DNA from: an uncultured Prevotellaceae bacterium
GTDB lineage: Bacteria > Bacteroidota > Bacteroidia > Bacteroidales > Muribaculaceae
Length of the DNA stretch: 57,667 nucleotides
NCBI GenBank assembly: GCA_947165485.1
Contig: CAMVAP010000016.1
Coordinates: 1 to 57,667, forward strand
Reading direction: 5' to 3'
The position numbers and the translations under genes are program-made. The notes under the pieces are model-generated. The model did not search any database, was not told where the DNA came from, and saw only the letters and a list, made by a program, of their open reading frames with translations. Below, piece by piece: positions 1-57,667 of this stretch. The first letter of the stretch is position 1. Every line of letters starts with the position of its first letter.

Positions 1-485
1 CCGATGGGAATCATCGAGTCGATGGCCTTGAGACCCGTCTGCAACGGCTGGTTCACAGGCTGGCGGAAGATAACGCCGGGAGCCTTGCGCTCCAGCGGCA
101 GGCGCAGCTTGCTGCCCTCGATGGGGCCATTGCCGTCGATGGGCTTGGCCAGCACGTTGATGACACGGCCCAGCAGACCCTCGCCCACCTCGATGGAGGC
201 GATCTCGCCGGTGCGGCGCACCTTCATGTTCTCGGTCACCGTGTCCACCTCGTCGAGCAGGATGATACCCACGTCACTCTCCTCCAGGTTCATGGCAACG
301 CCGGTCACACCGTTCTCAAACTGTACCAGCTCGTTGGCCTCCACGTTGTGCAGGCCATAGGCATGAGCAACGCCGTCACCCACCTCCAGGACGGTGCCTT
401 CTTCTTCAAAGACCACCTGACGCTTGGCGATTTCATCGACGAGCTGCTGTTTCAATATATCAGATATTTCACTGGGATTAATCAT
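1..485 (-). CDS. atpA: ATP synthase F1 subunit alpha, N-terminal part
   Basis: This is the first ~161 residues of the F1 alpha subunit, the non-catalytic nucleotide-binding subunit that alternates with beta in the F1 hexamer. It starts with MINPSEISDILKQQ and runs through the beta-barrel domain (VLEVGDGVAHAYGL, GRVINVLAKPIDG) to AIDSMIPIG, just before the P-loop, where the window ends. The start ATG at 485 lies 9 nt after the end of atpH, in the usual atpH-atpA order. Family assignment is secure; the catalytic-domain half lies outside the window. Confidence 0.96.
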   Translation of the reverse strand, partial: MINPSEISDILKQQLVDEIAKRQVVFEEEGTVLEVGDGVAHAYGLHNVEANELVQFENGVTGVAMNLEESDVGIILLDEVDTVTENMKVRRTGEIASIEVGEGLLGRVINVLAKPIDGNGPIEGSKLRLPLERKAPGVIFRQPVNQPLQTGLKAIDSMIPI

Positions 486-494
486 CTCTTGTAA

Positions 495-1037
495 TTATTT
501 CTTTTGCAGTTGTAATTGCAATTCGTTCAATTCTCTCTTTACCGATGCGTCAAGCACCAGGCCGTTGATTTTCACTGTGAAACCGCCTATCAACTCGGGG
601 TCGATCAACTGTTCGATTTCCAGTGTCATTGCGCCCAGGCGTCGCTTGACAATGTCGATAATGGCATTGATCTCGGCCTCGGGCATCGGTACCGCTGTGG
701 TGATGACCACATGGGCTATCTCGTGAGCCTCACGGTAGAGATCGACATAGGCCAGGGAGATCTTCTGCAAGTACTCGGCGCGGTTGTTGCGAACGCACAG
801 CAGCAGGAACTTGTCCAGGGAACTGCCGGGCTTGGCACCCAAGAGCTTGAGCATGAAGGCACCCTTGTCCTCGTTAGAGATATCGGGGTTGAGCACCGCG
901 CGCTTGAGTTCGTCGATAGCGGTGTAGCGGAAACTGAGCGTCTTCAACAGCTCATAGATTTCCTGCGAGTCGCCGTTCTCGACAGCGAACTTGTACAGTG
1001 CCTTGGCATATCGGCGTGGAATCAGTCCGTCACTCAT
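495..1037 (-). CDS. atpH: ATP synthase F1 subunit delta
   Basis: A 180-residue F1 delta (OSCP-like) subunit, part of the peripheral stalk joining the top of F1 to subunit b. The start MSDGLIPRRYAKALYKFA carries the conserved N-terminal YAKAL motif of the family. The C-terminal part has the usual LIGGFTVKINGLVLDASVKREL pattern in shortened form (GGF..KI....D.S...R.L). It sits between atpF and atpA with gaps under 10 nt, so it is surely in the same transcript. Confidence 0.95.
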   Translation of the reverse strand: MSDGLIPRRYAKALYKFAVENGDSQEIYELLKTLSFRYTAIDELKRAVLNPDISNEDKGAFMLKLLGAKPGSSLDKFLLLCVRNNRAEYLQKISLAYVDLYREAHEIAHVVITTAVPMPEAEINAIIDIVKRRLGAMTLEIEQLIDPELIGGFTVKINGLVLDASVKRELNELQLQLQKK

Positions 1038-1043
1038 ATCGCG

Positions 1044-1541
1044 TTAATTTTTAGTCTCAACCTCACGCAGATATTGGTCAACAAGCGCTTTCTGGGCGTC
1101 GTCGTTGGCGATGTTGCGGCGTATCACCTTCTCGGCAATCTGCAGCGCCAGTTCGCCCACTTCGAGACGCAGTTGCTTCTCCGACTCCTTGCGCGCCTGT
1201 TCAATGGAAACTTGAGCGGCTTCGGCTACTTTCTTGGCCTCGATCGAGGCATCGCCACGCGCTTTCTCGATCAGGTCGTTGCGCATCTTGGCGGCTTCGC
1301 GCAAGATGTCGGCCTGCTCGGAGCGGGCTTCGGCAAGCAACTTGTCCGCTTCGGCCTTGGCGTTGTTCAGGCGTGCTTCGGCTTCTTGGTAATAGGCCAC
1401 ACCCTTGTCAATCTTGTCGGCGCGCTCCTCCATGCTCTTGATGATGAAGGGCCATGCCCACTTGGCAAGGATGCAGTACAGGCACAAGAATGCCACAAAC
1501 ATCCAGAAAACCAGGCCAAATTCAGGCGTGAAAAGTTCCAT
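1044..1541 (-). CDS. atpF: ATP synthase F0 subunit b
   Basis: A 165-residue subunit b of the F0 sector. One N-terminal membrane helix (about residues 8-30, FGLVFWMFVAFLCLYCIL) is followed by a long charged, Ala/Glu/Lys-rich helix expected to form the peripheral-stalk coiled coil (for example EARLNNAKAEADKLLAEARS). Length and layout fit the family. It lies between atpE and atpH, 6 nt from atpH. Confidence 0.95.
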   Translation of the reverse strand: MELFTPEFGLVFWMFVAFLCLYCILAKWAWPFIIKSMEERADKIDKGVAYYQEAEARLNNAKAEADKLLAEARSEQADILREAAKMRNDLIEKARGDASIEAKKVAEAAQVSIEQARKESEKQLRLEVGELALQIAEKVIRRNIANDDAQKALVDQYLREVETKN

Positions 1542-1556
1542 CTGAACCCAGAAAAA

Positions 1557-1817
<261 letters not shown>

Positions 1818-1855
1818 TTAATATTTTTTTTGTTATTCTGTTTCTTGTTTTGTTA

Positions 1856-2932
1856 TTACTTGGCCTCGCTGTGATGGGGCTCCACAAGCGCCATCGAGAT
1901 AAAGATGGTGCTCAGGATCGTGAACACATAGGCCTGGATGAAGCTCACCAGCACGTCCAGCAAGAGCATGAACAGGGTGAACGCTACCGAGAAGATGCTT
2001 GTGCCGATACCCACTCCCACACCAAACAGGTTGGTGAAAATGAAGATCAACAGCACCAGCACGAGGACCACCATGTGGCCGCTCATCATGTTGGCAAACA
2101 GACGGACCATCAGGGCCAACGGCTTGGTGAACATGCCCAGCACCTCGATGAGTTGCATCATGGGAACAGGGCACTTGAGCGCCATGGGCACCTCGGGCCA
2201 CAGGATTTCCTTCCAGTACTCACGTGTGCCGCTGAAGGTGGTGATCAGGAACGTCAGCACTGCGAGCACCAGCGTCACGGCGATGTTACCGGTCAAGTTG
2301 GCTCCACCAGGGAAGATGACGATCAGTCCCAGCAGGTTCATCGTCAAGATGAAAAAGAAGGCCGTGAGCAGGTAAGGCGCATACTTGGGCGCGTGCTTGC
2401 CCAGGATGGGACGGATCGTGTCGCCATAGACAAAGTCCACCACTAGCTCCAGGAAGCCTGTCGCGCCACGCGGGGCCTTCATCCCATTGCGCACATACCA
2501 GCGCTTGAGTGTCAACACCATCCAGATCACGAGCAGCGCGGCAATGGCGATGCCAGCCACATTCTTGGTGATGGAGAAGTCCCAGGGGCGCACCTCGCTA
2601 CCGTCGTCCATCACTTGAACGACCTTGCCGTGATGCTCCTCGCTGGCCGAGATCTTGAAACCATCATAGGTCTCGCCTCCAGTGATGCGGCTGCTCATGA
2701 AGCAATGCAAGCCGTCCTGTCCCCACACGATGATGGGCAACGGGATGCGCACGCTGTGATTGAACGGCACCTCCCAGCCATAGGCATCCCCCAGGTGCTC
2801 AAAGATGGTCTCCTTGGGGTTCAGCTCGCTGGCGTGGCCGTGGGCCCGATGCTGGGCGGTGCTGTAGTAGCCCCACCCCATCAGCGCCACAATCACGAGC
2901 GCGACAATCGCGGTTATTATCTTGCCTTTCAT
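1856..2932 (-). CDS. atpB: ATP synthase F0 subunit a
   Basis: A 358-residue subunit a, the stator half of the proton channel. The essential arginine is visible in MVRLFANMMSGH, together with several C-terminal membrane helices. A ~120-residue N-terminal extension holds a signal-like first helix and a soluble stretch; such extensions are common in Bacteroidetes AtpB. In many Bacteroidetes a small membrane protein gene (AtpI-like) lies between atpC and atpB. Here the two genes are 12 nt apart and that gene is missing. Confidence 0.95.
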   Translation of the reverse strand: MKGKIITAIVALVIVALMGWGYYSTAQHRAHGHASELNPKETIFEHLGDAYGWEVPFNHSVRIPLPIIVWGQDGLHCFMSSRITGGETYDGFKISASEEHHGKVVQVMDDGSEVRPWDFSITKNVAGIAIAALLVIWMVLTLKRWYVRNGMKAPRGATGFLELVVDFVYGDTIRPILGKHAPKYAPYLLTAFFFILTMNLLGLIVIFPGGANLTGNIAVTLVLAVLTFLITTFSGTREYWKEILWPEVPMALKCPVPMMQLIEVLGMFTKPLALMVRLFANMMSGHMVVLVLVLLIFIFTNLFGVGVGIGTSIFSVAFTLFMLLLDVLVSFIQAYVFTILSTIFISMALVEPHHSEAK

Positions 2933-2944
2933 ATTTTTTATATG

Positions 2945-3178
2945 TCAATACAAGCAGACCGACACCACATTATCTTTCACATCGGCTACACCACCGTGGA
3001 TTTCACGCTCCACAGTCTTGCCATCGGCCACATAGCTCATCTTGCCCGCCATGAGGGCGGCAATGAGTGCGGCATGGTTTTTCAGCACCTGGAAACTGCC
3101 CATGACCCCGGGAAGGGTCACGGCATCGACGGTGCCTTCAAACTCGATCTGTTCTGCCGATATTATCTTGAGTGTCAT
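2945..3178 (-). CDS. atpC: ATP synthase F1 subunit epsilon (short form)
   Basis: A 77-residue epsilon subunit of the central stalk. It contains only the N-terminal beta-sandwich domain (MTLKIISAEQ, VTLPGVMGSFQVLKNHAALI). The C-terminal two-helix domain that inhibits F1 in Escherichia coli is absent, which is usual for Bacteroidetes. It lies 34 nt downstream of atpD, in the standard atpD-atpC pair at the head of the ATPase block. Confidence 0.93.
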   Translation of the reverse strand: MTLKIISAEQIEFEGTVDAVTLPGVMGSFQVLKNHAALIAALMAGKMSYVADGKTVEREIHGGVADVKDNVVSVCLY

Positions 3179-3212
3179 GTGATTATAAATTATCTATCAG
3201 GATAAACGGATA

Positions 3213-4736
<1,524 letters not shown>

Positions 4737-4799
4737 TTATGTTGTTATTAGTTATATTATTAATAATGTGTATTTCCTCAATTCAATGCGAGTACCCTA

Positions 4800-5882
4800 T
4801 TACGCACCGAAGTACCATCCCTGGGTAACCACGATGGCCATAATAACCAGGTTAACCAGGCCAATGGGCATCAGGTAGCGCCACTCCAGAGCAAGCATCT
4901 GGTCGATGCGCACGCGCGGAAATGACCAGCGGATCCAGAAGAAGATAAACGTGATGAAGAATGCCTTACCCAGGAACCACACCACACTGGGGATGAAGTC
5001 CATGACGTGGTTAAAGCCTTCCCAACCGGGGACATGCAACGGCATCCAGCCGCCCAGGAAGAGCAGCGTGGCAATACCCGACACGATGAACAGGTTCAAG
5101 TACTCGGCCAGATAGAAGAAACCAAAGTGGATACCTGAATACTCGGTGTGGTAACCGGCGGTCAACTCGTGCTCGGCCTCGGGCAGGTCAAACGGGCCAC
5201 GGTTGTTCTCGGCATTGGCTGCAATCATATAAATAATGAACGCGAGGATGGCAGGCAGGTGACCCTTGAACAGGAACCAGCCGTCTTGCTGGGCCTCGAC
5301 GATGCCTGTGATTGACATCGTGCCGGCAAGACACACGATCGTCAGGATCGAGATACCACAGCTCAACTCATAGCTGATCATCTGGGCGCCACTGCGCATA
5401 GCACCGATAAGGGTGTACTTGCTGTTACTGGCCCAACCGGCCAGCAGGATTCCCAGCACGCCTATCGACGATACGGCCACGATGAAGAACACGCCGATGT
5501 TCATGTCTATCACTTGCAGACCCTTACCCCACGGCAGGCAGGCAAAGGTGAGCATCGAGGCGATGAGCACCAGATAGGGGGCCAACTTGAACAGGAACTT
5601 GTCGGTGTTCCACAGCGTGATCAACTCCTTCTGGAGGATCTTGATCACATCGGCAAACACCTGGAGCAAGCCCCACTTGCCCACGCGCATCGGGCCCAGA
5701 CGACACTGGATCCAACCGCACACCTTGCGCTCGTAGAAGATGTAGAACATGGCGATGAGTGAATAAGCGACCAGCAGGCCAACGGCCACCAGCACACACT
5801 CGATGGTCGTCGTGAGCCAACCGGGCATCACGCTGTTGAGCAGGTCATCCAACCATTTAGTGACTATTCCGAAGTCAAACAT
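4800..5882 (-). CDS. nuoH: NADH-quinone oxidoreductase subunit H
   Basis: A 360-residue NuoH, the membrane subunit that builds the quinone chamber of complex I. About eight hydrophobic helices are seen, with conserved family stretches such as [20 protein letters not shown] and [20 protein letters not shown] (acidic loop near the quinone site). It follows nuoCD by 52 nt. Downstream, where nuoI normally begins, atpD starts instead, so this is the last nuo gene of the cluster. Confidence 0.96.
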
Positions 5883-5934
5883 ATCTCTAAACTCTTTAAG
5901 TGGTTTTGTTCTGTCTTGATATTTACTCGTTGTA

Positions 5935-7569
5935 TTAGCGGTCGATGTCGGGGATCACAAAGTCGAGCGACGCTGTGATGGTGATCAGGTCGGCAATCAG
6001 GTTATCGCGGCACGTGAGGTCAACGACGCCTATCAGGTTGAAGCAAGGCGACTGGAAGTGTACACGCACGGGCTTGGTGTTGCCGTCACTCTCGATATAG
6101 ACACCAAAGGCGCCACGGCTGGCCTCTACCTGCTGGTACCAGTGACCAGCGGGCAGTTTCATCACCTTGGGCACCTTGGGGGCGCAATATTCTCCCTGGA
6201 TACCCTCGGCCTCCAGTTTGTCGCAGGCCTGGCGCAGGATCTTGATGCACTGCTCCATTTCCTTCATGCGCACCATGTAACGGTCCATCGAGTCTCCGTT
6301 CTCATAGACCACCTCGTCAAAGTCAAACTCATCATACAATGAGTAGGGGTTGGTCTTGCGCACGTCACAGTGCCAACCGCTGGCGCGGCCCGAGGGGCCA
6401 GTGATGTCATAGGCGATGGCATCCTGCTTGGTAAGGATGCCCACACCGGTCATGCGGTTCACGGCAATGACGTTGCCAGTGAACAGCTTGTGATACTCGG
6501 CCAGGTTCTTCTCAATAACGTCACAAGCATGACGCACATCCTTGATGAAGTCCTCATGCACGTCGGCCACCACGCCGCCGATGGTGCTGTAACTCATCGA
6601 CATGCGCGCGCCACAAGTGCGGTCAAAGATGTCATAGATCAATTCCCTCTCGCGGAAACCGTAGAAGAACGCTGTCGTTGCGCCCTGGTCCATTGTCAAG
6701 CATCCGTAGCTCAACAAGTGGGAAGAGAGACGCATCAGCTCGTCCATCATCAATCGGATCAACTCGGCACGACGGGGCACCTCAAGGCCCAGAGCCTTCT
6801 CGACACACATGCACATGCAGTGACGGTTGATGTGGGCAGCCATATAGTCCATGCGCTCGGTATAGAGCAGCATCTGGGGATAAGTCAAGTTCTCACATAT
6901 CTTCTCGATGCCGCGGTGGATGTAACCGCTCACAACATCAATCTTCTTGACCGTCTCGCCATCGATGCTGGCGCGGTAACGCATCACACCGTGGGTTGAC
7001 GGGTGCTGCGGACCCACGTTGACAACATACTCGTCGTCCTCAAACACCTTGCCTTCCACCTTCTTGACCTTTCCATTCTCGTCCTCGACCCAACGGCAGG
7101 TGTAGTCCTCGTTGGTCTCGTCTTCTAGACGCAGGGGGTTGCTTGCAGGATCATAGTCCTTGCGCAGGGGGTAGCCCACCCAATCGTTGCGCAGGAACAT
7201 GCGGCGCATGTCGGGATGACCGATGAACACGATGCCATAGAAGTCATACACCTCGCGCTCCTGGAAGTTGGCCACGGGCCACAAGTCGCACACCGAGTGC
7301 AGACGAGGATTCTCACGGTCGGTTGTGGCAACCATGACGTGAAGCAACTCGTGGGTGTCGGTATTGGTCAGGTAATAAACGCAGCCCAGCGACTCGGTCC
7401 AGTCCATTCCCACAACGGCACTCAGCACGTCGTAGTGCAACTGGCTCTTGAGGGCGCTTGCCAGATCGTGCCACTGCGCATCGGCAACAGTAACCAGCGG
7501 AAACTCGCCCGTGGTGTCAACCTGAGCTTGGGGGCACAACTTGGTGATTTTGTCTTGTATCTCAGCCAT
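5935..7569 (-). CDS. nuoC: NADH-quinone oxidoreductase subunits C and D, fused
   Basis: A 544-residue fusion of NuoC (about residues 1-165) and NuoD (about 180-544), peripheral-arm subunits of complex I. The NuoC part has the family stretch [21 protein letters not shown]. The NuoD part starts at [12 protein letters not shown] and includes [14 protein letters not shown] and [13 protein letters not shown]. NuoD lines the quinone site next to NuoB cluster N2. A fused nuoCD is common in Bacteroidetes and in Escherichia coli. It follows nuoB across a repeat-filled spacer. Confidence 0.95.
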
Positions 7570-7580
7570 ATTTCGTTTTA

Positions 7581-7641
7581 GTTATTTTCAGTTATCAGTT
7601 GTCAGTTTTCAGTCAGCTAAAACCTAAAACCTAATAAAGCC
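7581..7641 (-). repeat. Compound intercistronic repeat between nuoB and nuoCD
   Basis: On the coding strand, after the nuoB stop codon TGA, the spacer reads GGCTTTATTAGGTTTTAGG and then short units related to AACTGAAA/ACTGACA/ACTGATA before the nuoCD start. The first module belongs to the TTTTAGG/CTTTAGG heptamer family seen at four other gene pairs in this window. The same two-module order occurs at 52507-52613. Confidence 0.7.
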
Positions 7642-8238
7642 TCACTTTCCCTCAGGGGTGTACTTGAGACCATCGAGCTTCTCCTTGCGGTTCACACCGC
7701 CAAAGTACTTCTGCACCTTGATCTTGCGCTGCAACTGCATCAGGGCATAGAAGAAAGCCTCGGGACGCGGAGGACAGCCGGGCAGATAAACGTCAACGGG
7801 GATGATCTCGTCAACACCCTTGACCACGCAGTAGCTGTTCTTGAAGGGGCCACCACTCACGGTGCACGATCCACATGCAATCACATACTTGGGCTCGGCC
7901 ATCTGCTCATACAGGCGCTTCAACGCGGGAGCCATACGGTAATTGATCGTGCCCTGGCACATGATGTAGTCGGCCTGGCGGGGACTGTTGCGGGCCACCT
8001 CAAAGCCGTAACGGGCCATATCGTAACGGGCAGCACCCAAGCACATGAACTCGATAGCACAGCAGCTGGTGCCGAAGCACAGCGGCCACAACGAGTTGCT
8101 CACACCCCAGTTCATCAACTGGTCCAGCTTGCCCACGATGATGTTGGTGCCGCCGGCGCGCAGTTGCTCTACCAGATTATCAATATACTCATTGTCCTTG
8201 AAGTCCTCATGCTTCATCGACTTGATTTTCACTTCCAT
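7642..8238 (-). CDS. nuoB: NADH-quinone oxidoreductase subunit B
   Basis: A 198-residue NuoB that carries iron-sulfur cluster N2, the last redox centre before quinone. Ligand cysteines are visible in FGTSCCAIEFMCLG, VIACGSCTVSGGPF and YLPGCPPRPEAF. I chose the ATG at 8238 (MEVKIKSMKHED), which overlaps the end of nuoA by 10 nt. The open frame continues upstream to 8349, but only by reading through nuoA in another frame. It is translationally coupled to nuoA. Confidence 0.95.
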   Translation of the reverse strand: MEVKIKSMKHEDFKDNEYIDNLVEQLRAGGTNIIVGKLDQLMNWGVSNSLWPLCFGTSCCAIEFMCLGAARYDMARYGFEVARNSPRQADYIMCQGTINYRMAPALKRLYEQMAEPKYVIACGSCTVSGGPFKNSYCVVKGVDEIIPVDVYLPGCPPRPEAFFYALMQLQRKIKVQKYFGGVNRKEKLDGLKYTPEGK

Positions 8239-8603
8239 CTCAACGCTCCTTTCTTCCAGGCGTATGCCAGACCTAATACCAGAATAACAAGGAAAGTGCC
8301 CACGGCGAGCAGCGCCTGGCTGCCAATGCTCTTGCAGATGGTTGCCCACGGGAACAGGAATACCGTCTCCACGTCAAACATCAAGAACAGGATCGCAAAC
8401 AGGTAATAACCCACATGATACTGGGCCATCGATTGGCCACGAGTGGGAATACCGCACTCAAACGGCTCGCCTTTCTTCTTGGTGTAACTGCGCGGGCCTA
8501 TCAGCCACGCGATGACCAGGGCACCGACCACCAGCAACACACCGGTCAACGCCGCCGTAATCGCCATCGTCGTGCTCTGTACTCCGAAAATTGATAAATC
8601 CAT
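8229..8603 (-). CDS. nuoA: NADH-quinone oxidoreductase subunit A
   Basis: A 124-residue membrane subunit of complex I with three predicted helices (about residues 12-34, 65-87 and 95-116). Conserved family motifs are KKGEPFECGIP and FLMFDVETVFLFPW. It is the first gene of the nuo cluster; its stop codon overlaps the nuoB start. Confidence 0.94.
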   Translation of the reverse strand: MDLSIFGVQSTTMAITAALTGVLLVVGALVIAWLIGPRSYTKKKGEPFECGIPTRGQSMAQYHVGYYLFAILFLMFDVETVFLFPWATICKSIGSQALLAVGTFLVILVLGLAYAWKKGALRWK

Positions 8604-8738
8604 AAAAGAAGTTCTTTGTATTTATTTGTTCTAATTTTTGGCGGTTTAATTAATATCAACACATCAAAGCCCCTACTGCACAACAACTTACACCAGCAGG
8701 CACAAGAAATTGCAACAGTGACGCTCCAAAATGCGGTG

Positions 8739-8770
8739 CAAATTTACGCAAAACTTATCACATGACCAAC
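8739..8770 (-). promoter_or_regulatory. Promoter of the nuoA-B-CD-H(-atp) block
   Basis: On the minus strand TAAATTTG (8739-8746) matches the Bacteroidetes -7 box TAnnTTTG, with GTTG 20 nt upstream as a weak -33 box. The leader to nuoA would be about 130 nt. The whole gene-free stretch 8604-8920 holds this promoter, the leader, and a loose GGGGAGG/CCTCCCC inverted repeat near 8856-8882 downstream of the dockerin/FGE-like gene. Nothing else was recognised there. Confidence 0.55.
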
Positions 8771-8920
8771 CTTTTCCCCGTCTAATTTTCGCACTTGTTA
8801 ACAAGTCCCCTCAACTCAACAATCGGCACTTATTCCAGCGCCATAGTCAACGCAGGAGGGGAAACGCAACGGCGCCTCCCCTCTCTACTAATATCATTAA
8901 GAGCTCAAAAAAAGCGGATC

Positions 8921-9928
8921 TTACCGGGACATGGCCAGACGCAAGCCCACATGGATGATTGGAGAGTCGGGCCAGCCCTCTGTACGGCTGGTCACACGCC
9001 CCATCCTGAAGGCTTGACCCCAACTACCGCCACGCACCACGCGGGCAGTCCCCGATTCGGGTCCTTTAGGGTCGATCTGGGCATCGGTAGTATATAAGCC
9101 ATACCAGTCCGAGGTCCATTCACCCATATTGCCGCTCATGTCATAAAGCCCCAACTCGTTGGGAGCCTTGGTGCCCACAGCGTGAGGAATTTCACCCGAG
9201 TTGCCATTGTGCCAGGCAACGTCCTCGACATTGTCGCTACCAGCATAGATGGTACCCTTGCTCCAATTGCCGCCACGAGCCGCAAATTCCCACTCAGCCT
9301 CGGTGAGCAAGCGGAAGGTCTTACCGGTCTTCATATTGAGTTTCATGATGAATGCCAGGCAGTTGGAATAGGTAACCCTCTCCACGGGACGCTGCAAGTC
9401 GGTGGCATAGCCGTTGGTGCTGGTGAACCAGCTGGGGTTACTTCCCATCACGGCTGTCCACAACGCCTGGGTCACCTCGGTCACACCGATGTAATAATCC
9501 GAGACGGTCACTTCATGAGTGGGGCTCTCCCACGGTCTCACATAGGGGTCTCCCTCAATGGCACCCATCGTGAAGGTGCCGCCCTCGACCAGCAGCATAT
9601 CAAAGGTAACGCCACTCACCGTGAAGGTCTCAATCACGGGTTCATAAGGCTTACCGGGCATCTCTCCCGTCAACAGGTAGTCGATCATTGCGGTCACATC
9701 GGCAATGGTCACATCGCCATCTTGATTGAAATCGGCAACCGTCCTGATGGCAGTCATGTCACCACCACCCATCAGGTTGTCAATCAACATGGTCACATCG
9801 GCAATGGTCACGCCACCATCTCCATTCAAGTCTCCACGTTGTGCCGAGCCCTGGGCACTCATCGGCATTGAGCATAGTGCCATCAGGCAGGCCAATACCA
9901 TGGTTTTCAATACATGCTTACGATTCAT
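8921..9928 (-). CDS. Secreted protein with two dockerin-like EF-hand repeats and an FGE/SUMF1-type domain
   Basis: A 335-residue exported protein. A signal peptide (MNRKHVLKTMVLACLMALCS...SAQG) is followed by two dockerin type I-like calcium repeats at about residues 33-52 (DLNGDGGVTIADVTMLIDNL) and 66-86 (DFNQDGDVTIADVTAMIDYL). From about residue 110 to the end lies a formylglycine-generating-enzyme (SUMF1) fold: GGTFTMG, ITEVTQ-like GVTEVTQALW, RLLTEAEWEFAARGG, GNMGEW, RVVRGGSW, HVGLRLA. The paired cysteines used by true FGE enzymes are not seen: GNMGEWTSDWY has Thr where Cys is frequent, and the C-terminal region has none. A catalytic sulfatase-activating role is therefore unlikely; a carbohydrate or protein-binding role is possible. 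Confidence 0.8.
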   Translation of the reverse strand: MNRKHVLKTMVLACLMALCSMPMSAQGSAQRGDLNGDGGVTIADVTMLIDNLMGGGDMTAIRTVADFNQDGDVTIADVTAMIDYLLTGEMPGKPYEPVIETFTVSGVTFDMLLVEGGTFTMGAIEGDPYVRPWESPTHEVTVSDYYIGVTEVTQALWTAVMGSNPSWFTSTNGYATDLQRPVERVTYSNCLAFIMKLNMKTGKTFRLLTEAEWEFAARGGNWSKGTIYAGSDNVEDVAWHNGNSGEIPHAVGTKAPNELGLYDMSGNMGEWTSDWYGLYTTDAQIDPKGPESGTARVVRGGSWGQAFRMGRVTSRTEGWPDSPIIHVGLRLAMSR

Positions 9929-10017
9929 TTACTTAAAGTAATTTTTTAATGTTAAATAATTTTGGCTATAAAGGTTCATGTCAGGTAGTTAACACGACCA
10001 AACGAGAACTAAACCCG

Positions 10018-10025
10018 CAAAAATA
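10018..10025 (-). promoter_or_regulatory. Probable -7 box of the dockerin/FGE-like gene
   Basis: The minus strand reads TATTTTTG here, matching TAnnTTTG, about 90 nt upstream of the ATG at 9928. No good -33 TTTG was found at the usual distance. The divergent spacer 9929-10262 otherwise contains only AT-rich sequence and the TonB-receptor promoter. Confidence 0.35.
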
Positions 10026-10225
10026 CTTCATTTTTTTGGAATAAATCGCACACAGCACTATTTCTTTTACCCTGGGGTCATTCATTCCGATTTCTCCACA
10101 CCACAAAACACCTTAATTGACTATCACAACTTAAGTCACTGATTACCAAGCACTAATCATCAATCACCACTACCGCCAACACGAGACGCCGACGAGTGAA
10201 GAGCCTAAACAAAAATCCATTTTTT

Positions 10226-10257
10226 TTTGGCTCTCCGCTCGGCTTGTAGTACCTTTG
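10226..10257 (+). promoter_or_regulatory. Promoter of the TonB-dependent receptor, almost no leader
   Basis: TTTG at 10226-10229, 20 nt spacer, TACCTTTG at 10250-10257. This is a textbook Bacteroidetes promoter. The receptor ATG is at 10263, so transcription should begin within a few nucleotides of the start codon, giving a leaderless or nearly leaderless mRNA. Confidence 0.7.
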
Positions 10258-10262
10258 CAGCC

Positions 10263-12497
10263 ATGAAAAAAATGACGATGATTATCTTGGCATCCTGCAC
10301 GGCTGTCGCCGCGATGGCGACACCAACAGGTGAACCCAGTACGCTAAGCGACACACTGTCGCTGGGTGAGGTGACTGTCACAGCCATCAAGCAGAGCGCC
10401 GACATGCGCTCCCAAGCCACCGCTCTGACCGTCATCGACCGCCAGGAAGCTGAACGCAACCATCTGCAATCGGTCAAGACCGCAGCCGACCTGGTGCCCA
10501 ACCTGTTCATTCCCGACTATGGCAGCCGCATGACCTCGACGGTATATGTGCGCGGCATCGGCACCCGCATCGACCAGCCCGCGGTGGGACTGACCATCGA
10601 CAATGTGCCCGTGGTGACCAAGGAGAACTACGACTTTGACCTAATGGACATAGCCCGCTTTGAGATGCTGCGCGGCCCGCAGAACACCCTGTACGGACGC
10701 AACACCCTAGGCGGACTGATGAACATTTACACCTTGTCACCGCTCAATTACCAGGGCACACGAGCCCTCGTCGAGGGGGCCAACCACGGCACATGGCGTG
10801 TGGGGGCCAGCCACTACCGCCTTCTCAAGGACAACCTGGGGCTCTCATTGTCGGCGCAATACCACAGCACACGGGGAGAGTTCACCAACCGATACAACGG
10901 CAAGCGCTGTGACTGGGAACACCTGTTCAGTGCCCGCGCCAAGGTTGAGTGGCGCAACTATGACGGCTGGTATGTGAGCAACGCTGCCTCAGTGTCGGTG
11001 ACACGCCAGGGCGGGTACCCCTATGAGTGGGTCGAGACGGGCGAGATAGCCTACAACGACACTTGCTTCTACCGCCGCACGTCGGTGACCGATGGATTGA
11101 CGGTGCGCAAGGATTTCTCGTCGTTCACCCTGTCGAGCATCACCAGTTACCAGTACCTGGACGACAACATGACGCTCGACCAGGACTTCACCGTTCACGA
11201 CTACTTCACCCTGACCCAGGCTCGCCGCGAGCATGCCTTTACCCAGGACTTCATTGCCCGCAGCCACGAGAAAGCCAAGGGCTACAATTGGCTAGCAGGC
11301 GCCAGCGGTTTCTACCGCCGCTACAAGATGGATGCTCCGGTAAACTTCTATGACTACGGCATCGCTCAGTTGATTGAGAAGAAAAGCAACGAAGCCCTGC
11401 CCGACTACCCCGTCGCATGGGACACCCGTTCGTTTGAGCTGGGCAGCCACTTCACCAGCCCTAGTTGGGGAGCGGCCCTCTACCACGAGAGCACCTACCA
11501 CAGGGGACAGTGGACCCTGCAAGCGGGGGTACGACTGGACTATGAGCATGCGCGGCTCAACTACCATAGCGTGACCCACACGGGCTATAGCATCCTCGTG
11601 GCGGCAACTGGCGAACTGTTTTCCCACGAAGCCATCGACATTGACGAGAAAGGAACACTGGACAAGGACTTTTTTGACATACTGCCCAACGTCAGCCTCA
11701 CCTGGCACCCCTGGGCAGGCAAGAACCACACGGTCTATATCGCAGCATCGCGTGGCAGCAAGGCTGGTGGCTTCAACACCCAGATGTTTAGCGACGTGTT
11801 GCAGCAACGGTTGATGAAGATGATGGGCATCGGCATGCAGTATGATGTGGACAAGATGGTCGGTTACAAACCCGAGAAGGCTTGGAACTATGAGCTAGGA
11901 GGCCACTTTGAGTGCTGGGATGCTCGCGTGCAGAGCGACCTGAGCCTCTTCTTCATGGATTGCCGTGACCGACAGTTGACCGTCTTTCCTCCAGGCACTA
12001 CAACGGGCCGCATGATGACCAATGCCGGCAAGACCCATAGCTGGGGCGCGGAGTTTGCCATGAGTGTCATCCCCACCGAGCTCACCCACATCAGCATCAG
12101 CTATGGCTTTACCCATGCCACATTCCGTGACTACAACGACGGCAAGGTGGATCACAGCGGCAAGCGCGTGCCTTACGCCCCGATGCACACCCTGTTTGCC
12201 GAGGCCAGCCATGGCTTCAAGGTGGGTGGCGACTGGAACAAGTTGCTCACCCTGGCGGCCAACGTGCGCGCCGTGGGCGACATCTACTGGGACGAGGCCA
12301 ACACCATGCGCCAGCCTTTCTATGCCTTGCTGGGCGCTTCCATCACCTGGAAACAAGCGCACTACAGCCTGCAGTTGTGGGGACACAACCTGACTGGCAC
12401 GGGCTACAAGACCTTCTACTTTGTCTCTATCCAGCACCCCTTCTTGCAGCGAGGCCATGGCCGCTCGATGGGTGCCACGCTGCGCCTCAATTTCTAG
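10263..12497 (+). CDS. TonB-dependent outer-membrane receptor
   Basis: A 744-residue receptor for active uptake across the outer membrane, powered by TonB. A signal peptide (MKKMTMIILASCTAVAAMA) precedes a TonB box-like LGEVTVTAIK and a plug domain (TVYVRGIGTRIDQPAVGLTI; FEMLRGPQNTLYGRNTLGGL). The rest is a ~600-residue beta-barrel ending in LRLNF with a terminal aromatic residue. The length and the absence of the carboxypeptidase-like N-terminal domain mean it is not SusC-type; it resembles siderophore/heme/cobalamin-type receptors, substrate unknown. The open frame begins at 10227, but the promoter and signal peptide favour 10263. Three lipoprotein genes follow. Confidence 0.9.
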   Translation: MKKMTMIILASCTAVAAMATPTGEPSTLSDTLSLGEVTVTAIKQSADMRSQATALTVIDRQEAERNHLQSVKTAADLVPNLFIPDYGSRMTSTVYVRGIGTRIDQPAVGLTIDNVPVVTKENYDFDLMDIARFEMLRGPQNTLYGRNTLGGLMNIYTLSPLNYQGTRALVEGANHGTWRVGASHYRLLKDNLGLSLSAQYHSTRGEFTNRYNGKRCDWEHLFSARAKVEWRNYDGWYVSNAASVSVTRQGGYPYEWVETGEIAYNDTCFYRRTSVTDGLTVRKDFSSFTLSSITSYQYLDDNMTLDQDFTVHDYFTLTQARREHAFTQDFIARSHEKAKGYNWLAGASGFYRRYKMDAPVNFYDYGIAQLIEKKSNEALPDYPVAWDTRSFELGSHFTSPSWGAALYHESTYHRGQWTLQAGVRLDYEHARLNYHSVTHTGYSILVAATGELFSHEAIDIDEKGTLDKDFFDILPNVSLTWHPWAGKNHTVYIAASRGSKAGGFNTQMFSDVLQQRLMKMMGIGMQYDVDKMVGYKPEKAWNYELGGHFECWDARVQSDLSLFFMDCRDRQLTVFPPGTTTGRMMTNAGKTHSWGAEFAMSVIPTELTHISISYGFTHATFRDYNDGKVDHSGKRVPYAPMHTLFAEASHGFKVGGDWNKLLTLAANVRAVGDIYWDEANTMRQPFYALLGASITWKQAHYSLQLWGHNLTGTGYKTFYFVSIQHPFLQRGHGRSMGATLRLNF

Positions 12498-12549
12498 CAT
12501 TTCTTTCTCACACGATTTATCTATACAATCTGTGAAAATGTCGAGATAA

Positions 12550-12581
12550 TTTGGTGGAATAGGATAATTCCACTAATTTTG
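12550..12581 (+). promoter_or_regulatory. Promoter with an inverted repeat in its spacer, before the first lipoprotein gene
   Basis: TTTG at 12550-12553, 20 nt spacer, TAATTTTG at 12574-12581. The spacer consists almost entirely of a perfect inverted repeat, GTGGAAT-N6-ATTCCAC (12554-12573), which looks like an operator placed where a repressor would block RNA polymerase. Confidence 0.6.
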
Positions 12582-12643
12582 CAGCCACAAAGAAACTTAT
12601 AATTAATTGTTAATTAGAATTTTACATAATTATTACAGACAAA

Positions 12644-13099
12644 ATGAAGAAATTATTCAGTATTTTATTTGTGCTCACCATGTTAGGAATGGTGTTCACT
12701 GCTTGCGGTGACGACAAGGACGAGCCCAAGGTTCCCGAGACTCAAAACCTGGTAAGCGTACACGAGAATGACGAGACCGATACCTATTATGTGTTTGACA
12801 TCGATATGACCAAGGACAAGAGCGCCATCTACATGCACAATATGGAGTTTGGTGCGCCCTTCAAAATGACATTGCGTGTTAACGTCCCTGTGAGCTTGAA
12901 TCAAAGCGGTGACGCTTATATCATGTCGGGGTCTAACATCGTGGCCGAGATGCAGCGCGGCGGCTCATGGACTCCCATGACCGACGAGAAATACCAGTTG
13001 AATAATCTGAAGTGTACGGTTAACCCGAGCGCCAAGACCTTTTCTATTTCCTTCGACAGCCACGGTGGCCACTTCGAGGATAACGGCAAGCTCAGATAA
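12644..13099 (+). CDS. Small lipoprotein, C-terminal-type module only
   Basis: A 151-residue lipoprotein: signal peptide with lipobox FTAC, then CGDDKDEP, an acidic stretch of the kind used in Bacteroidetes for export to the cell surface. The body (about residues 45-150) is predicted beta-rich, with stretches such as YYVFDIDMTKDKSAIYMHNM and NNLKCTVNPSAKTFSISFDS. By eye this resembles the second half of the two downstream lipoproteins. No known function recognised; it is probably a ligand-binding partner of the adjacent TonB receptor. Confidence 0.75.
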   Translation: MKKLFSILFVLTMLGMVFTACGDDKDEPKVPETQNLVSVHENDETDTYYVFDIDMTKDKSAIYMHNMEFGAPFKMTLRVNVPVSLNQSGDAYIMSGSNIVAEMQRGGSWTPMTDEKYQLNNLKCTVNPSAKTFSISFDSHGGHFEDNGKLR

Positions 13100-13132
13100 G
13101 ACGTTTTAACGTCATTTAATATAAAAATCATT

Positions 13133-13170
13133 ACAAATGGTGCAAGATTGAGTGCACCATTTGTTTTTTA
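13133..13170 (+). terminator. Rho-independent terminator
   Basis: A perfect 12-bp stem (ACAAATGGTGCA / TGCACCATTTGT) with an 8-nt loop is followed by TTTTTA. It lies 33 nt after the first lipoprotein gene and separates it from the next one, which has its own TATATTTG -7 box at 13175-13182. Confidence 0.85.
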
Positions 13171-13174
13171 GATG

Positions 13175-13182
13175 TATATTTG
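13175..13182 (+). promoter_or_regulatory. -7 box of the second lipoprotein gene
   Basis: TATATTTG matches TAnnTTTG and lies 34 nt before the ATG at 13216, immediately after a strong terminator. A -33 TTTG at the standard distance is not evident because the terminator occupies that place. Confidence 0.5.
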
Positions 13183-13215
13183 CCGCTCAATAAAGATTGG
13201 TAAACATAACATATT

Positions 13216-14073
13216 ATGAAGAAGATACTTTTACTTATTGCTGCATTAGGCATGTTCATGGGTACTATCTCTTGCGGCAACGAGGACGAGCCCTCGCGGG
13301 GTGGTGATGGCGTATTCACTGTTAACTCCCCCATGATCAACCACATCGTCAACCTCAACAATGGTGACGTGCTGGGCATGAGTGCCACACACAACAAGCT
13401 CACCATCGACACATCCAAGCATCAGGCCTCGGTCGAGCTCACCTACAACGATGGCTCGGGCGACAAGACCGTGAGCATCAGCGGCATCACGGCAACGCCC
13501 CTGCGCCTGGGTTTCTACTCTCTCAAGGCAACGCACAGCAGCGAGGTGAAAGACTTCAGCGGCTACGTTGACTTCAACGAGAGCTCCATCCGCTACTGCT
13601 ACACGACCAACGATGGCATCCGTGTCGTCTCCACCATCGAGGAAGTGTTCTTCCTCAAGACCCACAACACCATCTCCTATCTGGACACGACCAAGGCCAC
13701 CACGATGGAAAATGTCATGTACCAGTTCACACTCTCGCCCCTCTCCTCCAAGGCCATCGTCAAGGTCATGGCCATCGTCCATGCCAAGGACATGCGATTC
13801 TTCACCAACATGACCGCCACCAGCGTGCCCGTCACCGTGACGCCCAACGGTTACACCTTCTCGGGACAGAATATCCCCACAACGACGGTGTTCCGCAACT
13901 GGACCGACAGCGTGGGCGTGCCCACCATCAAGTCAACCGACGAGTATCCGTTCAAGACATTCAATGCTGTTGTCGATCTGGAGAACGACTCAATCATTGC
14001 CAACTTCATGATGGGTGACAGCGCCATCGTGGTCGCATCGGGAAGGACCTATCCCAACTATACCGCCTATTAA
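13216..14073 (+). CDS. Two-module lipoprotein, TonB-receptor locus
   Basis: A 285-residue lipoprotein with lipobox TISC and an acidic CGNEDEP export-type stretch. It seems to have two beta-rich modules: about residues 30-150 (including FSGYVDFNESSIRYCY and IRVVSTIEEVFF) and about 155-285. The first module aligns by eye with the same region of the next gene (TGYIDMSTGMIWYSF, SRVVSSSQLLYA), so the two are diverged paralogs. No known function recognised; the location suggests a surface lipoprotein serving the receptor. Confidence 0.75.
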   Translation: MKKILLLIAALGMFMGTISCGNEDEPSRGGDGVFTVNSPMINHIVNLNNGDVLGMSATHNKLTIDTSKHQASVELTYNDGSGDKTVSISGITATPLRLGFYSLKATHSSEVKDFSGYVDFNESSIRYCYTTNDGIRVVSTIEEVFFLKTHNTISYLDTTKATTMENVMYQFTLSPLSSKAIVKVMAIVHAKDMRFFTNMTATSVPVTVTPNGYTFSGQNIPTTTVFRNWTDSVGVPTIKSTDEYPFKTFNAVVDLENDSIIANFMMGDSAIVVASGRTYPNYTAY

Positions 14074-14110
14074 TCAACATTTCATAAAATCAATTTCCAT
14101 CTATCAAGAA

Positions 14111-14914
14111 ATGAAAAAATTTTCATTATTTCTTCTTCCGCTACTGGCAGTAGCTATGCTCACCGCCTGTGGCGATGACGACAAGCCCGTCAACAAGCAG
14201 ATTGTCACGATGGTGACCAACAACCGCGCCATCGATGGTGACGCCGTGGTGTTCTCACAAGGCAGCGACAAGGTGGAGCTCAACTACACCGACATGACCA
14301 TCCAGTTCACTGGCGACTTCAACGACGCTGATGGTAATTCCCGCTCATTGACCACACCTAACATGAACCTGACCAACGTCAACGACATGGTTTACCGCTT
14401 CAACAACACCTCATCGTCAACCTACACGGGAATCGACAATTTAACAGGCTATATCGACATGAGCACCGGTATGATATGGTACTCGTTTGATGACGGGTCC
14501 AGCCGCGTGGTGAGCTCTTCACAACTGCTGTATGCCTACACGACTACCACGCTCACCAATCCCGACAACGGCAATCACTCCAGCCACAATCAGTCGGCCT
14601 ACCTGTTTGCCATCGATAGCAAGGGGGAGACCTGCACCATGAAGGTCAGCAACTTCATCACTAATATCAACGGTTCGGTACAGGCTACCGAGATCCAGTA
14701 CAATAATCTGAAAGTGACACCCACCACCACAGGCTACATCATCACCGCCGAGGAGGCTGAATCGTCCTATCGTGGATTCTACACCATCACCGACCTGAAC
14801 ATCACCCTCGACAGCCAGTGCCTTGTCATGAATGGCTCATTCAAGAGCGGTGACCTCGATTTCACCCTCTCGGGCAACCTGTTCCGAGGCGTGGGCGGCT
14901 CCACTCCCCAGTAA
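14111..14914 (+). CDS. Two-module lipoprotein paralog, TonB-receptor locus
   Basis: A 267-residue lipoprotein. I start it at MKKFSLFLLPLLAVAMLTAC, because the open frame begins 96 nt earlier inside the previous gene. The lipobox is LTAC, followed by GDDDKP. The two modules match the preceding paralog (LTGYIDMSTGMIWYSFDDGS; then YLFAIDSKGETCTMKVSNF to MNGSFKSGDLDF). It is 38 nt downstream of the second lipoprotein gene with no terminator between, so the two are probably one transcript. Function unknown. Confidence 0.75.
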   Translation: MKKFSLFLLPLLAVAMLTACGDDDKPVNKQIVTMVTNNRAIDGDAVVFSQGSDKVELNYTDMTIQFTGDFNDADGNSRSLTTPNMNLTNVNDMVYRFNNTSSSTYTGIDNLTGYIDMSTGMIWYSFDDGSSRVVSSSQLLYAYTTTTLTNPDNGNHSSHNQSAYLFAIDSKGETCTMKVSNFITNINGSVQATEIQYNNLKVTPTTTGYIITAEEAESSYRGFYTITDLNITLDSQCLVMNGSFKSGDLDFTLSGNLFRGVGGSTPQ

Positions 14915-14942
14915 ACACGTCACAACACTTCACCATTTCAAT

Positions 14943-15030
14943 CGAGGGGCTGTGCCATAATTCTGTTGCCGGCTTTTAATCGGCCTAACGGCTGATTAAA
15001 AAAATGATGCGGAATTATGACACAGCCTCT
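14943..15030. repeat. Long interrupted hairpin (MITE-like or terminator)
   Basis: The outer arms GAGGGGCTGTGCCATAATTC and GAATTATGACACAGCCTC pair with few mismatches. An inner 12-bp stem (TTTTAATCGGCC / GGCTGATTAAAA) fills the centre. The ~86-nt structure sits just after the lipoprotein operon and ends 9 nt before an IS982-like element. It can act as a bidirectional terminator; outer-arm sequences of this type also occur at insertion-sequence ends in Bacteroidetes (from memory). Confidence 0.65.
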
Positions 15031-15038
15031 ATTATTTA

Positions 15039-15429
15039 ACGTGAGTTCGACGGAAATAGTCAAAAGATAGTCAGTTGGTTATCGATTTCTCGATCTAATT
15101 GTAGCATCGGTTTCTTGGGGAAGAATCGGTAAGCGGCGATTCCTGCCATAAGGTACCCAGAATTGTGGAACAATATCAGAATGGTCATCACCTCGTAGTC
15201 CGACATCTTGCCATCACGATGATACTCACGCTTTCTCTCAGGCTCGGCACCAGCTATGGCGCTTTTTGATACAATGCTGTCAAAAACTTTGCTGAAATCA
15301 TCGCACATTGAAAATATTTCTATAATTTTGTCTTTAGGAAACATAGCGGTTGTTTTTTAGCACTACAATATTACTAAAAGTTCCGCTATATTCCTAATTT
15401 TCAATTAATTAAATTTCGTCAAGCTCACG
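15039..15429 (-). mobile_element. Internally deleted IS982-type element, copy 1
   Basis: About 390 bp with terminal inverted repeats: ACGTGAGTTCGACG at the left and a degenerate CGTCAAGCTCACG at the right. It contains one ORF joining the two ends of an IS982-family transposase. A second copy, by eye about 90% identical, lies in the same orientation at 16222-16624. No obvious target duplication was seen. Confidence 0.75.
15060..15344 (-). pseudogene. IS982-family transposase remnant, N- and C-termini joined
   Basis: A 94-residue ORF. Residues 1-~66 (DKIIEIFSMCDDFSKVFD, KMSDYEVMTILILFHNSGY) match the N-terminal region of IS982-family transposases as I remember them. The last ~28 residues (YRFFPKKPMLQLDREIDNQ) match the family C-terminus. 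The ~200-residue catalytic middle is absent, so it cannot be an active transposase. The frame is intact across the junction, and the same junction is found in the second copy. Confidence 0.75.
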
Positions 15430-15474
15430 CCTAAATATTACCGCATTTCGAATACGATTATTAGGGAATAGTCA

Positions 15475-15482
15475 TATCTTTG
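15475..15482 (+). promoter_or_regulatory. -7 box of the membrane-protein cargo gene
   Basis: TATCTTTG matches TAnnTTTG and lies 57 nt before the chosen ATG at 15540. This supports the later start and rules out the in-frame TTG at 15480, which lies inside the promoter box. Confidence 0.5.
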
Positions 15483-15539
15483 CGGCAAAATCAACTCAGA
15501 ACCAATAATACAAATACACCCGTCTCAATTATTTGTTCA

Positions 15540-16211
15540 ATGAAATTATCTCAAGATAAGAAAAGGAAATACCAGATAGTCACGTTGCTTTTCTCGCTGC
15601 TGTTGGGGGTGGGACTTGCAGCCTTTGGTCCTTGCCCACTAATGGAGATAAAAGAGGACATTTTTGGTTATAATCATGCGATCGGGACGATCACCCTTTC
15701 GTTGATCCTAGCGGGATTCTCATGGTTGAGTATCCATTTGGCTTTCGCCCAGTGGAAAAATAGCCACTGGATGTTATTGGCGATGAAGATGGTGCTCTAT
15801 TTTTGTGGTATGATAACTGTACCTTTTTTGATCCTTTTTATTATGACTTTAAATGATTATCGTCACCACCCAGGCATGGAGCTTGGTGTGATGGTGGTAC
15901 CCATATATTGGTTCGTAACGGTGTCCCTGTTCGCTATTATCCTGATCATTCCCTTCGGTTTTCTCTCTTATTGGTTGTCACGCCTGTCATCAACCAAGAG
16001 TCAGGAAAACCAGTTGATATCATGCCAGACGGAACAAAAATCCGAAAGAATGATGGAAACGAATAAGACATTAGAGAAATGTTGTTTGACATTATTTGTA
16101 ATGTTGATTGGGGCATTCCTAGTGGTGTTGACCTTTGACAGGTTGACTTTATTGGCATGTATCATCTTGTTTATGGGCTTGATTCTTTATTTCATTTGGA
16201 GAAAGTGTTGA
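15540..16211 (+). CDS. Membrane protein of unknown function between two IS982-derived elements
   Basis: A 223-residue protein with about six hydrophobic segments (for example residues 14-31, 48-66, 76-97, 113-140, 176-196 and 199-219) and few recognisable motifs. I do not recognise the family. The gene is clearly more AT-rich than its neighbours and is bracketed by two direct copies of the same deleted IS element, both signs of recent transfer. Confidence 0.65.
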   Translation: MKLSQDKKRKYQIVTLLFSLLLGVGLAAFGPCPLMEIKEDIFGYNHAIGTITLSLILAGFSWLSIHLAFAQWKNSHWMLLAMKMVLYFCGMITVPFLILFIMTLNDYRHHPGMELGVMVVPIYWFVTVSLFAIILIIPFGFLSYWLSRLSSTKSQENQLISCQTEQKSERMMETNKTLEKCCLTLFVMLIGAFLVVLTFDRLTLLACIILFMGLILYFIWRKC

Positions 16212-16221
16212 TATAAGATTA

Positions 16222-16624
16222 ACGTGAGTTCGACGAAAATAATCAAAAGATAGTCAATTGGTTATCGATTTCTCGGTCTAACTGTAGCATAGGTTTCTTC
16301 GGGAAAAAACAATAAGCTGCGATTCCGGCCATAAGGTACCCAGAATTGTGGAACAATATCAGTATGGTCATCACCTCGGAGTCCGACATTTTGCCATCAC
16401 GATGATACTCACGTTTTCTCTCAGGCTTGGCACCAGCTATGGCGCTTTTTGATAAAATGCTATCAAAAACTTTGCTGAAATCATCGCACATTGAAAATAT
16501 TTCTATAATTTTGTCTTCAGAAAACATAGCGGTTGTTTTTATTGGTTTTTTTAGCACTACAAAATTACCAAAAATTCCGCTATGTTCCTAATTTTCAATT
16601 AATTAAATTTCGTCGAACTCACGT
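16222..16624 (-). mobile_element. Internally deleted IS982-type element, copy 2
   Basis: About 403 bp, same orientation as copy 1, with better preserved terminal inverted repeats ACGTGAGTTCGACGAAA / TTTCGTCGAACTCACGT. It differs from copy 1 by scattered substitutions and an extra ~12-nt T-rich stretch upstream of the ORF. Together with copy 1 it bounds the membrane-protein gene. Confidence 0.78.
16243..16557 (-). pseudogene. IS982-family transposase remnant, second copy
   Basis: A 104-residue open frame; an internal start MFSEDKIIEIF gives the 94-residue form equivalent to copy 1. It has the same N-terminal segment (SDSEVMTILILFHNSGYLMAG) joined to the same C-terminal tail (CFFPKKPMLQLDREIDNQ). 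The catalytic core is missing. An intact reading frame in two diverged copies hints that the small protein may be kept. Confidence 0.75.
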
Positions 16625-16651
16625 TACTTAACTTCCTAAAACGAGACCGAT

Positions 16652-17737
16652 TCAGGAATTCTTCTTGTAGCTGACAACAGCCCAATATGCCATCACCGAG
16701 CCGATGCCCAGTAAGGCCAGCAATTGGTGCCAGATACTCGAGATACCGCCACCACGGATGAACACGGTGCGCACCGCATCGATAAAGTAGGACATCGGGT
16801 TAATGTAGGTCGAGGCGTAGGCCCACGAGGGCATCGAGCGCGTGGGCGTGAACAAGCCCGAGAGCAACATCATCATTACCACAAAGAACCACATCACGAA
16901 GATGGCTTGCTGCATCGTGTCGCTGTAGTTGCTGATCATCAGGCCAAACGAGCTCCAGAACAGGGCCAGCAACATCACCAGCAGGTATATCAACGCCAGC
17001 GGGCCCACACTGGTGATGCCATACACCGCCCACGCCAGCAACAGGCACACCGTGATGACAAACAAGGCAATGATCCAGTACGGGATGAGTTTAGCCAGGA
17101 TAAACGCCCACTTGCTCACGGGCGTGACATTGATCTGCTCGATGGTGCCCGCCTCTTTCTCGCCCACAATGTTGAGCGCCGGCAGGAAACCCGTCATCAA
17201 CATCATCACGAGAGCAAATAGGGCTGGTATCATGAACAGCTTGAAATCCAAGTTCTTATTATACAGAAACAAGGTTGAGACCCTTGATTGCATTGCGGCA
17301 ACATCGGGGTTGACATGAGCCGTGACAATCTGTGTGAGATAGGCCCCGCCCATCGACCCCTTGGTGCCATTGACGGCATTGGCGGCGATGAGCACTTGGG
17401 GCTGATGACCCAGCGTCACGTCACGGCTATAGTCCTGGGGGATGACCATAGCGATATCGACGTGCGATTTCTCAATTTCGCGCAATGCGGCTTGATAGGT
17501 GGGCTGCTGCCCCTTGAAAATAAAGTAGTTGCTGGCCTCGATACTGTGCACCAACTGTTGAGACATGGTCGAGCGGTCATTATCCACCACAGCGACCTTG
17601 ATATTCTTCACCTCCTGATTCATGACCCAGGGCATGACGCACATGATCATGATGGGGAACACCACGATGAGCCTGGGCAGAAAGGCATTGCGCCTTATCT
17701 GAGTGACCTCTTTCTGTATGAGATATTTAAGTGTCAT
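16652..17737 (-). CDS. ABC-2 type efflux permease, second
   Basis: A 361-residue permease of the ABC-2 family (YbhR-like). The N-terminal helix (~residues 20-42) is followed by a ~140-residue periplasmic domain and five C-terminal helices. The family stretch GFLPALNIVGEKEAGTIEQI lies before the second helix. It is the last gene of the five-gene efflux operon and ends next to an IS982-derived element; the start is 15 nt after the other permease gene. Substrate unknown. Confidence 0.9.
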   Translation of the reverse strand: MTLKYLIQKEVTQIRRNAFLPRLIVVFPIMIMCVMPWVMNQEVKNIKVAVVDNDRSTMSQQLVHSIEASNYFIFKGQQPTYQAALREIEKSHVDIAMVIPQDYSRDVTLGHQPQVLIAANAVNGTKGSMGGAYLTQIVTAHVNPDVAAMQSRVSTLFLYNKNLDFKLFMIPALFALVMMLMTGFLPALNIVGEKEAGTIEQINVTPVSKWAFILAKLIPYWIIALFVITVCLLLAWAVYGITSVGPLALIYLLVMLLALFWSSFGLMISNYSDTMQQAIFVMWFFVVMMMLLSGLFTPTRSMPSWAYASTYINPMSYFIDAVRTVFIRGGGISSIWHQLLALLGIGSVMAYWAVVSYKKNS

Positions 17738-17752
17738 GGTTACAGCAGGAAT

Positions 17753-18811
17753 CTATTCAAGACGTTTATTAAACTTGACAAGCGCTAGGGTCATCAGCAA
17801 GGTCACCATGCCCACGAGGATCAAGACCTCGCGGGTCACCTCCTGGATGCCCACACCCATAATCATCAACTTGCGCATCGCGTCGATGTAGTAACGGGGT
17901 GGCACAATGGCCGATATCCACTGCAAGATCTCGGGCATCGACTCCACGGGGAAAATCATGCCGCTGAGCATCACAATGGGCACCAGCAGCACCATCGCCG
18001 ACATCAACAGGGCCACCAGCTGCGTCTTGGCCACATTACTGATGAGCAATCCCAGCGAGAGCGCCAGCAGAATGTAGATGACCGATATCATGATAATCCA
18101 GAACAATGAACCGGCCAGCGGCACGCCCAGCACATAGCGGGCCATCAGCAGGATAATCAACAGGATGACAAAGGCGAGCGCCAGATAAGGAATGGCCTTG
18201 GCAATGATGATCATCAACGGCTTGACAGGCGAGACAAGCAGCACTTCCATGGTGCCCTTCTCCTTCTCACGCACAATCGAGATGGAAGTCATCATCGCAC
18301 ACACCAGCATCAGCAGCATACCCATGATGGCAGGCACAAAGTTGTACGCCGATTTCATCTGCGGGTTATAGAGCAACTTGGTATTGACAGCACCTCCATC
18401 GGCATTCAGTATCACACCTGTGGCATAGTTGGTCCATTGCTGCGCCATATTGGGGTCAGCACCGTCAACGATAAACTGCACACCGCTGCGCTTGGAGGCA
18501 AAATCGGGACCGAAGACAATCGCCATGTCGGCCTTTTGCCCCCTGATGACACGCTCGGCATCCCGGGGTGTGGCAACAACCTGGGTGATGGTGAAATACT
18601 CCGATGCTGACAGCCTGTCAACCGCTTGCCGCGTCAAGTGATCCATCGAACTGGTCACTACCACCGTGCGCACATTCTTCACGTCGTTGGTAATCGCAAA
18701 GCCAAAAAGCAGCATCAGCACCAACGGCATACCAAACAGGATGAGCATCGTGCGCTTGTCGCGCAGGATGTGCTTCCCCTCCTTGATGACAAATGAGAAA
18801 AACTGTTTCAT
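17753..18811 (-). CDS. ABC-2 type efflux permease, first
   Basis: A 352-residue ABC-2 permease (YbhS-like) with the same topology: one N-terminal helix, a large external domain, then five helices. The coupling segment TSISIVREKEKGTMEVLLVS is typical of the family. It presumably pairs with the other permease and with the double ATPase. It is separated from the ATPase gene by a 140-nt spacer filled with heptamer repeats. Confidence 0.9.
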   Translation of the reverse strand: MKQFFSFVIKEGKHILRDKRTMLILFGMPLVLMLLFGFAITNDVKNVRTVVVTSSMDHLTRQAVDRLSASEYFTITQVVATPRDAERVIRGQKADMAIVFGPDFASKRSGVQFIVDGADPNMAQQWTNYATGVILNADGGAVNTKLLYNPQMKSAYNFVPAIMGMLLMLVCAMMTSISIVREKEKGTMEVLLVSPVKPLMIIIAKAIPYLALAFVILLIILLMARYVLGVPLAGSLFWIIMISVIYILLALSLGLLISNVAKTQLVALLMSAMVLLVPIVMLSGMIFPVESMPEILQWISAIVPPRYYIDAMRKLMIMGVGIQEVTREVLILVGMVTLLMTLALVKFNKRLE

Positions 18812-18844
18812 ATTCAGTTTTTTAGTTTCCTTATCATGAATAAT

Positions 18845-18956
18845 GACCTAAAACCTAACACCTAAAACCTAAAGCCTAAAGCCTAAAGCCTAAAACCTAA
18901 AGCCTAAAGCCTAAAACCTAAAACCTAAAACCTAAAGCCTAAAGCCTAAAACCTAA
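18845..18956 (-). repeat. Heptamer array between ABC ATPase and permease genes
   Basis: About fifteen 7-nt units reading TTTTAGG or CTTTAGG on the coding strand. The array starts inside the stop codon of the ATPase gene (TAG at 18953-18955 is the first TAGG) and stops shortly before the permease start. It is the longest of five such arrays in this window, all placed between co-oriented genes and on the sense strand. Because every unit has TAG and 7 is not a multiple of 3, the array has stops in all three frames. Confidence 0.85.
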
Positions 18957-20428
18957 TCACCACGCTTCGCTTGACGCGCCAGATAGGTGAACACGTGGTC
19001 CATATCGGGCTGGTTAAACTTCTGTTTCAACTCGGCAGGGGTGCCCATTGCCTTGATTTTGCCATCCACCATGATAGAAATGCGGTCGCAATACTCGGCC
19101 TCATCCATATAGTGGGTGGTGACAAACACGGTGATGCCACGACCAGCGGCATCGTAGATCAGCTCCCAGAACTGGCGCCTCGTGGCGGGGTCAACACCGC
19201 CCGTGGGCTCATCCAGGAACACCACTCCCGGCTCATGGAAGATACTCACCGAGAAGGCCAACTTCTGTTTCCAGCCCAGCGGCAACGAGGCCACCAGCGT
19301 GTCCTTGTGCTCGGCAAACTGCAACCGGGCGAGCAATTCATCGGTCTTGCGGGCGATTTCCTTGTCTTCCATGCCGTAGATACCGGCAAACAGCCTGATG
19401 TTCTCGGCAACGGTCATGTCCTCATAGAGCGAGAAGCGCTGACTCATGTAGCCAATGTGCTTCTTGATCTGCTCATGCTCGGTGCGGATGTCATAGCCCA
19501 CCACACGGCCTGTACCGCTTGTGGGCTGGTTGAGGCCCGTGAGCATGTGCATCGCTGTGGTCTTGCCGGCTCCGTTGGCACCCAGAAAACCGAAAATCTC
19601 GCCGCGCTTGACCGTGAAGCTGATGTCGTCAACTGCATGAAACGACCCGAAGGCCTTGACCAAGTGCTCCACCTCGATGACGTTCTCTTCCTTCACCTCG
19701 CCTCCCGGGGCATGGTCGATGCCTGGAGGGTTAAAGATATCGGCAAAGCGTGTCAGGATTTCATCGGGAGTACCGATTCCTCTCACCTTCCCTTGATCCA
19801 GAAATGCCACACGCTCGCAGCGGCGCACCTCATCCAGATAGGAGGTCGAGGCCACAATGGTGATGTCGCGTTCCTTGAGCCCGCCCAGCATTTCCCAGAA
19901 CTCCTTGCGGCTCACGGGATCGACTCCCGTTGTGGGCTCGTCCAGGAAAAGCACGCTGGGGCTGTGCACCAGGGCGCACGAGAGGGCCAACTTCTGCTTC
20001 ATGCCGCCCGACAACGCTCCCGCGCGGCGGTCCTTGAAGCGCTCGATCTGGCCGTATATCGCCTTGATGCTGTCATAGCCCTCATCGACGGTTGTGCCAA
20101 ACAACGTGGCAAAGAACCGCAGGTTCTCCTCGACGGTCAAGTCTTCATAGAGCGAAAACTTGCCGGGCATGTACCCCACCCTGCGGCGTATCTGCTTCAT
20201 CTGCTTCACCACGTCATAGCCATCGACCGACGCTGTGCCGCCATCGGGCAGCAGCAGGGTGCACAGGATGCGGTACATCGACGTCTTGCCAGCGCCATCG
20301 GGACCAATCAGGCCAAACACCTCGCCCTTGCCCACAGTGAACGACACATCGTCGAGCGCCTTGACAGCCCCATAGCTTTTAGAGACGTTATTTACCTCAA
20401 TCGCATTCATCTCATATCGGTGATCCAT
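18953..20428 (-). CDS. Efflux ABC transporter ATPase with two nucleotide-binding domains
   Basis: A 491-residue double ATPase (YbhF-like). NBD1 has Walker A GPDGAGKTS near residue 37, signature LSGGMKQ and Walker B VLFLDEPTTGVDP. NBD2 (from about 250) has Walker A GANGAGKTT and Walker B VVFLDEPTGGVDP, but its signature is the degenerate LPLGWKQ. The chosen start MDHRYEMNAIEVNN lies inside a short direct repeat; MNAIEVNN six codons later may be the true start. It powers export through the two ABC-2 permeases encoded downstream. Confidence 0.92.
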   Translation of the reverse strand: MDHRYEMNAIEVNNVSKSYGAVKALDDVSFTVGKGEVFGLIGPDGAGKTSMYRILCTLLLPDGGTASVDGYDVVKQMKQIRRRVGYMPGKFSLYEDLTVEENLRFFATLFGTTVDEGYDSIKAIYGQIERFKDRRAGALSGGMKQKLALSCALVHSPSVLFLDEPTTGVDPVSRKEFWEMLGGLKERDITIVASTSYLDEVRRCERVAFLDQGKVRGIGTPDEILTRFADIFNPPGIDHAPGGEVKEENVIEVEHLVKAFGSFHAVDDISFTVKRGEIFGFLGANGAGKTTAMHMLTGLNQPTSGTGRVVGYDIRTEHEQIKKHIGYMSQRFSLYEDMTVAENIRLFAGIYGMEDKEIARKTDELLARLQFAEHKDTLVASLPLGWKQKLAFSVSIFHEPGVVFLDEPTGGVDPATRRQFWELIYDAAGRGITVFVTTHYMDEAEYCDRISIMVDGKIKAMGTPAELKQKFNQPDMDHVFTYLARQAKRGD

Positions 20429-20460
20429 TCCAGTCCCTCCAGTGATTCCAGTCCCTCCAG
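20423..20460 (-). repeat. Short direct repeat upstream of the ABC ATPase start
   Basis: On the coding strand CTGGAGGGACTGGAAT occurs twice in tandem (separated by CA), and the second copy runs into the ATPase ATG (GGAATGG). The GGAGGGA parts could double as ribosome binding sites. It fills the whole gap between the HlyD-like gene and the ATPase gene. Confidence 0.6.
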
Positions 20461-20468
20461 AAAATCAA

Positions 20469-21446
20469 TTAAAACTTCACCTCGCCATACATCCCGATCT
20501 TGACATAGCCATCGTTCTTGATAGCGATCTTGACGGCATACACCAGGTCGGCGCGCTCGTCATCGGTCAGGATGGTCTTGGGCGTGAACTCTGAGCGGCT
20601 GGAAATCCAGGTGATGGTGCCCGGGTACTCTTTCTTGTTCCCATCGCCATAGTCGGCAAACACCTTGCAGGGCTGGCCCACCTTGATGTGCTGTAGCTGG
20701 GCCGAGGTGACATAGGCACGGATAAACATATTATCCACATCAGCCATCTTGAACAACGGCTTGCCGGTCGAGACAAACTCGCCCTGCTCGACATACTTTT
20801 CCAGCACCGTGCCCTTATAGGGGGCCACGATGTCGGCATTGGCAATCTGATCATCGAGCTGGCGTTGCTGCGCATCGATGCCAGCCACTTGCGCGTCAAT
20901 ACCTTCCATCTGGGCACCAATGCCTTTACCTTGTTCGGCTAGGGCCGCATTGGCACTGCGTATCTGGTCACGCGTGGCATCAAGCTGGCGGTTCAGCACC
21001 TTGATCTGGTTGTCGATGTCATCAAGCTGCTTGCGCGGCACGGCGCCGTCCTTGACAAGCTCGGCATAACGCTGGCGCTCACGCTTGGCGTTAGCAATCT
21101 GCTGCTGGATGGACGAGAGCTGCTTGTTCAAGTCCAGTTGCTGGCTACTGGTTGCCGACCTGTTGGATGACAGTTGACGCTTGCTGGCAGCAAGTTGACC
21201 GCGCTGGGTCTCAAGCTGCTGCTTCTTGAGTAACAGTTGATAAGTGTCGATACGGCCCACTTGGGCTCCGTCCTCGATGACCTGCCCCTCGGTGACGTCA
21301 AAGGATTTCAACTCGCCAGTTGCCTTGGCCGAGATGGTGACCTCGGTGGCCTCAAACGTTCCCGTGGCGTCAAATGCCTTCTCTTTCTTGCCGCAAGCGG
21401 TCATCACCAGGAGTGCCACGCTTGCCATGATCATTATCTTTTTCAT
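20469..21446 (-). CDS. HlyD-family periplasmic adaptor lipoprotein
   Basis: A 325-residue membrane fusion protein (YbhG/YhiI-like) linking the ABC transporter to an outer-membrane channel. The lipobox MTAC gives an inner-membrane anchored lipoprotein. A first half-lipoyl segment (ATGELKSFDVTEGQVIEDGA) is followed by a long helical hairpin (about residues 75-190, Gln/Arg-rich) and the second lipoyl half (IVAPYKGTVLEKYVEQGEFV), then a beta-barrel domain. It is the second gene of the operon, 15 nt after the TolC-like gene. Confidence 0.92.
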   Translation of the reverse strand: MKKIMIMASVALLVMTACGKKEKAFDATGTFEATEVTISAKATGELKSFDVTEGQVIEDGAQVGRIDTYQLLLKKQQLETQRGQLAASKRQLSSNRSATSSQQLDLNKQLSSIQQQIANAKRERQRYAELVKDGAVPRKQLDDIDNQIKVLNRQLDATRDQIRSANAALAEQGKGIGAQMEGIDAQVAGIDAQQRQLDDQIANADIVAPYKGTVLEKYVEQGEFVSTGKPLFKMADVDNMFIRAYVTSAQLQHIKVGQPCKVFADYGDGNKKEYPGTITWISSRSEFTPKTILTDDERADLVYAVKIAIKNDGYVKIGMYGEVKF

Positions 21447-21461
21447 CGTTATGCTGTTTGA

Positions 21462-22727
21462 TTAATTGTTGGTTGTATATTTCAAGTCATACATCTGCTT
21501 GAGCATTTCTATCTCGTGAATTGACTGTTGCACCCGGGCGGCATTCTCGCTATTGATGTCACGCACCAGGTCGTTCACGTCGATAATGCCGTGCGAGAGC
21601 TTGGACTCGGCGGCCTTGCGCACCTGCTGGCGCAGGGCGATGATGTCCTGGTCCTGCTTCATGAGGCTGCGGTAACGCTCGATGGCCTCGTTGTGCTGCA
21701 TCTGCTCCAAGCGGTTGTTAAACAAGAACACCTCTCGCTGGTTCTGAGCTGTCTCCCGCTGCAACTGCACCTTGGCCTTGTCGTTGCTATGGGTATAGAG
21801 GGCCCCGATATTCCACGTCAACCGGGCACCCACCATGCCGTTCCATGACCACTCGCGGCCCATCATGTCCTTGAACATGTTATAGCCTGGATAACCGTAG
21901 TAACCCTGGGCAAACACTCCCAAGCGCGGCAACAACGCCGCCTTGAGGGCTCGCTCCTGGGCATCGGCAAGACGCAGCTGGCTATCGATGAGGCGCAGCT
22001 CGGGGCGATGATTGTCGTCAAGGGTCTCGACGGCAGCGGGCTTGGTCACATGAGTCACCTCCAGACCGCAGAAGGTGCCCAACATCGCTTGCAACACGCG
22101 GCGTTGCGATTCCAGCGTGGTCTTTTGCTGCACGACATTCAGGCGCTCGGCTTTGACATTGTTCAGGTCACACTGGGCGGCGGTGCCGTGCTTGACCATC
22201 GAGGTGAGTTTTTTCTCGCTGGCAGCGAGCTGCTCCTGCAGGTCGTTGTTCAGGTTGATCTGGTCATCAAGCAACAAGAGCCCGAAGTACATCTCATTGA
22301 CACGCTGGCGCACATTATATAGAGTCACATCAAGCTGAGCTTGTTGCACCGCGCCCTGCTCACGGGCCACCTGCTTCTGGGCGCTGATCGAGCCGCCGTC
22401 AAACACGGTTTGCTGCAAGTCGAGCCCCACGCGATACTGGTCCTTGGCCAGTCCCTTCATCTCTACGCCCATCTGCTGCATCAGGCCCCTCATCTCGTCG
22501 GGCCAGGCGATGACAGCGCTCTGATAAGTAACCTGGGCCGTTGCCGACAGTTGCGGCAGCCAGCCTTTCTGGATATTGGCGACGGTAAGGTCGGTCGTGC
22601 GGGCTATCAGGTCATGCTGTGCGATGAGCGGGTAGTTGCGTTCGGCAGCCTGCTGGCACTCCTCTAGGGTCTGAGCCGTTGCGCCGACCGTCATGCAAAT
22701 GCTGAGAATGAATAAAAACCGTTTCAT
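21462..22727 (-). CDS. TolC-family outer-membrane efflux channel
   Basis: A 421-residue outer-membrane factor with a signal peptide (MKRFLFILSICMTVGATAQ) and two long helical repeats typical of TolC. The frame is open to 22829, but the -7 box at 22756-22763 shows that the ATG at 22727 is correct. It is the first gene of the efflux operon, so channel, adaptor, ATPase and both permeases form one complete tripartite pump. It is transcribed divergently from the AraC-type regulator. Confidence 0.92.
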   Translation of the reverse strand: MKRFLFILSICMTVGATAQTLEECQQAAERNYPLIAQHDLIARTTDLTVANIQKGWLPQLSATAQVTYQSAVIAWPDEMRGLMQQMGVEMKGLAKDQYRVGLDLQQTVFDGGSISAQKQVAREQGAVQQAQLDVTLYNVRQRVNEMYFGLLLLDDQINLNNDLQEQLAASEKKLTSMVKHGTAAQCDLNNVKAERLNVVQQKTTLESQRRVLQAMLGTFCGLEVTHVTKPAAVETLDDNHRPELRLIDSQLRLADAQERALKAALLPRLGVFAQGYYGYPGYNMFKDMMGREWSWNGMVGARLTWNIGALYTHSNDKAKVQLQRETAQNQREVFLFNNRLEQMQHNEAIERYRSLMKQDQDIIALRQQVRKAAESKLSHGIIDVNDLVRDINSENAARVQQSIHEIEMLKQMYDLKYTTNN

Positions 22728-22755
22728 ATCATCATTGTGAATTGTTAGAATACTG

Positions 22756-22763
22756 CAAAGGTA
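22756..22763 (-). promoter_or_regulatory. -7 box of the efflux operon
   Basis: The minus strand reads TACCTTTG, 29 nt upstream of the TolC-like ATG. It faces the regulator promoter ~100 nt away, so a factor bound between could control both directions. Confidence 0.55.
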
Positions 22764-22837
22764 GAACCTTATTCCTTTACATCCTCTATCCAAAACAAGG
22801 AGAAAATGTCCTTTTTGTACAAAAAGCATGAAAAACT

Positions 22838-22867
22838 TTTGTTTTCAGCCAAATTTGATTATCTTTG
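22838..22867 (+). promoter_or_regulatory. Promoter of the AraC-type regulator
   Basis: TTTG at 22838-22841, 18 nt spacer, TATCTTTG at 22860-22867, followed by the ATG at 22887. This supports starting the regulator at MAELRQLN and not at the upstream in-frame ATG at 22806. Confidence 0.65.
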
Positions 22868-22886
22868 CGTTCAAAATTACTCCGCT

Positions 22887-23777
22887 ATGGCAGAATTAAG
22901 ACAATTAAACCTGACCCAACTCAAGCAACTCATCGAGGGACACGACGAGACGCTGGCCAACAACTACATCACACGCAACCTGGCCGTGGCACGCAACGTG
23001 CGCATTAACTTGATCAAGGATCAAATCCTGGACCAACCGACACTCATGCCCGAGATGCGCATCCTCATCATCCAGAACGGCTGGGCCGAGCCTGTCATCA
23101 ACATGATGGAACGGCGGTTTGAAACCGGCGACCTGGTGTTCCTGGGCAGCAATGGCATCCTGCAATACAAGGATGCCTCGCCCGACATTCAGGGCATCGG
23201 CCTGTCGATCAGCGACGAGTTATTCTCACTGGCCATTGGCAACCGCATCCCGGCAGCCTTTGACGGGCACCTGCGTGACTTCCAGATGCATCTGGACCCA
23301 CCCCATGAGCAATACCTCGACCAGTTGCACTTCATGCTCTATCAGCACTTACAGCAACAGGAGGGGAGCAGCCAGGTGACATTGCACCTGCTGAGCGCGT
23401 TCCTGTGGTATGTCGATCACCTGTGGAGCCACCACGAGCAGACCTACCGCAAGAGCCAGACCCGAGAACAGCGCTTGTTCTCCGACTTCATCCCGCTGGT
23501 GAGCGAGTTTGCCCCCGAGCACCACACCATCGAGTTCTACGCGTCACGACTGTGCATCACGCCTCGCTACCTGAGCACAGTGATCAAGCAGGCAAGCGGC
23601 AAGAGCGCCAAGCAGTGGATCGACGAAGCGCTGGTCACCCGCATCAAGATTGACCTGCGCCACACCAGCAAGCCCATCACCACCATCAGCGATGAAATGA
23701 AATTCCCCAACCAGTCGTTTTTCACCAAGTTTTTTAAACGCATGACGGGAATGACTCCCAAGCAGTTCCGACACTGA
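22887..23777 (+). CDS. AraC-family transcriptional regulator, divergent from the efflux operon
   Basis: A 296-residue regulator. The N-terminal ~160 residues form a probable ligand-sensing beta domain. The C-terminal ~100 residues carry the double helix-turn-helix, with HTH1 around FYASRLCITPRYLSTVIKQ and HTH2 around ITTISDEMKFPNQSFFTKFF, ending in MTGMTPKQFRH, the typical AraC tail. The divergent position suggests it controls the TolC-HlyD-ABC operon in response to an exported compound. Confidence 0.9.
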   Translation: MAELRQLNLTQLKQLIEGHDETLANNYITRNLAVARNVRINLIKDQILDQPTLMPEMRILIIQNGWAEPVINMMERRFETGDLVFLGSNGILQYKDASPDIQGIGLSISDELFSLAIGNRIPAAFDGHLRDFQMHLDPPHEQYLDQLHFMLYQHLQQQEGSSQVTLHLLSAFLWYVDHLWSHHEQTYRKSQTREQRLFSDFIPLVSEFAPEHHTIEFYASRLCITPRYLSTVIKQASGKSAKQWIDEALVTRIKIDLRHTSKPITTISDEMKFPNQSFFTKFFKRMTGMTPKQFRH

Positions 23778-23935
23778 CCTCCCCACGATTCCACATTTTG
23801 CGTAATCAGTTGAATACGACATCACACACATGGGCGGAACACCTTGTTAAATGATAAAAAAAACATAAAATGTTGATTAATTTGGGTGAGTTGGCAGATT
23901 TTTTGCTAACTTTACACGCTCAAATCAATCATTGA

Positions 23936-24496
23936 ATGGCATCACGGCAAAAATATGACGAGGCACAGGTGGTCGAGCAGCTGCACGACCCCAAGCAATG
24001 CAAAGCGGCATTCGGTAAGGTCATCGAGCATTACAGCTCGCAGCTTTACTGGCAGATACGTCGCATGGTCATCGACCATGACGATGCCAACGACGTGTTG
24101 CAAAACACCTTCCTCAAGGCATGGACGAGTATTGACAACTTTCGCGGTGACGCCAAGCTATCGACCTGGCTCTACAAGATCGCCATCAACGAGTCCATCA
24201 CATTTGTCAACAAGAAAAAGGTGATGAACCAGCTATCTATCGACGATGACGAGAGTTTCCTCGTCAACCAGCTGGAGAGCGATGAGTGGTTTGACGGTGA
24301 TCAAGCTCAAATCAACCTCCAGAAAGCCATCGCCAAGCTGCCCGAGAAGCAACGCCTGGTGTTCAATCTGCGTTACTACGATGAGATGAAATACGAGGAA
24401 ATGAGCGAGATCTTGGGCACCAGCGAGGGTGCATTGAAGGCCTCTTATCACCATGCGGTGAAAAAGATAGAACAATTTTTAGGTGAAACAGAATAA
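23936..24496 (+). CDS. ECF-type RNA polymerase sigma factor
   Basis: A 186-residue sigma-70 family factor of the extracytoplasmic type. Region 2 (DVLQNTFLKAWTSIDNFRG, STWLYKIAINESI) and region 4 (LPEKQRLVFNLRYYDEM, EMSEILGTSEGALKASYHHA) are both visible and no region 3 is present. A sequence TAACTTTA lies 20-30 nt upstream. It starts a three-gene set with a membrane protein and a Spy-like protein, the usual design of an envelope stress response. Confidence 0.92.
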   Translation: MASRQKYDEAQVVEQLHDPKQCKAAFGKVIEHYSSQLYWQIRRMVIDHDDANDVLQNTFLKAWTSIDNFRGDAKLSTWLYKIAINESITFVNKKKVMNQLSIDDDESFLVNQLESDEWFDGDQAQINLQKAIAKLPEKQRLVFNLRYYDEMKYEEMSEILGTSEGALKASYHHAVKKIEQFLGETE

Positions 24497-24549
24497 TTTT
24501 TGTCATCACCGATTAAACTTTTTTGACATTCACTAGTCAAACAAGCGTT

Positions 24550-24957
24550 ATGAAACAGGAAGACTCCACAATATTGAACAAATACGGTAAGGATTCAGGC
24601 TTCAAAGTGCCTGAGAATTACTTTGATGACTTCAACAAGCGCATGGTTGACATGCTGCCCGATGTTGAAATCACACCCGTTGACATCAAGCCCACGATGT
24701 GGCAACGCATCAAGCCCCTAGCCTATCTGGCGGCCATGTTTGCTGGCGTGTGGTGCATGATGTCGGTGTTCAGCCACTTCACCAGTTCCAACAATCTGAA
24801 CAGCGTGAGGGCGGTAGCCGAGAAACTCCATGACGACAAGAGCAATGTCGAGGAGTTCATCATGAGCGGGGCTGTGAGCGACTACGACATTCTCAGCTAC
24901 GAGGACTCGGTAGCCATGAGCAATGAGGAGGTTTTACCAGCCGACAATAACCAGTAA
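24550..24957 (+). CDS. Small single-pass membrane protein, probable anti-sigma factor
   Basis: A 135-residue protein with a cytoplasmic N-terminal half (FKVPENYFDDFNKRMVDM), one membrane helix at about residues 59-80 (LAYLAAMFAGVWCMMSVFSHF) and a ~55-residue acidic outer tail. No catalytic motif is seen. Its place directly after an ECF sigma gene and its topology suggest an anti-sigma role; this is inference. Proteins with a PENYFDDF-like start are common at this position in Bacteroidales. The start MKQEDST is preferred to an upstream in-frame codon. Confidence 0.7.
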   Translation: MKQEDSTILNKYGKDSGFKVPENYFDDFNKRMVDMLPDVEITPVDIKPTMWQRIKPLAYLAAMFAGVWCMMSVFSHFTSSNNLNSVRAVAEKLHDDKSNVEEFIMSGAVSDYDILSYEDSVAMSNEEVLPADNNQ

Positions 24958-24989
24958 TCATTTATTTTGACTGAAAGGAGATTGAACCC

Positions 24990-25430
24990 ATGAAACGGAT
25001 AGTTGCAATATTGACACTTGTGCTCACCATCGCATCGGTCGCCACAGCACAGAAAGGCCGCACCCAGTTTGCGACCGACATGTATCAGGCCAAGCATGAG
25101 ATGATCATCGAGGAAATGGGATTGACCCAAACGCAGCAAAAACAGTTCATGCCCCTGTATGAACAAATGGAGCGAGAGATCTATCAGGTGAACCGCAACG
25201 CCAGGGCGCTGGCACGTGAGATCGAGAACAAGAAGAACCCCTCCGACCGCGACTACGAGGCTGCTGCATCCGCACTGTCCAACACTCGCCTGCGCGAGGG
25301 TGAGATCGAAGCCAAATACTTCGAGAAATTCTCCAAGATCCTCTCCAAGAAGCAGCTCTTCCAGCTCAAGCAGGCCGAGGTGAAGTTCACCCGTGAAATG
25401 CTGACCAAGAAAAAAAGAAGCAAGCAATAA
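24990..25430 (+). CDS. Spy/CpxP-like periplasmic protein
   Basis: A 146-residue exported helical protein. The signal peptide is MKRIVAILTLVLTIASVATA. The mature part is rich in charge and predicted helical, with an LTQTQQKQFMPLYEQME segment that resembles the LTxxQ motif of Spy/CpxP chaperones and ends in a very basic tail (KKKRSKQ). Together with the upstream sigma factor and membrane protein it probably serves in envelope stress sensing or chaperoning. Confidence 0.75.
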   Translation: MKRIVAILTLVLTIASVATAQKGRTQFATDMYQAKHEMIIEEMGLTQTQQKQFMPLYEQMEREIYQVNRNARALAREIENKKNPSDRDYEAAASALSNTRLREGEIEAKYFEKFSKILSKKQLFQLKQAEVKFTREMLTKKKRSKQ

Positions 25431-25450
25431 TAAAACAATTGATAATGGCA

Positions 25451-25495
25451 ACAATCCCACGGCATTTTCTCCATGCCGTGGGATTGTCATTTTTC
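25451..25495 (+). terminator. Rho-independent terminator of the sigma/Spy operon
   Basis: A perfect 15-bp stem (ACAATCCCACGGCAT / ATGCCGTGGGATTGT) with a 7-nt loop, followed by CATTTTT, 20 nt after the Spy-like gene. Confidence 0.9.
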
Positions 25496-25540
25496 CCTTT
25501 ACCCACTCCACCGAGCCATCGGGGCTTGGGGTTTTCGGGG

Positions 25541-25702
25541 TTCACCCGATAAAAGGTGGGGGGCAGTGTGGTCGAAGACCACAGCAAGGCCAGCGGCCTT
25601 GAATTGAGGTAACCCCACGGCGCACAGGCCGTAGGCCTCGTGTGGCGTGGGGAACGAGGCTACCACCCGAACGGGCCTCGTAGAGGGCCAATCACGTCAG
25701 GC
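25541..25702 (-). repeat. Left multi-hairpin arm of the RAYT element
   Basis: A 162-bp segment holding four to five hairpins in a row: CACC..GGTG at the outer end, TGTGGTC-GAA-GACCACA, AAGGCC-AGC-GGCCTT, a branched CCCCACG...CGTGGGG stem with an inner AGGCC/GGCCT helix, and a terminal CGAGGC...GCCTCG. It is the inverted counterpart of 26201-26364, and its inner end overlaps the last codons of the transposase gene. Paired positions change together between the two arms. Confidence 0.85.
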
Positions 25703-26138
25703 GGTAGTCATTCCATTCTATTCCAGCATTGAGCAGGTGTTTGCGGTATTCATCTTCAAAAGATTCCCGTTGATGATGCATACGCTGGTTCTTAATGTAA
25801 TTTGCTACCATTTCTTTGTCGCGCAAAGCGTAGGTGAAGGCTCCGTACTCCTTTCCCCATCCCGCAAATTGCGGGAATAAGTCTCGATTCTGCTTGATCC
25901 ACTGGCTGGTTGACAGCTTGATGTCACGCACCAGGTCGGACAAACGCACTGACGGATGCAGGTTGATCAACAGGTGGATGTGATTCTCAATGCCGTTGAT
26001 GGCAAAAAGGGTCGATTGGGAATTCTGCACCACGCAGGCGATATACCGGTACAACTGGTTGGACGATGCCAGAGGCAATGTCATCTCACGACAGTGGGTG
26101 TTGATGACAATGTGATAGATGGCTGTGACGGCACTCAT
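25692..26138 (-). CDS. REP-associated tyrosine transposase (IS200-like Y1 family)
   Basis: A 148-residue single-strand transposase-like protein. The metal-binding HUH motif is seen as NHIHLLINLHPS, and the catalytic tyrosine is most likely in MVANYIKNQRMHH. Other family features are AIYHIVINTHCRE near the start and FAGWGKEYGAFTYALRDK. The gene lies between two inverted multi-hairpin arms that begin within 10 nt of its 3' end and 63 nt before its start, the layout expected for a RAYT and its own REP-like substrate. Confidence 0.88.
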   Translation of the reverse strand: MSAVTAIYHIVINTHCREMTLPLASSNQLYRYIACVVQNSQSTLFAINGIENHIHLLINLHPSVRLSDLVRDIKLSTSQWIKQNRDLFPQFAGWGKEYGAFTYALRDKEMVANYIKNQRMHHQRESFEDEYRKHLLNAGIEWNDYRLT

Positions 26139-26200
26139 GATAAATCAGTTTTAGACGGCAAATATACGATAAAACCGGCACAATAGCAAGCGGTGTTTTT

Positions 26201-26364
26201 GCCTGACAAGAGTGGCCCTCATTCGAGGCCCGTCTGCTTGAGCCCTCTCTCCCCAGGCCACACTGACCTTCGGCCAGTGCGCCCTGGGGTTTGCGCAATT
26301 CAAGGCCGCTGGCCTTGGCGAGGTCTTTCGACCTCTAGCTCGCCCCCACCTTTTATCAGGTGAG
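26201..26364 (+). repeat. Right multi-hairpin arm of the RAYT element
   Basis: A 164-bp inverted counterpart of 25541-25702. Read on the minus strand the hairpins are CACC..GGTG, GAGGTC-GAAA-GACCTC, AAGGCC-AGC-GGCCTT and CCCCAGG...CCTGGGG with an inner CACTGGCC/GGTCAGTG helix. Compared with the left arm, several stem pairs are swapped (T-A to A-T, C-G to G-C, A-T to T-A) while pairing is kept. Confidence 0.85.
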
Positions 26365-26466
26365 CCGTTTTCGGCAGTTGATTCATCGAATAGCCATTTT
26401 TCAACTTATCTGCGTTAATAATTGCAAAATCATTCGGAATGGTGAGGTTTTTGCACATTATTATTG

Positions 26467-26474
26467 TAATTTTG
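26467..26474 (+). promoter_or_regulatory. -7 box of the alpha-2-macroglobulin gene
   Basis: TAATTTTG matches TAnnTTTG and lies 35 nt upstream of the ATG at 26510. A TTTG occurs at 26450-26453, closer than usual, so the -33 box is uncertain. Confidence 0.45.
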
Positions 26475-26509
26475 GAGTTTAATATAACAAACCAAACACC
26501 GTTGTGACT

Positions 26510-29500
26510 ATGAAACAGACAATCATTCACATCCTATCTATAGTATTACTGATCATGGCATTTCCACTGAATTCATCAGGAGATAACCGCGAGATTGACT
26601 TCAACTTCCCGCAAGACGTGAGCAAGGAGGCTCTTGCCGACATTGACACAGCGCTCAAGGGCAGCGATGACGGGCAACTGCTCGTTGATGCCCTGGTGCG
26701 CTATAGCATCGCCCAGAGTGGCATCTCGCAGGACAACATGGCGGACATCGTCTCCCGCATCGAGACGACCATCAATAAGGAGAAGCGCCCCCACATCAAG
26801 GCGTTGCTATATCACCTGGAAGCCCTTGTCTATAAGGGCTACCGCGACCGATATTCCCGCTGGAGCGACCGTAACAATCCTGTCGAGGAAGTTCCCAAAG
26901 ACATCAGCGAGTGGGACCGCCAGCAGTTTGACAAGAAGATAACAGAACTCATCGAGAAAAGCCTTGCCGATCCCGATGCGCTCAAGGCCGTGCCAGTGAC
27001 CTCGCTGCCCGGCATCATCAAGTGCAATAAACTGGGCGCCACCTTCGTCCCCACGTTGCACGAGTTCCTGCTGATGATGGGTAAGGAGATGCTCTCCAGC
27101 CTGGGTATAGACAATGAGGAACTGCAGGAGCGCATCAAGGCCGACTGGCTAGCTACCACCCAGGGTAATGTGCCCTCCCACATCTATGCGCTGACTCAAA
27201 CCCAGCCCACCATCTCCCTTGAGACCTATAAACAGTATCAGGACAACGAGCACTGCGCCTACATGCTCGATTTCATCCAGTGGGAAGACAAAAAAGTTCA
27301 CTACAAGGTACTGAAAGACTATCTGGCACGCTTTCCCAACTCGGTTTTCAGCACGACAGTGAAGAACCGCATCACGCAGCTTGAGGCCAAGAATGTGCAT
27401 CTCAGATATCCCACGGTGCGATCCTCACGCGACGAGATCACAGTCACTGCCAACGTAACGAATGTCAACTCACTCGTCATCGAGGTGTACCGTATTCCCG
27501 ATGAGATACTCAAGCATTTTGATTATCGCATCAATAAGAGCCAGTTACAACTCATCTCGCGCCATTCCGTTACGGTGCAGGGCAACGTCCCGTTCAACAC
27601 CAACAACGTGAAGACCATTTTACCGCCACTGCCCTATGGCGCCTATATCATCTTACCCGAAATCGAGGGTGACACCCAAAAGTCGGGCGAACCCGATATC
27701 AACAGTAACGCCATCTTGCGTGTCACAGACATCGCCTTGTTTACTGTCTCACGCAATGACAACAAGGACCTTGTCGCTGCTGTGGACATCAACACCGGCA
27801 AGCCTCAGTCGTCAGTAACCATCAAGGATGAGAAAGACCAGACATGGGGAATCACAGGCGACAGCGGCATAATCGCAGTCCCCGACTTCAAGGACGACAA
27901 GCATTCCCGTTCCAGCCATCAACTGACCGGTGTCAAGGGCGATGACCATTACGCTAATCCAGTCAATTACTCGACCATCCACGAACGCGACAACACGAGC
28001 AACACAGCCACCGTCTATACCGACCTGGGCGTCTACCGCCCGGGCGAGACCGTGCAGTGGGCTGCCATCGTCTATAGCGAGAGCCAGAAGGGCCGCCAGG
28101 CGCTGGCCGGAAAGACGGTGGATGTGCTTTTCAATGACAGCAACAACGAGCCCATCGACACGTTGTCGCTGACTACCGACGAATTCGGACGCATCGAGGG
28201 CTCGTTCCTCGTGCCCAAGGACCGCATGAACGGCCGTTTCTGGATCGATGTCATCGAGACCCGCGCCAAGGGTGCAAACCACTTTTATGATCACCTGGCC
28301 AATAAGGCCGTCAATGTGAGCGAGTACAAGACACCGACGTTTGAGGTCACTTTCCCCGATGCCCGCCGCAGCTACGTCGCTGGTCAGCCCGTCAAGGTCA
28401 CTGGCAAGGCCGTGACCTACAGTGGATTACCACTCCAAAACACTGAGGTGCGACTGTCGCTCATCCAGAGCGAGTGGTCCTGGTGGTGGTGGCGCATGAA
28501 CAACAATGGCGGTGAGCACGTGCAGGACACGACCGTCGTCACCGATGAGCACGGCAATTTCACCATCGAGTTTGATGCCGACCTATTTGAGGAGAACGAG
28601 GGCTACCGTCCCGGCAAGCGCTGCTGGGCACGCTATAACTACCAGGTCACAGCCATCGTGACGACCGATGCCGGTGAGACCCATGAGGAGAGCACCTCCT
28701 TTATCGTGGGCACGCGCCGCGGCATCGAGTTAGGCAGTGAGAACAACGACATCTACTTGAACGACAAGCCCATCAAGCTGCCGCTCAAGTACAACACCAC
28801 CGACGAGGAACACCCCGACACCTACTGCACTTGGGAGGTCACCCCGATGGATGGCAAAGTACCCGTCCTGACCGGAAATCTGGACACCGCCGACCCGACC
28901 ATCGACTTGACCAGCCTGCCCTCGGGCCAGTATAAGCTGAAGCTTCACATCCTTGATGCCGAGGAGGACGAGGAAGACGTGGATGCCGAGAGCGTCATCA
29001 CCCTCTACCGCAAGAGCGACAAGCAAGCGCCCGTCAAGGACTGCCCATTGTGGCTCACGCCGCTGGAGCAGACCGTGGACAAGAAAAACACGGGCCACAT
29101 CACCGTGGGCGTATCCACCCCCAAGGCCTATATATACTATGTGGCAAGCACATGTGACAATGTCATCGCCCAGGGCTGGATCACCTATGACAAGGGTATG
29201 CACGACTTCACCATCCAGTTGCCCAAGGAAGCCGGCAAGGACGTGACCATCACGTTCATCACCTACTACGGCACCAAACGGTGGATCGAGAGTGTCACCT
29301 TGCAGAACCCTTATAAAGCCGAGGCAGTAAACGTTACCGCCACGTCATTCCGCGACAAGCTCGTGCCAGGCGACATGGAGCACTGGACATTCAGCATCAC
29401 CGACCAGAACGGCAAGCCCGTGCGCGCTGCTATGATGCTCGACATGTTTGACAAGGCCATCGCCAGCATCGCGGGTAACGACTGGGCATTTAGCAACTGG

Positions 29501-32209
29501 AGGCCTAACTTCAATGCATTCAGAACCTTCACTGCCAATTTGTCAAGCTCACAATCCACCTGGGCCTCATGGATGGGCAAGATGCTCGACTATAATGGTG
29601 AAGCCAACGTTCAACTACCGTGGTTATATACTTACTACCAAGGATTCTTTGAATACGGCTATGGACGTGGACGCATGTTGATGAAAAGCAGGCAGTTGAA
29701 TGACGTGACGGCACAGGAGAATGCAGTGATGTCAGTCAGCTTAGAAGAAAGCGAGGCAACCCTTGACGAGGTGATGGTTGTGGCCTACGGGACAGCCAAG
29801 AAGACCTCTTACACAGGTTCGGCCGAGGCTGTGACCAACAAGAAACTGGAGTTGCGTCCTGTTACCGATGCTACCAAGGCCCTCGAGGGTAACGTAGCCG
29901 GAGTTCAGGCACAGACCGTCAACGAGACGAACCTCAACAATGTGACCCTGCGTGAGAGCGACGTGAAGACAGCCCTGTGGATGCCGATGCTCACCAGCGA
30001 CGACAAGGGCAACGTGCAGGTGGAGTTTGAAGCCCCCAACTTCAATACCACTTGGATCACCCAGGCCGTGGCGTGGGATGAGGATATGGTGGGTTCCACC
30101 TGGCTGGCAGAGGTATTGACCCAGAAGCCGCTGATGGTGCGCAGCAACATGCCGCGCTTCCTGCGCCAGGGCGACATAGCCACCCTGGCAGCAACGGTGC
30201 AGAACGCAACCGATGAGGCAGCCGCCTGTGATGCCGTGATCGAACTGTTCGACCCGCGCTCGGGCGACATCTACACCACCCGCAAGTTCAACCTACAGCT
30301 CGACCCGAGCGGTAGCCAGGCCGTCACCATCGACTGGCAGGTGCCCGACACCATTGCCATGGTGGGATTCCGCATCAAGGCCGCCAACGAACGCTTCGGC
30401 GACGGTGAGCAGGTGATGGTGCCCGTGTTGACGACCATCTCACCCGTCATTGAGACCGAGCCATTCTACATCGAGGCCGCACAGTCCCACTACGAGGCAC
30501 CTCTGCCCCAGTTCCCCAAGGATGCCCGCGTGACGCTCGAGTACTGTGACAATCCCGTGTGGTACTGCGTGCTGGCACTGCCCACCATCTTCAGCGACAA
30601 CTACCAGGTGGCCACCCATGCGGCACACAGCCTGTTTGCCCTGCAAGTGGCTCAAGGCGTGGCCAAGGCGCAGCCCCAGATCAAGGAAGCCGTGACCTAC
30701 TGGAAGCAGCACAACGAGGACTCCACCCTCATCTCAATGCTCCAGAAAAACCAAGACCTCAAGATCGGCACCCTGCTGGCATCGCCCTGGATGCGCGAGG
30801 CCGACCGTCAGACGCTGAGGATGTCCAAACTCAACGAACTCTTTGACGAGGCCATCGTCAAGAAGGAATATGAGAAAATCATCACTGCCCTGCAATCGTT
30901 GCAGATGGGCGACGGTGGATTCACCTGGTTCCGCTACCCGGGTTGCAAGTCCAACGCCTGGACCACGGGCTCCGTGCTGCAACTCATCGGCGAAATTATG
31001 CACCTGGGTTACTTGCCCGACGACAGCCGCCTGACCTCGATGATCAACCGCGCCGTGGCCTACTATGACAACGAGAACGTGCGCCTGTTCAACGAGGCCA
31101 AGAAGTACAACAAGGAGCCTTACGGCCAGTTCACCAGCTATGCCCACACGCGCTCACTCTTCCCCAAGGTGAAGCAGCAGTCCAGTGCCAGCGCCAGCCT
31201 GTTCAAGAATACGGTCAAGTACATGGACAAGAACTGGAGCAAAGGCATCACCCTCAAGCAGAAGGCCTACTACGCCATGACGCTCTACCGCAACGGTTAC
31301 CAGAAGACCGCACGCTCGATTGTGGAGAGCATCCGCCAGTTTGCCATCGTCAAGCCCAGCCTGGGCATGTACTGGGACAACCTGCAGACGGGTTACGGCT
31401 GGTGGGAGCTGGACAAGGTGGCCTACACCAGCACCATCCTGCAAGCCATGAGCGAGGTGGATCCCCGCCAGCAGGAGATTGACCTGGTGCGCAAGTGGAT
31501 GCTGCTCATGAAGCAGAGCAACGACTGGGGGACCAACAGCCTCGCCGCCGATGCCGTCTATAGCATCCTGAGCACCGGCAGCCAGTGGCTCGACCGCGGC
31601 ACCACGCCCACCATCACGGTAGCAGGCCAACCCGTCAATCTCGACAAGATGGCGCAGTGGCTGGGTTACTTCCGCACGACCCTGCCTGCCACCACAACCG
31701 GCAATGTCGTGATTGACCGCTCAGGCCAGGGTCCCGCTTGGGGTGCCATCTACAGCCAGTTCAAGGCCCCGATGACCCAGATCAAGGAGAAGGCCATCGA
31801 GGAGGTATCCATCAGCAAGGAATACTACGTCTATGCCCAGGATGGCTCTCTGCACAAGACCGATGCCTTCAAGGTGGGCGACAAGGTCAAGGTGCGTGTC
31901 ATCATTAAGACCAACAAGGACATGGACTTTGTCACCATGACCGACGAGCGCGCCGCCTGCTTCGAGCCGGTTGACCAACTCTCGGGCTACCGCAGCGAGG
32001 ATCGCACCTGGTTCTACCAGGAGACAAAGGACACCCAGACCAACGTGTTCATCAACAGCCTCAGCAAGGGCACGCACATCATCGGCTACGACGTGTGGGT
32101 GACCAATCCGGGCGAGTTCACATCGGGCATCGCCACCATCCAGTGCCAGTATGCCCCCCAGTTGAGTGCCCACAGCGCAGGAAAAGTCATCATGGCTACC
32201 GACAAGTAG
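26510..32209 (+). CDS. Giant alpha-2-macroglobulin family protein with a SusC-like plug segment
   Basis: A 1899-residue exported protein with a signal peptide (MKQTIIHILSIVLLIMAFPL). It has a Bacteroidetes-type helical N-terminal region (to ~300), macroglobulin domains including MG2 (TVYTDLGVYRPGETVQW, ~502) and the bait-side domain (~840-1070). The A2M domain starts at ALWMPMLTSDDKGNVQVEF (~1154) and a helical toroid region begins at about 1343. No thioester CxEQ motif is seen in ALPTIFSDNYQVATHAAH, so covalent trapping is unlikely. Between the bait-side domain and the A2M domain (~1084-1140) sits LDEVMVVAYGTAKKTSYTGS to LEGNVAGVQ, which matches the start of SusC/RagA plug domains. Likely envelope-located; a protease-defence role is inferred from the family. 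Confidence 0.9.
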   Translation: MKQTIIHILSIVLLIMAFPLNSSGDNREIDFNFPQDVSKEALADIDTALKGSDDGQLLVDALVRYSIAQSGISQDNMADIVSRIETTINKEKRPHIKALLYHLEALVYKGYRDRYSRWSDRNNPVEEVPKDISEWDRQQFDKKITELIEKSLADPDALKAVPVTSLPGIIKCNKLGATFVPTLHEFLLMMGKEMLSSLGIDNEELQERIKADWLATTQGNVPSHIYALTQTQPTISLETYKQYQDNEHCAYMLDFIQWEDKKVHYKVLKDYLARFPNSVFSTTVKNRITQLEAKNVHLRYPTVRSSRDEITVTANVTNVNSLVIEVYRIPDEILKHFDYRINKSQLQLISRHSVTVQGNVPFNTNNVKTILPPLPYGAYIILPEIEGDTQKSGEPDINSNAILRVTDIALFTVSRNDNKDLVAAVDINTGKPQSSVTIKDEKDQTWGITGDSGIIAVPDFKDDKHSRSSHQLTGVKGDDHYANPVNYSTIHERDNTSNTATVYTDLGVYRPGETVQWAAIVYSESQKGRQALAGKTVDVLFNDSNNEPIDTLSLTTDEFGRIEGSFLVPKDRMNGRFWIDVIETRAKGANHFYDHLANKAVNVSEYKTPTFEVTFPDARRSYVAGQPVKVTGKAVTYSGLPLQNTEVRLSLIQSEWSWWWWRMNNNGGEHVQDTTVVTDEHGNFTIEFDADLFEENEGYRPGKRCWARYNYQVTAIVTTDAGETHEESTSFIVGTRRGIELGSENNDIYLNDKPIKLPLKYNTTDEEHPDTYCTWEVTPMDGKVPVLTGNLDTADPTIDLTSLPSGQYKLKLHILDAEEDEEDVDAESVITLYRKSDKQAPVKDCPLWLTPLEQTVDKKNTGHITVGVSTPKAYIYYVASTCDNVIAQGWITYDKGMHDFTIQLPKEAGKDVTITFITYYGTKRWIESVTLQNPYKAEAVNVTATSFRDKLVPGDMEHWTFSITDQNGKPVRAAMMLDMFDKAIASIAGNDWAFSNWRPNFNAFRTFTANLSSSQSTWASWMGKMLDYNGEANVQLPWLYTYYQGFFEYGYGRGRMLMKSRQLNDVTAQENAVMSVSLEESEATLDEVMVVAYGTAKKTSYTGSAEAVTNKKLELRPVTDATKALEGNVAGVQAQTVNETNLNNVTLRESDVKTALWMPMLTSDDKGNVQVEFEAPNFNTTWITQAVAWDEDMVGSTWLAEVLTQKPLMVRSNMPRFLRQGDIATLAATVQNATDEAAACDAVIELFDPRSGDIYTTRKFNLQLDPSGSQAVTIDWQVPDTIAMVGFRIKAANERFGDGEQVMVPVLTTISPVIETEPFYIEAAQSHYEAPLPQFPKDARVTLEYCDNPVWYCVLALPTIFSDNYQVATHAAHSLFALQVAQGVAKAQPQIKEAVTYWKQHNEDSTLISMLQKNQDLKIGTLLASPWMREADRQTLRMSKLNELFDEAIVKKEYEKIITALQSLQMGDGGFTWFRYPGCKSNAWTTGSVLQLIGEIMHLGYLPDDSRLTSMINRAVAYYDNENVRLFNEAKKYNKEPYGQFTSYAHTRSLFPKVKQQSSASASLFKNTVKYMDKNWSKGITLKQKAYYAMTLYRNGYQKTARSIVESIRQFAIVKPSLGMYWDNLQTGYGWWELDKVAYTSTILQAMSEVDPRQQEIDLVRKWMLLMKQSNDWGTNSLAADAVYSILSTGSQWLDRGTTPTITVAGQPVNLDKMAQWLGYFRTTLPATTTGNVVIDRSGQGPAWGAIYSQFKAPMTQIKEKAIEEVSISKEYYVYAQDGSLHKTDAFKVGDKVKVRVIIKTNKDMDFVTMTDERAACFEPVDQLSGYRSEDRTWFYQETKDTQTNVFINSLSKGTHIIGYDVWVTNPGEFTSGIATIQCQYAPQLSAHSAGKVIMATDK

Positions 32210-32229
32210 TCCCGGTTTCCTTCAACATC

Positions 32230-32267
32230 AAGGCCAGTGGCACATGCTTGCACTGGCCTTTTTCTTT
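32230..32267 (+). terminator. Rho-independent terminator of the alpha-2-macroglobulin gene
   Basis: A 10-bp stem (AAGGCCAGTG / CACTGGCCTT) with an 11-nt loop, then TTTCTTT, 21 nt after the stop codon. Confidence 0.85.
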
Positions 32268-32443
32268 ACTATTTCATAAAAAATGACTTTGAAAAGAAAT
32301 TGCACTATTTGTATTTTTATCTTACTATGAAATAAGCAGTTAATAATTACATTGGTCACTTTTTGACAAGTTTTAGGTTAAAAAAACAACAATTCTTACA
32401 AATGATTTATCCATTTTTCATAACCCATGTGGGGCGGTTGAAG

Positions 32444-32667
32444 TAATTTTGTGACGCAAATATCATTTCTCCAAATTTTTAACTTGACAACTTGTTAGAT
32501 TGAAGGCAATGATATAAGCTATGAATTAGAAATAAAATCTTTTGATGGTAGTTAATGTTGATTAAATGATTATTTAACCCAGCCTTAAAATCTATTCCTA
32601 TTCAAAAAAACGCAAGCAATAATAAACATGAGAATTAACGGTGTCTGCGAGAGCAGCCGCCGTTTTT
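32444..32667 (+). ncRNA. Candidate short transcript upstream of pfkA
   Basis: The gene-free stretch 32268-32693 ends in a strong terminator (32638-32667) with no gene in front of it. A TAATTTTG box at 32444-32451 could start a transcript of about 210 nt. The sequence between is AT-rich, holds no convincing ORF and matches no RNA family I recognise. It could instead be a remnant leader. Confidence 0.3.
32638..32667 (+). terminator. Orphan Rho-independent terminator
   Basis: An 11-bp stem, ACGGTGTCTGC / GCAGCCGCCGT (one mismatch, one wobble), closed by a GAGA tetraloop and followed by TTTTTC. It lies just before the pfkA promoter and more than 350 nt after the previous gene and its own terminator. 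Confidence 0.75.
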
Positions 32668-32669
32668 CA

Positions 32670-32701
32670 TTTGTGGTATCACAAAAAATACATTACCTTT
32701 G
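32670..32701 (+). promoter_or_regulatory. pfkA promoter
   Basis: TTTG at 32670-32673, exactly 20 nt, TACCTTTG at 32694-32701. The start codon is 42 nt downstream at 32744. Confidence 0.75.
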
Positions 32702-32743
32702 CGCTTGAATAACATCAATACATTATTTAATTAGTAGAATATT

Positions 32744-33724
32744 ATGGCAGCTATCAAGACAATAGGCCTGTTGACATCGGGAGGTGATGCTCCTGGTATG
32801 AATGCCGCAATCCGCGCGGTGACACGTGCCGCTATCTACAGTGGCATGAAGGTCAAGGGTATCTATCGTGGCTACAAGGGACTGGTTGAGGACGAAATCG
32901 TGGATTTCAAGACCCAGAATGTTTCCAACATCATCCACCATGGCGGCACGATCCTCAAGACCGCAAGATGCAAAGAGTTTAAAACCATCGAGGGCCGACA
33001 GCGCGCCTATGAGAACATCAAGAAACACGGTATCGACGCCCTGGTGGTTATCGGCGGCGACGGATCGCTGAGCGGCGCACGACAGTTTGCCAGTGAGTAT
33101 GACTTCCCCATCGTGGGCCTGCCCGGCACCATCGACAACGACCTGAGCGGCACCGACCACACCATCGGCTATGACACTGCGCTGAACACCATCATGTGGT
33201 GTGTGGACCGCATCCGTGACACGGCCAACAGCCACAACCGATTGTTCTTTATCGAAGTCATGGGACGTGAAGCGGGATTCCTCGCTCTCAACGGTGCCAT
33301 TGCCAGTGGAGCCGAAGCTGCCATTATCCCCGAGATCTCGACTGAGGTCGATCAGCTGAGGGAGTTGATCGAGAGTGGTTTCCGCGAGAGCAAGAACTCG
33401 GCTATCGTTCTCGTTGCCGAGAGTCCTGTCACGGGGGGAGCCATGGGACTGGCCGAGAGGGTTCACAAGGAGTTTCCGCAGTATGACGTGCGCGTGACCA
33501 TCCTGGGACACCTGCAACGAGGCGGATCACCCACAGCCCAAGACCGCATCCTGGCCTCACGTATGGGTGCCGCCGCCATCGATGCACTGCTTGAGGGGCA
33601 GCGCAACATCATGATTGGTGACGATGACGAGAGAATCGTGTATGTACCCTTCAGCAAGGCTATCCGCAGCGACAAGACCATCGACCGCGACCTCCTGGAG
33701 ACACTACGGCGTCTCTCTCTGTAA
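32744..33724 (+). CDS. pfkA: ATP-dependent 6-phosphofructokinase
   Basis: A 326-residue PfkA that phosphorylates fructose 6-phosphate, the committed step of glycolysis. Visible motifs are the ATP-binding [11 protein letters not shown] (residues 10-20), GGDGS at 104-108 (the second Gly indicates ATP and not pyrophosphate as donor) and the catalytic PGTIDND at 127-133. Length matches bacterial PfkA. It stands alone with its own promoter. Confidence 0.96.
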
Positions 33725-33732
33725 TCCCTTGC

Positions 33733-34356
33733 TCAAGAATACTTGGGCGAGGGACCATACTTGTTGGCATCCCAAGCGCTGTCCATCACGGCAAACACTA
33801 GAGTGACTACCAGCAGGATGAGCGCAAACAACGAACATCCTCCCATGATCGTCGCCAGTGAGGGGGCTGATTGAATCGAATCAACAGCGACCCGCACAAT
33901 CTCAGCATTGTCGGTGATTTCTAACATGGAACTACCCAGTGGAGCAAAGATTGCGATTAACGAGCCCAGGTAGCTCAGGAAAAAGATAAAAATAGCAAAA
34001 ATCCACCAGCCGCTGTGACCTGTGTCGTGCATGCGGCGGGTCGCTGCTGCAAACTGAGGGATAAGCAGCAATATGGAGCAGATCGTTCCAATGGTGCCCA
34101 TCACTGGAATCATGCCTCCCAGCCATGTGAAGAATGAATTCACAATAAGGTACAATAAGATAAACCACCAGAATTCGCTGCGGCGTGCACGACCCTTGAA
34201 AACGAAGCATTTCTTGAAACATGTCATCACCGACTCGATGGGCGACATCATGGGACTCGCCATCACGCGGGGTTGATACTGCGGGGCAGGCGGTTGCGCC
34301 TGACCCTGTGGATTAAACACAGGAGGCTGTGTGGATTGCTGATTGGGCTGTTCCAT
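33733..34356 (-). CDS. DUF805 family membrane protein
   Basis: A 207-residue membrane protein. A Pro/Gln-rich cytoplasmic start (about 35 residues) is followed by FVFKGRARRSEFWWFILLY and later AAATRRMHDTGHSGWW, the two hallmark stretches of DUF805. About four hydrophobic segments. Function of the family is unknown. It is convergent with pfkA (8 nt apart) and divergent from menA. Confidence 0.88.
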   Translation of the reverse strand: MEQPNQQSTQPPVFNPQGQAQPPAPQYQPRVMASPMMSPIESVMTCFKKCFVFKGRARRSEFWWFILLYLIVNSFFTWLGGMIPVMGTIGTICSILLLIPQFAAATRRMHDTGHSGWWIFAIFIFFLSYLGSLIAIFAPLGSSMLEITDNAEIVRVAVDSIQSAPSLATIMGGCSLFALILLVVTLVFAVMDSAWDANKYGPSPKYS

Positions 34357-34451
34357 ATCTATATCTCTATTGTTTAAAACTATTATTCACCTTTCAAGCT
34401 AAGGAGTCCACAAAAATAAATGTTTTTCTCTAAACTGAGGCATTCTTTTTG

Positions 34452-34459
34452 TAATTTTG
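34452..34459 (+). promoter_or_regulatory. -7 box of menA
   Basis: TAATTTTG lies 25 nt before the chosen ATG at 34484. The in-frame ATG at 34457 falls inside this box, which argues for the later start. Confidence 0.5.
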
Positions 34460-34483
34460 CACCCGCATTCAACAAAATCGACA

Positions 34484-35389
34484 ATGAAACGACAATTCAA
34501 GATATGGATGGAGTGCTTCAGGCCTCGCACGTTACCCGTCTCGATGAGCGGTGTGATCATCGCCATCGGCTTGGCCGTGTGGCATCACTGTCTCCAGTGG
34601 ATTCCAGCCTTGCTGTGCCTAGCGTTTGCCCTGCTGGCACAGATCGCATCCAACACGGCCAATGAGTACTTCGACTACCTGCACGGTGCTGACAAGCCGG
34701 GCCGCGTGGGACCGCGACGCGGGGTCACCGAGGGCGACATCAAGCCCTCCACACTGCGCAACGTCACCTTTGGGTTACTGGCCCTGGCTGCCATCGTGGG
34801 CTGCGGCCTCATCCCCTATGGCGGCTGGTGGCTCCTCCCCGTGGGCATCGTCATCGTCCTGGGCGCCCTGGCCTACAGCACCGGCCCCTACCCTCTCTCC
34901 TATCACGGCCTGGGCGAATTGACGGTGTTTATCTTCTTTGGCATCATCCCCGTCAACCTCACCTACTATGTGATGGCCTTGCGCTTTGACCCGCTGGTCA
35001 TCCTGTTCTCCATCGCCATCGGCTTGATGGGCGTTAACGTGCTGCTTGTCAACAACTACCGTGACGTAGAGGACGACCGCCAGGCGGGCAAAAAGACCCA
35101 AACTGTCATGCGGGGAAGACCCGCAACGGCCTTTGCCTACTTCCTCAACGGCTACACCGCCATGGCAATTCTCACCGCCTTCTGGGTGATGATCGTCATT
35201 GCCAAGGGGCGCATTCTCCCCCTATGGACCCTTGCCTTCCCCGTCCTTTACCTGGTGATGCACACGGTCACCTGGAACAGGCTCAGGCGACGCGACGGGG
35301 CGGCGCTCAATCCGCTGCTGGGCGAGACCGCACGCAACATGCTCATCTTCACATTACTATTTACTATCACTTTTATCATTTATTCTTGA
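34484..35389 (+). CDS. menA: 1,4-dihydroxy-2-naphthoate polyprenyltransferase
   Basis: A 301-residue UbiA-family prenyltransferase that attaches the isoprenoid chain to dihydroxynaphthoate in menaquinone synthesis. The two Asp-rich motifs are visible in shortened form as NTANEYFDYLHGADKPG (first) and NNYRDVEDDRQAGKKT (second), along with about eight membrane helices. UbiE/MenG, which acts next in the pathway, is encoded at 43661-44425. It is followed 6 nt later by queA. Confidence 0.93.
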   Translation: MKRQFKIWMECFRPRTLPVSMSGVIIAIGLAVWHHCLQWIPALLCLAFALLAQIASNTANEYFDYLHGADKPGRVGPRRGVTEGDIKPSTLRNVTFGLLALAAIVGCGLIPYGGWWLLPVGIVIVLGALAYSTGPYPLSYHGLGELTVFIFFGIIPVNLTYYVMALRFDPLVILFSIAIGLMGVNVLLVNNYRDVEDDRQAGKKTQTVMRGRPATAFAYFLNGYTAMAILTAFWVMIVIAKGRILPLWTLAFPVLYLVMHTVTWNRLRRRDGAALNPLLGETARNMLIFTLLFTITFIIYS

Positions 35390-35395
35390 TCCGAC

Positions 35396-36697
35396 ATGGC
35401 CACCACGATTGATAACATACGCGATCTGCGCATCGCCGACTATGATTACCCCCTGCCCGATGAGCGCATCGCCAAGCATCCCCTCACCGAGCGCGAGCAG
35501 TGCAAACTCATCTATTATAAAACAAGCGACCGAGTAATCCAGGAGCACCGTTTCTGGGAAGTGCCCGCATTGCTGCCCCAGGGCGCTACACTCATCTATA
35601 ATAACACGCGCGTGATCAATGCCCGCCTACGCTTCCGCAAGGAAACCGGCTCAACCATTGAAATCTTCTGCCTCGAACCCATACTGCCGCACGATTACGA
35701 GCAGATATTCCAGACCACGGGCCATTGCGTCTGGCAATGCCTCGTCGGCAACAGCAAGCGATGGAAACAAGGCCCCCTCACCCACACCTTCACCATCCAA
35801 AATGGGACAAAGGGACGGTTCTTTTGTCCCAATTTAGCCAATAATGGGACAAAAGAACCGTCCCTTTGTCCCATTACGCTCACGGCTACCCGTGGCGAGC
35901 AGCGCGGCAATGCTTGGGAAATCGCTTTTGACTGGGATAATGAGCAATACACCTTTGCCGACGTGCTCGAAGCCATCGGCGAGATTCCTATCCCACCCTA
36001 TCTGAACCGTGGTACCGAGGCCAGTGACACAACCGACTACCAGACCGTGTATAGCCACATCGACGGCAGTGTTGCAGCACCCACCGCCGGCCTGCATTTC
36101 ACCGACGAGGTGCTGACCGAGTGTGACCGTCGCGGCATCACCCGGCGCGAGATCACCCTGCATGTGGGTGCCGGCACCTTCCAGCCCGTCAAGAGCGAGC
36201 GCATCGGTGACCACCCCATGCACTATGAGTTCATCAGCGTACCCCGCAGCGTTATCATGGACATCATCAATGCCCCCGGTCCCATCATCGCCGTGGGCAC
36301 CACCAGCGTGCGCACCCTCGAGAGCCTTTACTACATCGGACAAATTCTGGAAGACAACCCCGATGCCGACGAGCAGGCCCTCACCGTCACCCAGTGGATG
36401 CCCTACACCACCCCGTGTGAGATTTCGACCGCAAAGGCGTTGCAGAACATCGTCGATCACCTCGACCGACACCATGCCGACACCTATATGGGCAGCACCC
36501 AGCTGATGATAGCTCCCGGCTTTGAATATCGCATCGTGAGCGGTATGATCACCAACTTCCATCAGCCGCAATCCACCCTACTGCTCCTGGTCGCCGCATT
36601 TGTCGGCAACGACCAGTGGCGTGGCATATATGACTATGCCATGAACCATGATTTCCGCTTCTTGAGCTACGGCGACGCCCAATTATTGCTAAGATGA
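35396..36697 (+). CDS. queA: tRNA ribosyltransferase-isomerase QueA with a 25-residue palindrome-encoded insertion
   Basis: A 433-residue QueA, which transfers and isomerises the ribosyl part of S-adenosylmethionine to make epoxyqueuosine in tRNA. Family motifs include YDYPLPDERIAKHPL, NTRVINARL, AAPTAGLHFTDEVL, HVGAGTFQPVKSE and TNFHQPQSTLLLLV. Residues 136-160 are encoded wholly by a perfect inverted repeat (35801-35875), which adds 25 residues between FTIQ and TLTATRG, a place where I expect a short strand-loop-strand in relatives. The frame is intact, so the enzyme may still work. Confidence 0.93.
   Translation: MATTIDNIRDLRIADYDYPLPDERIAKHPLTEREQCKLIYYKTSDRVIQEHRFWEVPALLPQGATLIYNNTRVINARLRFRKETGSTIEIFCLEPILPHDYEQIFQTTGHCVWQCLVGNSKRWKQGPLTHTFTIQNGTKGRFFCPNLANNGTKEPSLCPITLTATRGEQRGNAWEIAFDWDNEQYTFADVLEAIGEIPIPPYLNRGTEASDTTDYQTVYSHIDGSVAAPTAGLHFTDEVLTECDRRGITRREITLHVGAGTFQPVKSERIGDHPMHYEFISVPRSVIMDIINAPGPIIAVGTTSVRTLESLYYIGQILEDNPDADEQALTVTQWMPYTTPCEISTAKALQNIVDHLDRHHADTYMGSTQLMIAPGFEYRIVSGMITNFHQPQSTLLLLVAAFVGNDQWRGIYDYAMNHDFRFLSYGDAQLLLR
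35801..35875. repeat. Perfect 31-bp palindromic repeat inserted in frame in queA
   Basis: Arms 35801-35831 and 35845-35875 are exact reverse complements (core GGGACAAAGGGACGGTTC / GAACCGTCCCTTTGTCCC) around a 13-nt spacer. The total is 75 bp, exactly 25 codons, with no stop in the queA frame. The 15-mer CAAAAGAACCGTCCC inside it also occurs twice at the right end of the window (57071-57085, 57497-57511). Confidence 0.95.
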
Positions 36698-36868
36698 TCA
36701 TCTGATTCATCTATAAAAAATGGTGATTGGTCGCATGATTATGCCCAGAAAGGCAGAAATGCGGCCTCTTACTGTTTTCAGGGGTTAAACTTGGCGACAA
36801 ACTTGCAGTCTAAAAGACAAACAAAACGAATTTATATCACTTGTTGAACATTATAATACAACACGATT

Positions 36869-38179
36869 ATGAAAACTTCTGTTACAACTATCATGATGAG
36901 CTTCGCGCTCATGGGATGCCTGCTCATCGGTGCATCCGACGCCTCGGCCCAGGGCCGCAGTCGTTCACAGGGGGGCAGCGCCACCAGCAGAAGCCAGTCG
37001 GCAGCTGTCTCACGTTCCAGCAGCAACTCATCACCGACGGTGAGCCGCAATACGAGTCCTAGCGTCAGCCGCAGTGCTGCTACCCCACAGGTGGATCGCT
37101 CCAGCCGCGTTTCGGGCCACAGTGCTTCCTCTCCCAGGGTGGATCGTTCCAGCAGCGTTTCCAGCAGCCGAGCCGCCACCCCGCAGGTAACCCAGAGAAG
37201 CACTCCCAGCCGTAACAACGACATCACCCCTCGCGGCAACCGTGGTGCTACCACCCGCGGCGGCAACAGCGGCGGCAACAAGGGTACAGTTATGCATCCC
37301 AGCTCGTCACCACGTCCCAGCGACAGCGCCATCGGCACCAGGGACAAGGCGACCAAGAGCGACCGCACCTCGACCGTTGCACCATCCACGATGACCGACC
37401 GTCACGGCAGCACACGTCGCGGAGACGGCACTCGACCTGGAATCAACACCCGCCCTGGCGGTAACACCAAGCCTGGCGACAACAAGGGCGGCATCGACAA
37501 GCCCGGCGGCAACAAGGGCGGCATCGACAGACCCAGCGGCAACCGTCCCAACGACCGTCACGGCAAGCGCCACGGTGGCAATGGCAGGCACAATGACAAT
37601 CACGGTTATAGCCCCAAGCACCGCTTTGACTACAGTAACCACCACTATCGCAACGAGTTCAGCTGGAACCACTCCCACCACAACTGGAGTCGTCCGCTGC
37701 CTCCCCCCGCACGCGCTCACCGTCCTGCTCCCCTGCTGTGGAGGCGACCTGTGATCCCCGTTGGCTGGCGACCCTACGCTGGTGCCCCTGTCATCGACCG
37801 CATCCTGGGACTCATGTTCGGCACCCTCTATGAGGCTTCGCTCGACCACCTGTACTACAGCGGTTACTACATCGACGGCTATGCCGACAACGTCATCTAC
37901 CTGAGAGATGTATCGATGATCAACCTCTACTGGCCCGATGTGATGCTCAGCTACGAATATGGCAAACTGGCTAACGCACAATTTGTATATCACAGCAGCT
38001 ACTACGACAGAGCACGATTTGACAGGGCATACAACAGCCTGTGCAGGATCTACGGTCCTCCCGTGTTCCAGGACGGCATGACCATCAGCTGGTATGGCGG
38101 CAACAACACCGGATGGGTCACCCTGACCATGAGCGACAACTACGGCGAGTACTACACGACGATGTCGATCGGTTACTAA
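36869..38179 (+). CDS. Secreted low-complexity Ser/Arg/Gly-rich protein with a folded C-terminus
   Basis: A 436-residue exported protein of unknown function. Signal peptide: MKTSVTTIMMSFALMGCLLIG...ASA. Residues ~30-190 are Ser/Arg/Thr/Pro-rich with loose repeats (SVSRSAATPQVDRSSRVS, SPRVDRSSSVSSSRAATPQV). Residues ~190-245 are Gly/Asn/Lys/His-rich with a direct repeat (DNKGGIDKPGGNKGGIDRP). After a Pro-rich hinge, the last ~140 residues look folded (aromatic-rich, YYSGYYIDGYADNVIYL). The basic disordered part may bind cell wall or anionic polymers; that is speculation. Confidence 0.75.
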   Translation: MKTSVTTIMMSFALMGCLLIGASDASAQGRSRSQGGSATSRSQSAAVSRSSSNSSPTVSRNTSPSVSRSAATPQVDRSSRVSGHSASSPRVDRSSSVSSSRAATPQVTQRSTPSRNNDITPRGNRGATTRGGNSGGNKGTVMHPSSSPRPSDSAIGTRDKATKSDRTSTVAPSTMTDRHGSTRRGDGTRPGINTRPGGNTKPGDNKGGIDKPGGNKGGIDRPSGNRPNDRHGKRHGGNGRHNDNHGYSPKHRFDYSNHHYRNEFSWNHSHHNWSRPLPPPARAHRPAPLLWRRPVIPVGWRPYAGAPVIDRILGLMFGTLYEASLDHLYYSGYYIDGYADNVIYLRDVSMINLYWPDVMLSYEYGKLANAQFVYHSSYYDRARFDRAYNSLCRIYGPPVFQDGMTISWYGGNNTGWVTLTMSDNYGEYYTTMSIGY

Positions 38180-38232
38180 TCACAAAACGACTGTTTTTCT
38201 CATACGCACACACACGATAATTTCTTCACGAC

Positions 38233-38270
38233 AGGAGGACGGCCAATACCAGCCGTCCTCCTACTATTTT
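38233..38270 (+). terminator. Rho-independent terminator of the low-complexity secreted protein gene
   Basis: An 11-bp stem AGGAGGACGGC / GCCGTCCTCCT with an 8-nt loop, followed by ACTATTTT, 54 nt after the stop codon. Confidence 0.8.
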
Positions 38271-38374
38271 CAGGAAAAAACAGGTTAAAAACACTGTAAT
38301 TATAACTACCAAATTTCATAGGAGGTTGATTTAACAATTTTTCAGTACACTTTTACAATTTTTAGACACCAAAG

Positions 38375-38406
38375 TTTGTTTGATTCACTCCAAGCCACTA
38401 ATTTTG
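38375..38406 (+). promoter_or_regulatory. Strong promoter in the gap before rnz
   Basis: TTTG at 38375-38378, exactly 20 nt, TAATTTTG at 38399-38406. It is too far from rnz to be its own promoter, and a terminator stands between, so it should drive a short RNA. Confidence 0.65.
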
Positions 38407-38411
38407 CAGAA

Positions 38412-38483
38412 AGTTTTTTCATAGGATTAGATTTTTAAGGTTTAAAGTGTACGTGTGTTGTGAAACATGCGTACATTTTTTTA
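38412..38483 (+). ncRNA. Candidate ~70-nt small RNA between promoter and terminator
   Basis: A complete small transcription unit: promoter at 38375-38406, start near 38412, and an intrinsic terminator with a 10-bp stem (38448-38457 with 38466-38475, TGTACGTGTG / CATGCGTACA including wobbles), extended by A/T pairs and ending in seven Ts. No ORF of useful size fits. No known RNA family recognised. Confidence 0.5.
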
Positions 38484-38506
38484 CCCCACCGTGCTGGAAA
38501 AATCAT

Positions 38507-38514
38507 TACCTTTG
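38507..38514 (+). promoter_or_regulatory. -7 box of rnz, nearly leaderless
   Basis: TACCTTTG lies 8 nt before the RNase Z ATG at 38523. As with the TonB receptor gene, the transcript should start only a few nucleotides before the start codon. Confidence 0.55.
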
Positions 38515-38522
38515 CAGCCGCA

Positions 38523-39443
38523 ATGACGAGACTTGAACTTAACATACTGGGATGCGGGAGCGCGACGATGACACCACGGCACCAGCCGTCGTGCCAGGTG
38601 CTCAACGTGCGTGACAACCTGGCGATGATCGACTGTGGCGAGGGGGCCCAGTTGGCAGTGCGACGCATGGGACTCAAACTCATGCGCCTCAACCACATCT
38701 TCATCAGCCACCTGCACGGTGACCACTGTTTCGGTCTGCCGGGACTGGTATCGACCATGGCGCTGCTCAACCGCACCAATTCACTCACTATCCACACCTT
38801 CAAGGACGGCGCTGAGCTGTTTGGGCAGATGCTGGACTACTTTTGCCGCGAACGCCCGTTCGAGGTTCGCTTCAACGTCATTGACACACACAAGCGCGTC
38901 ATCTGGGAAGACAACGCCATGACGGTCACATCCTTCCCGCTCGTCCACCGCGTGCCCGCCGTGGGATTCCTGTTCCGCGAGAAACCCAAGATGCGTCACA
39001 TCATCGGTGACGAGGTCAGGCGGCTGGGAATCCCGCATTATGCCATGAATTCCTTGCGCCAAGGCCAGGACTGGATCACCCCCGAGGGGGGCATCATCCC
39101 CAACGACCAGTTGACCACTCCCGCCGACCATGCCATCAGCTACGCCTACTGCAGCGACACCAAGTATTCCAAGCGCGTCATCAAGCACGTCGAGGGCGTG
39201 GACTGGCTGTATCACGAGGCCACCTACGATGACAGCTTGCGCATCAAGGCACACAAACGCTACCACAGCACCGCTCTCGAGGCCGCCACCGTGGCCCGCG
39301 AGGCAGGCGTGCGCCAGCTCATACTGGGGCACTTCTCTAAGCGTTACCTTGACGACACCATCCTGCTCAACGAAGCCCAAACCGTTTTCCCAGCCACTCG
39401 CCTCGCCAACGAGGGCCTCACCATCGACCTCAACACCATCTAA
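38523..39443 (+). CDS. rnz: Ribonuclease Z
   Basis: A 306-residue metallo-beta-lactamase-fold endonuclease that trims the 3' end of tRNA precursors. The zinc-binding motif SHLHGDH is at residues 62-68, and FSKRYLDD and the late HEATYDD and GHFSKRY stretches match RNase Z. I start at MTRLELNILGCGSAT, which is the typical family start; the open frame upstream of it overlaps the promoter. Confidence 0.94.
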   Translation: MTRLELNILGCGSATMTPRHQPSCQVLNVRDNLAMIDCGEGAQLAVRRMGLKLMRLNHIFISHLHGDHCFGLPGLVSTMALLNRTNSLTIHTFKDGAELFGQMLDYFCRERPFEVRFNVIDTHKRVIWEDNAMTVTSFPLVHRVPAVGFLFREKPKMRHIIGDEVRRLGIPHYAMNSLRQGQDWITPEGGIIPNDQLTTPADHAISYAYCSDTKYSKRVIKHVEGVDWLYHEATYDDSLRIKAHKRYHSTALEAATVAREAGVRQLILGHFSKRYLDDTILLNEAQTVFPATRLANEGLTIDLNTI

Positions 39444-39693
39444 TTCCTCCCCGCGACATTAAACCATTGGCAGCTATGCGAGTCCAACGGATGTTTATTT
39501 TGACACGGGAAGGCTAGTGGGAAATAGCACAAAGTGGCAAAGCGAGAAGTTATTACACTTTTTAACCAAATTTTGAAGTAAAAACTTTGAAAATTTGTTT
39601 AAAATCACTGTGTTGCATCATCATAAAGACTAAAAATACCCAACAAGGCGCAAATTAAGTAAATTTTTCTTTATTGTTTGAAGAAAAAGTATT

Positions 39694-39755
39694 TCCTTTG
39701 CAGTCGCAAAATTGAAAACCTGCGCAAGTTGAGTGCCAAAATGGCTTGAACTTGC
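39694..39755 (+). promoter_or_regulatory. acpP promoter region and leader hairpin
   Basis: In the 370-nt gap before acpP, TTCCTTTG (39694-39701) is a near-match to the -7 box. The leader then folds into a stem GCAAGTT (39724-39730) / AACTTGC (39749-39755) with an inner GCC-AAAAT-GGC helix, followed by CCCCGTTTTT. This resembles an attenuator or leader terminator. The first part of the gap (39444-39690) is AT-rich with nothing recognised. Confidence 0.4.
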
Positions 39756-39814
39756 CCCGTTTTTCTCAAATTGTGAACATACATTTTTAACAATAACAAT
39801 TAAAAATTACGACT

Positions 39815-40057
39815 ATGTCTGAAATTGAAGAAAGAGTAAAACAAATTATCGTTGACAAGTTAGGTGTTAGCGAGTCTGAGGTGACTCCCGAGGCTACTTT
39901 TAGCCAGGATCTGGGTGCTGATAGCCTTGATACCGTCGAGCTGATCATGGAATTTGAGAAGCAGTTCGACATCAAGATCCCCGATGATAAGTCTGAGACC
40001 ATCCAAAACGTAGGCGACGCCATCAAGTTTATCGAAGAGGCTAAGGCTGCTGAATAA
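39815..40057 (+). CDS. acpP: Acyl carrier protein
   Basis: An 80-residue acidic carrier protein of fatty-acid synthesis. The phosphopantetheine attachment serine is Ser37 in [18 protein letters not shown]. Length and charge are typical. It is followed 27 nt later by fabF, and together with rnc this forms a widely conserved cluster. Confidence 0.97.
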
Positions 40058-40084
40058 TTTCTTTTTTAATTTCCACTTTACCAC

Positions 40085-41368
40085 ATGGAATTAAAGAGAG
40101 TTGTGGTAACCGGTCTTGGTGCCATTACTCCCTTGGGAATGGACGTTGAAACCACTTGGGACAACGCCCTTAAGGGAGTGAGCGGCGCAGGACCTATTAC
40201 CCATTTTGACACGACACTGTTCAAGACCAAGTTCGCTTGCGAAGTCAAGGGTTTTGATCCGTTAAACTATGTGAATGATCCCAACGACCGCCGCGAGATC
40301 AAGGATTTCAAGCGCAATGACCTGTACACGCAGTATGCACTGGCTTGTGCCAAGCAGGCCGTTGAGGATGCCAACCTGCTGGCCGACGGTATCGACCGCG
40401 ACGAGGTGGGCGTTATCTTCGCATCAGGTATTGGCGGATTGCACACCTTTGAGGACCAAGCAGGAGACTATGCCAAGCACGAGGAGCGCGGCCCCATGTA
40501 CAGCCCGTTCTTCATTCCCACAATGATTGCCGATATCGCTGCTGGACAGATTTCCATCAAGTACGGCTTCCGTGGTCCCAACTTTGGCGTCGTTTCAGCT
40601 TGTGCCACCTCGACCAATGCGCTCATCGATGCCTTTAACTACGTGCGCATGGGCAAGGCCAAGGCTATCGTCACTGGCGGTAGCGAGGCGCCTTTGTTCC
40701 CTGCCGGCGTGGGCGGCTTCAATGCCATGAAGGCCATCTCGACGCGCAACGACGACCCCCAGAGCGCATCCAGGCCTTTCAGCGCCTCGCGCGATGGCTT
40801 CGTCATGGGCGAGGGCGGTGTTTGCCTTGTGTTTGAAGAGCTCGAGCATGCCTTGGCACGCGGTGCCAAGATTTACGGCGAGGTCATTGGCGGCGGCATG
40901 AGTGCCGACGCTTACCACATCACTGCCAGCCACCCCGAGGGTTTGGGCGCCAAGCTCGTCATGCAACGCGCCATCGAGGATGCCGGCATCAAGCCCGAGG
41001 ACATCGACTATGTCAACGCCCATGGCACATCAACGCCTGTGGGTGACATCAGCGAGGCCCAGGCTGTCAAGGATGTGTTTGGCGACCATGCCTACAAGCT
41101 CAACGTGAGCAGTACCAAGTCGATGACTGGACACATGCTGGGTGCCACTGGCGCTATGGAGGCAGTCTTCTGCCTGCTGGCATGTCGCGACGACATCATT
41201 CCTCCCACCATCAACCACACCGAGGGCGACGAGGATGAGAAAATCGACTACAAGATGAACTTCACGTTCAACAAGGCACAGAAGCGAACAGTAAACATTG
41301 CACTTTCCAACACGTTTGGTTTCGGCGGTCACAATGCAAGCATCATTGTCAAGAAATACCAGAAGTAA
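40085..41368 (+). CDS. fabF: 3-oxoacyl-[acyl-carrier-protein] synthase II
   Basis: A 427-residue condensing enzyme that elongates acyl-ACP with malonyl-ACP. The active-site Cys is Cys173 in VVSACATSTNA, and the two histidines are in YVNAHGTSTPVGD and GFGGHNAS. Full length. It lies between acpP and rnc. Confidence 0.97.
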   Translation: MELKRVVVTGLGAITPLGMDVETTWDNALKGVSGAGPITHFDTTLFKTKFACEVKGFDPLNYVNDPNDRREIKDFKRNDLYTQYALACAKQAVEDANLLADGIDRDEVGVIFASGIGGLHTFEDQAGDYAKHEERGPMYSPFFIPTMIADIAAGQISIKYGFRGPNFGVVSACATSTNALIDAFNYVRMGKAKAIVTGGSEAPLFPAGVGGFNAMKAISTRNDDPQSASRPFSASRDGFVMGEGGVCLVFEELEHALARGAKIYGEVIGGGMSADAYHITASHPEGLGAKLVMQRAIEDAGIKPEDIDYVNAHGTSTPVGDISEAQAVKDVFGDHAYKLNVSSTKSMTGHMLGATGAMEAVFCLLACRDDIIPPTINHTEGDEDEKIDYKMNFTFNKAQKRTVNIALSNTFGFGGHNASIIVKKYQK

Positions 41369-41399
41369 ATCGTCTTTTCTACTGGGATAAGGACACAGG

Positions 41400-42182
41400 A
41401 TGCTCTTAAGCAACGCCATATCACTCATAAAGCTCCTTTTCATCAAGGATAAGGAGCTTTATGTTTTTATTCATCACATCACGGGCTACTACCCTGCCAA
41501 CATCAAGCTCTACCAACTGGCGATGGTACACCGCTCCAAGCCTGTCAAGACCCCCGACGGACGATGGACCAACAACGAGCGCCTGGAATTCCTGGGCGAT
41601 GCTGTGCTGGGCAACGTGGTAGCCGATTTTCTCTACTCCACATTCCCCCACAAGCACGAGGGGTTCCTCACCTCCACCAGGGCCAAGATTGTGCAACGCG
41701 AGAGCCTCAACCGCATTGGTAATAGCCTGCACCTCGACGCCCACGTCCATGCCAACACCCACTCCTCGTCCCACAACAGCTACATCTGTGGCAATGCCCT
41801 TGAAGCGCTGGTCGGGGCCATCTATCTGGACCAGGGATACAAGCGCTGCCGCAAGTTCATCATCAACCGACTGATCAAGAGGCACTTCGACCTTAACGAC
41901 CTGATTAAGACCGAACAAAACTTCAAGTCAAGGCTCATCGAGTGGACTCAGAAATACCATGTTTCCATCGAATTTGAGCTGGTCGATTCCTATACCGATG
42001 CCGAGAAGAACCCTGTATTCCGCACTGCGGTCATCCTGGGAGGCATCTATGCCAGCGACGCTGTGGGTTATAGCAAGAAGGAATCCCATCAAAGCGCATC
42101 CAAGAAGGCGCTTGAACGCTTGAAGCAGGACCAGCAATTCTGCGAGCAGGTACTATCCACTGCTTCCGCCGCCTATTCTTGA
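41400..42182 (+). CDS. rnc: Ribonuclease III
   Basis: A 260-residue double-strand-specific endoribonuclease that processes rRNA and other structured RNAs. The catalytic signature NNERLEFLGDAVLG is at residues 58-71, a second acidic motif is in ALEALVGAIYLDQG, and a double-stranded RNA-binding domain fills the C-terminal ~75 residues (ending KKESHQSASKKALERL). It starts 31 nt after fabF. Confidence 0.95.
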   Translation: MLLSNAISLIKLLFIKDKELYVFIHHITGYYPANIKLYQLAMVHRSKPVKTPDGRWTNNERLEFLGDAVLGNVVADFLYSTFPHKHEGFLTSTRAKIVQRESLNRIGNSLHLDAHVHANTHSSSHNSYICGNALEALVGAIYLDQGYKRCRKFIINRLIKRHFDLNDLIKTEQNFKSRLIEWTQKYHVSIEFELVDSYTDAEKNPVFRTAVILGGIYASDAVGYSKKESHQSASKKALERLKQDQQFCEQVLSTASAAYS

Positions 42183-42356
42183 ATCTTGTTCTCTATCAAT
42201 CCACACGGGACTTAGCGTGAGGTTTTTCGGCTAACGATTCGGTGAACAGCCTCCATCCTGCTAACAAACCTGAAAAAGTGTAAAATTTGGTTCATTTCGC
42301 AGCAGGGTTGGCCAATTTTTAGTAACTTCGCAAATCTTTGCGGTCAAGAAAACCGC

Positions 42357-43022
42357 ATGTTACTATTGATTTTTATGAGATCTATCACCAATATATTACT
42401 TGTGCTGGCGCTCATCTGCTATGTGTTCCTGCCCTTCTACGAGATCTCCTTTGTGGGGACACGCACGGGATTGAGCTTCACTGCTGGCACCATCTCACAA
42501 GCGTTATCGATCACCAACGTGATCATCGCTCTATTACCTTTCATCGCTTGTTTTGGCGCCATTGCTCTCAATAGCCTCAAGCGCCGCTGGTGGGTACTTG
42601 GCACCATCGGATGCATCCTCATCTGGTTGTGGTTCTACCTCAACACCAGCAGCATGCACGACATCATGTTGCTTCACGCCCCCGAGGTAACGCCCGACAA
42701 CGACTTGGGCGAGGGTTTCTCGATCATCGGGCTGGGCATCGGCTACAAGCTATCATTTGCCATTACTTTGATCTCACTCATCACGGCAATGATCTCGCTG
42801 CTGCCCTTCAAGTTCAATGAGACCATCGACAAGGCTGTGGACGACACCTTTGAGGACGGTCGCCGCCATGTGCGTCAAGAGTTCAAACGACTGGAGAATG
42901 CGGCCCACAAGAGCCACAAGAATAAGCCTAACACAACCTCACATCAAGAGCCACCCACGACTCCGGCACCTCCCATTCAGGAGGACAGGGAAGACCCCTC
43001 TCGTTTCATGCCCAAGCAGTAA
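42357..43022 (+). CDS. Membrane protein of unknown function
   Basis: A 221-residue protein with four hydrophobic segments (about residues 10-28, 52-70, 80-97 and 130-152) and a hydrophilic, Pro/Glu/Lys-rich cytoplasmic tail of ~65 residues (HKSHKNKPNTTSHQEPPTTP). I do not recognise the family. The start could also be the ATG at 42375 (MRSITNILLVL). A possible promoter box (AAATCTTTG) lies ~15-20 nt upstream. Confidence 0.7.
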   Translation: MLLLIFMRSITNILLVLALICYVFLPFYEISFVGTRTGLSFTAGTISQALSITNVIIALLPFIACFGAIALNSLKRRWWVLGTIGCILIWLWFYLNTSSMHDIMLLHAPEVTPDNDLGEGFSIIGLGIGYKLSFAITLISLITAMISLLPFKFNETIDKAVDDTFEDGRRHVRQEFKRLENAAHKSHKNKPNTTSHQEPPTTPAPPIQEDREDPSRFMPKQ

Positions 43023-43086
43023 CGCGCGCTACTCAATACTTGTTTTCCTTTTTTCTTGTTTAGCAAGCATATACTTGCTTGCTCAC

Positions 43087-43629
43087 TCATTCGCCATTCT
43101 GATTCTGGGGACGATGCATGTCCACACGACGGAACGTCAAGGGCGTGGTGACGGTCAACGTGTTCTTGGTAGCGCCATAGAACAGCAATCGGCCCGCCAT
43201 CACATCATAGGAGCTTAACGCACCATGCACGTTCTCATATTTCAGATTCCCCAGATAGATGTAAGCCTGGTTCAAATCCACGCTGTGCAACAACACCCAC
43301 TTGGCAGTGAATGAGCCCTGCCACAGCAGTTGCCACTCGTCGTGCTCGGGAATGCCGTCGGGCGACACCTTGGTGCGTAACACATCGTTATAGTACCCCG
43401 TCATGGTACTGTCCTTGGTATTGAACGTGTAGAACATCTCGATGTAATGGATACTGTCCTGGTAAATATACTCCCATTTGCCGTCCATAAACTTATTGTA
43501 AGTGTCTTGCAACTCGACCGATTCGAGCGTGGTCCAGTCGGTCTCGACCACCACATGGTCGCCTTCACACGAGGGCAACATCACGATACCAAGCAACGCG
43601 ATTGCCACAATATGGATAACCTTTCTCAT
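43087..43629 (-). CDS. Lipoprotein of unknown function
   Basis: A 180-residue lipoprotein: signal peptide with lipobox LPSC (MRKVIHIVAIALLGIVMLPSC), then EGDHVVVETDW. The mature part is predicted beta-rich (WEYIYQDSIHYIEMFYTF, AYIYLGNLKYENVHGAL), with the look of a lipocalin-like beta-barrel repeated in Bacteroidales lipoproteins; this is only a resemblance. It is 31 nt downstream of ubiE/menG on the same strand. Confidence 0.7.
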   Translation of the reverse strand: MRKVIHIVAIALLGIVMLPSCEGDHVVVETDWTTLESVELQDTYNKFMDGKWEYIYQDSIHYIEMFYTFNTKDSTMTGYYNDVLRTKVSPDGIPEHDEWQLLWQGSFTAKWVLLHSVDLNQAYIYLGNLKYENVHGALSSYDVMAGRLLFYGATKNTLTVTTPLTFRRVDMHRPQNQNGE

Positions 43630-43660
43630 TGTCAGTGTAATTCAGTTATTTCACTTTTGA

Positions 43661-44425
43661 TTATTTATAAGCAGTATATATGGTGCACACACCCAGCGTC
43701 ATGCTCTTGAATTGAGCATCCCGCAGGCCGGAATTACGCATCAGCTGCAACATGTCTTCACCCTGGGGCACCCGGGCAATGCTCTCGGGCAGGTAGCGAT
43801 AGGCTCGCTTATCACCGCTCTTGAGCGACCCCATCCAGGGTATAACATGCAACGCATACAGGTCATAGAACCAGCGGATGACCCGGTTGGTGGGCGTGGA
43901 CAGTTCCAACACACACAACATTCCGCCAGGGCGCAACACGCGAGCCATCTCCAGATAGCCCTGCTGCAAGTGTTCAAAGTTGCGCACCCCAAAAGCCACC
44001 GTCACGGCATCGACACTCTCGTCATCCAGATGCAGTGCCATGCAATCGTCCTGAGCGAAGGTGATATCCTGTTCCAATCCTTTTTCCTTAACCTTGCGGC
44101 GGGCCTCGTCCAGCATTCCTTGAGACAAGTCAATGCCCAGAATGCGGCACGGGTGCAATGAACGGTACAGCTGCAACGCAAAATCACCAGTTCCCGTCGC
44201 CACATCCAGGATGCGCGATGGTCTCAGGCGCTTCAACCGTTTCACGGCCAGCCACCGCCACCACATATCGAGACCCAGGGTCATCGCGCGATTCATGAAA
44301 TCATAGGCAGGCGCGATGCTGTCAAACATCTGCCTGACCTGCTCGGTCTTGCCAGACTCCTGACCTGCGTAGGGTGTCACCTGCTCAACCCCACTCACCT
44401 CATGATGTCCTTTCGCGCCACTCAT
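43661..44425 (-). CDS. ubiE: Demethylmenaquinone methyltransferase
   Basis: A 254-residue class I methyltransferase (UbiE/MenG) that performs the last step of menaquinone synthesis with S-adenosylmethionine. The SAM-binding motif is ILDVATGTGDFALQL, preceded by the family stretch APAYDFMNRAMTLGLDMWWR and followed by DAVTVAFGVRNFEHL. The N-terminal ~25 residues are extra. It follows phoH across a heptamer-repeat spacer. Confidence 0.94.
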   Translation of the reverse strand: MSGAKGHHEVSGVEQVTPYAGQESGKTEQVRQMFDSIAPAYDFMNRAMTLGLDMWWRWLAVKRLKRLRPSRILDVATGTGDFALQLYRSLHPCRILGIDLSQGMLDEARRKVKEKGLEQDITFAQDDCMALHLDDESVDAVTVAFGVRNFEHLQQGYLEMARVLRPGGMLCVLELSTPTNRVIRWFYDLYALHVIPWMGSLKSGDKRAYRYLPESIARVPQGEDMLQLMRNSGLRDAQFKSMTLGVCTIYTAYK

Positions 44426-44437
44426 TAATTTATAATA

Positions 44438-44486
44438 ACCTAAAGCCTAAAACCTAAAACCTAAAACCTAAAACCTAAAGCCTAAA
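44438..44486 (-). repeat. Heptamer array between phoH and ubiE
   Basis: About six 7-nt units (TTTTAGG/CTTTAGG on the coding strand) that begin in the phoH stop codon itself (AGG CTT TAG G) and end before the ubiE start. Confidence 0.8.
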
Positions 44487-45441
44487 GCCTATCCTCCAAG
44501 GCCTTCTCTTCCTGGAACCGCTCATAGGCCTCCACGATGCGCTGCACCAGGTGGTGACGCACGATGTCTTTTTTCTCAAATTCCACCTTGCCGATACCCT
44601 TCACGCCATCCAGCACACGCAACGCGTGGATCAAACCCGAGGTCGTGCTGCGAGGCAAGTCAATCTGGGTGGTATCACCCGTGACAATCATCTTGGAGCC
44701 CATGCCCAGTCGGGTCAGGAACATCTTGATCTGGTGGGTCGTCGTGTTCTGCGCCTCATCCAGCACAATGATCGCGTCGTTGAGTGTGCGGCCACGCATG
44801 AAGGCCAGCGGCGCAATCTGTATCACATTGTTCTCCATGTACTCCTTGAGCTTGGCCTGAGGTATCATGTCCTCCAGCGCATCATACAGCGGCTGCAAAT
44901 AAGGGTCAATCTTGTCCTTCATGTCTCCTGGCAGGAAGCCCAACTTCTCGCCGGCCTCGACAGCAGGGCGCGACAGGATAATCTTGCGTATCTCGCGGTT
45001 CTTCAACGCCCTGACGGCAAGCGCCACAGCCAGGTAGGTCTTGCCCGTACCAGCAGGTCCCAGCGCAAACGTCAAGTCGTTGTGCATAAACGTCTTGACC
45101 AGCAATTGCTGATTAGGCGTGCGGCCACTGATGGGCTTACCGTTCACACCATACACGATCACATCGTCCATCTTCAGCTGTTTGGGCGGCGTCCCCTTGA
45201 TGGTGTCGATAATGACATCCTCGGGCAAGGTGTTATAAGTCGCACAATAGTCAGCCAGCGCATGCACTTTCTGCTCAAAGTCGGCAGTCTCACTGTCATC
45301 ACCTATCACCGTGATCACACTGCCGCGAGCCGCCATGCGCAGCTTCGGGAACAGATTGCGTATCAGTTGTATATTACTGTTATTCACCCCGTAGAAAGTA
45401 ACAGGGTCCACGTTGTCAATAATAATGTGTCGTTCAATCAT
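44482..45441 (-). CDS. phoH: PhoH-like ATPase
   Basis: A 319-residue PhoH family protein, a P-loop ATPase thought to act in RNA metabolism. Walker A is GPAGTGKT at residues 128-135, Walker B is NDAIIVLDEAQNTT, and MIVTGDTTQIDLPRS is a further family motif. Full length for the family. It lies downstream of the four-helix-bundle gene and an octamer array. Confidence 0.93.
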   Translation of the reverse strand: MIERHIIIDNVDPVTFYGVNNSNIQLIRNLFPKLRMAARGSVITVIGDDSETADFEQKVHALADYCATYNTLPEDVIIDTIKGTPPKQLKMDDVIVYGVNGKPISGRTPNQQLLVKTFMHNDLTFALGPAGTGKTYLAVALAVRALKNREIRKIILSRPAVEAGEKLGFLPGDMKDKIDPYLQPLYDALEDMIPQAKLKEYMENNVIQIAPLAFMRGRTLNDAIIVLDEAQNTTTHQIKMFLTRLGMGSKMIVTGDTTQIDLPRSTTSGLIHALRVLDGVKGIGKVEFEKKDIVRHHLVQRIVEAYERFQEEKALEDRL

Positions 45442-45530
45442 TCAATTAGTTGTCTAATTCTACCCACAAAATTACACAAAAATCACACAACCCCTAACAA
45501 AACCCAACATAATTCTAACAATAACCCCCT

Positions 45531-45604
45531 CGATCAATCGAGTAATCGAGCATTCGATCAATCGAGTAATCGAGTAATCGAGAAGTCGAGAAGTCGATCA
45601 TTCG
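45531..45604 (-). repeat. Octamer array downstream of the four-helix-bundle gene
   Basis: Nine 8-nt units on the plus strand (TCGAGTAA, TCGATCAA, TCGAGCAT, TCGAGAAG and similar). It starts right after the stop codon of the gene at 45609-46355. A second array of the same unit and orientation lies on the other side of that gene. Confidence 0.85.
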
Positions 45605-45608
45605 CTCC

Positions 45609-46355
45609 TCAATCCCGCAGCGTGCCCTGGCACTCAGGATAGCCCGAGCAACCCCAAAATTGTTGCCCCGCCCGGGTTCCGCGCTTGATGGTGCGACGAA
45701 TCATGGGCTTACCGCACACAGGGCAAGCGGGCGCCCCACGATCCACAGCCTGCTGAGCTTGTGTTCTGGTGCGTTCACGAGCCAGTCCCTCGGTGAAACC
45801 GCCTTCCTGCTTGAAGTCCTGAAGTTGCCGCTCCATCATCTTTTGCAGCATCGAGATATTGCGGTTGATGAGCAGTTTGATGGAGTTGACCCGCACCGTG
45901 AGATCCTCACTCTCGACCCACTGCGCGAAACGCCGCCGCTGGGCCTGTACATGGAGCCATGCATCATGCTCAATGTCGGTGCCATAATGGGGACGCTCTA
46001 ATTGCAGACTCTTGAATCGCTGGTAATTCACACTATCGACCGGCCACGGCTCGATGTTGTGGGTGAGCGAGAACGCCATGAAATCGCTCAGCAGCTCGCT
46101 CAGTGTGGCACGCGCCACATCGGTCAGACGCATCTCGGTCTCGTGGCTGGTTTGGCGACGCGAACTCCCCTCAGCAATGTTGGCCGTAGCGCTGCGGGCC
46201 GCCATCACCATCTGGTCATACAAGCGCCCGCCCGGGTCGTTACCCTTGTTCAAGAACCGCCCGCAAAAGCTGATAGTCGCCTGATGGATAATGTGGGCCA
46301 TCACCCAAGCATCCAGATAGTAATACCCCTTAACAGACTTAAACTCAATAGCCAT
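45609..46355 (-). CDS. Four-helix-bundle suffix protein with a topoisomerase-type zinc finger
   Basis: A 248-residue protein. The N-terminal ~120 residues resemble the four-helix-bundle proteins related to 23S rRNA intervening-sequence proteins (QMVMAARSATANIAEGSSRR is their hallmark). A helical suffix region follows, and the C-terminus has a C4 zinc finger of topoisomerase type: CPVCGKPM...GQQFWGCSGYPEC. The family is known in Bacteroidetes as four helix bundle suffix domain proteins; its function is not established, and a nucleic-acid-binding role is inferred. It is bracketed by two octamer arrays. Confidence 0.85.
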   Translation of the reverse strand: MAIEFKSVKGYYYLDAWVMAHIIHQATISFCGRFLNKGNDPGGRLYDQMVMAARSATANIAEGSSRRQTSHETEMRLTDVARATLSELLSDFMAFSLTHNIEPWPVDSVNYQRFKSLQLERPHYGTDIEHDAWLHVQAQRRRFAQWVESEDLTVRVNSIKLLINRNISMLQKMMERQLQDFKQEGGFTEGLARERTRTQAQQAVDRGAPACPVCGKPMIRRTIKRGTRAGQQFWGCSGYPECQGTLRD

Positions 46356-46386
46356 AATTTCCCTAATTTAATAACTGATAAAACAA

Positions 46387-46457
46387 CCCCTCGATCACTC
46401 GAACAATCGATCTATCGAACATTCGAACAATCGAGCAATCGAGTAATCGAGTAATCG
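46387..46457 (-). repeat. Octamer array upstream of the four-helix-bundle gene
   Basis: Nine 8-nt units on the plus strand (TCGATCAC, TCGAACAA, TCGATCTA, TCGAGCAA, TCGAGTAA and similar), the same family and orientation as 45531-45604. The rest of the gap to 46736 is AT-rich with nothing recognised except an AAACGG...CCGTTTTTT pairing near 46647-46690 that could terminate transcription. Confidence 0.85.
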
Positions 46458-46736
46458 AGATAACACATTGATTCAAAGGCGAGAACTCATTCAAGCAATT
46501 CCCCCTTGCCGAATCTCCATCACAAAAGTAACAAATTTCCATATATCAAGCAACATCCTCCCAAATAATGCACCCGCAAGACACAATCCCACAGGCACAC
46601 AATTCAAAAACCAGACTTCCAAACACGATTGCCGCTTGTATCCGTTAAAACGGACAATAGTCTAAAGGCCTCTAGAGTTTACCGTTTTTTCTCTCATTAG
46701 TCAGGAAAAACGCTTGGCAAGTAGAAATATTATGAC

Positions 46737-46744
46737 TATATTTG
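46737..46744 (+). promoter_or_regulatory. -7 box of the RsmI-like gene
   Basis: TATATTTG lies 33 nt before the chosen ATG at 46778. The in-frame TTG at 46742 is inside the box, which supports the later start. Confidence 0.5.
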
Positions 46745-46777
46745 CAAGTTAAAATTAAAGGTGTATTGTGGCAAGAC

Positions 46778-47494
46778 ATGATTGAAACTGGATTATACTT
46801 GATTCCCACCCAGTTGAGCGATGTTCCGCTGAACCGGGTGATACCTGCTCACAACATTGAGGTTGTGCGCGAGATTAGGTATTTTGTCGTCGAGAGTCTG
46901 CGCTCGGCACGGCGTTTCCTGAAGAAGTGTGACCACAACATCGACATCGACAGCCTCACCTTCAACGAGCTTAACGAGCACACCGATCTGGGCGACACTG
47001 CCGCCATCGAAGCCCTGTTGGAGCCCATCGGGCGAGGCGACGCGGTGGGTGTCATCAGCGATGCGGGCTGCCCTGCCGTGGCCGACCCTGGCGCCGACCT
47101 GGTGGCCATCGCACAGCGACGCGGCTACAAGGTGTTCCCGCTGGTGGGACCCTCCAGCATCCTCATGAGCCTCATGGCATCGGGCTTCAACGGACAGAGT
47201 TTCGCCTTCCTGGGTTACCTGCCGGTTGACAGCCAGCAGCGCCAGGCACGCCTCAAGGAGATGACCCGCCGCATCGAGCGTGAGCGCCAGACCCAGATTT
47301 TTATCGAGGCACCCTACCGCAACAACCAGCTCATCGCTGACCTGGCAGCCCGCTTGCCGGGCAACATGCGCCTGTGTGTGGCCAGCGACATCACTGGCGA
47401 GCAGCAGAGCATCATCACCCGCACCCTTGCCCAGTGGAAGCAGTTGCGGTATGACTACCACAAGATACCCACCATTTTCCTGTTGTTCCAGTAA
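46778..47494 (+). CDS. Tetrapyrrole-methylase-fold SAM methyltransferase, RsmI-like
   Basis: A 238-residue methyltransferase of the RsmI/tetrapyrrole methylase superfamily. Motifs: ETGLYLIPTQLSD at the start, GVISDAGCPAVADPGADLV (RsmI-like SAM loop), PLVGPSSILMSLMASG, and IFIEAPYRNNQLI. It is shorter than Escherichia coli RsmI (286 residues) and lacks the C-terminal HTH-like domain, so the target (16S rRNA C1402 in RsmI) is not certain. It is followed 16 nt later by the WalJ-like gene. Confidence 0.88.
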   Translation: MIETGLYLIPTQLSDVPLNRVIPAHNIEVVREIRYFVVESLRSARRFLKKCDHNIDIDSLTFNELNEHTDLGDTAAIEALLEPIGRGDAVGVISDAGCPAVADPGADLVAIAQRRGYKVFPLVGPSSILMSLMASGFNGQSFAFLGYLPVDSQQRQARLKEMTRRIERERQTQIFIEAPYRNNQLIADLAARLPGNMRLCVASDITGEQQSIITRTLAQWKQLRYDYHKIPTIFLLFQ

Positions 47495-47510
47495 AACCAC
47501 ACTGCACGTT

Positions 47511-48536
47511 ATGTCAGGACACAAATATAAAGGATACACCAACACGGGACGGCCACTCAAGATCGCATTTGACGTGGACGGCAACGACACGCCATTGATG
47601 GAGGAGGCCCAAGAGACAACGGCCACGCCTCGCTATACGGGTGTGGGCAAGGGGTTGTGCTTTATGAGCCTGAGCAGCGGCAGCAGCGGTAACTGTGCCT
47701 ACTTGGGAACACCGCGCGGCGGCATCCTCATCGATGCCGGCATACGCGAGCCGGTCAAGTACCACCGCAAGAAGAAAAACCCCGAACGCCAGGATGTCCC
47801 CACCCTCGATCAAGCCTTTGCCGAGCTCGAACGCAACGGAGTGAGCCGCGACATGATCAAGGGTATCTTGTTGACCCATGCCCACCAGGATCACATGCGT
47901 TGCCTGTACCCGGCTGTCAGTGCTTGCCATTGCAGCGTCTATTGCACCATGGGGGTAATGGCTCAAATGTTGCAACGCAGCCGCATCAGCAGCCGCATCA
48001 GTGACCATCATGTCCCCATCTTCAAGGAGATCCCCTTCCGCATCCTGGACATGGAGATCACGCCCTTCGAGACCCTGCATGATGTCAAGAGTGTGGGATT
48101 CAGCATCGAGTATGAGGGCGAGCGATTTGTCGTGGCCACCGACATGGGCGCCATCACCGACCGCGCCGCCCATTACATGAGCAATGCCAATTACCTGATG
48201 ATCGAGTGCAACTACGATCACGAGATGCTTGTCAAGGGGAAATACCCTCCTATGCTCAAGGATCGTGTCATGAGCGACAAGGGACACCTTGACAATGCTG
48301 TGGCGGCACGCTTTGTCGCCGAGCATTACCATGAGGGATTACATTACGTGTTCTTGTGTCACCTGAGCAAGGACAACAACACCGAGCAATTAGCACTTTC
48401 TACCATGCGGCAGGCACTTGAGGAGCATGGCCTTAGCGTTGGCGATGGCTCCAATGCCCCCGACCAGCGCGACCGTAATGTCCAAATCTACGCTTTGCCC
48501 CGCTATACTTCTTCCGACTGGTTTGTCCTTGCTTAA
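47511..48536 (+). CDS. MBL-fold hydrolase, WalJ/YycJ-like
   Basis: A 341-residue metallo-beta-lactamase-fold protein related to WalJ/YycJ, which in Firmicutes is linked to cell-wall and DNA-repair control. The start of the fold is LCFMSLSSGSSGNCAYLG, and the metal motif is LTHAHQDHMR (122-128 for THAHQDH). FVVATDMGAITD and HLSKDNNTEQLAL follow. The open frame extends upstream to 47280 inside the previous gene, so I chose the ATG at 47511. Its 3' end overlaps the convergent gene by 104 nt. Confidence 0.88.
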   Translation: MSGHKYKGYTNTGRPLKIAFDVDGNDTPLMEEAQETTATPRYTGVGKGLCFMSLSSGSSGNCAYLGTPRGGILIDAGIREPVKYHRKKKNPERQDVPTLDQAFAELERNGVSRDMIKGILLTHAHQDHMRCLYPAVSACHCSVYCTMGVMAQMLQRSRISSRISDHHVPIFKEIPFRILDMEITPFETLHDVKSVGFSIEYEGERFVVATDMGAITDRAAHYMSNANYLMIECNYDHEMLVKGKYPPMLKDRVMSDKGHLDNAVAARFVAEHYHEGLHYVFLCHLSKDNNTEQLALSTMRQALEEHGLSVGDGSNAPDQRDRNVQIYALPRYTSSDWFVLA

Positions 48537-49683
48537 AGCTTGTTCTTGACCCTTTATAGCTTCCCTTGCCGTAGCCGTTCCGATAACTTCTCTTGTAACC
48601 GTTGCGGTAACTCCTCCTATAGTTCTTGCGATAGCTCTTCTTGTAACTCTTACCGTAAGATGTGCTCTTGTTATCGGATGCCGACACAGCGGTGGCAGGC
48701 TTGGGCTTGTCAACCCGGGAAGCCTGGTTGATGGGCTCGGCCTTGGGTGTGTCTTTATAGAGCTTGTATTGGCCATTATTGTCCACCAGCTGCTCAAAGT
48801 CCTTGGTCATGAAGGGCTTGAGTTTGTCATAGTCCAACTGGATTTCAACAGGGCTGTTAGCAATGGCACCATGCTTGAATTGGAACAAGATGCCGGTCTT
48901 GGAGCAACAGATGTCGGCAGGGACATTCAGGGCGTGCTGCAACCGCCTGTCATCACCGCGTCCCTTGTTGAGATCGTCAATCTTGCCGTTGATGAGCTTG
49001 AGCAACTTGCTTTCCTTATCCATGTCGGTCAGGAGAATATCGACACGCGACAGGACGCGCTGGGTCTGACGGTCATAGTGTATCGTGGTGCTGTTCTCTA
49101 CGGTCGTGCTGCCATTGTATTCCTGCTTGTCAACTTTCATCACCAGCAAGCGCAGCGAGGTCATGTAGGGATAGACCATCACCTGGCTCACGTTGCCATA
49201 CACGGGATGCACCCTCGGGGCTTTTACCTGGGTATGGTACTCGTCATCGTCAAGCGGCTTGTTAAACGATGGGCTGTTCAGGTACAGGTAACGGGCATCC
49301 TTCATCTGGCTCTGGCTGTTGTCAAAGGCTTTCCTGATCAGCTCTTTATTCAGCTCTTCCAGGTCATCGTTACCGTTTACCGCCTTGGGCCACATCACTT
49401 TCACATGCTTGGTGCTAGTGTAATGTGTACTTTCATCACCAGCTATAGCTGGCGAATTGGAGATGAAGTAATAGGCATTGTGCTGTAGCTTGTCAAACAC
49501 ATCGGGCTGTGATGATGTGATCAATGTGTCGGCCATCGCAACCACATCGGTCGAGTCACGCTGGTCAAACAAGTCTTGGCTCTTGCCACTGGCCTCGATG
49601 CGGCGCGACATATACCAGCCAGCAGCTACCAGGTCGATGATGGTGAGTAATATGATGACAATGATAAGATTCTTTTTGGTCAT
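48433..49683 (-). CDS. Membrane-anchored protein with a basic Tyr/Lys/Arg repeat tail
   Basis: A 416-residue protein with one N-terminal membrane helix (IIVIILLTIIDLVAAGWYM) and a large outer domain (~45-320). The last ~75 residues are a strongly basic tail with short repeats (SYKKSYRKNYRRSYRNGY, KRSYRNGYGKGSYKG). The middle domain resembles the DUF3298-type exported domains only loosely; I do not recognise it firmly. The tail may bind nucleic acid or wall polymers. It overlaps the convergent WalJ-like gene by 104 nt. Confidence 0.75.
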   Translation of the reverse strand: MTKKNLIIVIILLTIIDLVAAGWYMSRRIEASGKSQDLFDQRDSTDVVAMADTLITSSQPDVFDKLQHNAYYFISNSPAIAGDESTHYTSTKHVKVMWPKAVNGNDDLEELNKELIRKAFDNSQSQMKDARYLYLNSPSFNKPLDDDEYHTQVKAPRVHPVYGNVSQVMVYPYMTSLRLLVMKVDKQEYNGSTTVENSTTIHYDRQTQRVLSRVDILLTDMDKESKLLKLINGKIDDLNKGRGDDRRLQHALNVPADICCSKTGILFQFKHGAIANSPVEIQLDYDKLKPFMTKDFEQLVDNNGQYKLYKDTPKAEPINQASRVDKPKPATAVSASDNKSTSYGKSYKKSYRKNYRRSYRNGYKRSYRNGYGKGSYKGSRTSFKQGQTSRKKYSGAKRRFGHYGRAGRGHWSHRQR

Positions 49684-49729
49684 ATCTGTTTTATTTCTAA
49701 GCTGTTATCCCTATCACAATCCTTAACTT

Positions 49730-50611
49730 CTAACCCTTAACCTCAATCACCCTCTTCACCGTGTCGCTCACGCGTTGCATCAGCCAGCTGGGAGTCGAGG
49801 TCGCACCACAGATGCCGATGCGCTCCTTGCCCGTGAGCCACGACGGATCGATGTCGCACTCACTGCTCACCAGGTGGGAATCGGCATTGGCTGCCAAGCA
49901 CTCGGCAAACAGGATGCGTCCGTTACTGCTCTTGGCACCACTGACAAAGAGGATTAACTCGTGCTGGCGGGCAAACTCGCGTATCTGCGGTATGCGGTTG
50001 GCGACCGAGCGGCAGATGGTGTCAAAGCTGCGGAAAGTCACTCCGGGCTCCACCCTGCGCTTGATTTCCTCGACAATGCGCTGGAACTCCTGCACGCTCT
50101 TGGTCGTCTGAGAATAGAGGTATATATCGCGTGAATAGTCAATCTTGTCAATTTCGTCAATATTCTCGATGACGGTCGCATGACCTCGGGTCTGTCCCAC
50201 AAGCCCCAACACCTCGGCATGGCCTCGCTTGCCATAGATAACAATCTGTGGTGCAGTATCATCCGATTCTCCACCATGATAGGTGGCGTGGATGCGTTGT
50301 TGCAGCTTGAGCACCACGGGGCATGTCGCATCTATGATCTCGATGCGGTTGCGGCGGGCAATGTTGTAGGTCTCTGGCGGTTCCCCATGTGCACGCAACA
50401 GCACTTTCACGTCGTGGAGCTGTTCCAGTTGCTCGTGAGTGATAGTTTCCAAGCCGCAGCTGGCCAGTCGGTCCACCTCGGCGGTATTGTGCACAATGTC
50501 ACCCAGGCAGTACAAGTGCCCGCTACGCTCAAGTTCCTCCTCGGCCTTGCGGATGGCCGTTGTCACCCCAAAGCAGAACCCTGAACCCTTATCTATCTCA
50601 ATCACCGCCAC
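49730..50611 (-). CDS. ispH: 4-hydroxy-3-methylbut-2-enyl diphosphate reductase
   Basis: A 293-residue iron-sulfur enzyme that completes the MEP pathway and makes IPP and DMAPP. The three cluster cysteines are Cys13 in SGFCFGVTTAI, the one in IIDATCPVVLKLQ and the one in FDTICRSVANR. GICGATSTPSWLM is the C-terminal family motif. It follows cmk across a heptamer-repeat spacer. Confidence 0.95.
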   Translation of the reverse strand: MAVIEIDKGSGFCFGVTTAIRKAEEELERSGHLYCLGDIVHNTAEVDRLASCGLETITHEQLEQLHDVKVLLRAHGEPPETYNIARRNRIEIIDATCPVVLKLQQRIHATYHGGESDDTAPQIVIYGKRGHAEVLGLVGQTRGHATVIENIDEIDKIDYSRDIYLYSQTTKSVQEFQRIVEEIKRRVEPGVTFRSFDTICRSVANRIPQIREFARQHELILFVSGAKSSNGRILFAECLAANADSHLVSSECDIDPSWLTGKERIGICGATSTPSWLMQRVSDTVKRVIEVKG

Positions 50612-50617
50612 AGCGCC

Positions 50618-50661
50618 TTAACCCTCTAAAACCTAAAACCTAAAGCCTAAAACCTAAAGCC
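50618..50661 (-). repeat. Heptamer array between cmk and ispH
   Basis: About six TTTTAGG/CTTTAGG units on the coding strand, starting at the last base of the cmk stop codon (TAG then GCTTTAGG) and ending just before the ispH start. Confidence 0.8.
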
Positions 50662-51356
50662 TAAAGCCTAGAAAGATACAGCTGATACAGCCACTCATTC
50701 TGCGCCTCGATGCTCATGTGGGAATTATCAAGCACCTCGGCATCAGGGGCCTGGCGCAACGGACTTTCCTTGCGGGTGCTGTCAATGCGGTCACGCTCGG
50801 TGACATTGGCCAACACTTCCTCCAGCGTGGTCGTTGTATCACCCTTGGCACGCAGCTCGTCAAACCGTCGCTGGGCGCGCACCTCGGCACTTGCCGTGGC
50901 AAACACCTTCATCTCGGCATCGGGGAACACCACCGTGCCGATGTCGCGGCCATCCATCACCACGCCCTTGTCCTTGCCCATGGCCTGCTGTTGCTTGACC
51001 ATCGCCTTGCGCACAAAGCCAATAGCGGCGATGATGCTCACCACGCTACTCACGCGCATCGATCGGATGTAGCGTTCCACATTCTTGCCATTGAGGCAGG
51101 TCACGCTCTTGCCGTCCTTGGTGGGGCGGAAGGTGATGACAATGTCCCCGCGCTTGAGGTGCCCCTTAAGTGCCACCTCGTCCACCTTATCACCCTTGAT
51201 GAGGCGGTTGCGTAGCGCAAACAGCGTCACTGCCCTGTACATTGCACCCGTGTCCACATAGGCGTAACCGATGCGCCTAGCCAGCGCCTTGGCCATCGTG
51301 CTTTTACCCGTCGATGAGTGTCCATCGATCGCTATCGTAATTTTCTTCAGTGCCAT
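50661..51356 (-). CDS. cmk: Cytidylate kinase
   Basis: A 231-residue CMP/dCMP kinase of the nucleoside monophosphate kinase fold. The P-loop is GHSSTGKS at residues 12-19, the CMP-binding stretch is [16 protein letters not shown], and [20 protein letters not shown] is the family motif. I chose the ATG at 51356; the open frame begins at an upstream TTG. Confidence 0.95.
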
Positions 51357-51480
51357 GATTCCCAATTAATGTTGATTATCTGCCCACAAAGTTACTCATT
51401 ATTGCCCTCAATCGGTGCAATATTTATCAAAAAAAGAATAAAAACTTCAACGATGCCTCAACTTTGCGCCAATTATTTGT

Positions 51481-51488
51481 AACTTTGT
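51481..51488 (+). promoter_or_regulatory. -7 box of the small lipoprotein gene
   Basis: TAACTTTG matches TAnnTTTG, 19 nt before the ATG at 51508. An upstream in-frame start at 51487 would overlap this box. Confidence 0.5.
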
Positions 51489-51507
51489 GCCAAAAGAGAA
51501 TCATGAC

Positions 51508-51819
51508 ATGAAGTATCTCATCTATTTATTGTTGATTGTGGCGATGTGCATGGGCAGTTGTGGCGAAAAAAAGTCGCCACTGGATGCCGAGGCTCGTGAC
51601 AGCGGCATGAGAGCCGCAGCGGCACTGGTAGCGGTCGATCACACCGACACGATGTCAATGGAGCGCGCCGTGATGGATGCCAAGGCCAAGCAGAGCGTGT
51701 ATGCCCTCAAGCGTGACTCGGCTGCCGTGCGTGCCTTTGACGAGGCCTTCCGTTCCTACCTCAAGGAGAAAGACCACTTGCTTTACCAAGCCATTTTCCC
51801 TGAAGACAAAACAAATTAA
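51508..51819 (+). CDS. Small lipoprotein of unknown function
   Basis: A 103-residue lipoprotein: MKYLIYLLLIVAMCMGSC with the cysteine of the lipobox, then GEKKSPLDAEARD. The mature part is helical and charged (SMERAVMDAKAKQSVYALKR). It lies 15 nt before another lipoprotein gene and probably shares its transcript. No family recognised. Confidence 0.65.
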   Translation: MKYLIYLLLIVAMCMGSCGEKKSPLDAEARDSGMRAAAALVAVDHTDTMSMERAVMDAKAKQSVYALKRDSAAVRAFDEAFRSYLKEKDHLLYQAIFPEDKTN

Positions 51820-51834
51820 ACATTTAACATAGCA

Positions 51835-52506
51835 ATGAAACGTTTACCACTCATATTGATGGGTCTGATGCTGATGCTCACGGCCTGTGAGGGAGCCAGC
51901 AAGCGAGGCGAAGCCGCTGGACAGAGGTTCCTGGACGCATGGGGCGACACTGCGGCGATGCACCAGGCCGTGCAACGGTTCAATGCGCTGCGCAACGACA
52001 GCCTGCAGTGGCCATGGGAGGTAAAAGCCGCCAACCGCGCCTTTGCCGGCGTGCTGCGTGCCGATGGTCGCGACTCACTATTCCAGGCCTCACACGTCAT
52101 TGTAATGAAGCCACGGGAACTGGCTCAGCTCAAGGTTCCTCCCATGCTCGACCTGTTAAGGACGCGCCAGTTTGACACCGACTCGGCAGCCGACTACCTC
52201 TCGCTGATTCACTGGCTGTGCTACACCGTGGGCTACGACCGCCATGTCGAGGTGTTTGACAGCACCCTCGATGCGACTGTTGACCAGTATTCACGCTATG
52301 AGCAGATGTGCGTCTATGCCCAGTCATCACGGCCCGCTGCCCTGGGTGCCGCGCTTGCCCACGATGCCATCCAACCCGATGCCGACATGGAAGACATCAA
52401 CGCACGCATTGATATCCTGCGCAACGACATCTACAACCCTCATGAGTTCTCAACATTTGAGAAATCCTATCAATCCACCCTAAAACAACTGAAGACTGAG
52501 AACTAA
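51835..52506 (+). CDS. Lipoprotein of unknown function
   Basis: A 223-residue lipoprotein with lipobox LTAC (MKRLPLILMGLMLMLTAC) and a mostly helical mature domain (RFLDAWGDTAAMHQAVQRF, DAIQPDADMEDINARIDIL). It is second in a two-lipoprotein set, followed by a repeat-filled spacer and a prenyl synthase gene. Function not recognised. Confidence 0.7.
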   Translation: MKRLPLILMGLMLMLTACEGASKRGEAAGQRFLDAWGDTAAMHQAVQRFNALRNDSLQWPWEVKAANRAFAGVLRADGRDSLFQASHVIVMKPRELAQLKVPPMLDLLRTRQFDTDSAADYLSLIHWLCYTVGYDRHVEVFDSTLDATVDQYSRYEQMCVYAQSSRPAALGAALAHDAIQPDADMEDINARIDILRNDIYNPHEFSTFEKSYQSTLKQLKTEN

Positions 52507-52613
52507 GGCTTTAGGTTTTAGGTTTTAGGTTTTAGGCTTTAGGTTTTAGGCACTTGCGGATGCCAACTAACAACTAACAACTAACAACTAACTAACAACT
52601 GAAAACTAAAATA
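52505..52613 (+). repeat. Compound heptamer and AACTAAC repeat before the prenyl synthase
   Basis: Directly after the lipoprotein stop codon TAA come six units GGCTTTA/GGTTTTA. After a short gap there are four units of AACTAAC/CAACTAA and then AACTGAAAACT just before the start codon at 52614. The order (TTTTAGG-type first, AACTGA-type second) is the same as between nuoB and nuoCD. Confidence 0.8.
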
Positions 52614-53579
52614 ATGAAATCCTTCCAAGAATACCTCGATACCGTCAATCAAGCTATTGCAGCTATCCCCTACCCCCAGCAGCCCAGCCAGCTCTATGAG
52701 CCGATCGCTTATCACATGGCGCTGGGCGGCAAGCGCATCCGTCCCGTTCTCACCCTGATGGCGTGTGATGCGATGGGCGGAGACGCTACTGCTGCGATCG
52801 ATGCCGCTGTGGGCCTGGAGATGTTCCACAACTTCACCCTGCTTCACGACGATGTGATGGACAATGCCGACGTGCGCCGCGGCAAGGTGACGGTACACCG
52901 CCGCTGGAACGACAACACGGCCATCCTGAGCGGTGACACGATGCTGACCATCGCCACCCAATATATTGCCCGTACCGCCAACTGGCAAGTGATGAACCTG
53001 TTTAATCAAACGGCCATCGAGATCTATGAGGGGCAGCAATGGGACATGGACTATGAGAACCGCAATGACGTGACCGTCGAGGAATACATCAACATGATAC
53101 GCCTCAAGACCTCGGTACTGCTGGGCTGTGCTCTCAAGGCAGGTGCACTTGTCGCCCATGCCGATGAGGAACAGGCCGGCATGTTATATGAGGCTGGCGT
53201 CAACATGGGGCTGGCATTCCAGCTGCGCGACGATGTGCTCGACGTGTGGGGCGATCCCATAACCTTCGGCAAGGAAATTGGCGGCGACATCATGAACAAC
53301 AAGAAGACCTACCTGCTCATCAATGCCATGCAACTGGCCCAAGGCGATGATGCCAATGAGCTGCGCCACTGGCTCAACGACCCTTACACCACCCGTGTCG
53401 ACAAGGTGAGGGGCGTAACGGCCCTCTATGAGCGACTGGGCGTGCGCCAGCTGGCCGAGGACGCCATCACCCGCTACAACAACCTTGCCATCACCGCCTT
53501 CAACCAAGTGAAAATGAGCGATGACGACAAGAATGCTTTTGTAGCCCTTGCCAACCGCCTATCAGGTCGCCAATATTAA
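52614..53579 (+). CDS. Polyprenyl diphosphate synthase
   Basis: A 321-residue trans-prenyltransferase that builds an isoprenoid chain from IPP. The first Asp-rich motif is LLHDDVMDNADVRRG (DDVMD 79-83) and the second is LRDDVLDVWGD (DDVLD 206-210). GGKRIRPVL near residue 38 binds IPP. An aromatic residue five positions before the first motif (Phe74) suggests a shorter product (C15-C20), but this is inference. It may supply quinone or undecaprenyl precursors. Confidence 0.92.
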   Translation: MKSFQEYLDTVNQAIAAIPYPQQPSQLYEPIAYHMALGGKRIRPVLTLMACDAMGGDATAAIDAAVGLEMFHNFTLLHDDVMDNADVRRGKVTVHRRWNDNTAILSGDTMLTIATQYIARTANWQVMNLFNQTAIEIYEGQQWDMDYENRNDVTVEEYINMIRLKTSVLLGCALKAGALVAHADEEQAGMLYEAGVNMGLAFQLRDDVLDVWGDPITFGKEIGGDIMNNKKTYLLINAMQLAQGDDANELRHWLNDPYTTRVDKVRGVTALYERLGVRQLAEDAITRYNNLAITAFNQVKMSDDDKNAFVALANRLSGRQY

Positions 53580-53678
53580 TCAGACAACAATAACAACCTC
53601 ATGAAAACAACGAGTGACAATCAGTAATAGTTGTTGTTTGGGGTTGTTAATACTGTTGTACAAGTTGTTTGAAAAACT

Positions 53679-54449
53679 ATGATTGACAGTCATTCTCATA
53701 TTTACTGCGATGCCTTCGACGAGGATCGCGATGCTGTCGTGCAACGGGCCCGTGAGGCTGGTGTGCGGCACATCGTTCTGCCAGGCGAGAGCATTGATAG
53801 CGTGCCGCTTCAAGTCGCATTGCACAAGAAGTATCCCGATTACATCTCGCTGGCCTTTGGCCTGCACCCCGAGGAAGTGAATGGTGACTATCTCACCGCC
53901 CTGGAACAACTGCGGCCCAGGTTAAATGAACATCCCATCGTGGCCGTTGGCGAGATTGGCATCGACCTCTACTGGGACAAGACCTGGCGTGAACAGCAGC
54001 GCCATGCCCTCGACATCCAGCTGCACTGGTGCCACGAGTTGGGAGTTCCCTTCATCATTCATTGCCGCGAGGCGCTCGACGATATACTCGATGTCATCGA
54101 CCACCTGGATTGCCCAGTGCCCCAAGGCGTGTTCCATTGCTTTGCCGAAACGCCTGCCGACGTTGAGCGCGTTCGCCGTAGGGGAGACTTCTACTTTGGC
54201 GTCAATGGCGTGGTCACGTTCAAGAAGAGCACCGTGCCCCAGTTGTTGCCTGCCATCGGTCTGGACCGACTGCTGCTGGAGACCGATGCGCCTTTTCTCA
54301 CCCCCGTGCCACATCGCGGCAAGCGTAATGAGAGTGCCTACATTCCCCCCATCAACGACTTCGTCGCCAAGTCGTTAGGCGTTACCTCCGAGAAGGTCAG
54401 TGAAGTTACCGACCGCAACGCCATCGACCTGTTCCACCTGCCACTATAG
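53679..54449 (+). CDS. tatD: TatD-family metal-dependent hydrolase
   Basis: A 256-residue TIM-barrel hydrolase of the TatD family (3'-5' exonuclease/DNase in some members). Metal ligands are seen in MIDSHSHIYCD, VAVGEIGIDLYWD, PFIIHCREALDD, GVFHCFAET and LLLETDAPFLTP. Full length. Its stop is followed by a hairpin shared with the convergent M13 peptidase gene. Confidence 0.92.
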   Translation: MIDSHSHIYCDAFDEDRDAVVQRAREAGVRHIVLPGESIDSVPLQVALHKKYPDYISLAFGLHPEEVNGDYLTALEQLRPRLNEHPIVAVGEIGIDLYWDKTWREQQRHALDIQLHWCHELGVPFIIHCREALDDILDVIDHLDCPVPQGVFHCFAETPADVERVRRRGDFYFGVNGVVTFKKSTVPQLLPAIGLDRLLLETDAPFLTPVPHRGKRNESAYIPPINDFVAKSLGVTSEKVSEVTDRNAIDLFHLPL

Positions 54450-54467
54450 ATCCCAACGTAAAATAAT

Positions 54468-54498
54468 GAGGGCCCGTAGCTTCAAGTTGCGGGCCCTC
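54468..54498. terminator. Shared hairpin between tatD and the M13 peptidase gene
   Basis: A 9-bp stem GAGGGCCCG / CGGGCCCTC with a 13-nt loop. On the minus strand it is followed by ATTATTTTA, on the plus strand by ATGTATCC, so it probably ends the peptidase transcript best. Confidence 0.65.
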
Positions 54499-54520
54499 GA
54501 TGTATCCTACTGGGAATTGA

Positions 54521-56545
54521 TTACCAGATGATGGCGCGGTCGGCGGGATCGAGCCACATCTTGTCACCAGCCTTGATGCCGAAGGCGTCAAAGAAGGTGT
54601 CGATGTTCCTCAGGGTGGCGTTCACGCGGTAGCGGCCGATGGAGTGGGGATCACTCTTGGTCTGCTGGAAGATGGCCTCCTCGGTCATGTTGTCGGCCCA
54701 GATGCGGCCATAGCTCAGGTAGAAGCGCTGGGCAGGCGTGAAGCCGTCGATCTTCTTGCCGTCACGGAACTGCTGGGTGGTGCGGAAGGCATCATAGGCG
54801 ATGCGCAGGCCGCCCTGGTCGGCGATGTTCTCGCCCAGGGTCAAGTGACCGTTGGCGTGCTGATCTTTAACAACCACGATCTGGTCAAACTGTGCGGCCA
54901 GCTTCTCGGCGGCTGCCTGGAATCGCTTGCTGTCCTCCTCGGTCCACCAGTCGGTCATGTTGCCATACTGGTCGAACATGCGACCCTGGTCGTCAAAGCC
55001 GTGGGTCATCTCGTGGCCAATCACTACGCCGATGGCACCAAAGTTGGTGGCATCGTCGGCCTCCACATCAAAGAAGGGAGGTTGCAGGATGGCAGCGGGG
55101 AAGCAGATCTCGTTGGTCGTGGGGTTGTAGTAGGCATTGACGGTCTGCGGTGTCATGCCCCACTCGTCGCGGTCAACGGGCTTACCCATCTTGTCCAGGT
55201 TGCGGCGGGTCTCATACAGGCTGGCAGCCTTGATGTTGTCATACAGGCTCTTGCTGGGATCAACGGACAAGCCGCTGTAGTCGCGCCACTTGTCGGGATA
55301 ACCGATCTTGACGGTAAAGGCGTTCAACTTCACCAGGGCGTTGATCTTGGTCTGCTCGCTCATCCAGGTCAGGCCAGCGATGTGGGCGGCCAGAGACTTG
55401 CGCAGCTCACCGATGAGCTTCAACATCTTCTCCTTGCTGCCGTGAGCAAAGTACTTGCTCACGTAGATCTCTCCGACGGCTTCGCCCAGCAGGCTGTTGG
55501 GGTAGCCCAGAGCACGTTTCCAACGGGGCTTGCGCTCCTTCTGTCCGCTCAACATGCGGCCATAGAAGTCAAACGAGGTCTCGCCGAATTCATCGCTGAG
55601 GTAACCTGTCGAACCAGTGATCAACAGGCCAGCCATGTAGTCGCGCATCTGCTGCTCGTTGAGCTTGGTCATCAGGTCGTTGGCAACAGCCATCACCTTG
55701 GGTTCGGTCAGGATGACCCACTCCACGGTGGGCGTGCCCATGAGCTTGAAGTACTGCTTCCAGTTGATGGCGGGGTAGTCCTTCTGCAACTGGTCGAGCG
55801 TGCGGATGTTATAGAGCTTGTTGTAGTCGCGGGCCTCGGCACGGTCCATCTTGGCCTGGGCAAACTTGTACTCGATGTCATAGATGGTCTTGCTGGCGCG
55901 GTTAGCGTCCTTCTTGCTGTAACCGGCGAGCATGAAAATCTTCACCAGGTAGTTCTTGTAGGCCTGCTGGATTTTCTTGCTGTCGGCATCGGTGTTCAGG
56001 TAGTAGTCCCTGTCGGGCAGACCGCTGGTGCCGGCGCTGAGCCACATCACGTTCATGTCACTGTTCTTGAGGTCGGTCTCCACGCCGATGCCAAAGAACG
56101 GGTTACCGATCTTCAGGTGCTGATCAGCCAGGAAGCTGGTCAGGTCCTTCTTCTTGAAGGCTTTGATCTTGGCCAGGTCGGCCATCAGGGGCTGTGCGCC
56201 CTCGCGGTTCAGGCGGTCGCTGTCCATTGCCATCTTGTACAGGTCGGCAACCTTTTGGTCAACGGAGCCCATCTTGTGCTGGGTCTTGCCCAGCTCCAGG
56301 AACATGTCGCGCAAGCGGTTCTGGTTCTGCTCGGCCAGCACGTCAAACACGCCATAGCTGGCATATTCGGGCCTCTCGCTCAGTGGGTTGGCCTTCATCC
56401 AGCCACCACCAGCATACTCATAGAAATCTTCACCCGGCTTTACGCTCAGGTCCATGTCGGCACGGTTCACGCCGTGTGTCACTTGTGCCTGCACACCAGG
56501 CACGGCAGCCATCAGTATGGCCATAGCTAATAACATTTTCTTCAT
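54521..56545 (-). CDS. M13-family zinc metallopeptidase (PepO-like)
   Basis: A 674-residue neprilysin-like peptidase. The signal peptide is MKKMLLAMAILMAAVPGVQA. The zinc motif HEMTH is in VIGHEMTHGFDDQGRMFD (~residue 510), the third ligand region is GENIADQGGLRIAYDAF (~575), and NAYYNPTTNEICFPAAILQP is the substrate-binding stretch. Full length; exported, probably periplasmic. The frame is open to 56638 but I start at MKKMLLAM. Confidence 0.93.
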   Translation of the reverse strand: MKKMLLAMAILMAAVPGVQAQVTHGVNRADMDLSVKPGEDFYEYAGGGWMKANPLSERPEYASYGVFDVLAEQNQNRLRDMFLELGKTQHKMGSVDQKVADLYKMAMDSDRLNREGAQPLMADLAKIKAFKKKDLTSFLADQHLKIGNPFFGIGVETDLKNSDMNVMWLSAGTSGLPDRDYYLNTDADSKKIQQAYKNYLVKIFMLAGYSKKDANRASKTIYDIEYKFAQAKMDRAEARDYNKLYNIRTLDQLQKDYPAINWKQYFKLMGTPTVEWVILTEPKVMAVANDLMTKLNEQQMRDYMAGLLITGSTGYLSDEFGETSFDFYGRMLSGQKERKPRWKRALGYPNSLLGEAVGEIYVSKYFAHGSKEKMLKLIGELRKSLAAHIAGLTWMSEQTKINALVKLNAFTVKIGYPDKWRDYSGLSVDPSKSLYDNIKAASLYETRRNLDKMGKPVDRDEWGMTPQTVNAYYNPTTNEICFPAAILQPPFFDVEADDATNFGAIGVVIGHEMTHGFDDQGRMFDQYGNMTDWWTEEDSKRFQAAAEKLAAQFDQIVVVKDQHANGHLTLGENIADQGGLRIAYDAFRTTQQFRDGKKIDGFTPAQRFYLSYGRIWADNMTEEAIFQQTKSDPHSIGRYRVNATLRNIDTFFDAFGIKAGDKMWLDPADRAIIW

Positions 56546-56667
56546 TGTTACTAATAAAATAATAATATGTAGGTTAATCGGTTTAGCTATTTCTTTCCAG
56601 CCCGCAAAAATAACAATAATCCCGCAAACCCAGCACAAACTATTGGAAAAAACAACTTTTCACGTTC

Positions 56668-57092
56668 CAATACCCCCCCTATGATTGTCAAACAACCGAG
56701 ACAACGCACTAACAACACGAACAACATTTATTCTCTTGGCATCCGCGTTCTTTTTGCCCCACGCTAAGGCGCGAAGGCGCAAAGTGGTTTTTCGTCAAAA
56801 AGCAATCGACCGTTTTTGACCCGTGATAGAGTAATCCGTTGATTTTCAGCATTTGTCTTGTACATCGCCCAACAAGAGAGGTGCGGGGGGATTGTTAACG
56901 AAACGTTAAACGCGTTTTCCAAGCCCACAACACAAAAGTAGCTCACCGCACCCACATCTGACCATATCAAAACGCATCCGCCCCAATTTTTAAAGACAAC
57001 AGAAACAACTTGGCCTTGATCAAGGCCACAACAGAGACAATCAGACAAAATATTGCCTAAAAAATTACATCAAAAGAACCGTCCCGATTTTC
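56668..57092. repeat. 425-bp tandem duplication, copy 1
   Basis: A direct repeat of ~425 bp that is about 98% identical to 57095-57519 (a few substitutions and short indels, for example C6 versus C4 near the start). It contains a TTAACG-AAA-CGTTAA hairpin, an 18-bp palindrome TGGCCTTGATCAAGGCCA (57011-57028) and the 15-mer CAAAAGAACCGTCCC also found in the queA palindrome. No convincing gene. The stretch 56546-56667 before it is the peptidase leader. Confidence 0.9.
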
Positions 57093-57094
57093 TT

Positions 57095-57519
57095 ACCAAT
57101 ACCCCCTATGATTGTCAAACAACCGAGACAACGCACTAACAACACGAACAACATTTATTCTCTTGGCATCCGCGTTCTTTTTGCCCCACGCTAAGGCGCG
57201 AAGGCGCAAAGTGGTTTTTCGTCAAAAAGCAATCGACCGTTTTTGACCCGTGATAGAGTAATCCGTTGATTTTCAGCATTTGTCTTGTACATCGCCCAAC
57301 AAGAGAGGTGCGGGGGGATTGTTAACGAAACGTTAAACGCGTTTTCCAAGCCCACAACACAAAAGTAGCTCACCGCACCCACATCTGACCATATCAAAAC
57401 GCATCCGCCCCAATTATTAAAGACAACAAAACAACTTAGCCTTGATCAAGGCCACAACAGAGACAATCAGACAAATTATTGCCTAAAAAATTACATCAAA
57501 AGAACCGTCCCGATTTTCC
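57095..57519. repeat. 425-bp tandem duplication, copy 2
   Basis: Second copy of the duplication, adjacent to the first. The GGCCTTGATCAAGGCC palindrome has lost a base pair in its left arm here (TAGCC). After it, sequence to 57613 is unique; it shows short gene-like stretches on both strands but no complete ORF. Confidence 0.9.
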
Positions 57520-57613
57520 TACTCGATGAACCACAGGTTGTGGCAATTCGCGATAAACTGTTTAGACGCATTGTTACGCCACGTTAGTTGCGCGTAGTGG
57601 GCATACTACGGAT

Positions 57614-57667
57614 TTAGTCTTTATCGATGAATTTGTTGATCTGTTCTTGGATGTTCGGAGCCAGTGG
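57614..57667 (-). CDS. C-terminal end of an unidentified gene
   Basis: The minus strand at the window edge reads PLAPNIQEQINKFIDKD followed by TAA, with a CGTAGT...ACTACG hairpin about 10 nt later. It looks like the last 17 residues of a gene whose body is outside the window. Too short to identify. Confidence 0.35.
   Translation of the reverse strand, partial: PLAPNIQEQINKFIDKD

Follow-up and report, generated by a model that had tools for sequence, protein, structure and literature searches.

A REPIN-type palindrome read in frame within queA of an uncultured Bacteroidales bacterium and its probable link to RAYT-like transposases

How does a perfect palindrome come to lie, in frame and without a stop codon, inside a gene for tRNA modification, and what keeps its two arms alike? 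We asked this of queA in a 57,667-nucleotide stretch of DNA (the window) from an uncultured Prevotellaceae bacterium that GTDB places in the Muribaculaceae.

The queA palindrome and its repeat family

The features of the locus are the following:

35396..36697, + strand: queA, tRNA preQ1(34) SAM ribosyltransferase-isomerase, 433 aa, bearing the insert
35801..35875, no strand assigned: REPIN-type element, a head-to-head pair of REP-like units forming a perfect palindrome, queA codons 136-160
35803..35831, + strand: left unit, TGGGACAAA-GGGACGGTTC-TTTTGTCCCA (stem, loop motif, stem)
35832..35844, + strand: spacer of the doublet, 13 nt, 3 of the 13 bases differing from the spacer in the related genome G110
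35845..35873, - strand: right unit, the 29-mer of the left unit on the opposite strand, counterpart of the single unit in the related genome G085

The 433-residue frame scored 326 bits against the QueA profile of Pfam (cut-off 25) and exceeded the cut-offs of two NCBIfam equivalogs. An inverted-repeat search of the window bore out the exact 31-bp arms described by a first-pass annotation (35801-35831 and 35845-35875, with 13 nt between them), the runner-up repeat of the window measuring 20 nt at 85% identity. The same annotation was right about the open, stop-free frame of this palindromic repeat in a tRNA-modification gene, the 75 bp translating as NGTKGRFFCPNLANNGTKEPSLCPI. Each unit is a hairpin with the stem TGGGACA/TGTCCCA and the loop motif GGGACGGTTC, and each arm holds TGGGACAAAGGGACGGTTCTTTTGTCCCA or its complement, in itself near-palindromic (repeats I2 and I3). 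Taken singly and as DNA, the arms form hairpins of -8.4 and -8.0 kcal/mol; together they form one long hairpin (DNA -38.5 kcal/mol, RNA -57.3 kcal/mol, z about -13). A degenerate 27-base pattern of the unit matched the window twice, both times in the queA palindrome, and matched in none of 100 dinucleotide shuffles, which together with the recurrence of the palindrome in other genomes and protein clusters ruled out an origin by chance.

The assembly of the window's genome (3.03 Mb, 100 contigs, 92% complete) revealed a whole family. The 19-mer GGGACGGTTCTTTTGTCCC was present in 41 exact copies at 22 sites on 17 contigs, as against one match of the reversed-pattern control at up to three mismatches, and the 27-mer, at up to two mismatches, was found at 40 places and its reversed control at none. 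There are 17 head-to-head pairs at the 22 sites, one of them truncated where a contig ends, plus 7 further units; with 16 complete pairs in this arrangement, the queA element is best described as a REPIN-type doublet. Arms were identical in 15 of the 16 complete pairs although unit types vary among sites, a result equalled by random re-pairing of arms in 1 of 10,000 trials. By left arm, the outer bases of these pairs read ACACG in 11 cases, ACAAA in three and otherwise in two. Such identity fits spread as a pair and, equally, correction from arm to arm.

As in REPs, the units are palindromic, fall within 20-40 bp, are dispersed in high copy (29-bp unit, 41 cores) and pair in inverted orientation. 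They are also mostly extragenic: 20 of the 22 sites, judged by ORF reading, do not lie in frame within a long plausible gene, although an open frame does cross the repeat upstream of the likely start in a few cases. The genome-wide search with a count of in-frame genic copies, proposed in the first-pass annotation as a check, bore out a repeat family but not a habit of inserting into genes. No target-site consensus was seen by eye at the 22 sites. The GTAG or CGTC tag that marks the foot of REPs and REPINs is missing from the queA-type unit; by reading, GTAG was absent from the units at the sites in the assembly and at RAYT loci, and CGTC was confined to the loop motif on the opposite strand, with none at the hairpin foot.

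At two of the 22 sites, relatives confirm that the repeat lies in frame within a gene. Besides queA, the host is a 206-aa gene on contig C45 (L030:5876-6493) without a Pfam or NCBIfam match, to which the element adds about 24 codons. Among relatives of this gene (30 loci fetched, 22 aligned), G110 has a lone unit in this position and 20 loci are empty.

Filled and empty queA sites: history and selection

QueA was matched at E <= 1e-100 in 96 of 101 genomes of the genus, and 46 queA loci were read besides the window, including one from outside the genus (L064). Alignment of relatives, proposed earlier as a way to find the empty site, exposed it in 44 of the 46 (43 of them in the genus), with a turn that mostly reads D/E-G-x-x; for the remaining QueA of the genus, the reported matches mostly skip residues 136-159. 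G110 (L129) carries the full doublet at the same junctions as the window, and G085 (L130) carries one unit at these junctions and is 42 nt shorter. Three QueA protein clusters with the full insert (P0001, P0003 and P0004) were found among the best 120 of 1341, from 8000 candidates scored. P0001 represents 11 sequences on 4 contigs, among them the protein encoded in the window, P0004 is nearly identical to the QueA of G110, and P0003 is a further full-insert QueA. Cluster P0002, a 482-aa QueA, duplicates its own central region internally and is unrelated to the palindrome. An assembly or binning artefact might be suspected in a fragmented, 100-contig assembly of which contig C22 begins within a family repeat; the insert is nevertheless present in two other genomes and in further protein clusters, and we consider the chance of an artefact practically negligible.

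Compared with the empty relatives, the window's queA gains 21 codons net. The earlier statement that exactly 25 codons were added is correct for the length of the element and incorrect for this net gain over the 44 empty loci. A 25-codon element and a 21-codon gain mean that about four codons of the turn are gone, which rules out a clean insertion; a loss of some 12 bp is unexpected of clean IS200-type insertion. The carriers also have flank changes in common, ATCCAA before the insert and ACGCTCACGG after it. Perfect arms had been ascribed to a recent insertion or to upkeep, and the first of these options is at odds with two other species bearing the element at identical junctions. Given its presence at the same site in related species, the gene apparently tolerates and retains such elements in the long term.

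The QueA tree joined the window with G110 at a support of 0.998. In the RpoB tree, for which 28 chosen genomes were searched and 24 matched (G085 had no match and is hence unplaced), G006 was the partner of the window and G095 that of G110, the queA site being empty in G006 and in G095. The MenA tree also conflicts with the QueA tree. The discordance of the three trees contradicts vertical descent alone, and either recombinational transfer of the insert-bearing queA or several losses are needed to explain it. We favour transfer between species: the insert-bearing queA, common to at least three species, probably spread among them by recombination. The element could instead have entered a queA hot spot separately in each species, the insert being younger than the species. 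This would suit the small divergence within the insert and the fact that the carriers are not sisters by RpoB, but separate events would have had to produce the same junctions, the same lost codons, the same flank changes and the similar spacers of the window and G110, and to do so in QueA genes that group together with high support; we therefore hold independent insertion to be rather unlikely.

What, then, does selection keep? Against seven relatives, carriers as well as empty ones, queA showed a dN/dS of 0.05-0.08, and between the window and G110 the gene minus its insert gave a dS of 0.88 and a dN/dS of 0.077. Purifying selection of this strength suggests that QueA with the insert is probably still functional. 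Within the insert, synonymous changes between window and G110 affected 2 of 17.5 sites, compared with 139 of 268 in the rest of queA (Fisher p 0.0009, counts rounded), and 5 of 57.5 non-synonymous sites had changed, for a dN/dS of 0.75. Total change was not significantly reduced (7 of 75 positions in the insert vs 199 of 1194 in the rest, p 0.11), and the lower change in arms than in the spacer (4 of 62 vs 3 of 13) was weak at p 0.10; one base was altered identically in both arms. Because synonymous sites are conserved and amino acids are not, upkeep appears to act on the DNA palindrome, and it is this palindrome, not the encoded peptide, that seems to be maintained in queA. The conserved synonymous sites likewise favour arm upkeep among the two options for the perfect arms. 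The low synonymous change could in part stem from transfer of a short tract at a time after the species had parted.

Selection on the peptide is disfavoured by the same figures (dN/dS 0.75 inside the insert vs 0.08 outside), and they bear on the proposal that the peptide or the mRNA hairpin serves QueA, for example as a pause with a regulatory role or as the target of a double-strand-specific RNase. Such a function would agree with the same location in at least three species and with a very stable RNA hairpin (-57.3 kcal/mol). Yet amino-acid change is not avoided, G085 retains one unit alone, the nearest species by RpoB do without the insert, and the unit is found at 21 further sites, of which 20 fall outside the reading frame of any long gene, so that we judge a function for QueA very unlikely. 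A structural model of QueA (mean pLDDT 78.7, built on 32 sequences, three with the insert) places the insert between modelled strands 128-132 and 160-170. Residues 137-142 and 144-152 score less than 50 in pLDDT, and as modelled the insert is a turn without a predicted fold. Residues 199-232 were likewise poorly modelled. For the QueA structures 1vky, 1yy3 and 1wdi, the two alignments seen did not cover the insert.

RAYT-like genes and the units at their flanks

RAYTs of the genus are Y1 transposases of about 265 aa with NHVH and YIHQNP motifs. We read 49 loci from 55 RAYT rows, omitting five fragments and the second half of one gene already read. The loop motif, sought as the pattern GGG[AT]C[GA]GT[TC]C that was picked after inspecting the flanks, was located within 260 bp of the RAYT gene in 45 of the 49 loci and on both sides in 37; it was not found beside the RAYT in L265, L270, L271 and L273. 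Its density was much higher next to the genes, with 142 occurrences in about 25 kb adjoining them, compared with 29 in the other 133 kb of these loci. In the 122 units whose flanks are complete (20 were dropped), the stem averaged 7.5 bp and reached at least 6 bp in 87, as compared to a mean of 3.7 bp when flanks were swapped between RAYTs (maximum of 500 trials, 4.1 bp). In the RAYT tree, kindred proteins mostly bear kindred stems by eye. Stem pairing and tree together indicate that the loop is nearly fixed and that the stem tracks the transposase clade. At L107, L258 and L261, the RAYT-flanking units have the loop GGGACAGTCC in place of GGGACGGTTC.

The exact 19-mer of the window's family borders the RAYTs of G110, G085, G035 and G014, which lie in one clade of the tree; the RAYT loci of four relatives at which the queA-type unit borders the gene are L111, L114, L115 and L256. 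Within the window's own 92%-complete assembly, a RAYT of the GTCCC-stem clade was not found among the seven Y1 transposase matches to the PF01797 profile, six of which were over the cut-off. The sole RAYT-like gene of the assembly (C80:2-814) is clipped by the contig end. Both this gene and L115 scored 58 bits against NF047646 (REP_Tyr_transpos), below the curated cut-off of 80, and passed the Pfam cut-off for Y1_Tnp; as to the C-terminal helix-turn-helix of TIRYT and subclass 2.1 proteins, HTH_23 was matched weakly in L115 (E 0.095) and not at all in L100 or in the C80 gene (E up to 0.01). A further Y1 gene, at 25785-26123 (- strand) of the window, encodes a 150-aa IS200-like transposase with near-identical copies on C3 and C81.

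The flank of the C80 gene bears a sister repeat of the GATGT type, GGGACGGTTCTTTTGATGT, with 24 exact copies in the genome, two of them in the window. The window's copies (57067-57085, 57493-57511, - strand) are each inside a longer near-identical flank. One copy on C25 lies next to a fragment of 18 residues that matches the C-terminus of this RAYT exactly and, judging from this match, is probably the downstream repeat of the C80 RAYT. Units of the GATGT group depart from the stem rule, since they pair poorly with themselves as hairpins and have the look of inverted repeats at the termini of the gene; in relatives, inverted repeats border the C80-type gene, and their motif is one position off GGGGWSAS.

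At up to one mismatch, the core was detected in 28 of 150 genomes, that is, in 28 of 91 in the genus and in none of 59 others of the order. With one base left free, it was also found in Lachnospiraceae, Oscillospiraceae and other clostridial MAGs, among the named genomes in the matches listed, and the repeat core is thus not confined to the genus. Of at least 110 named loci with the core, at least five contained, according to tblastn, a relative of the RAYTs as well, three in this genus and two in clostridial MAGs, where the units are less symmetrical. In the clostridial MAG loci L243 and L215, the distance between a similar core and a RAYT relative (about 37% identity) is 81 and 352 bp, a hint of spread across phyla. 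Several of the named core-bearing records originate from rumen or abomasum samples.

In our view, the queA palindrome is very probably a REPIN of a RAYT-like system that has apparently long been tolerated and kept as DNA and has presumably moved between species with its allele. A REPIN consists of two REP units head to head, and it would be non-autonomous, served by RAYT-like (Y1, HUH) transposases of the genus, by which queA-type units would be mobilised. Probably, an enzyme of this type inserted a single-stranded, hairpin-folded copy into queA. The insert occupies the turn of a beta-hairpin, where about four old codons are gone, and the frame is retained. Complementarity of the arms may be preserved through mismatch correction, with the opposite arm or another genomic copy as the source, or through selection on the REP structure, and the peptide looks dispensable. 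The single unit of G085 could have arisen from the doublet by a frame-preserving deletion between direct repeats that are imperfect and 42 nt apart.

Known systems and significance

The element invites comparison with several described systems. Pseudomonas REPINs and REP doublets (PMC3116915) are known as short multi-copy palindromes, mostly in inverted pairs and linked to RAYTs, as is the case here; the present units differ in having GGGACGGTTC in the loop and no GTAG foot, in belonging to Bacteroidales and in being also intragenic. According to Di Nocera 2013 (PMC3733652), many genes contain REPs, those for tRNA pseudouridine synthase among them, and over half of these inserts are dimers or groups that encode 20-30 aa. 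These intragenic REPs and the Rickettsia elements RPE-4 and RPE-6 insert within ORFs, as happened in queA, and are set apart, by their description there, through GTAG or CGTC end tags that are absent from the foot of the queA unit. The same paper states that no transposase linked to CGTC repeats was found. A true Rickettsia-type palindromic element would be palindromic, in frame and apparently tolerated, just as observed. The queA family, however, has its conserved motif in the loop, lacks a CGTC foot tag and accompanies RAYT-like genes, and we give this assignment hardly any weight. The resemblance to Rickettsia elements noted in the first-pass annotation consequently applies to behaviour and not to family, which is REP/REPIN-like and linked to Y1 RAYTs.

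Further parallels exist in the flanks of other Y1 genes. PMC3733652 describes TIRYT transposases with terminal repeats, some sharing GGGGWSAS, and according to it and to PMC6006769 (Quentin 2018) some TIR families are self-complementary and multi-copy. For Bacteroidetes Y1 proteins of subclass 2.6, the latter mentions 'atypical secondary structures' in the flanks, and for TnpAY1 of subclass 2.1, it states that no REP-like sequences lie nearby. As in the RAYTs of the genus, TIRYTs and subclasses 2.1 and 2.6 are, in these accounts, Y1 transposases bordered by inverted repeats. Compared with TIRYTs as portrayed there, the motif of the genus agrees with GGGGWSAS in no more than 7 of 8 positions (by eye), and its stems vary by clade around a constant loop.

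With intragenic REPs and structures flanking Bacteroidetes Y1 genes in print, the kind of element is known. We found no description of a loop-tagged, stem-diversifying REP family in the open-access literature, where, among the matches listed for the loop motif, the titles looked unrelated. New, in that we did not find them in print, are the loop motif with clade-specific stems and the multi-species queA series. Whether these amount to a third class of REPs, tagged in the loop by GGGACGGTTC, with stems tracking the RAYT clade and with genic palindromes that are corrected between arms while their peptides drift and their alleles cross species, is a generalisation we put forward tentatively and with slightly more doubt than belief.

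The natural series of empty site, full doublet and single unit invites the questions of how REPINs enter genes, how their arms remain perfect and how much foreign loop a conserved enzyme can carry. With many RAYT clades, matching stems and a near-fixed loop in one genus, REP recognition could become readable from natural covariation.
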